Source: a virus. From it: a DNA stretch of 21,171 nucleotides. The notes below the pieces were generated by a model, which saw only the letters and a list, made by a program, of their open reading frames with translations, was not told the origin of the DNA and made no database searches. Position 1 is the first letter of the stretch. The number at the start of each line of letters is the position of its first letter. The stretch spans positions 1 through 21,171 of the IMG/VR virus record IMGVR_UViG_3300031707_000223. The stretch is one strand, 5' to 3'. The position numbers and the translations under genes are program-made. This document shows, one piece after another, positions 1-21,171 of the stretch.

Positions 1-282
1 AAATTCAGAGTCTTGTCTTTCATAGCAATGCGGACACACGATTTTATCTTGGCATTCCGTTTTTGAATCGCTCTCTGAATCTTCCTGATATTTTAAAAGT
101 GTGTCGATTTCTTCCTGTGTCGCTAATCTGTATTTTTCGTGAGTAAATATAAGTCCGTCCGGTTCTTTGCAATCTTTAAATCTATAAAATCCCCACACTA
201 TTGATGGCGTTTCAGCTATTTCAAAAACATAGTCTGGACGTGCTATGTGAATAACTTTATCTCCTACTTTAAATTTGTTCAT
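1..282 (-). CDS. Small protein with CxxC motif, C-terminus cut by window edge
   Basis: The reading frame starts at ATG (280-282, minus strand) and is open for 94 codons to the window edge, so the C-terminus is missing. An AAGGA ribosome site lies just upstream. The N-terminus begins MNKFKVGDKVIHIARPD, a KVGDKV-type opening of small beta-barrel phage proteins. Residues 83-86 are CPHC, followed by YERQDSEF, the first half of a zinc ribbon whose second Cys pair would lie beyond the edge. The start overlaps the end of the 56-aa gene by 14 bases, so it is probably the next gene of the same leftward transcript. Function is not known. Many phages carry short CPxCG-type zinc-ribbon proteins without assigned roles. 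Confidence 0.75.
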   Translation of the reverse strand, partial: MNKFKVGDKVIHIARPDYVFEIAETPSIVWGFYRFKDCKEPDGLIFTHEKYRLATQEEIDTLLKYQEDSESDSKTECQDKIVCPHCYERQDSEF

Positions 283-439
283 TACACATCCTTAAATATT
301 GCTTAGTAACTGGGTCAGCGATTACCTCTGTAAGCAAATACCAACATCCATCTCCTAAATTTTCTGCTAAAGTTGCCGTATTCGTTATCTTAAAAAACTC
401 ACCGTTTATTTTTATTACTTGATTTCGTTCAATATTCAT
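269..439 (-). CDS. Hypothetical 56-aa protein
   Basis: ATG at 437-439 and TAA at 269-271 on the minus strand give 56 residues beginning MNIERNQVIKINGEFFKI. It is not recognised. It is mixed alpha/beta in composition, with no membrane segment and single Cys residues near the end. No AGGAG site precedes it. Instead the motif AGATTGGA lies 6 bases before the ATG, the same motif and spacing as at 7787-7801. Its 3' end overlaps the next gene's start by 14 bases, which supports translational coupling and a real gene despite its size. Confidence 0.55.
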   Translation of the reverse strand: MNIERNQVIKINGEFFKITNTATLAENLGDGCWYLLTEVIADPVTKQYLRMCNEQI

Positions 440-495
440 TTTTCATCCAATCTCTTAATATCACAATCAAGTTGAGTTATGATTGTTTTTATAAC

Positions 496-684
496 CTAAA
501 CAATACCTTGCAGAAATGTCATTAATCTATCATCATTTTTAGTGTGACGATCAAATTCGTGACTGCTATTTTTAGTTAAAATAAATATTTTTTCATCAGT
601 AAATCTTATGTAATCTATATTTCTAGCCATAAATATAAAATCACCATCGTCTGCAATCATTTCTAAATATATATTCATTTTCAA
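496..684 (-). CDS. Hypothetical 62-aa protein
   Basis: The protein starts at an ATG preceded by a strong AAAGGAGA ribosome site, in the leftward replication transcript between the helicase-loader-like gene and the 56-aa gene. The sequence is acidic (IADDGDF, FTDEKIF) with alternating hydrophobic residues, fitting a small all-beta or alpha/beta fold. No Cys pair, signal peptide or membrane segment is seen. Not recognised. The strong ribosome site and position between genes on the same strand are the main evidence that it is expressed. Confidence 0.65.
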   Translation of the reverse strand: MKMNIYLEMIADDGDFIFMARNIDYIRFTDEKIFILTKNSSHEFDRHTKNDDRLMTFLQGIV

Positions 685-719
685 ATCTCCTTTTGATATT
701 TTTGTGACTAAAAACTTGA

Positions 720-1205
720 TTAATCTGGTGTTCGTTGATAATCAAAGCTTACCGCTTTTAAATATCGGTAGTTTCCATTTGGTCGATTAGGTTGATTGGG
801 ATCATATCTGAAATAATGAGTCTTGCTTTGTTCATCATTGCAAATGCATATTGCTGCAACTTCATAGCCGTCATCTCTTGTTAATACCCACATGCCTTTT
901 CTTTGTGAATTACCGCATAGTTTGCAAGCAGGGTAATTCGTGCTTTTATTTTTGCTTCCAATGCATTTTTTATTATCTAGGTAAGTAAGTATCTCAGAGT
1001 AACTAGGAAATTGCCTCTCTGTTGAAATGTGATGTCTAACAAACGACTTTATACAATCACTACTTATGTCTAGTTTTAATAGTTCTTCAGTATAAGCCTT
1101 TAATTTGCCTTGATTTAAAGGATGCGGGTAAAACTTGCTTAAAACATCCAATTCAACTAAAATATGATTCTCGAATTTTGGTTCTTCTCCATCATCAAAA
1201 TTCAT
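720..1205 (-). CDS. Helicase-loader-like phage replication protein with Cys4 zinc site
   Basis: This 161-aa protein follows the replication initiator with 3 bases between them and has an AAAGGG ribosome site. Residues about 20-75 (FYPHPLNQGKLKAYTEELLK... then ERQFPSYSEI) follow the helical pattern common in phage replicative helicase loader/inhibitor proteins, where a short helical bundle ends in an F-P-S/T...E-I motif. Residues 94-97 (CKLC) and 120-122 (CIC) could bind zinc, with the basic loop NSQRKG between the pairs. Inferred role: loading or guiding the host replicative helicase at the origin in the neighbouring initiator gene. No P-loop is present, so it is not a DnaC-type ATPase. It could instead be a DNA-binding accessory protein. 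Confidence 0.6.
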   Translation of the reverse strand: MNFDDGEEPKFENHILVELDVLSKFYPHPLNQGKLKAYTEELLKLDISSDCIKSFVRHHISTERQFPSYSEILTYLDNKKCIGSKNKSTNYPACKLCGNSQRKGMWVLTRDDGYEVAAICICNDEQSKTHYFRYDPNQPNRPNGNYRYLKAVSFDYQRTPD

Positions 1206-1208
1206 TTG

Positions 1209-2234
1209 TTACCCTTTCAATTTCTCTCTAATTAAGATCCAGTATGATCCTGGGTCTATTTTTTTTATTTCGTTGTTGCTTGTTCGTTCGATATACACCT
1301 CCGTCCAGTTGTCCCATTGTGAAGCCCATTTTTCTAAGCTCATTGCTTTTACTTGCTTTTGAAATTCGTCTTTGCTGTATGCGTAAAAAGCTTGTTCAAA
1401 ACGCTCTATTAGGTCTAGAGAGTAACAATCCTCGGTTACGGACTCGGCAAACGCTTTTTTTACTTTTAGATCGCTTCCTCGTCTTGATGCATCCCAAACG
1501 CTAATTATTAAATCTACGCATTTTTTAAACGCTCCTAGGTTTTCAGGTCTAAACGATTCATTGCGATATTTAGCGTTGTGTTCACATAGTTCTTGAATCG
1601 GGTCTTTATAGCTGGGTTTAATTCGTCCGGTTACTACTCCGGTTTGTTGAATTGCTATTTCAGTGACATTTGCTATTTCTGTATTTTCTTTAGAATCCAA
1701 ATTTAAACCATTTTTAAGGAATATATTATCCTTATAAGCTTTTGAACTTGTATTTAATCTAGTATTTAAATCTAGTTCTTTATATAAGGAAGTCGAAAAG
1801 GTGAGTTTCACCTCTTCTGACAGGTGAGTTTCACCTTTTTTTTCTTCAACTATTTCATCGTTTTTATTAAAAAGGTGAGTTTCAACTTTTTCTGACAGGT
1901 GAGTTTCACCTTTTTCACTGTCTAAAAAGGTGAGTTTCACCTCTTTGTTTTTACGATATCTATGATGAAAAACAAACCCACCGTCCAGTTTTTTTATTAT
2001 GTTTTTTTTTAATAAACTTTTGAAAATTTTTCTGCAATTTGCTATATCCATATCTAAACCTATGCTTATGCTCTTAAAATCATCATAAATTGGTTTGTTG
2101 TTAAATGTCATTTCTTCAAGAAGGTACATAACTGCATCATATTCATTTTTAGTTGTTTTCATTTTCTTAGATCTAAGATCTCTTGATAATGAACGATATA
2201 GTTTTGCAAAAATGTCTTCTTTGTTTTCTTTCAT
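1209..2234 (-). CDS. Replication initiator / replisome organiser containing the origin iterons
   Basis: This 341-aa protein starts at ATG with an AAGGG ribosome site. Residues about 15-95 read like a winged-helix domain (KTTKNEYDAVMYLLEEM, then LKKNIIKKL and a GGF wing), the usual N-terminus of phage replisome organisers. Residues about 98-150 are low-complexity with repeats of GETHLSE and VKLTF, a direct result of the DNA iterons at 1799-1942 inside the gene. The C-terminal half (about 210-340) is Trp-rich and helical (AMSLEKWASQWDNWTEVYIE) and resembles helicase- or loader-contacting tails. The arrangement of initiator with iterons inside its own gene, followed by a loader-like gene, matches the lambda O/P logic. 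Exact family is not assigned. Confidence 0.7.
   Translation of the reverse strand: MKENKEDIFAKLYRSLSRDLRSKKMKTTKNEYDAVMYLLEEMTFNNKPIYDDFKSISIGLDMDIANCRKIFKSLLKKNIIKKLDGGFVFHHRYRKNKEVKLTFLDSEKGETHLSEKVETHLFNKNDEIVEEKKGETHLSEEVKLTFSTSLYKELDLNTRLNTSSKAYKDNIFLKNGLNLDSKENTEIANVTEIAIQQTGVVTGRIKPSYKDPIQELCEHNAKYRNESFRPENLGAFKKCVDLIISVWDASRRGSDLKVKKAFAESVTEDCYSLDLIERFEQAFYAYSKDEFQKQVKAMSLEKWASQWDNWTEVYIERTSNNEIKKIDPGSYWILIREKLKG
1690..1798. other. AT-rich stretch beside the iterons, candidate unwinding element
   Basis: Just left of the iterons lie over 100 bases of very AT-rich coding DNA, with runs such as AATATATTATCC, TATTTAATCTAGTATTTAA and TTTATATAAGG. In lambda-type origins an AT-rich element next to initiator-binding iterons is where the duplex opens. 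It lies within the initiator gene, where the encoded peptide is Asn/Leu-rich linker, so the protein seems to place few demands on it. Role is inferred. Confidence 0.5.
1799..1942. repeat. Five palindromic iterons, probable replication origin
   Basis: The 15-base unit AGGTGAGTTTCACCT (AGGTGA, 3-base spacer, TCACCT) occurs at 1799-1813, 1822-1836, 1897-1911 and 1928-1942, with a one-mismatch copy at 1873-1887. The first two and the third and fourth in position form near-identical double units joined by CTTCTGAC or TTTTCTGAC. Start-to-start steps are 23, 51, 24 and 31 bases. All five lie in the initiator gene, where they encode the linker repeats. Iterons within the initiator gene are the established origin layout of lambda and many other phages, so binding by the encoded protein is the natural inference. 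Confidence 0.75.
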
Positions 2235-2265
2235 TTATAACCCTTTTTTCTCCGTTAATTACTAT

Positions 2266-2820
2266 CTATCCCCATTGATCTGCCATTGCATCAGCTATTC
2301 CATGAAAGGTTTTACTTCTTTTTAATGCTCTATCTTTAGATGGTGGCATTTTCCAAATTCTTTGCTCACGACCATCGACTATGTTTGTAGGTGTTAGCTT
2401 ATTTAAGCCTTTTAACCATAAACAAGTAGCCTTTGTTTCTCCGTGTCCAAACATCCAAGGTTGTATCATTTGATCTGGTTTTCTATATTTTTTACTCATT
2501 ATTCCTATAGGGTTTTCAATACAAATTTTATCGCAAGGATGATTGGTAAATACATTAAAGAATTCAATGCTCTTTTGTTGTCTTCCATCTAATTTTTTTT
2601 CTTTGAAATATCTTGCTCCACTGACACATAGATCCGTACAAGGTGGAAAAGCTATTAGCATATCCCAACGATCATTAATGATGTCCATAACATCACCCTT
2701 GTAATGTTTCTCGCTTGGCATCTCAGTATCCAATAAATCGCAGCTCCAAACATCGTGACCTTTTTTTGAAAAAGCTTCTCGAACAATTCCAGAAAATTCA
2801 CAAGCTATTAATATTTTCAT
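2266..2820 (-). CDS. Cytosine-5 DNA methyltransferase-like phage protein
   Basis: This 184-aa protein resembles a short phage family annotated as DNA cytosine methyltransferase. It opens MKILIACEFSGIVREAF, a motif I-like SAM-binding strand and turn, with CDLLDTE after it. Residues 59-61 are PPC, the motif IV catalytic Cys context, and residues 102-104 are ENP, the motif VI Glu. The C-terminal half has the family signatures MIQPWMFGHGETKATCLWL and a closing RSKTFHGIADAMADQWG. It is much shorter than a full m5C methyltransferase and lacks an obvious target-recognition domain, so DNA methylation is likely but not shown. It lies between the terminator/promoter at 2977-3034 and the initiator gene. 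Its start overlaps the upstream 50-aa gene. Confidence 0.75.
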   Translation of the reverse strand: MKILIACEFSGIVREAFSKKGHDVWSCDLLDTEMPSEKHYKGDVMDIINDRWDMLIAFPPCTDLCVSGARYFKEKKLDGRQQKSIEFFNVFTNHPCDKICIENPIGIMSKKYRKPDQMIQPWMFGHGETKATCLWLKGLNKLTPTNIVDGREQRIWKMPPSKDRALKRSKTFHGIADAMADQWG

Positions 2821-2950
2821 TATTTTCCTTTTTATATTCTTCGACTGCTTTCTTTTTTAAGTTCTCTAAATATCTCTTGTTATATTCTGCTGTTTTATGC
2901 TTGTTTCTCTGTCTCCATTCACGAACATAATCAGCGTTTGTTTTCTTCAT
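2798..2950 (-). CDS. Basic 50-aa hypothetical protein
   Basis: ATG at 2948-2950 is preceded by AAAGGAG, and the stop TGA at 2798-2800 lies 23 bases inside the methyltransferase-like gene in another frame. The protein starts MKKTNADYVREWRQRNK and is Lys/Arg/Asn/Tyr-rich, with a spaced Y..W R..N pattern like the arms seen in front of phage HNH nucleases and in small nucleic-acid-binding proteins. It is the first gene after the promoter at 2977-3005, about 20 bases from its predicted transcription start. Function is unknown; DNA or RNA binding is a guess from charge. Confidence 0.6.
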   Translation of the reverse strand: MKKTNADYVREWRQRNKHKTAEYNKRYLENLKKKAVEEYKKENNENINSL

Positions 2951-2976
2951 TTAGCGATTTCTCCTTTATTCTCATA

Positions 2977-3005
2977 ATGATAACATCATAAAAAAAACCT
3001 GTCAA
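2977..3005 (-). promoter_or_regulatory. Leftward sigma70-type promoter for the replication genes
   Basis: On the minus strand TTGACA (3000-3005) is a perfect -35 box. After 17 bases comes TATCAT (2977-2982), one mismatch from the -10 consensus. Predicted start is near 2970, 20 bases before the 50-aa gene's ATG. The -35 lies inside the 3' arm of the terminator at 2994-3034. Confidence 0.7.
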
Positions 3006-3034
3006 ACAATTTGATAATTATTATGACAGGTTTT
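2994..3034 (-). terminator. Rho-independent terminator of the leftward early genes
   Basis: Arms AAAACCTGTCA (2994-3004) and TGACAGGTTTT (3024-3034) pair perfectly over 11 bp around a 19-base AT-rich loop. Read leftward, the stem runs directly into eight Ts (complement of 2990-2997), the classic intrinsic terminator. It sits after the last small gene of the RecT-to-3074 group. A 19-base loop is longer than usual. Confidence 0.75.
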
Positions 3035-3073
3035 AGTGTTTAATTCGTTACTTTTTTACATTACATTTTGTTC

Positions 3074-3154
3074 TTAAAACTCAACATAATTACTCTCAAT
3101 TACAAAACTTATCGGTAAAACTATCATCAAAACTATTACGATTGATATGATCAT
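3074..3154 (-). CDS. 26-aa hydrophobic (single-pass membrane) peptide
   Basis: ATG at 3152-3154 shares one base with the TGA of the preceding gene (TGATG), a usual coupling arrangement. The 26 residues open MIISIVIVLMIVLPISFV and end in the polar tail ESNYVEF, so nearly the whole peptide can span a membrane. It is the last reading frame before the terminator. No separate ribosome site is visible, so translation would depend on coupling. The role is unknown; small phage membrane peptides include lysis, superinfection-exclusion and toxin-like peptides, and nothing here chooses between them. Confidence 0.45.
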   Translation of the reverse strand: MIISIVIVLMIVLPISFVIESNYVEF

Positions 3155-3360
3155 CAGTTTATAATACCGCTACTTGTAATGCGTTCTGAATCTTTTACAA
3201 ATCTAACATGATCTATGTAAAGACTCACTAATTCACCAGATTCTAATTCAACGACACTTATTACGTTTGAATCCGCATCGTTAAAAAACCCATGATGTAA
3301 TCCTATTTCACCCTTGTATGCTGTAGCAATTATTTCTATTTTTCTTAATTCATTTTTCAT
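3154..3360 (-). CDS. Hypothetical 68-aa protein
   Basis: The ATG start is preceded by AAGGAG. The sequence alternates hydrophobic and polar residues (IEIIATAYKGEIGLHHGFF, then ISVVELESGELVSLYIDHVRFV), reading as a small all-beta barrel with a closing helix, similar in feel to the short KOW/SH3-like proteins of phage early regions. Not recognised. It is followed by the 26-aa peptide with a one-base overlap and then the terminator, so it is near the 3' end of the leftward early transcript. Confidence 0.6.
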   Translation of the reverse strand: MKNELRKIEIIATAYKGEIGLHHGFFNDADSNVISVVELESGELVSLYIDHVRFVKDSERITSSGIIN

Positions 3361-3381
3361 TTGTTACTCCTTCTACATTGT

Positions 3382-3720
3382 TCATTCAGGTTTAATATTC
3401 TTTTCTTTCCATTCATCAATAATTTGTTGTTTTGTTTTAGTCCGTGTTAATTCTATTATTTTAATGTGATCCAAATTAAGACCTTTGCAAGTATCAAAAA
3501 TACACTCTTCAAGTAGTGTAAATTTGTCATATAATGCATCTGTAAAATCACAGTTTATAAATGTGCATCGATAAAAACAAACGTTTGAAATTTTGATATT
3601 TTTAAACGATTGATTTATAAATTTACATTGATCAAAATGTATGTTTGATAAATCAGATGAAACTTTAGGAATTTCTATTGATCCAAAACTTATTTTTAAT
3701 TGTGGTAATCGCTTTATCAT
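3382..3720 (-). CDS. Pentapeptide-repeat-like protein
   Basis: This 112-aa protein has an AGGGAG ribosome site before its ATG. Residues about 27-75 contain spaced phenylalanines and cysteines in five-residue steps (FDQCKFINQSF, then CTFINCDFTDA and CIFDTCKGLN), fitting a short right-handed quadrilateral beta-helix of the pentapeptide-repeat type. The last 30 residues are a charged helix (KTKQQIIDEWKEKN). Pentapeptide proteins can mimic DNA or act as structural scaffolds, but function here cannot be given. The core is short (about three turns), so the family call is tentative. It follows the P-loop gene and a hairpin at 3733-3760. Confidence 0.55.
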   Translation of the reverse strand: MIKRLPQLKISFGSIEIPKVSSDLSNIHFDQCKFINQSFKNIKISNVCFYRCTFINCDFTDALYDKFTLLEECIFDTCKGLNLDHIKIIELTRTKTKQQIIDEWKEKNIKPE

Positions 3721-3732
3721 TTGGCTCCCTTG

Positions 3733-3760
3733 ACCATACCGCCCACTTGAGCGATATGGT
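3733..3760 (-). other. Intergenic hairpin in front of a ribosome site
   Basis: ACCATACCGC (3733-3742) and GCGATATGGT (3751-3760) pair over 10 bp with one mismatch (G-U when read leftward) around an 8-base loop. In the leftward mRNA the stem ends 13 bases upstream of the ATG of the pentapeptide-like gene, next to its AGGGAG site. No U-run follows leftward, so it is not a standard terminator for this transcript. It may protect or position the downstream mRNA end. Confidence 0.45.
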
Positions 3761-3766
3761 TTTATA

Positions 3767-4258
3767 CTAGCTTATAAAACTTACTCCCCAATCTTCTAAA
3801 AACCTCTTTAACTGCACACTTATTTTTCTACATTCTTCCGCACCATGGTATCGCCCAATAGTATCGTCAATGGCATATTCATCTAGCCTTGTTTCAAGCC
3901 AGTGATTTTCATGTATGAATCCCCACCTCTCTAGTGTTCTGTGATATTTCTTAACCATGTCCCTAGTCAATGAAGGAAACTTTCTATATTCCTCATAAAA
4001 CACACCTAGCAATACTGGTGAATCTGTAATGATCGTGTCTACCTGACCAAATAGCCGTGTTTCTCTTTGGATTTGATTCGCAACTATAAACAATTGATCG
4101 AACATTCCAACGCTTCTTTGTTCCCATGCCCATTCTTTTGCATACTCTGTTACCAGTTCCACGTTTTTACCATCACTTTTCATCAGTGCAAAAAGCTTTG
4201 CCGCTTCGGTAGATTTTCCCGAACTTGGAGCACCGTAAAAATTAATTATTTTTGTCAT
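3767..4258 (-). CDS. P-loop NTPase, AAA_28-like phage ATPase/kinase
   Basis: This 163-aa protein opens MTKIINFYGAPSSGKSTEAA, with Walker A GAPSSGKS at residues 9-16. A DTIITDSP strand around residues 74-81 is the likely Walker B. The layout (short N-terminal P-loop, LVTEYAKEWAWEQR, then DSPVLLGVFY) matches the AAA_28/NadR-kinase-like proteins found in many phages, where substrates are mostly unproven and a nucleotide or nicotinamide-riboside kinase activity is sometimes suggested. The start has GAAGGA upstream and shares ATGA with the end of the 53-aa gene, so the two are translationally coupled. A P-loop protein near an NAD-related anti-defence gene is suggestive only. Confidence 0.7.
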   Translation of the reverse strand: MTKIINFYGAPSSGKSTEAAKLFALMKSDGKNVELVTEYAKEWAWEQRSVGMFDQLFIVANQIQRETRLFGQVDTIITDSPVLLGVFYEEYRKFPSLTRDMVKKYHRTLERWGFIHENHWLETRLDEYAIDDTIGRYHGAEECRKISVQLKRFLEDWGVSFIS

Positions 4259-4416
4259 TGGTTTTCCTTCAATATAGTTTTACTGTTTTTATCGTACAAA
4301 AACAGCATTGTGTTACTCACTTGCCAACCTGTGTATCCCTTACTTTTTAAATATATCAAATATTCAATTGCTTTGGGGTCTTTAGTTGGATCGATTATGT
4401 TCGGATTAGAAACCAT
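4255..4416 (-). CDS. Hypothetical 53-aa protein
   Basis: ATG at 4414-4416 follows a GAGAGGAAG ribosome site; TGA at 4255-4257 overlaps the ATG of the P-loop gene (ATGA). The protein begins MVSNPNIIDPTKDPKAIEYL and continues with a helix, a GYTGW turn and an amphipathic strand, a compact soluble profile. Not recognised. The start lies inside the end of the reading frame that stops at 4406. The gene is one of several overlapped mini-genes between the Tad1-like gene and the P-loop gene. Confidence 0.6.
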   Translation of the reverse strand: MVSNPNIIDPTKDPKAIEYLIYLKSKGYTGWQVSNTMLFLYDKNSKTILKENQ

Positions 4417-4498
4417 ATTCTTCCTCTCTATGCATTAAAATAAATTCAGCCGTTAAAAATAACGGTCTTATACTTTCGTTTATTACAGGATGTTTCAA
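4406..4498 (-). CDS. Mini-reading frame homologous to nearby gene pieces (start uncertain)
   Basis: One frame on the minus strand is open from about 4564 to TAA at 4406-4408. It encodes GRLYRIQKKATERR (found in similar form in the 42-aa gene at 4979-5107), then INESIRPLF and the end LTAEFILMHREEEYGF. The C-terminal 16 residues resemble the end of an upstream piece, VTKEFINAYREKGFGF, in the same frame (stop at 4565-4567). No ATG exists in this frame. A TTG at 4496-4498 with GGAG 9 bases upstream would give 30 residues. A -1 shift from the 33-aa frame at AAAAAAAAG (4516-4524) would include the conserved LYRIQ-like part only from KK onward. Coding is supported by homology, but the route of translation is open. 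Confidence 0.4.
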   Translation of the reverse strand: MKHPVINESIRPLFLTAEFILMHREEEYGF

Positions 4499-4596
4499 GT
4501 TTCTTCGCTCCGTAGCTTTTTTTTGTATGCGATATAAACGTCCTGAAACAAGTTTTCTTCCATTTTAAAACCCGAATCCTTTCTCTCTGTAAGCAT
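4495..4596 (-). CDS. 33-aa frame with dnaX-like slippery run
   Basis: ATG at 4594-4596 (or the internal ATG at 4561-4563) opens a frame that stops at TGA 4495-4497: MLTERKDSGFKMEENLF, then QDVYIAYKKKLRSEET. The codons TAC AAA AAA AAG contain A_AAA_AAG in zero frame, the heptamer that drives -1 frameshifting in E. coli dnaX. A -1 shift enters the longer frame ending at 4406 and would make an about 63-residue product. No strong stem follows the slip site, and an AGGA-like stimulator 16 bases upstream is weak. The GAGAAAGGA sequence precedes the internal ATG by 13 bases. It may be a small real gene or a frame-shifted remnant. Confidence 0.35.
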   Translation of the reverse strand: MLTERKDSGFKMEENLFQDVYIAYKKKLRSEET

Positions 4597-4620
4597 TAAT
4601 AAATTCTTTTGTTACTGTTT

Positions 4621-4977
4621 TTACGCTTCTCGTTTGCCCTCTACATTGCGTTTAATTCGATCCTCAGTTCTTTTATTAATCCACATCAAAGCTTCATCTA
4701 ATTTTGTGATAGCTATTGAATTTTCACGGCAAGGAAATGTTTTATTGAACCGTTCAATAATTATCTTTGCCGCTTCAATCATTGCTGGGTACTGACAACC
4801 ATTCACACCAACTAAGGATATTGCATCGGATTGCAGTTGGAATGAAATGGTTTTACAAGGATGATTTATGGTGATAAATTTATCATTTTCAAATTCTATT
4901 GGGTCATTTCCAGAAATTTCACAAACTTCATAGCCTGCCAATTCTTTAATTCCTTCAAGCGTTTCCATTGTTTTCAT
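4621..4977 (-). CDS. tad1: Tad1/Acb2-type cyclic-nucleotide sponge (anti-Thoeris/anti-CBASS)
   Basis: This 118-aa protein has the signature of the Acb2/Tad1 domain family: strand KTISFQLQ (43-50), then VGVNG (56-60), a long helix, and [18 protein letters not shown] (82-99) followed by [15 protein letters not shown]. Known members form oligomers that bind signalling molecules such as gcADPR isomers (Thoeris) or cGAMP and cyclic trinucleotides (CBASS) and thereby block abortive defence; binding by this copy is inferred. Residues 1-42 are an N-terminal extension I cannot place. The start has AAGGAG upstream and lies 1 base from the stop of the 42-aa gene. It is made with RecT and RHH genes, so it would be expressed early, as suits an anti-defence protein. 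Confidence 0.72.
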
Positions 4978-4978
4978 T

Positions 4979-5107
4979 TTATTGCTCCTTTTTAATTTTA
5001 AAATGAGTATTCATTCGTTCCATTTCAACTAAACTACGTCTTCCCGTAGCTTTTTTCTGTATTTTGTATAAATGTTCTGCTGCTGGCTTCGCTCCCTTCT
5101 TTTTCAT
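4979..5107 (-). CDS. 42-aa basic protein overlapping the RHH gene
   Basis: ATG at 5105-5107 is preceded by AGGAG with 10 bases spacing, and the frame ends with TAA at 4979-4981, just before the Tad1-like ATG. Its first 74 bases lie inside the 3' end of the RHH gene in another frame. It begins [20 protein letters not shown] and continues with [10 protein letters not shown], is strongly basic and probably one long helix. The stretch [12 protein letters not shown] is matched by LYRIQKKATERR about 0.5 kb further left at 4480-4540, which supports the reading frame. Function unknown. Confidence 0.6.
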
Positions 5108-5252
5108 TGTTTTTTAGCTCCTGAAATCGAAACAAATAAATCGCTAGTGCAGACACGACAATATCAGTCATCGTGTCCTTTTTTGAAATCGATAGTTTTT
5201 TTAATTGCTGGAACAAATCGTTCGGTATTCTGCAATGGATTGTCTTTTTCAT
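5034..5252 (-). CDS. Ribbon-helix-helix (CopG/Arc-type) DNA-binding protein
   Basis: The first 45 of 72 residues match the RHH pattern: a short strand KTIHCRIPNDL, helix FQQLKKLSISK, turn with DTMTD, and helix IVVSALAIYLFRF. Such proteins dimerise and bind palindromic operators through the strand. The tail after residue 47 is charged and low in hydrophobics. The ATG overlaps the RecT stop (ATGA), so it is coupled to recT. In phage recombination operons such a protein can repress its own promoter; the palindrome at 7096-7107 in the leftward promoter is a candidate site. The gene's end overlaps the 42-aa gene. Confidence 0.75.
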   Translation of the reverse strand: MKKTIHCRIPNDLFQQLKKLSISKKDTMTDIVVSALAIYLFRFQELKNNEKEGSEASSRTFIQNTEKSYGKT

Positions 5253-6088
5253 CGGTTGAATGGGTCGTATTCTTGTTCAGGACTATTGTTTTCTTGATAG
5301 ACTGGGGTCTCTGCTTGCTGGCGATCCGGTTCAGGATTTTTAATATCGATAAAATCATCACTAGTTTTTATATCGTAAACTTCGTTCTTAACTTCCGACA
5401 TATTCAGCGATATATCAGATTTAACGCTATTGTCTTCCGATATAGCATTCGCAAGCTCGATTGCTTTTGGTGCAAATTTTAGCACTTTTATTAAAACCGT
5501 CTTCATCGCCATCGCGTCAAAATCGCTTTTCCAAGGACCATAATCAAATGCTTTCGAAAATTTCTTAGCGTGGCGAGTAACGGCATCTCTACTCATGACT
5601 TCAAAACCCTGACCATCTGACACGGTTTTAAATCTAGCGTAATAAAATATCGGTTCACCTGTTTGAAGTTTTGCCGGTTTGTGAATTAATTTCTGGTCCA
5701 TTCCTAATTCATATTCGAAAATATCCTCTTGATAAACACAATGCGCGGATATTTCCCTAAATGATTTTGTTCTATTCGCTAAATCTATCAATCCTTGATA
5801 GCCAATTTGGAAGTTCGCTTTTTTACCATAGGGGATTATATACGCTTGTCCCAGTGGTGTATTAGGTTCTAATCCTAATTGGGCTGAATTCATCACAGCG
5901 GCAAGGATCGACATTGAATCACACTCTTTTAACTTCGGATTGCTGTTGTATGCTGTCAGCGCAATCCGAAGCATTCTGTCTGATGTCATATGTTTCGGTA
6001 TTGCCATTTCAATCTGACCTTTCATCGAGATCAATAGCTCCTGAAAGGTTTTCGGTTTATTTGTATTGCTGACTAGTGAATTGCTCAT
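5249..6088 (-). CDS. recT: RecT-family single-strand annealing protein
   Basis: This 279-aa protein anneals complementary single strands and works with a 5'-3' exonuclease in phage recombination. Seen here: MTSDRMLRIALTAYNSNPKL, then ILAAVMNSAQLGLEPNTPLG, the YIIPYG...FQIGYQGLIDLA core, and GPWKSDFDAMAMKTVLIKVL followed by FAPK, all hallmark segments of RecT. The ATG at 6086-6088 is chosen because AAAGGAG lies 8 bases upstream; a further in-frame ATG at 6106 would place that ribosome site inside the gene. It overlaps the DUF1351 stop (ATGA). The partner exonuclease YqaJ is encoded divergently at 7152. The last 50 residues are acidic and disordered, a typical RecT tail. Confidence 0.93.
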   Translation of the reverse strand: MSNSLVSNTNKPKTFQELLISMKGQIEMAIPKHMTSDRMLRIALTAYNSNPKLKECDSMSILAAVMNSAQLGLEPNTPLGQAYIIPYGKKANFQIGYQGLIDLANRTKSFREISAHCVYQEDIFEYELGMDQKLIHKPAKLQTGEPIFYYARFKTVSDGQGFEVMSRDAVTRHAKKFSKAFDYGPWKSDFDAMAMKTVLIKVLKFAPKAIELANAISEDNSVKSDISLNMSEVKNEVYDIKTSDDFIDIKNPEPDRQQAETPVYQENNSPEQEYDPFNR

Positions 6089-7050
6089 GAAATTGCTCCT
6101 TTGCATTTACTACATTCGTTTTTTGATGCACCTTTGAATTCAATTTTCTTCACGATTAGAATCATTTTTAATTGCTCTACGTCTATACTATTTACAAGGA
6201 CTTGAAGAGTCACCCAACGTTTAGGGTTTGGGTTTGGATCTGCATTTATATCTGCAACTGGTTCATTTATTGACACAACGGCTGAATTTGTTTCAGGTTT
6301 GAATTCTGGAACATCCGCAAATTCTGAAATTGCGTCTTTAAGTCTTTGCTTTTCTTCCTGTTCTTTTTTTGACGCTTCAAGTTGCAGTCTCTTGACTTCC
6401 TTTTCTTCAGCAATGCGTTTTTGTCTTTCTTGTTCCTCTAGTACTTGTTTCTTGGTATATTCTAGTTCTTGCCGTTTTTTTAAGGCTTCCGATAAACTAA
6501 AATTCTCATAGTAAACTTTCATAATCAAATCTTCTGATTCAGATTGAAAATCTTTGATTGATTGAATTTCATCCTGGACTTTTTGAATTGAACCTTGAAT
6601 TGATTCCTGAATTGATTTAAAACTTTCAGTCTTATTCAACCATTTTTCATTGAAAAATCTATCCAGCTTTAAACCTGGCACATTGCAGACCGATAAGAAA
6701 AAACTTTCGATTTCTTTTTGCTTGCTTACTTTTCGTGCAGTTTCAAATTTTTCGAGTTGATCATCAAGACACTTGATCGGCTCGTTTATCATATCGATTA
6801 ACTCGTTTATTTTCGCTTTAAATTCATTGACCGGAATTACATATTCATTTGTAATTCGTTTCATCTCATCTTTTAAAGCTCCTGCCAGTTTATTTAGCGT
6901 TGCTCTATCCTGTTTGTACTCTGGTATTTTTTCTTCAATCACAACTAAATTCTGGTAGTTCTCAAGTCTAGCTTTTAAATCAATTTTTAATTCCTCAAAA
7001 TTGAAATTAACTGCTGGTGTAACTATCGGTTGTACGATAAGTTCTAACAA
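6085..7050 (-). CDS. DUF1351-like coiled-coil protein of the recombination module
   Basis: This 321-aa protein starts with TTG (7048-7050) preceded by GGGAGA at good spacing. Residues about 20-240 are nearly all helix with heptads: NFEELKIDLKARLENYQ, the DRATLNKLAGALKDEMKRI segment, and a long charged coiled coil (KKQVLEEQERQKRIAEEKEV). This matches the DUF1351 proteins that sit beside RecT and YqaJ in many phages. Residues 250-290 are a Pro/Asn/Ala-rich linker, followed by a small domain with RWVTLQVLV and an end containing CSKC. Function in the family is unsettled; a role in recombination or as a nuclease partner is inferred from gene position. It is first in the leftward transcript. Confidence 0.75.
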   Translation of the reverse strand: MLELIVQPIVTPAVNFNFEELKIDLKARLENYQNLVVIEEKIPEYKQDRATLNKLAGALKDEMKRITNEYVIPVNEFKAKINELIDMINEPIKCLDDQLEKFETARKVSKQKEIESFFLSVCNVPGLKLDRFFNEKWLNKTESFKSIQESIQGSIQKVQDEIQSIKDFQSESEDLIMKVYYENFSLSEALKKRQELEYTKKQVLEEQERQKRIAEEKEVKRLQLEASKKEQEEKQRLKDAISEFADVPEFKPETNSAVVSINEPVADINADPNPNPKRWVTLQVLVNSIDVEQLKMILIVKKIEFKGASKNECSKCKGAIS

Positions 7051-7095
7051 TTTTTTATCTCCCGTCTTTTTTTTGATTTGTGAACTTAAACACTA

Positions 7096-7107
7096 ATACA
7101 ATTGTAT
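7096..7107. promoter_or_regulatory. 12-bp palindrome, candidate operator over the leftward -10
   Basis: ATACAATTGTAT is a perfect palindrome covering the -10 box of the leftward promoter. It consists of half-sites ATACAA and TTGTAT, the same half-sites that form palindromes at 10755-10770 and 17877-17890 in the opposite order. A protein bound here would block the leftward early transcript. Confidence 0.5.
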
Positions 7108-7129
7108 ATCTAATGATTGAAAAAATCAA
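7101..7129 (-). promoter_or_regulatory. Leftward early promoter
   Basis: On the minus strand TTGATT (7124-7129), a 17-base spacer and TACAAT (7101-7106) form a good sigma70-type promoter. Predicted start is near 7094, giving a leader of about 45 bases before the TTG start of the DUF1351 gene. The -35 boxes of this and the rightward promoter interlock within TTGA-AAAAA-TCAA (7117-7129). Confidence 0.7.
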
Positions 7130-7145
7130 CTGTTTAATGTATGAT
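7117..7145 (+). promoter_or_regulatory. Rightward promoter giving a leaderless YqaJ mRNA
   Basis: TTGAAA (7117-7122), 17-base spacer, TATGAT (7140-7145). The expected transcription start, 7 bases past the -10, falls at 7152, exactly the A of the best YqaJ start codon. There is no ribosome site before that ATG, which fits leaderless translation. The promoter overlaps the leftward promoter by 13 bp. Confidence 0.7.
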
Positions 7146-7151
7146 TATTTT

Positions 7152-7784
7152 ATGGAAATTAAAAACGAAATAGATTGGTTGGAATGGCGAAAATCTGGTA
7201 TAGGTGGAAGTGATTGTGCTGCTATATTAGGATTGTCCCCGTATATGACAAATGTGGAATTATGGGAACAAAAAGTACTCGGTAAGAAAAAATCTATGAA
7301 AGGGAAGGAAAGCGTTCTGCAACGTGGTCACGATTTCGAACCGTTGATTATAAAAATGTTCGCTCTGGAACATCCCCAATTCGAGGTCACGAGCTCCCCT
7401 TACGATTTGTTTGTGCATCCTGAATACGAATACATCTTAGGGTCAACCGATGCACGTTTAAAATGCGTTGAAACTGGAAAATTAGGCGTATTGGAAATAA
7501 AGTATGTCCAGATTGGAAATTCTCAGCAGAAGCTAAATTGGCAGGATAGCATACCGCAATATTATTATTGTCAGATCCTTCACTATCTTGCTTGCTCCGG
7601 TTTAACTTTTGCAATTTTGAAGGCTAGATTTAACCAGAATGGATTTTTCTACGAAAAAGAATACAGGTTTGAAAGGTCAGAACATCAGGAATCAATTGAT
7701 TTTCTGATTCAAAAAGAAGTCGAGTTCTGGAATAAATACGTGTTAACTGGCATTAAACCACCGCTGGTTTTGCCACAAATTTAA
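7152..7784 (+). CDS. YqaJ-type (lambda exonuclease-fold) recombination nuclease
   Basis: This 210-aa protein degrades one DNA strand to feed RecT. The N-terminus WLEWRKSGIGGSDCAAILGL is the YqaJ hallmark, followed by RGHDFEP. Active-site residues of the PD-(D/E)xK fold are seen as D100 in GSTDARL and E115/K117 in LEIK; Q141 in YYYCQILHY corresponds to the conserved motif Gln. The ATG at 7152 is preferred over an upstream in-frame GTG (7080) because homologues start shortly before W-L-x-x-R and because the promoter places the mRNA start there. The upstream option would add 24 residues of unlike sequence. Early, divergent from recT. Length is normal for the family. Confidence 0.88.
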   Translation: MEIKNEIDWLEWRKSGIGGSDCAAILGLSPYMTNVELWEQKVLGKKKSMKGKESVLQRGHDFEPLIIKMFALEHPQFEVTSSPYDLFVHPEYEYILGSTDARLKCVETGKLGVLEIKYVQIGNSQQKLNWQDSIPQYYYCQILHYLACSGLTFAILKARFNQNGFFYEKEYRFERSEHQESIDFLIQKEVEFWNKYVLTGIKPPLVLPQI

Positions 7785-7800
7785 AAAGATTGGATGAAAT

Positions 7801-7986
7801 ATGAAACTTACTGATTTTGACAACTCGGATTTGATTTGCTTAAGAGATGATGATATTGACACAGATACTTATAAGGTTTTCAAGGCTAACGGTTCTTTAA
7901 TGCTTTTAAATCTGGAAACAAAATTTTATGTTCAAGATTTTTTTAAAATGAATCGTGATGATTGGAAAAAAAGAAGAAATGTATAG
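7801..7986 (+). CDS. Acidic 61-aa hypothetical protein
   Basis: The ATG lies 16 bases after the YqaJ stop; the motif AGATTGGA (7787-7794) stands 6 bases before it in place of a usual ribosome site. The N-terminal 25 residues are very acidic (FDNSDLICLRDDDIDTDTY) and the end is basic (DDWKKRRNV). No domain is recognised. It overlaps the next gene by 8 bases, so the run YqaJ, 61-aa, 45-aa, methyltransferase is one rightward unit. The acidic surface could mimic DNA, but there is no further evidence. Confidence 0.6.
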   Translation: MKLTDFDNSDLICLRDDDIDTDTYKVFKANGSLMLLNLETKFYVQDFFKMNRDDWKKRRNV

Positions 7987-8116
7987 AGACGACTTCGATC
8001 CATATGAAATAATTTGGATTTATACCAATACAGAAAATAAAATTACTCACTGGAAACCAGTTGTTTATTTGTTTGATTTGATGTTGGAATTTAATTGTTT
8101 TAAGATTGGGATATAA
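7979..8116 (+). CDS. Hypothetical 45-aa protein
   Basis: ATG at 7979-7981 lies within the end of the 61-aa gene, with an AGAAG stretch upstream, and TAA at 8114-8116 ends one base before the methyltransferase ATG. The protein begins MYRDDFDPYEIIWIYTNTEN and is rich in aromatics (Trp, Tyr, Phe), with a hydrophobic C-terminal half (VVYLFDLMLEFNCF) too mixed for a clear membrane helix. Not recognised. Tight packing on both sides is the main reason to accept it. Confidence 0.5.
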   Translation: MYRDDFDPYEIIWIYTNTENKITHWKPVVYLFDLMLEFNCFKIGI

Positions 8117-8117
8117 A

Positions 8118-8729
8118 ATGATAACAGAAGAAATGCTAGAAAATTTAATACCGTTAAATGATTTTCCTGAATATGATATTTGTGATTTATCAGCTATACA
8201 CGATCGGGATTCTTTTATTGATAATCATGGCATATTCGGATTACCTTGTAAGGAGTTTTTTGAATACATAGTATCTAATTATGGCGATTATAAGACCGTG
8301 TATGATATAGGTTGCGGGTGCGGTTATCTTAGCTACGGATTAAAAAAAACTAATCCTGATTTAAATGTAATCGCTGTTGATAATTTTAAATCATCTTACA
8401 GATATAAATCATCTTACAGATATAAATACCTTAATGAATTTCGATTATGGCATCCTATTATAGACAACGTTGATTTTAAATCGATTAAAAATAGTTTGGT
8501 TATAACTAATTGGTGTGGTTATCAAAGTCACTTAGCTTATAATATTGCTAGATCCTTATTTAAAACCAATAAACTTATTTATATAGGAGAACATCAAGGG
8601 GGTTGTACTGCAAGCGATAAACTTTTTGATAATTTTGCAGTTAATGAAATTCCTGCGCCTTGGTTTTCTTGGAAATTTATTTATGATCAGGTTTTTGAGG
8701 TTGTTTTGAAACGAATAAATATAAAATGA
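8118..8729 (+). CDS. Class I SAM-dependent methyltransferase-like protein
   Basis: This 203-aa protein has motif I VYDIGCGCGYLSYGL (residues 61-75) and the acidic end of strand 2 in VIAVDNF (84-90), the SAM-binding layout of Rossmann methyltransferases. Residues 132-145 (LVITNWCGYQSHL) may be the strand-4 motif in modified form. No target domain is visible, so the substrate (DNA, RNA, protein or small molecule) is unknown. ATG 8118 is used because AGATTGGG stands 7 bases before it; an in-frame TTG at 8106 would fall inside the preceding gene. A tandem 18-base duplication gives KSSYRY twice just after the SAM motif. Last gene before the terminator at 8909. Confidence 0.65.
   Translation: MITEEMLENLIPLNDFPEYDICDLSAIHDRDSFIDNHGIFGLPCKEFFEYIVSNYGDYKTVYDIGCGCGYLSYGLKKTNPDLNVIAVDNFKSSYRYKSSYRYKYLNEFRLWHPIIDNVDFKSIKNSLVITNWCGYQSHLAYNIARSLFKTNKLIYIGEHQGGCTASDKLFDNFAVNEIPAPWFSWKFIYDQVFEVVLKRINIK
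8388..8423 (+). repeat. 18-base tandem duplication inside the methyltransferase gene
   Basis: AAATCATCTTACAGATAT is repeated exactly and directly (8388-8405, 8406-8423) and continues with AAAT. The frame is kept and six residues (KSSYRY) are doubled. Perfect identity suggests a recent slippage event. Confidence 0.9.
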
Positions 8730-8908
8730 GGTTAAATTTTCGCCCGTTTTCCGTTTCCGTTATGCTGAAAATGCTCAAAACTGGATTGATGAAATTTGAA
8801 TTGTTGTTTCGAAATTGATATTTTTTGAAGAAATGAAGTTGAGAATTATTACAAACTAAAAATAGTTATAATTTAGCGTCAATATGCATATTTTCATGTT
8901 ATAGCAAA
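8730..8908. other. Intergenic stretch without a supported gene
   Basis: Between the methyltransferase and the terminator I see no convincing gene. It holds a perfect 12-bp palindrome AATATGCATATT (8881-8892) and a TATAAT (8867-8872, rightward) without a good -35. A rightward start there would yield only a roughly 50-base RNA ending at the terminator; this is not supported enough to call. Confidence 0.5.
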
Positions 8909-8930
8909 AAGCCCTGAATAATCAGGGCTT
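8909..8930. terminator. Bidirectional intrinsic terminator between convergent units
   Basis: AAGCCCTGA and TCAGGGCTT form a perfect 9-bp stem with loop ATAA. Leftward it is followed by TTTTTGC and rightward by AATTTTAAT, so it can end both the small-gene unit from the right and the YqaJ-methyltransferase unit from the left. Confidence 0.8.
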
Positions 8931-8948
8931 AATTTTAATAAATTGCTT

Positions 8949-9128
8949 CTATATGCGTTCCCCTCGTATAAATCTGTGCTCCTTGTAGAATTCTGCGATA
9001 GTCCTGATTTTGTCAGCTCTGGATATGCCTTCGATTGAATCAATGTAGTTGATAAATTCAGGTTCCAAGCAAATACAAATCGTTTTCGTGGTGCGTGTGT
9101 CCAAATATCGTTTTTTTACTTTTTGCAT
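8949..9128 (-). CDS. Second ribbon-helix-helix protein
   Basis: ATG at 9126-9128 is preceded by GGAGG at ideal spacing. The 59 residues show a basic N-terminal arm (MQKVKKRYLDTRTTK), strand TICICLEP, helix EFINYIDSIEG, turn ISRAD and helix KIRTIAEFYKEHRF, the RHH fold of CopG/Arc-type repressors. It is the last gene of the leftward small-gene unit, next to the terminator. It differs from the RHH protein at 5034 in length and helix sequence, so it likely has its own operator. Candidate targets are the palindromes near the start of its unit (9922-9931) or the TTGTAT sites. Confidence 0.68.
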   Translation of the reverse strand: MQKVKKRYLDTRTTKTICICLEPEFINYIDSIEGISRADKIRTIAEFYKEHRFIRGERI

Positions 9129-9217
9129 TTCTTTACCTCCAAATTTTCAGATAATTTTATGAATAGAATCCCTTTTAAGAATTCTGAGTTACTTTGAGGC
9201 TTTATTTTATTGCTCAT
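9116..9217 (-). CDS. Hypothetical 33-aa protein
   Basis: ATG at 9215-9217 follows an AAGGAG site and shares ATGA with the stop of the 47-aa gene; its TAA lies 13 bases inside the RHH gene. The protein begins MSNKIKPQSNSEFLKGILFI and ends Lys-rich (LEVKKCKK). It may serve mainly to couple translation between its neighbours. Not recognised. Confidence 0.45.
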   Translation of the reverse strand: MSNKIKPQSNSEFLKGILFIKLSENLEVKKCKK

Positions 9218-9357
9218 ATTTCGATTAACTCCTTGCTCTCAACCAGCATGGAAAAAGCCTCTTCTGGACTCATTCCCTCGAAATTCAAAGTTTTTAACCA
9301 AGAATTTCTTGACGCGTAAAAATAATTTTTGTTCCTAAACATTCTTGCATCAAACAT
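9214..9357 (-). CDS. Hypothetical 47-aa protein
   Basis: ATG at 9355-9357 is preceded by GGGAGA. The sequence MFDARMFRNKNYFYASRNSW is followed by FEGMSPEEAFSMLVESKELI, an acidic helix typical of small helical phage proteins. It overlaps the next gene by ATGA. Function unknown. It lies in a leftward run of five genes of under 100 residues each, the usual profile of phage host-takeover or regulatory genes. Confidence 0.55.
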   Translation of the reverse strand: MFDARMFRNKNYFYASRNSWLKTLNFEGMSPEEAFSMLVESKELIEI

Positions 9358-9400
9358 TTTTCAATCTCCCATTTTAATTTTTTCAATCCTCAGCAAGGCT

Positions 9401-9694
9401 TTAATATGAAAAATTCCAAGTTCCAGAAATATCAAATCTATTCTTGTAATTAAATTCTAAAATGTATATTTTAGAATTCACGTCTATAATAGTAATTTGC
9501 AAATCTCCATCCTTTACATTACAAATTTGCGTTATTAATCCACTATAAATTTCGACACCCTTGTATATTTTCACACTGTCGAAACTTGAAAAGTCATCTA
9601 TCCCATCACTTTCCAATTTGTCAAATAGCGTTACAAATACGCTATTTTTAATAAAAAAATCAATACCATCAATTTTTTGTATTTTAATCTCCAA
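9401..9694 (-). CDS. Hypothetical 97-aa protein, non-ATG start
   Basis: The frame contains no ATG. The best start is TTG at 9692-9694, within the motif AGATTGGA that elsewhere precedes start codons; AAGGA lies about 17 bases upstream. The product is mostly beta (KIYKGVEIYSGLITQICNV, then LQITIIDVNSKIYILEF) with an acidic middle (KLESDGIDDFSSFDS) and ends GTWNFSY. Not recognised. The hairpin at 9719-9742 stands upstream in the mRNA. Weak initiation signals suggest low or regulated translation. Confidence 0.55.
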   Translation of the reverse strand: MEIKIQKIDGIDFFIKNSVFVTLFDKLESDGIDDFSSFDSVKIYKGVEIYSGLITQICNVKDGDLQITIIDVNSKIYILEFNYKNRFDISGTWNFSY

Positions 9695-9718
9695 TCTTTT
9701 AATTTGTAAATCCTTAAG

Positions 9719-9742
9719 CAGTACCCGAACAATCGGGTACTG
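9719..9742 (-). other. Perfect intergenic hairpin
   Basis: CAGTACCCGA and TCGGGTACTG pair over 10 bp with a 4-base loop. It lies between the 38-aa and 97-aa genes. Neither side carries a T-run, so it is not a clear terminator. In the leftward mRNA it is followed by CTTAAGGATT, close to the ribosome-site region of the 97-aa gene. Confidence 0.6.
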
Positions 9743-9750
9743 GGAAAGAT

Positions 9751-9867
9751 TTAGTTAATTACAAACGTTGCTTTAGCTTCATCTAAACTGGTTTCTTCAT
9801 CGGCAGCCATCTGCTGCCATACCGTTAATATTGTACCAGTAAATTCATTCTCGTAATTAATCTCCAT
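9751..9867 (-). CDS. Hypothetical 38-aa acidic protein
   Basis: ATG at 9865-9867 is 7 bases after AGATTGGA, the non-standard motif seen before other starts here; TAA is at 9751-9753. The protein starts MEINYENEFTGTILTVWQQM and continues AADEETSLDEAKATF. It is the first gene of the leftward small-gene unit. Not recognised. Length and lack of an AGGAG site keep confidence moderate. Confidence 0.45.
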   Translation of the reverse strand: MEINYENEFTGTILTVWQQMAADEETSLDEAKATFVIN

Positions 9868-9894
9868 TTTTTTTTCCAATCTTTTATTATTTTT

Positions 9895-9911
9895 CAGCGG
9901 TTAAACCGCTG
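9895..9911. other. Short GC-rich hairpin in the leader of the small-gene unit
   Basis: CAGCGG and CCGCTG pair around TTAAA in otherwise AT-rich DNA. In the leftward mRNA it would lie about 30 bases past the predicted start and upstream of the 38-aa gene. Rightward it is followed by TTTC only, a poor terminator. Confidence 0.4.
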
Positions 9912-9945
9912 TTTCAATCTGATAGTACTATTATCTCATGATTTG

Positions 9946-9951
9946 ATTATA
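9946..9951 (-). promoter_or_regulatory. Candidate -10 box for the leftward small-gene unit
   Basis: TATAAT on the minus strand, perfect consensus. The -35 region (ATTAAA/TTAAAT at 16-17 bases spacing) is poor. Predicted start near 9939. A 10-bp palindrome ATAGTACTAT (9922-9931) lies just past the start and could be an operator. Confidence 0.4.
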
Positions 9952-10029
9952 TAACCAAGTGTTTTTTATTTAATATTTAAACTGATTTTTTCTATCTATT
10001 TGAATGTTGTTCATAATTAAATCAATTCT

Positions 10030-10053
10030 GCTCACCTTATTAATAAGGTGAGC
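10030..10053. promoter_or_regulatory. 24-bp perfect palindrome with iteron half-sites
   Basis: Each 12-base arm starts GCTCACCT and the arms meet at TTAATAA-type centre. It contains TCACCT and AGGTGA, the iteron half-sites, in outward order. It lies 45 bases before the small terminase gene. The rightward flank ATTTCTTTGTTT is a weak T-run, so it could end rightward transcription, but no rightward gene needs a terminator here. An operator or initiator-binding role is at least as likely. Confidence 0.55.
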
Positions 10054-10097
10054 ATTTCTTTGTTTACTTTTATTCCAAAATATGGTAAGAATTGAAT

Positions 10098-10667
10098 ATG
10101 GAAGAGAAGAAACCAACTAGAAAAAAAACTTCGGGTAAAGCAAAAAAAAGACTTCCTAAAAAACCTACTCCTGAAAAGTTTAAACCTCACAATATTAAGT
10201 CAGCACAAAAAAAAGCAACTGGTAGACCATTAATATTTAAACCTGAATTTGTTGAACAGGTATATAGGTTATGCTTGCTTAATAAGGATATAACAGAGGC
10301 TGAAATGGCTGATTTCTTTTTTGTTGATACAAATACAATCGCATTATGGAAATCGCAATACAAAGAGTTTATGGACGCTGTTACAGAAGGCAAGCAAAAC
10401 GCTGATTTACAAGTTGTAAATGGGATGTTCCAAAATGCCTTGGGATTTTACAAAAAGGTTGAGAAGCCGGTAAGCACAGTTTCAGGTGTTGAAATCGTTG
10501 AGTATATGCAATATTTCCCTCCAAATTTAGCAGCTCAAAAATTCATTTTAAATTCACGACATTCAAAATTATGGACTGAAAAAACAGCAATTGAACATTC
10601 CGGTGAAATGTCGATAGGTTCATCTTTGGAAGAGGCACGTAAGAGAATTAAGGATTCTGATTCTTAA
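10098..10667 (+). CDS. terS: Terminase small subunit
   Basis: This 189-aa protein lies just upstream of the large terminase. It has a Lys-rich N-terminal tail (about 1-45), a GRP turn, then helices LNKDITEAEMADFFFVDTNT and IALWKSQYKEFMDAVTEGK, the helix-turn-helix of small terminases that bind pac or cos DNA. The middle NADLQVVNGMFQNALGF and the later NLAAQKFILNSRHSKLW match the oligomerisation part and the conserved N-R..-W ending of the family. It uses ATG 10098; a TTG two codons upstream is less likely. No AGGAG site is visible. First gene of the late unit. Confidence 0.85.
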   Translation: MEEKKPTRKKTSGKAKKRLPKKPTPEKFKPHNIKSAQKKATGRPLIFKPEFVEQVYRLCLLNKDITEAEMADFFFVDTNTIALWKSQYKEFMDAVTEGKQNADLQVVNGMFQNALGFYKKVEKPVSTVSGVEIVEYMQYFPPNLAAQKFILNSRHSKLWTEKTAIEHSGEMSIGSSLEEARKRIKDSDS

Positions 10668-10754
10668 CCCTTACATTACTATTCATCACACATCAAAAAT
10701 CGATTCTGGAGCACCTCACAACACGCTTTGATTATAATTATTACAAATTAGGCT

Positions 10755-10778
10755 ATTTGTATATACAAATGTTATAAT
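10755..10778 (+). promoter_or_regulatory. 16-bp palindrome plus -10 box: late promoter for terL
   Basis: ATTTGTATATACAAAT (10755-10770) is a perfect palindrome followed at 10773-10778 by TATAAT. No -35 box exists at the right distance; the palindrome takes its place, so a bound activator is plausible. The predicted start (about 10785) is 2 bases before the terL ATG, which has no ribosome site, again suggesting a leaderless message. Confidence 0.55.
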
Positions 10779-10786
10779 TCAATATT

Positions 10787-12271
10787 ATGATTCCAAAAAA
10801 AGAACAACTCCAACTTATAAATGATATTGCAGAGCTTCATCACGACCCGTTTAAATTTGTTAACTATATATTCCCGTGGGGATCTGGTAGCCTTGAAAAG
10901 TTTCAAGGTCTGGAACCTTGGCAATCAACTTTGCTCAAACAAGTTCGTGACGATTTAAAAGCTTCCAAAAATAAAAGGAATAAATTTTTTAGGTATGCGG
11001 TCCGGTCCGGTCACGGTATCGGGAAATCTGCAACATTCGCAATGCTTAGTTGCTGGGGGCTATCTACCTGTCCCGATACTAGGATAGTAATTACAGCCAA
11101 TACAGAAAAACAGTTACTAACTAAAACAATGCCTGAGATTAATAAATGGTTCAAGATGGCATTGAATCACTTTTGGTATAAATATAACGCCACTTCAATC
11201 TCGATCAATGAAAAAGGTCGTGAAAAAAATTGGTGTTTGGATGCTTTGCCGTGGTCCGCTAATAACCTAGAAGCCTTTGCCGGTTTGCACAATCAGGGTA
11301 GACGAATAATCATAATGTGCGACGAGGCTTCGGGTATCGATGATAAAGTGTTCGAGGTCATTGAAGGAGCTTGCACGGATGAAGATACAGAAATTTTATT
11401 ATTCCTGTTCGGCAACCCCACAAAAAACACTGGTTATTTCTCTGATGCCGGCAAGAAAATACGGCACCTATTTTTTAATATGTCTGTTGATTCAAGGGAA
11501 GTATCATTCACGAACAAAGAATCAATCCAAGAACAAATAGATACTTACGGCTTAGACTCTGACCGTATAAGAGTCCGTATTTTAGGGCAAGAACCCAAAT
11601 CAAACATAGATCAATTCATACCTCAGTTTTTCATTGAAAACGGTAAACATAAGCTTCTTCCAGAATGTGAATACAATTTTGCCCCTAAAATAATCGGTTG
11701 TGATCCTGCTTGGTCTGGTGGTGATGAAATTGTTATCGTTATGAGACAAGGATTGAATCTAAAAGTATTAGAACGAATCCCCAAGAATGACAACGATATT
11801 CTGATAGCTGAAAAACTAGCTAGATATGAAGATGAGTATAATATTGACGCTGGTTTTATCGATCTAGGATATGGAACAGGTATTTATTCAGCATTAAAAC
11901 AAATGAATCGTAAGAATTGGCAATTGATTGCTTTTGCTGAAAAATCTCTTGAACAAGGCTATTTAAACAAGCGTGCAGAAATGTACGGAAAAATTCTGCA
12001 GTATCTAAAAGACGGTGGTTCATTGCCTCATTGTCCAGATCTATGGGAGGAACTAGCTTGGATTGAAGCTTACTATAGAGATGACGGAAAAATTCAATTG
12101 ATATCAAAAGAAGATATTAAAAAAGAATTTGGTCGTTCCCCTAATATTGCCGATGCCTTTGCTCTCACCTTTGCAAGACCAGTAAGAATCAAAGAACAGA
12201 ACAAACCAGATCTATACAAAAAGCGTTTAGAATTTTCCTCAAATTATAACAATTACAATGTTTTTTCTTGA
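10787..12271 (+). CDS. terL: Terminase large subunit
   Basis: This 494-aa ATPase-nuclease motor packages DNA into the prohead. ATPase: Walker A SGHGIGKS (74-81), Walker B IIIMCDE with D178/E179, coupling motif LFGNPT (206-211). RNase H-like nuclease: D305 in IIGCDPAW, D358 in AGFIDLG and D455 in NIADAFAL, the expected metal-binding set. All motifs are intact and length is normal. Unusually there are 119 bases between terS and terL, holding the palindromic promoter element. No ribosome site precedes the ATG. A perfect TTGACA overlaps its stop codon (12268-12273), starting the promoter for the next genes. Confidence 0.96.
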   Translation: MIPKKEQLQLINDIAELHHDPFKFVNYIFPWGSGSLEKFQGLEPWQSTLLKQVRDDLKASKNKRNKFFRYAVRSGHGIGKSATFAMLSCWGLSTCPDTRIVITANTEKQLLTKTMPEINKWFKMALNHFWYKYNATSISINEKGREKNWCLDALPWSANNLEAFAGLHNQGRRIIIMCDEASGIDDKVFEVIEGACTDEDTEILLFLFGNPTKNTGYFSDAGKKIRHLFFNMSVDSREVSFTNKESIQEQIDTYGLDSDRIRVRILGQEPKSNIDQFIPQFFIENGKHKLLPECEYNFAPKIIGCDPAWSGGDEIVIVMRQGLNLKVLERIPKNDNDILIAEKLARYEDEYNIDAGFIDLGYGTGIYSALKQMNRKNWQLIAFAEKSLEQGYLNKRAEMYGKILQYLKDGGSLPHCPDLWEELAWIEAYYRDDGKIQLISKEDIKKEFGRSPNIADAFALTFARPVRIKEQNKPDLYKKRLEFSSNYNNYNVFS

Positions 12272-12296
12272 CAAGCATACATTGTATATACATTAT
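12268..12296 (+). promoter_or_regulatory. Late promoter between terL and portal genes
   Basis: TTGACA (12268-12273, overlapping the terL stop), 17-base spacer, CATTAT (12291-12296; 4 of 6). The spacer contains TTGTATATA and the 11-mer TTGTATATACA (12282-12292), identical to part of the terL promoter palindrome. Predicted start near 12303, about 26 bases before the next ATG. Confidence 0.55.
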
Positions 12297-12328
12297 ATAT
12301 ATAGATATCCATCACAAGGGGTTTAAAT

Positions 12329-12667
12329 ATGTTACCAAAAGATGAAAGTTTTTATAAACCTACTCCACTAAAGCTGCCACCTATTAAACCCATAACAACA
12401 ATCGGCACGCCTGAAAATCCTATACCTATTATTGATAAGGATTTATTGGTAATTGATAAAAAACAGCAATATATTGACAATTTAAAAAAAAGAACCTACA
12501 CAGCACCAACTGTTAATAATTCTGTTAATAATTCTGTAAAAAAAGATATCTATATGCAGGGCGTGGACGATGCTGAATCTGTGCGTAGAAACCGCTTAGC
12601 CGCATTGCGATTAGGTATGTATTCAACAATGGTTTCTAGTAAATATGGAGCTGGAAAGATAGCCTAA
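12329..12667 (+). CDS. 112-aa protein between terminase and portal
   Basis: AAGGGG precedes the ATG. The first 70 residues are Pro/Lys/Asn-rich and probably disordered (LKLPPIKPITTIGTPENP, NNSVNNSV). The end, ESVRRNRLAALRLGMYSTMV followed by SSKYG, resembles the short conserved tail (R-R-G-x-x-S-T) of small phage proteins found at this location in other podoviruses. No function is established. Its TAA overlaps the portal ATG (TAATG), so portal translation is coupled to it. A minor head-associated role is inferred from position only. Confidence 0.65.
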   Translation: MLPKDESFYKPTPLKLPPIKPITTIGTPENPIPIIDKDLLVIDKKQQYIDNLKKRTYTAPTVNNSVNNSVKKDIYMQGVDDAESVRRNRLAALRLGMYSTMVSSKYGAGKIA

Positions 12668-14334
12668 TGACAATTATTACTATGTTGGATGCAAAAAAAC
12701 GGAAAAATGAACTATACAATGAGCAGACTAACCAGATATCCACCTGGACAGAAATCACAGAAGGCTTTTGTCCAGAACGTGGCAAATACAACACAACCCA
12801 CAAAACAAAAGTTGAAGTTGATCGTAAGAAGATCATTAACCAAACCCCTGTAAAATGCGTTGAAGAGTATGCAAATGGTATTCTGTCAGGTATGACAAGC
12901 GAATCAAGAAGCTGGTTCAAGATCGGGCTTGAAGGTGTTCAGGATCTTGAGGAAGAAAGCACAAAAGAGTATTTCAATAATATCGAAAACATCTACTATG
13001 CAATTTTCAGCAAATCAAAATTTTATGACTGTGCTAGAAACCTATACGCTGAGTCTGGTGCATTTGGTGACGGTGCTATTTTTACTGAGTACGACTATAA
13101 AAACATAGTTAAATTCCAAACTTTTACAGCTGGTGAATATGCGTTCACACGTGATTCAAACGGTGATGTAGATTCGTTTTCAAGGGTTTTCCCTATGACA
13201 ATTTCGAGTCTCGTTGATAAGTTTGGTTATGACAATTGCTCTACTGCAACAAGGATCGCATACGACAATAAAAACTATCTAGTATATACAAACGTTTGTC
13301 ATTTAATCGACAAGAATAAAAAGCGTGATGTGATGAAAAAAGACAATTCAAACTTTAAATTCTATTCCTGTTATTGGGAAGAAAACGCTAATGAGGATAA
13401 GTTTTTAAGGCAATCAGGATATAAAACAATGCCGATTGCTGTATTGTCTATTAATAAAATAACATCCGATACCCATTATGGATATGGGATAGCAAATTCA
13501 AGTTTAGGCGATGCCAAGCAATTGCAGAAGCTCGAAACTGAGAAACTTATAAATATATCTCTTATTAATAAACCGCCTACACAATCGCATATAGACAGCA
13601 ATCCAGTATTAAATACATTACCCGGTGGTCATACCTATTATGACGGATCAATGCAAGATTCTGGAATTCGTCCAGCCTATCAAGTGCCGATTCAATTACA
13701 GCCGATTGCTGAGGAAATCAAGATAGTTGAGCAACGAATCAAAGATGCATTTTTTATCGATCTATTCAGAATGTTTTCAAGTTTAGATAGACAAGGAATC
13801 ACGGCGACCGAGATTCGTTCACGTATGGGCGAGAAGCTAGACCGCTTAAGTCCAGTGCTAGGAAGTATTAAAAATCAATTTTTGGATCCGATTTTCGACC
13901 GCATATTTGAAATAATTATGGATGCCGGTTTAATCCCTCCTGCACCTGAAGAGCTTCAAGGCAGGGAATTAAAAATCGATTATATCAGCCCACTTTATCA
14001 AGCGAGAGAAATGATTGAGACAACTGCAATCGAACAACTATTTGCTTTTGCTGGTTCAATTAGTCAGGTGTTCCCTGATTCAATTGATAATATCGATAGC
14101 GATAAAGCAATTTCATTGTATGCAGAACATTTGGGTGTCGAGGATATTATCAAAGTCAAGAAACAAGTAGAACAAGAACGAAAAGAAAAGATGGAAGCAA
14201 TGGCAATGCAACAACAACGGCAGGATGCAATGGAAGCGATTCAAGGTGCAAAAACAATGTCTGAGACTCCAATACAGGACAACACAGCATTAACCGCTAT
14301 GCTGTCGGGGATGGGTGATATTAATGTCCGATAA
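12667..14334 (+). CDS. Portal (T7 gp8-type head-tail connector)
   Basis: This 555-aa protein forms the dodecameric DNA gate of the head. The sequence matches the podovirus head-tail connector family: ENANGILSGMTSE-like segment here EEYANGILSGMTSESRSWFK (65-85), FGDGAIFTEYD, the GYGIANSSLGDAKQLQKLE region, then PAYQVPIQLQ and LFRMFSSLDRQGITATEIRS, RMGEKLDRLSPVLGSI and FDRIFEIIMDAGLIPPAPEE. All main blocks are present in order, with length typical of the family. The C-terminal 60 residues are Gln/Met-rich and flexible. It overlaps the preceding stop by one base and the next gene by 11 bases. Confidence 0.9.
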   Translation: MTIITMLDAKKRKNELYNEQTNQISTWTEITEGFCPERGKYNTTHKTKVEVDRKKIINQTPVKCVEEYANGILSGMTSESRSWFKIGLEGVQDLEEESTKEYFNNIENIYYAIFSKSKFYDCARNLYAESGAFGDGAIFTEYDYKNIVKFQTFTAGEYAFTRDSNGDVDSFSRVFPMTISSLVDKFGYDNCSTATRIAYDNKNYLVYTNVCHLIDKNKKRDVMKKDNSNFKFYSCYWEENANEDKFLRQSGYKTMPIAVLSINKITSDTHYGYGIANSSLGDAKQLQKLETEKLINISLINKPPTQSHIDSNPVLNTLPGGHTYYDGSMQDSGIRPAYQVPIQLQPIAEEIKIVEQRIKDAFFIDLFRMFSSLDRQGITATEIRSRMGEKLDRLSPVLGSIKNQFLDPIFDRIFEIIMDAGLIPPAPEELQGRELKIDYISPLYQAREMIETTAIEQLFAFAGSISQVFPDSIDNIDSDKAISLYAEHLGVEDIIKVKKQVEQERKEKMEAMAMQQQRQDAMEAIQGAKTMSETPIQDNTALTAMLSGMGDINVR

Positions 14335-14680
14335 AGATTTTCGTAGAGAATTTTTCGGTGAAGCAGATCCAGAGCACGAACAAAAAAAGAAGCTTGAAAA
14401 AACAAAACAGGAAATGCATAGGCACAATGAAATAGCGGATTTCAAAAAGATCTTGGCTATGCCTGAAGGTAGGCGGTTTTTATGGCGGATGTTAGAGGTA
14501 TCAAAACCATTTCATAACCCTGCTGTAATAGAAAATGTTAATGCGACTTACTTTAATTGTGGCAAGCGAGTTTTAGGGGATTTGATCTATAACGAAATTA
14601 TGGAAATCGCACCAACGCAATTTGAGAAGATGATGAGAGAACAAAAATCAAGAAAGGAACTAGAAAAAAATGGAAACTGA
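14324..14680 (+). CDS. Bbp19-like virion-module protein
   Basis: This 118-aa protein shows the pattern of the Bbp19-like domain: DFKKILAMPEGRRFLWRMLE (about 39-60), VSKPFHNP, NCGKRVLGDLIYNEIMEIAP and a closing QFEKMMREQ. In BPP-1-like phages this gene lies between portal and scaffold, as here. The function is not settled; an accessory head-assembly role is inferred from location. ATG 14324 is used; an in-frame GTG at 14315 is also possible. It overlaps the end of the portal gene and the start of the scaffold gene (14670). Confidence 0.75.
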   Translation: MSDKDFRREFFGEADPEHEQKKKLEKTKQEMHRHNEIADFKKILAMPEGRRFLWRMLEVSKPFHNPAVIENVNATYFNCGKRVLGDLIYNEIMEIAPTQFEKMMREQKSRKELEKNGN

Positions 14681-15290
14681 AGCACAAACACAAGCACCTG
14701 CACAAGCAACAATAAATGAATCTAATAGTGAGGCGGTCAACTCCCAAGCCAACGCAACACTATTAGGCTCGTTGGAATCTGTAGTTACTGAGGAGTTGGG
14801 AACAACAGATCACCAACCAGCCGAAAAAAAAGAAGATATACCAGAATCATACGAGTTTAAATTGCCTGAAGCCATCAGTCTAGACCCTGCTAAGTTGGAA
14901 ACATTACAAACTTTGGCACGTGAAGCTGGATTTACGCAGAACATTGCTCAAAGCGTTTTAGATTTTGGTTTGAATCTTGTAACCGAAACAATTGATAGTC
15001 ATAAGAAACAATTTAACGAACTTGTTGAAGGTTGGAAAAATGACAGTATAAAAGCTCTGGGGGCAGACTATCAAAAAGAAATGTCATTTGCGAAACGTGC
15101 CATTGATCAATTTATGGGCGAGGATGCAAAAAATTTCCAATCAGAATCAAATGAATTGGGTTTTGGTAATCATCCATCATTAGTTAAATTTATGATTAAT
15201 GTTGGCAAGGCGATATCTGAAGATAGTTTCGTGAACGGATCTAAATCAGGTGTAGCAGAAAAAGAATTAAAAGATAGACTGTTTTCATAA
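14670..15290 (+). CDS. Capsid assembly scaffold protein
   Basis: This 206-aa protein has an Ala/Gln/Glu-rich disordered N-terminus (about 1-55), then IPESYEFKLPEAISLDPAKL, a helical stretch LAREAGFTQNIAQSVLDFGL, and WKNDSIKALGADYQKEMSFA, which is the usual scaffold signature (x-W-x-x..-D-ke-yGgd). The C-terminal region ends KSGVAEKELKDRLFS, a short helical tail likely to contact the capsid. Position directly before the major capsid gene supports the call. Its start overlaps the Bbp19-like gene by 11 bases. Length is in the lower normal range. Confidence 0.8.
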   Translation: METEAQTQAPAQATINESNSEAVNSQANATLLGSLESVVTEELGTTDHQPAEKKEDIPESYEFKLPEAISLDPAKLETLQTLAREAGFTQNIAQSVLDFGLNLVTETIDSHKKQFNELVEGWKNDSIKALGADYQKEMSFAKRAIDQFMGEDAKNFQSESNELGFGNHPSLVKFMINVGKAISEDSFVNGSKSGVAEKELKDRLFS

Positions 15291-15309
15291 AAAAGAAAGG
15301 ACTAAATAA

Positions 15310-16302
15310 ATGACACTTTTAAATGCAGCAAATTTATCATTATATGACATTGCTCAACGAACAGACAGTTCAGGCAAGGCACTGGCAATTGCTGAACTAT
15401 TGCAACAAAAAAACGAGGTTCTTGATGATGTTATCTGGATACCATCGAATGAAGGTACTGGATATAAATACGCACAAAGAACAGCTCACCCCACTGTAGC
15501 AAATGCAAAGATTTCTGGTTCATACCCTGTAGGGAAATCAGCGGTAGAAAACAAACTTGAAGCTTGTGGGCTTTACAAACACGCTATCGAGATCCCAGAG
15601 GATATTTATGATTTAGCCAAAGACAAAAATGCTTTGAAACTAAGTGAATCTACTCCCGCAATCGAAGCATTGAATCAAGATTTTTCAACAGCTATTTTTT
15701 ACGATACAGTGACCGCAAATCCTGATTCCCTCAATGGTTTATCAATGCGAGTAAATACAGCGGCAAATTCACAATTTATCGATGCTGGTGGTGCCAGTTC
15801 TGATAATGCGTCAATATGGTTGGTTAGTTGGGCTCCGCATCTTACAGCTTGTTTTTATCCTGACGGAACAAAAGCCGGTCTTGATATGGTTGATGAAGGT
15901 ATGGTAAGTACAAAAAATTCTGATGGTTCATACAGCAAAAACTACGTTGTAACGTTTAAACAATGGGGTGGTTTGAAGGTTCAAGATCATCGCTATATCA
16001 TCCGTATTGGAAACGTTGATATTTCAAACTTGCTAACTGTAAATGATACCTCCGACATAAGTGCGAACATTATTAAATTTATGGATTTTTCCATAGATCA
16101 GTTACAAGATTTAACAAGCGGTCGATGTGCGTTTTATATGAATCGTACAGTCAAGAAATGCTTACGGCAAATGATGAAAACACACCCAAGAGTAAATCTA
16201 ACACTAGGCGATTTATATAACCGTCAGAATGTTATGACTTATGACGGTATTCCAATTCGTACAGTAGATTCATTGTTGAGCACTGAAGCAAGAATCGTAT
16301 AA
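15310..16302 (+). CDS. Major capsid protein (HK97-like fold expected)
   Basis: This 330-aa protein follows the scaffold with GAAAGGA before its ATG. It has LSLYDIAQRTDSSGKALAIA at the N-terminus, RTAHPTVANAKISGSYPVGK, and ACGLYKHAIEIPEDIYDLAK with the later DFSTAIFYDTVTANPDSLNG and CAFYMNRTVKKCLRQMM, and a C-terminal YDGIPIRTVDSLL. These match the major capsid proteins of BPP-1/P22-unrelated podoviruses with gp8-type portals. Length is normal. No leader peptide or cleavage site is obvious. Being between scaffold and cement proteins confirms the assignment. Confidence 0.88.
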   Translation: MTLLNAANLSLYDIAQRTDSSGKALAIAELLQQKNEVLDDVIWIPSNEGTGYKYAQRTAHPTVANAKISGSYPVGKSAVENKLEACGLYKHAIEIPEDIYDLAKDKNALKLSESTPAIEALNQDFSTAIFYDTVTANPDSLNGLSMRVNTAANSQFIDAGGASSDNASIWLVSWAPHLTACFYPDGTKAGLDMVDEGMVSTKNSDGSYSKNYVVTFKQWGGLKVQDHRYIIRIGNVDISNLLTVNDTSDISANIIKFMDFSIDQLQDLTSGRCAFYMNRTVKKCLRQMMKTHPRVNLTLGDLYNRQNVMTYDGIPIRTVDSLLSTEARIV

Positions 16303-16317
16303 GAAGGGGTTATAAAT

Positions 16318-16959
16318 ATGACTAGATATGTAACTCTAGAAAAAGCAATGAATTTACTAGCGGGTCACGATCACGACGGGGCGAATTCCAAAGCCGTAAC
16401 TGTTGGAAGTGTTGCTGAAAACGCAATAACTACAACTGAGTTAGCTGATGATGCAGTTGTAACCGCAAATATTTTAAATGCAAATGTTACATCGGCAAAG
16501 TTAGCTACAGACGCTGTAACAACAATCAAGATAACAGCAGCAAATGTAACTACACCTAAATTGTCAGCTGGTGCAAATACTCGCACATTTAGTTATCAAG
16601 TTGAAGATTTGGCGGCTAATGCGGATATTACAACCAGACCGATATTTATTTGTCCTGTTGGATTAGCGGTAACTTTTTCAAAGATAGAGATTTTAAGTCA
16701 AGGTTCTCCTGCTGGTATTGATGATTCCAATACTTGCGTTATTACCATGCTAAACGGTACCAATGCGATTGTTGCGAAAACATACAATACTGCAACAGCG
16801 TTTCCAGCGTCAGGAGCAAGCGGTGATTTAGGATCGTTAAGTGCAACTTATAAAGTTTTTGCGGCTGGTGACAAATTAATTTTAACTTTGGTTAATGGTA
16901 CTAACGCAAATCCATCATCGTTTATGATACAAGCAACGTATACCGTTGCTGAAGTTTAA
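16318..16959 (+). CDS. Head fibre/decoration-like protein with helical-fibre repeats
   Basis: This 213-aa protein has AAGGGG before the ATG. After MTRYVTLEKAMNLLAGHDHD come residues about 28-85 with quasi-repeats of the A-[VI]-T-x-x-x-L type (ENAITTTELADDAV, NVTSAKLATDAV, NVTTPKLSAG), a pattern of trimeric phage fibre shafts. Residues 90-213 (TFSYQVEDLAANADITTRPI and onward) are all-beta, Thr/Asn/Ala-rich, like a trimeric globular head. Its place between the major capsid and cement genes argues for a capsid-bound fibre rather than a tail fibre. Receptor or surface binding is possible but not shown. Confidence 0.65.
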   Translation: MTRYVTLEKAMNLLAGHDHDGANSKAVTVGSVAENAITTTELADDAVVTANILNANVTSAKLATDAVTTIKITAANVTTPKLSAGANTRTFSYQVEDLAANADITTRPIFICPVGLAVTFSKIEILSQGSPAGIDDSNTCVITMLNGTNAIVAKTYNTATAFPASGASGDLGSLSATYKVFAAGDKLILTLVNGTNANPSSFMIQATYTVAEV

Positions 16960-16976
16960 GAAGAAAGGAATATAAA

Positions 16977-17369
16977 ATGCCAAGAAGTGTAGATTTAACT
17001 TTTTCAGAAGATCAAGCTCTTACAACTACAGCCGTTTCAACAAATCAGGTAAAAACTGGTGCAGGTCGTAATTTAGGAGATATGTATTTAGTTGTTGTTT
17101 CAAAAGTGGCTTTTACTGCAAACAGTTCTGATACTTTAACAATACAGTTCAGAACTTCTGCTGCTACAAATATGGGTACTCCATCCGTAATTTGGACATC
17201 CGCCGCGCTAGCAAAGGGAACTTGTGCCGCTAATACAATGATCGTATGTGAGAAATTACCACCATACGATATGTTGGGATATCTGGATCTTAATTACGTT
17301 GTTGCCTCCGCAATGACCGCTGGAACTCTTGACGCTTATTTAACTGACGCTCCACCAATGATTTCATAA
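16977..17369 (+). CDS. Bbp16-like capsid cement protein
   Basis: This 130-aa protein has GAAAGGA before ATG. Its opening LTFSEDQALTTTAVSTNQVK, the GDMYLVVVSKVAFTANSSDT segment and the end of Ala/Thr-rich strands (MLGYLDLNYVVASAMTAGTL) match the Bbp16 family of small all-beta capsid cement proteins, which clamp neighbouring capsid subunits. Located two genes after the major capsid, as in BPP-1-like phages. It is well conserved in length. The fibre-like gene stands between capsid and cement, which may be specific to this lineage. Confidence 0.8.
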   Translation: MPRSVDLTFSEDQALTTTAVSTNQVKTGAGRNLGDMYLVVVSKVAFTANSSDTLTIQFRTSAATNMGTPSVIWTSAALAKGTCAANTMIVCEKLPPYDMLGYLDLNYVVASAMTAGTLDAYLTDAPPMIS

Positions 17370-17373
17370 TTTT

Positions 17374-17598
17374 ATGTTTAAATGCATAAAAAAGTGTTAT
17401 GTGGACAGGATTTATTTTGAAGGTGAAATTGTTAATGCTGATATGAGCAAGAACACAAACTTTTTAAATATGAGTCCTACTCAAGGGAAAGTTAAAGTTC
17501 AAAAGCAAGAAACCAATGTCATTATCGAAGAAACGGTATTAACGGAACACGTAATTGAAGATGGTGTTTTGAAGAAAAAAGCAATCGCAACAAACTAA
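17374..17598 (+). CDS. Hypothetical 74-aa protein in the head-tail module
   Basis: The ATG is 5 bases after the cement gene's stop, with no ribosome site, so translation is probably coupled. The N-terminus MFKCIKKCYVDRIYFEGEIV reads as a small beta-barrel start (YxDRIYFxGEIV), like short proteins next to head-tail genes in other phages, followed by KNTNFLNMSP and a Val/Glu-rich beta end. Not recognised. Low similarity to anything nameable; a minor structural or head-completion role is inferred from position. Confidence 0.6.
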   Translation: MFKCIKKCYVDRIYFEGEIVNADMSKNTNFLNMSPTQGKVKVQKQETNVIIEETVLTEHVIEDGVLKKKAIATN

Positions 17599-17605
17599 AT
17601 TAAAC

Positions 17606-17621
17606 GGGGGAGTAATCCCCC
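17606..17621 (+). other. GNRA-capped hairpin before the gp11-like gene
   Basis: GGGGGA and TCCCCC form a 6-bp stem with GTAA loop (a GNRA tetraloop in RNA), unusually GC-rich for this genome. It is followed by CATTTACAGGAG and the ATG at 17641, without a U-run. It may protect or expose the downstream ribosome site after RNA processing, or attenuate transcription. Confidence 0.6.
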
Positions 17622-17640
17622 ATTTACAGGAGCATAAACA

Positions 17641-18228
17641 ATGACTGAAACGGAAATCTGCAATTTAGCAATGATTCACTTAGGAACTAAAACAATTTCC
17701 AATTATGCGACTGATCAAACAGAAAACGCACGATTATTAAGGATTGTATTTGAATCGTCAGTTAATAAGGTTTTGGAAGATCACAACTGGAATTTTGCGA
17801 CACAAATAGAAGCCTTAGCGGAAATAGATCAAGCAATACCGGGTTACGATTATGTTTATGCCGTGCCGTCTGATTGTTTGTATATACAAAAAATACTAGA
17901 TACTGAATATTCTGATACCGTTTACGAGTATGAAGTTATAAGAATAGAATCGTTAAATGCAACGGTTATATTAACAAATCTTGAAACTGCATATATAAAG
18001 TACACCTCAAAGATATTTGATTATGGGCTGCTCAACTCAAACTTTATAAATGCATTGTCTTATTTACTTGCTCATACCGTGGCTATGCCGTTAACTGGTG
18101 ATGCTAATAAACAGTTATCAATGTTGCAGTTTTATGAACGGGCTATTTCACAGGCAAAAATAAAGAATTCACAGCAACAATATAGGGAATTATCCAGAAC
18201 TTCTGACATATTAGATTCTAGGAGATAG
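17641..18228 (+). CDS. Tail adaptor (T7 gp11-like tail tubular protein A)
   Basis: This 195-aa protein joins portal and tail nozzle. The start TETEICNLAMIHLGTKTISN is the family hallmark, followed by ENARLLRIVFESSVNKVLED and HNWNFATQIEALAE, then the PSDCLYIQKIL strand and the closing helices YLLAHTVAMPLTGDANKQLS. Length is normal and the ribosome site AGGAG is 8 bases before ATG. Located immediately before the nozzle gene as in T7 and BPP-1-like phages. The gene also holds the exact 14-base palindrome TTTGTATATACAAA (17877-17890). Confidence 0.9.
   Translation: MTETEICNLAMIHLGTKTISNYATDQTENARLLRIVFESSVNKVLEDHNWNFATQIEALAEIDQAIPGYDYVYAVPSDCLYIQKILDTEYSDTVYEYEVIRIESLNATVILTNLETAYIKYTSKIFDYGLLNSNFINALSYLLAHTVAMPLTGDANKQLSMLQFYERAISQAKIKNSQQQYRELSRTSDILDSRR
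17877..17890. repeat. 14-bp palindrome identical to the terL promoter element
   Basis: TTTGTATATACAAA is exactly the core of the palindrome at 10755-10770. Here it is within the gp11-like gene and codes for residues of C-L-Y-I-Q-K. No -10 box follows at the spacing seen at terL. Confidence 0.6.
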
Positions 18229-18229
18229 T

Positions 18230-21171
18230 ATGACCACAAACAAATTTCAGGCTTCGTTTACATCCGGTGAACTAAGTCCAGCCTTAGCGACACGTGTCGA
18301 CATATCTCAATACACTTCAGGTCTTAAGACTTGCGAAAATATGATTATTGATCCTAAAGGTGGGGTATTTAATCGACCTGGAACATTGGTTAATTTAGAG
18401 TCAGAGAACAACAGCGGTAAACCTGTTCGATTGATCAATTTCAATTATGGTGATGGTGATAATATCGATGTTGAATTCGGGTATGATTATATAAGATTTT
18501 GGCGTGACAATGCTTTAATCGGTCAGAAGATCGAAGACTATGCTTTATATAGTCACAACAATGATTACATACCTAATGATCAATGCTATGTAGGAAATCA
18601 TATAAGATACCCTTTTATTTATCTTAAAGATGGAACAACGACATATATAAACTGGCTTTATATGTATACTAGCGATACCACGATAGATTTAAACGGGCAT
18701 TATATAGCTACAATAAATAATTCTACTGATGATTTATCAGTGACGCGCTACGTGGCTTCATCTACTGAGACAGTAATAAGAATTAAATATGCAAATAGAT
18801 CTTTATTCAAAAATGCACCGTCCTATATAAATGCGGCAATTCACGCACTCGGAACCGTTGGCGGTATTAACTATGCAAATGTACACGTTGTTTTAGATCG
18901 AAGCATTAATAAATATACTGAATCAAACTTGGATGCGGTTGAATATAGAAAACTTAATTATTCTCTGTACGAATATGCGGCTTTAACTTCAAGCGTCACG
19001 GCTTTATCATCTGGACAGGTTTTATATGGTGCTCATCCTATTTACTCAACTAATTATATAACCTCAGGAACGGATTTTGTTGAGGATTATTCTATTGAAC
19101 CGTTATTCCCTTATAAATTACGGGTTATAACCACGGCTAAAATCACGGGAATACCAGGCTATTTAAAATTCACAGTTGAGAGATCTACGACCTATGATTT
19201 TGCAGTGATAGTTTCATCCTCAACTTATGATCTTTATCTAGCTGGCGATAATATTAATGGTGACATATTTGATATTGTTGTACCTCCGATTGAAGATACT
19301 GGTGCTATATATATTCGCATGAAGTATTGGGGCGGGGGTGGAAGTTTTACGGCTGGAACGGTTAAATGTTTTTTAACAAGATTCTCAATGTGTTTAACTA
19401 ATTCTAGCTATGCAGTAAATAACGAATATGGAACATTCGAACGAGTAGCAAATATAGCTACGCCTGACTATGATTATGGGTATTTCCCGTTAGGATATAG
19501 CTTTGTTTATAGTGTTGGCGGTGTTGTCAGCAATACCCAAAGAGTTAGAAAAGCAGTTAATAATATTATGGATTATTGTCCATTTTTAAGGCGGTTAGGT
19601 GGTTCTGATGGTAGCTGGTTAGTATTGCCATATGATGGAACTTACTCTGAAACGGTTGAAGCAGTTCCAGCTTATCAATTAGTTGATCAATTCGATCAAC
19701 CAATAGATTTTCTAGGATTCAAGTTAACAGATATACGCAAAATTAAATACACCCAAAGTGCTGATTATTTGTTTTTGTGTGACGGTGAAAGTCCAGTAAA
19801 AGAGCTTGTCAGGCTTGCAAATGATAACTGGATTTTGAAGTTATATGAGCCGTCAATCCCTCCATTCAGATTGAGCAATATTGTTGATTCGTTTCACGTG
19901 AATCTATCAGCGGTTGACTGTAAAGAAATTCTTACTAATACAGCAAATAGGTTGTACGGATTAGGTTCATCAAACTACGATAATAATTTTATAAGAATTC
20001 ATCATTCTGTGGATGCCGGTTATGTATCAGGTTCTTTTGTTTTTCCAATTAGCACCACTGATGGAGATTTGAGTTCAACAATTAGTAGTTCAGGCGATTG
20101 GAATTTATGGACATCTGGTACGTTTGATGCTGAATTATCAGTTGAGGGTTCTTATGATTACGGTTCTACTTGGAAGCTTTTGAAGAAAATCTCTTCAAGA
20201 GATATTAGTTTTTATCAGAATGTTTCAAAAACAAATGGGAATGTGAATATCACCAGTGATACTAATTCAGCCGATAAATATAATTTTTACAATGACGAGC
20301 AGGAACAACTATTAATTCGTTTAAGGGTGTCGATTTCATCTGGAACGCTAGATTATGAACTTACTTGCAATCCATACACTCACGAAGGCATTTATAAGCT
20401 TGGTGAGTATGATGCATCTACGGGCGGACATCCTTGCAAGGTTGTTAAATATGCCTACTCTACAGCACAAACAACTCAATGGGCTATTGGTGCGTGGTCT
20501 GAATATTATGGATTCCCGTCACAAGTTTGTTTTCACAATGATCGGTTGTGCTTCGCTGGAAGCCCTTCAGATCCGCAAACTATTTGGATGACAAAGATCG
20601 GTGATTACTGGAATTTTGGAAGATCGAAAGTTCTGCAAGACACTGACGGGGTGACGATTACTTTAAATAGCAGAAAAATAAATGCTATTCGTAACCTTGT
20701 CTCCTTGGGTGAATTGCTTGCTTTCACATCTAGTTCAGAATGGAAAATATCCGCTGGTGATGGTGGGGTTATAACCCCGACTAGTTTCAATATATCTGAG
20801 CATAGTTTTAGAGGTTCAGATATCAATCAGATTGAGATTATAGGTAATAGAGCAATATTCGTTCAGGCTTCCGGAAAAATCCTAAGAGACTTCGCCTTTG
20901 ATGCCAACACCGCAAGTTTTACTGGTGATGATTTAACGATTTTATCAGATCATCTTTTCGATGGTTACACGATTAAAGATATGGAATATCAGCAATCCCC
21001 GTACTCTATTCTTTGGGTTGTTCGAAGTGATGGTATGTTATTATCACTATCTTACCTAAAAGAGCAGGGAGTTTTAGCATGGGCAAAGCACGATGTCGGG
21101 GGAGATATTGAGAGTATTACCAGTTCAATATCAAACGGATTAACGACAATAAAGATGGTAGTTAAACGTGG
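18230..21171 (+). CDS. Tail nozzle (gp12-type tail tubular protein B), cut by window edge, with large insertion
   Basis: ATG at 18230 (GGAG upstream, 1 base after the gp11-like stop) opens a frame without a stop for 980 codons to the window edge. The N-terminus FQASFTSGELSPALATRVDI, then GGVFNRPGTLVN and RFWRDN (90-93), and later IKYTQSADYLFLCDGESPV (505 onward), the HNDRLCFAGSPSDPQTIWMT segment, GDYWNFG and SDGMLLSLSYLKEQGVLAWA are standard marks of the podovirus tail nozzle family. In relatives the SADxLyL motif follows the RFxRD strand closely; here about 380 Tyr/Ser/Thr-rich residues (roughly 110-490) stand between. The insert has beta character, for example FVYSVGGVVSNTQRV, but no domain I recognise. 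Confidence 0.88.
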   Translation, partial: MTTNKFQASFTSGELSPALATRVDISQYTSGLKTCENMIIDPKGGVFNRPGTLVNLESENNSGKPVRLINFNYGDGDNIDVEFGYDYIRFWRDNALIGQKIEDYALYSHNNDYIPNDQCYVGNHIRYPFIYLKDGTTTYINWLYMYTSDTTIDLNGHYIATINNSTDDLSVTRYVASSTETVIRIKYANRSLFKNAPSYINAAIHALGTVGGINYANVHVVLDRSINKYTESNLDAVEYRKLNYSLYEYAALTSSVTALSSGQVLYGAHPIYSTNYITSGTDFVEDYSIEPLFPYKLRVITTAKITGIPGYLKFTVERSTTYDFAVIVSSSTYDLYLAGDNINGDIFDIVVPPIEDTGAIYIRMKYWGGGGSFTAGTVKCFLTRFSMCLTNSSYAVNNEYGTFERVANIATPDYDYGYFPLGYSFVYSVGGVVSNTQRVRKAVNNIMDYCPFLRRLGGSDGSWLVLPYDGTYSETVEAVPAYQLVDQFDQPIDFLGFKLTDIRKIKYTQSADYLFLCDGESPVKELVRLANDNWILKLYEPSIPPFRLSNIVDSFHVNLSAVDCKEILTNTANRLYGLGSSNYDNNFIRIHHSVDAGYVSGSFVFPISTTDGDLSSTISSSGDWNLWTSGTFDAELSVEGSYDYGSTWKLLKKISSRDISFYQNVSKTNGNVNITSDTNSADKYNFYNDEQEQLLIRLRVSISSGTLDYELTCNPYTHEGIYKLGEYDASTGGHPCKVVKYAYSTAQTTQWAIGAWSEYYGFPSQVCFHNDRLCFAGSPSDPQTIWMTKIGDYWNFGRSKVLQDTDGVTITLNSRKINAIRNLVSLGELLAFTSSSEWKISAGDGGVITPTSFNISEHSFRGSDINQIEIIGNRAIFVQASGKILRDFAFDANTASFTGDDLTILSDHLFDGYTIKDMEYQQSPYSILWVVRSDGMLLSLSYLKEQGVLAWAKHDVGGDIESITSSISNGLTTIKMVVKR

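Follow-up and report, generated by a model that had tools for sequence, protein, structure and literature searches.

Background

Tad1 sponges are already known, and another one is therefore to be expected. The characterised members sequester gcADPR, CDNs and CTNs in pockets lined not only by helices and the tail but also by loops, and they normally have an N-terminal beta-sheet (PMC12043709). In both Tad1 and Acb2, cyclic trinucleotides are reported to bind at the trimer interface (PMC12043709). The closest described proteins are the founding member from Bacillus phage SBSphiJ7 and the two Tad1s with solved structures, CmTad1 (8kbb-8kbd) and CbTad1 (7uav, 7uaw, 8smd, 8kbe-8kbh). Here we describe a Tad1-family protein of an environmental virus, which has the core of these proteins and a different front.

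The tad1-family gene

The window, that is, the whole stretch of DNA analysed, comes to 21,171 bases and is a linear fragment of a virus. At about 36% identity, its capsid protein resembles those of BcepC6B and BPP-1-like podoviruses, and RecE-like, RecT, DUF1351, terminase, portal and tail genes can be recognised. The original prediction of an ORF at 4621-4977 was correct in position; the frame lies on the minus strand, opens with an ATG and encodes 118 aa followed by a stop codon. An AAGGAG lies 7 nt 5' of the ATG, and this ribosome-binding site was graded good/strong. The features of the locus are summarized in Table 1.

Table 1. Positions of the tad1-family gene, its parts and its neighbours in the window
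Feature	Position	Strand	Basis
tad1-family gene	4621..4977	-	ORF, Pfam, PHROG, PDB sequence matches, AlphaFold model
Ribosome-binding site AAGGAG, 5' of the tad1 ATG	4985..4990	-	sequence
Type A (divergent) N-terminal region, comprising residues 1-42, with a short helix (3-7) and strands 16-21 and 35-38	4852..4977	-	AlphaFold model, profile comparison, environmental relatives
Conserved Tad1 core (residues 43-118), made up of a strand, the GVNG loop, two long helices at 64-80 and 84-109, and a C-terminal tail	4624..4851	-	alignments, AlphaFold model, superposition
GVNG loop, residues 57-60	4798..4809	-	alignments
R84-E85-N86	4720..4728	-	PDB alignments, 49 relatives
R103, R107, R110 and NVEG tail, residues 103-114	4636..4671	-	PDB alignments
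RecT, upstream in operon	5249-6106
72-aa ORF with weak Arc-repressor similarity, upstream	5034-5252
42-aa mini-ORF, upstream	4979-5107	-
AAA_28 P-loop protein, downstream; resembles AAA_28/kinase-like phage proteins	3767-4258
Pentapeptide-repeat protein, 112 aa, downstream	3382-3720

Assignment to Tad1 rather than Acb2

The Pfam family PF24729 (Acb2_Tad1_hairpin) matched residues 72-102 with 31.0 bits, against a curated cut-off of 27, and phrog_2428, which also spans canonical Tad1 end to end, matched the protein with an E value of 2.6e-18. A PDB sequence search with the window protein returned CmTad1 (8kbb, E 3.3e-10) and CbTad1 (7uav, E 1.5e-8); the corresponding values for a 49-sequence profile were 7e-31 and 5e-24. 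All PDB sequence matches of the protein were Tad1 except a weaker one to phage gp184 (8y6v), and no Acb2 chain was among them. Among the best matches in phage records were Tad1 genes from SPG24 and SBSphiJ7, with 46-49% identity over residues 43-117.

The original prediction had named the protein Tad1/Acb2-type, and only the Tad1 half of that name holds. On a Tad1 profile built without the window protein, the window protein scored 127.3 bits and SBSphiJ7 Tad1 127.6 bits, whereas T4 Vs.4, an Acb2, scored 8.4 bits. The match shared by T4 Vs.4 and the window protein covers 13 residues only, and the TKLxEAxMW signature of the hairpin is common to both. An Acb2 would have about 90 aa, one short helix plus a hairpin, and similarity to Acb2; what was found instead is a 118-aa protein with strands and a GVNG loop. 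The stretches that had been taken as family marks, among them VGVNG (residues 56-60) and residues 81-99, are present, but their pattern is that of Tad1 and not of Acb2. Judged by sequence, the family match lies far beyond chance and the protein belongs to Tad1, not Acb2.

We consider it unlikely that the protein acts as an Acb2-kind sponge, which would take up only the cyclic oligonucleotides of CBASS and not gcADPR. The hairpins of Acb2 and Tad1 belong to a single Pfam family, and the trimer interface of both proteins takes cyclic trinucleotides (PMC12043709); an altered N-terminal domain could abolish gcADPR binding while the helical core kept cA3 binding. The profile scores (127 against 8 bits) and the PDB sequence matches speak against it, as do the GVNG loop and the RxVEG tail, which the window protein has and which are missing from Vs.4 in the alignment. 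Vs.4 has no N-terminal strands either. The structural match lists also lacked an Acb2 chain, which does not count against Acb2.

Conserved core and predicted fold

The known pattern begins at about residue 43, as originally proposed; profile comparison aligns from about residues 43-44 onwards. Beyond the loop, the core carries NKRTEDR (residues 101-107) and NVEG (residues 111-114). Four residues that are invariant in 49 relatives, E85, N86, W99 and R103, are kept here, and so are all those found in at least 90% of the relatives (C83, R84, I90, T91, K92, E95, R107, R110, V112, E113 and G114). In the PDB alignments, N86, R103 and R107 align with N93, R110 and R114 of the CbTad1 construct, which by our own offset correspond to N92, R109 and R113 in native numbering. 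F77 and N86 are the counterparts of CbTad1 F82 and N92, which are reportedly mutation-sensitive ligand contacts (Leavitt et al. 2022).

The AlphaFold model of the window protein has a pLDDT of 93.1 and a pTM of 0.83, and the significant PDB matches found with it by Foldseek were Tad1 only. With VIA-align, residues 47-118 of the model (72 residues) superposed on CbTad1 (7uaw_A) at 1.4 Å with Z 8.4; the two C-terminal helices, the GVNG loop and the tail lie in the Tad1 arrangement. An unrelated fold or the loss of key residues had been named in advance as evidence against the family. The modelled core fold is that of Tad1, and the conserved core residues are all present.

A divergent N-terminal region

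The first 42 residues had been described as an N-terminal extension. They are indeed unlike the known pattern; they are not an added domain, because the N-terminal domain of known Tad1s is of similar size: the stretch before the core is equally long or longer in SBSphiJ7 Tad1, and Tad1 normally has an N-terminal beta-sheet. In the model, a third predicted strand (residues 43-46) opens the core. When the N-terminal parts alone were compared with those of canonical Tad1 by profile, no homology was detected (E 0.2, one column), and the full-length profile comparison aligned only from about residue 44. Residues 1-46 of the model do not superpose on solved Tad1: an alignment extended to 97 residues has a deviation of 5.2 Å or more, in a monomer prediction where a hinge error is possible. 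A canonical control (L097), also modelled as a monomer, gave superpositions of 121-123 residues with both CmTad1 and CbTad1 (1.9-2.4 Å, Z 14.7-15.5). An ordinary Tad1 beta-sheet, plausible from the length and the predicted strands, was rejected since the control superposed fully and the window protein did not, and since no N-terminal profile match was found. The N-terminus is a divergent replacement of the canonical domain, common to an environmental branch.

The environmental type A branch

About 40 environmental viruses have the type A N-terminus (ETLxGIxxIgGF...). A scan of viral contigs with the window protein alone yielded no relatives; a four-sequence alignment recovered L012-L026 and others, and the N-terminus alone recovered 36 environmental loci. 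In all but two of these 36 loci, the type A stretch is followed in frame by the GVNG loop (or an equivalent) and the hairpin region; of the two exceptions, one is a truncated contig end and the other, L147, has a strongly diverged hairpin half that is cut short. Most type A relatives carry an extra insert of about 17-19 residues (DELREKFPEKFNESGAMDYKWFE), which the window protein and L012 lack; the N-terminal signature itself is shared with relatives such as L012, L016, L145 and L147. A viral UniProt entry of 135 aa, A0A516MPI8, matches the whole window model (TM 0.85 by query length).

In a tree of the 77-residue core, the window protein groups with the type A rows (92/85), the SBSphiJ7-like rows fall elsewhere, and the label needs two changes. 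The branch is poorly resolved because of the few columns, and the branch of the window protein is long (0.99 changes per column). Other members of the family have an MRHVEKAL-type N-terminus or almost none. Two Brochothrix phage forms of 79 aa (L004, 2495-2734; L009, 1495-1734) keep the core with the N-terminal domain almost absent, and they offer a natural test of the need for this domain. No characterised member of the type A branch was found. The window protein is a compact form of an environmental branch that differs at the front from the Tad1s studied so far.

The REN motif is intact in 21 of the 36 type A loci and not intact in the other 15, one of which is the truncated contig end. In L115, L119, L122, L131, L132, L137, L140, L144 and L146, CREN is changed to CIEN, CHEN, CKEN, CEEN, CPEN, CDEN or CWEN; several of the altered relatives also lack W99, and N86 and the VEG tail stay. 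Because some relatives have lost the CREN arginine or W99, the branch may be shifting ligands. It is quite improbable that the window protein itself belongs to a repurposed branch that uses the Tad1 core for a different nucleotide signal or another ligand. The replaced N-terminal domain and the altered REN and W99 positions would fit this reading, but the window protein keeps every family-invariant core residue, and N86 is retained in nearly all diverged relatives. A decayed or non-functional remnant, which the long core-tree branch and the fragmentary contig might suggest, is very improbable given the intact ORF, the strong ribosome-binding site, the full set of core residues and the confident full-length model.

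Proposed function

We consider it highly probable that the gene product is a nucleotide sponge of the Tad1 family, and the sponge is very likely functional. Family membership and core fold are read from sequence and model, and we infer sponge activity from the characterised homologues. Gene order suggests that the protein would be produced early, alongside the phage recombination genes. It would assemble through the two-helix core, as characterised Tad1 forms a hexamer of three dimers, and would bind, without cleavage, gcADPR from Thoeris TIR enzymes and/or the cyclic di- and trinucleotides of CBASS. With these nucleotide alarm signals sequestered, the effectors would stay inactive.

Loops line the pockets of characterised Tad1s in addition to helices and tail, and with the type A N-terminal domain the ligand set could therefore be different. 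An independently acquired replacement that gives this widespread environmental branch a different signal specificity, for example for a cyclic nucleotide or a cADPR isomer that canonical Tad1 does not bind, is a tentative and rather doubtful proposal.

Neighbouring genes

The genes between 3074 and 5107 had been put forward as further counter-defence candidates. This found no support in PADLOC, which holds defence models only, or in Pfam, PHROGs and NCBIfam; against the defence models, no neighbour matched except for a generic methyltransferase similarity at 2266-2820. The mini-genes near tad1 have no database relatives, and the 42-aa ORF has none in phage records. Short ORFs also lie downstream of tad1, where the pentapeptide-repeat protein shows weak similarity to Qnr-type proteins.

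Residues 1-122 of the P-loop protein are 45% identical to a Myxococcus phage Mx1 protein annotated as nicotinamide-nucleotide adenylyltransferase, which is encoded near a nicotinamide phosphoribosyltransferase; its other relatives are mostly annotated as thymidylate kinase or hypothetical. A role as NAD kinase was considered suggestive only and was set aside; the PDB gave no NadR match. With an anti-Thoeris gene close by, a connection to NAD metabolism would be of interest if true, and it is unproven.

The 42-aa mini-ORF upstream and another at 4406-4545 (minus strand) flank tad1 and share a 36-nt stretch with 81% identity. The shared frame includes LYRIQKKATERRNL in one copy, and the likeness is at the protein level because several of the changes are synonymous. 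The 4406-4545 copy has no in-frame ATG, GTG or TTG 5' of the motif and overlaps another ORF. We also considered programmed frameshifting in the mini-gene at 4495-4596 and rejected it: LYRIQ is already encoded in the homologous frame ahead of the A-run, and that frame would therefore not arise by slippage at this place.

In four Bastillevirinae phages (L002, L005, L006 and L007), a tad1-like gene is followed immediately downstream by a RecA-like gene, and in the window and L044 the genes close to it are RecT/RecE-like. An association of Tad1 with recombination genes may be frequent.

Comparison with characterised Tad1 proteins

The function proposed for the window protein is ordinary; its structural branch is uncharacterised. 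Several branches of the Tad1 family have the helical core in common but differ in their N-termini, which fall into at least three types unrelated to one another or are almost missing. That offers a natural variable with which to ask what part of a sponge determines ligand choice. At 118 aa, the window protein, as the compact form of one branch, is a convenient test case.

With SBSphiJ7 Tad1, the window protein shares the strand, the loop (GANG there), the helical hairpin and the R-VEG tail, with 46% identity over 76 aligned positions (residues 43-117) and an equal family-profile score. The N-terminal 65 or so residues of SBSphiJ7 Tad1 are unrelated to it in sequence, and the SBSphiJ7 gene, in a herellevirus, has a RecA-like gene immediately downstream. 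With CmTad1 and CbTad1, it shares the glutamate, the asparagine and the tail arginines, and the helical core of CbTad1 superposes on its own, whereas the solved N-terminal beta-domain of both proteins is unlike the one modelled here.
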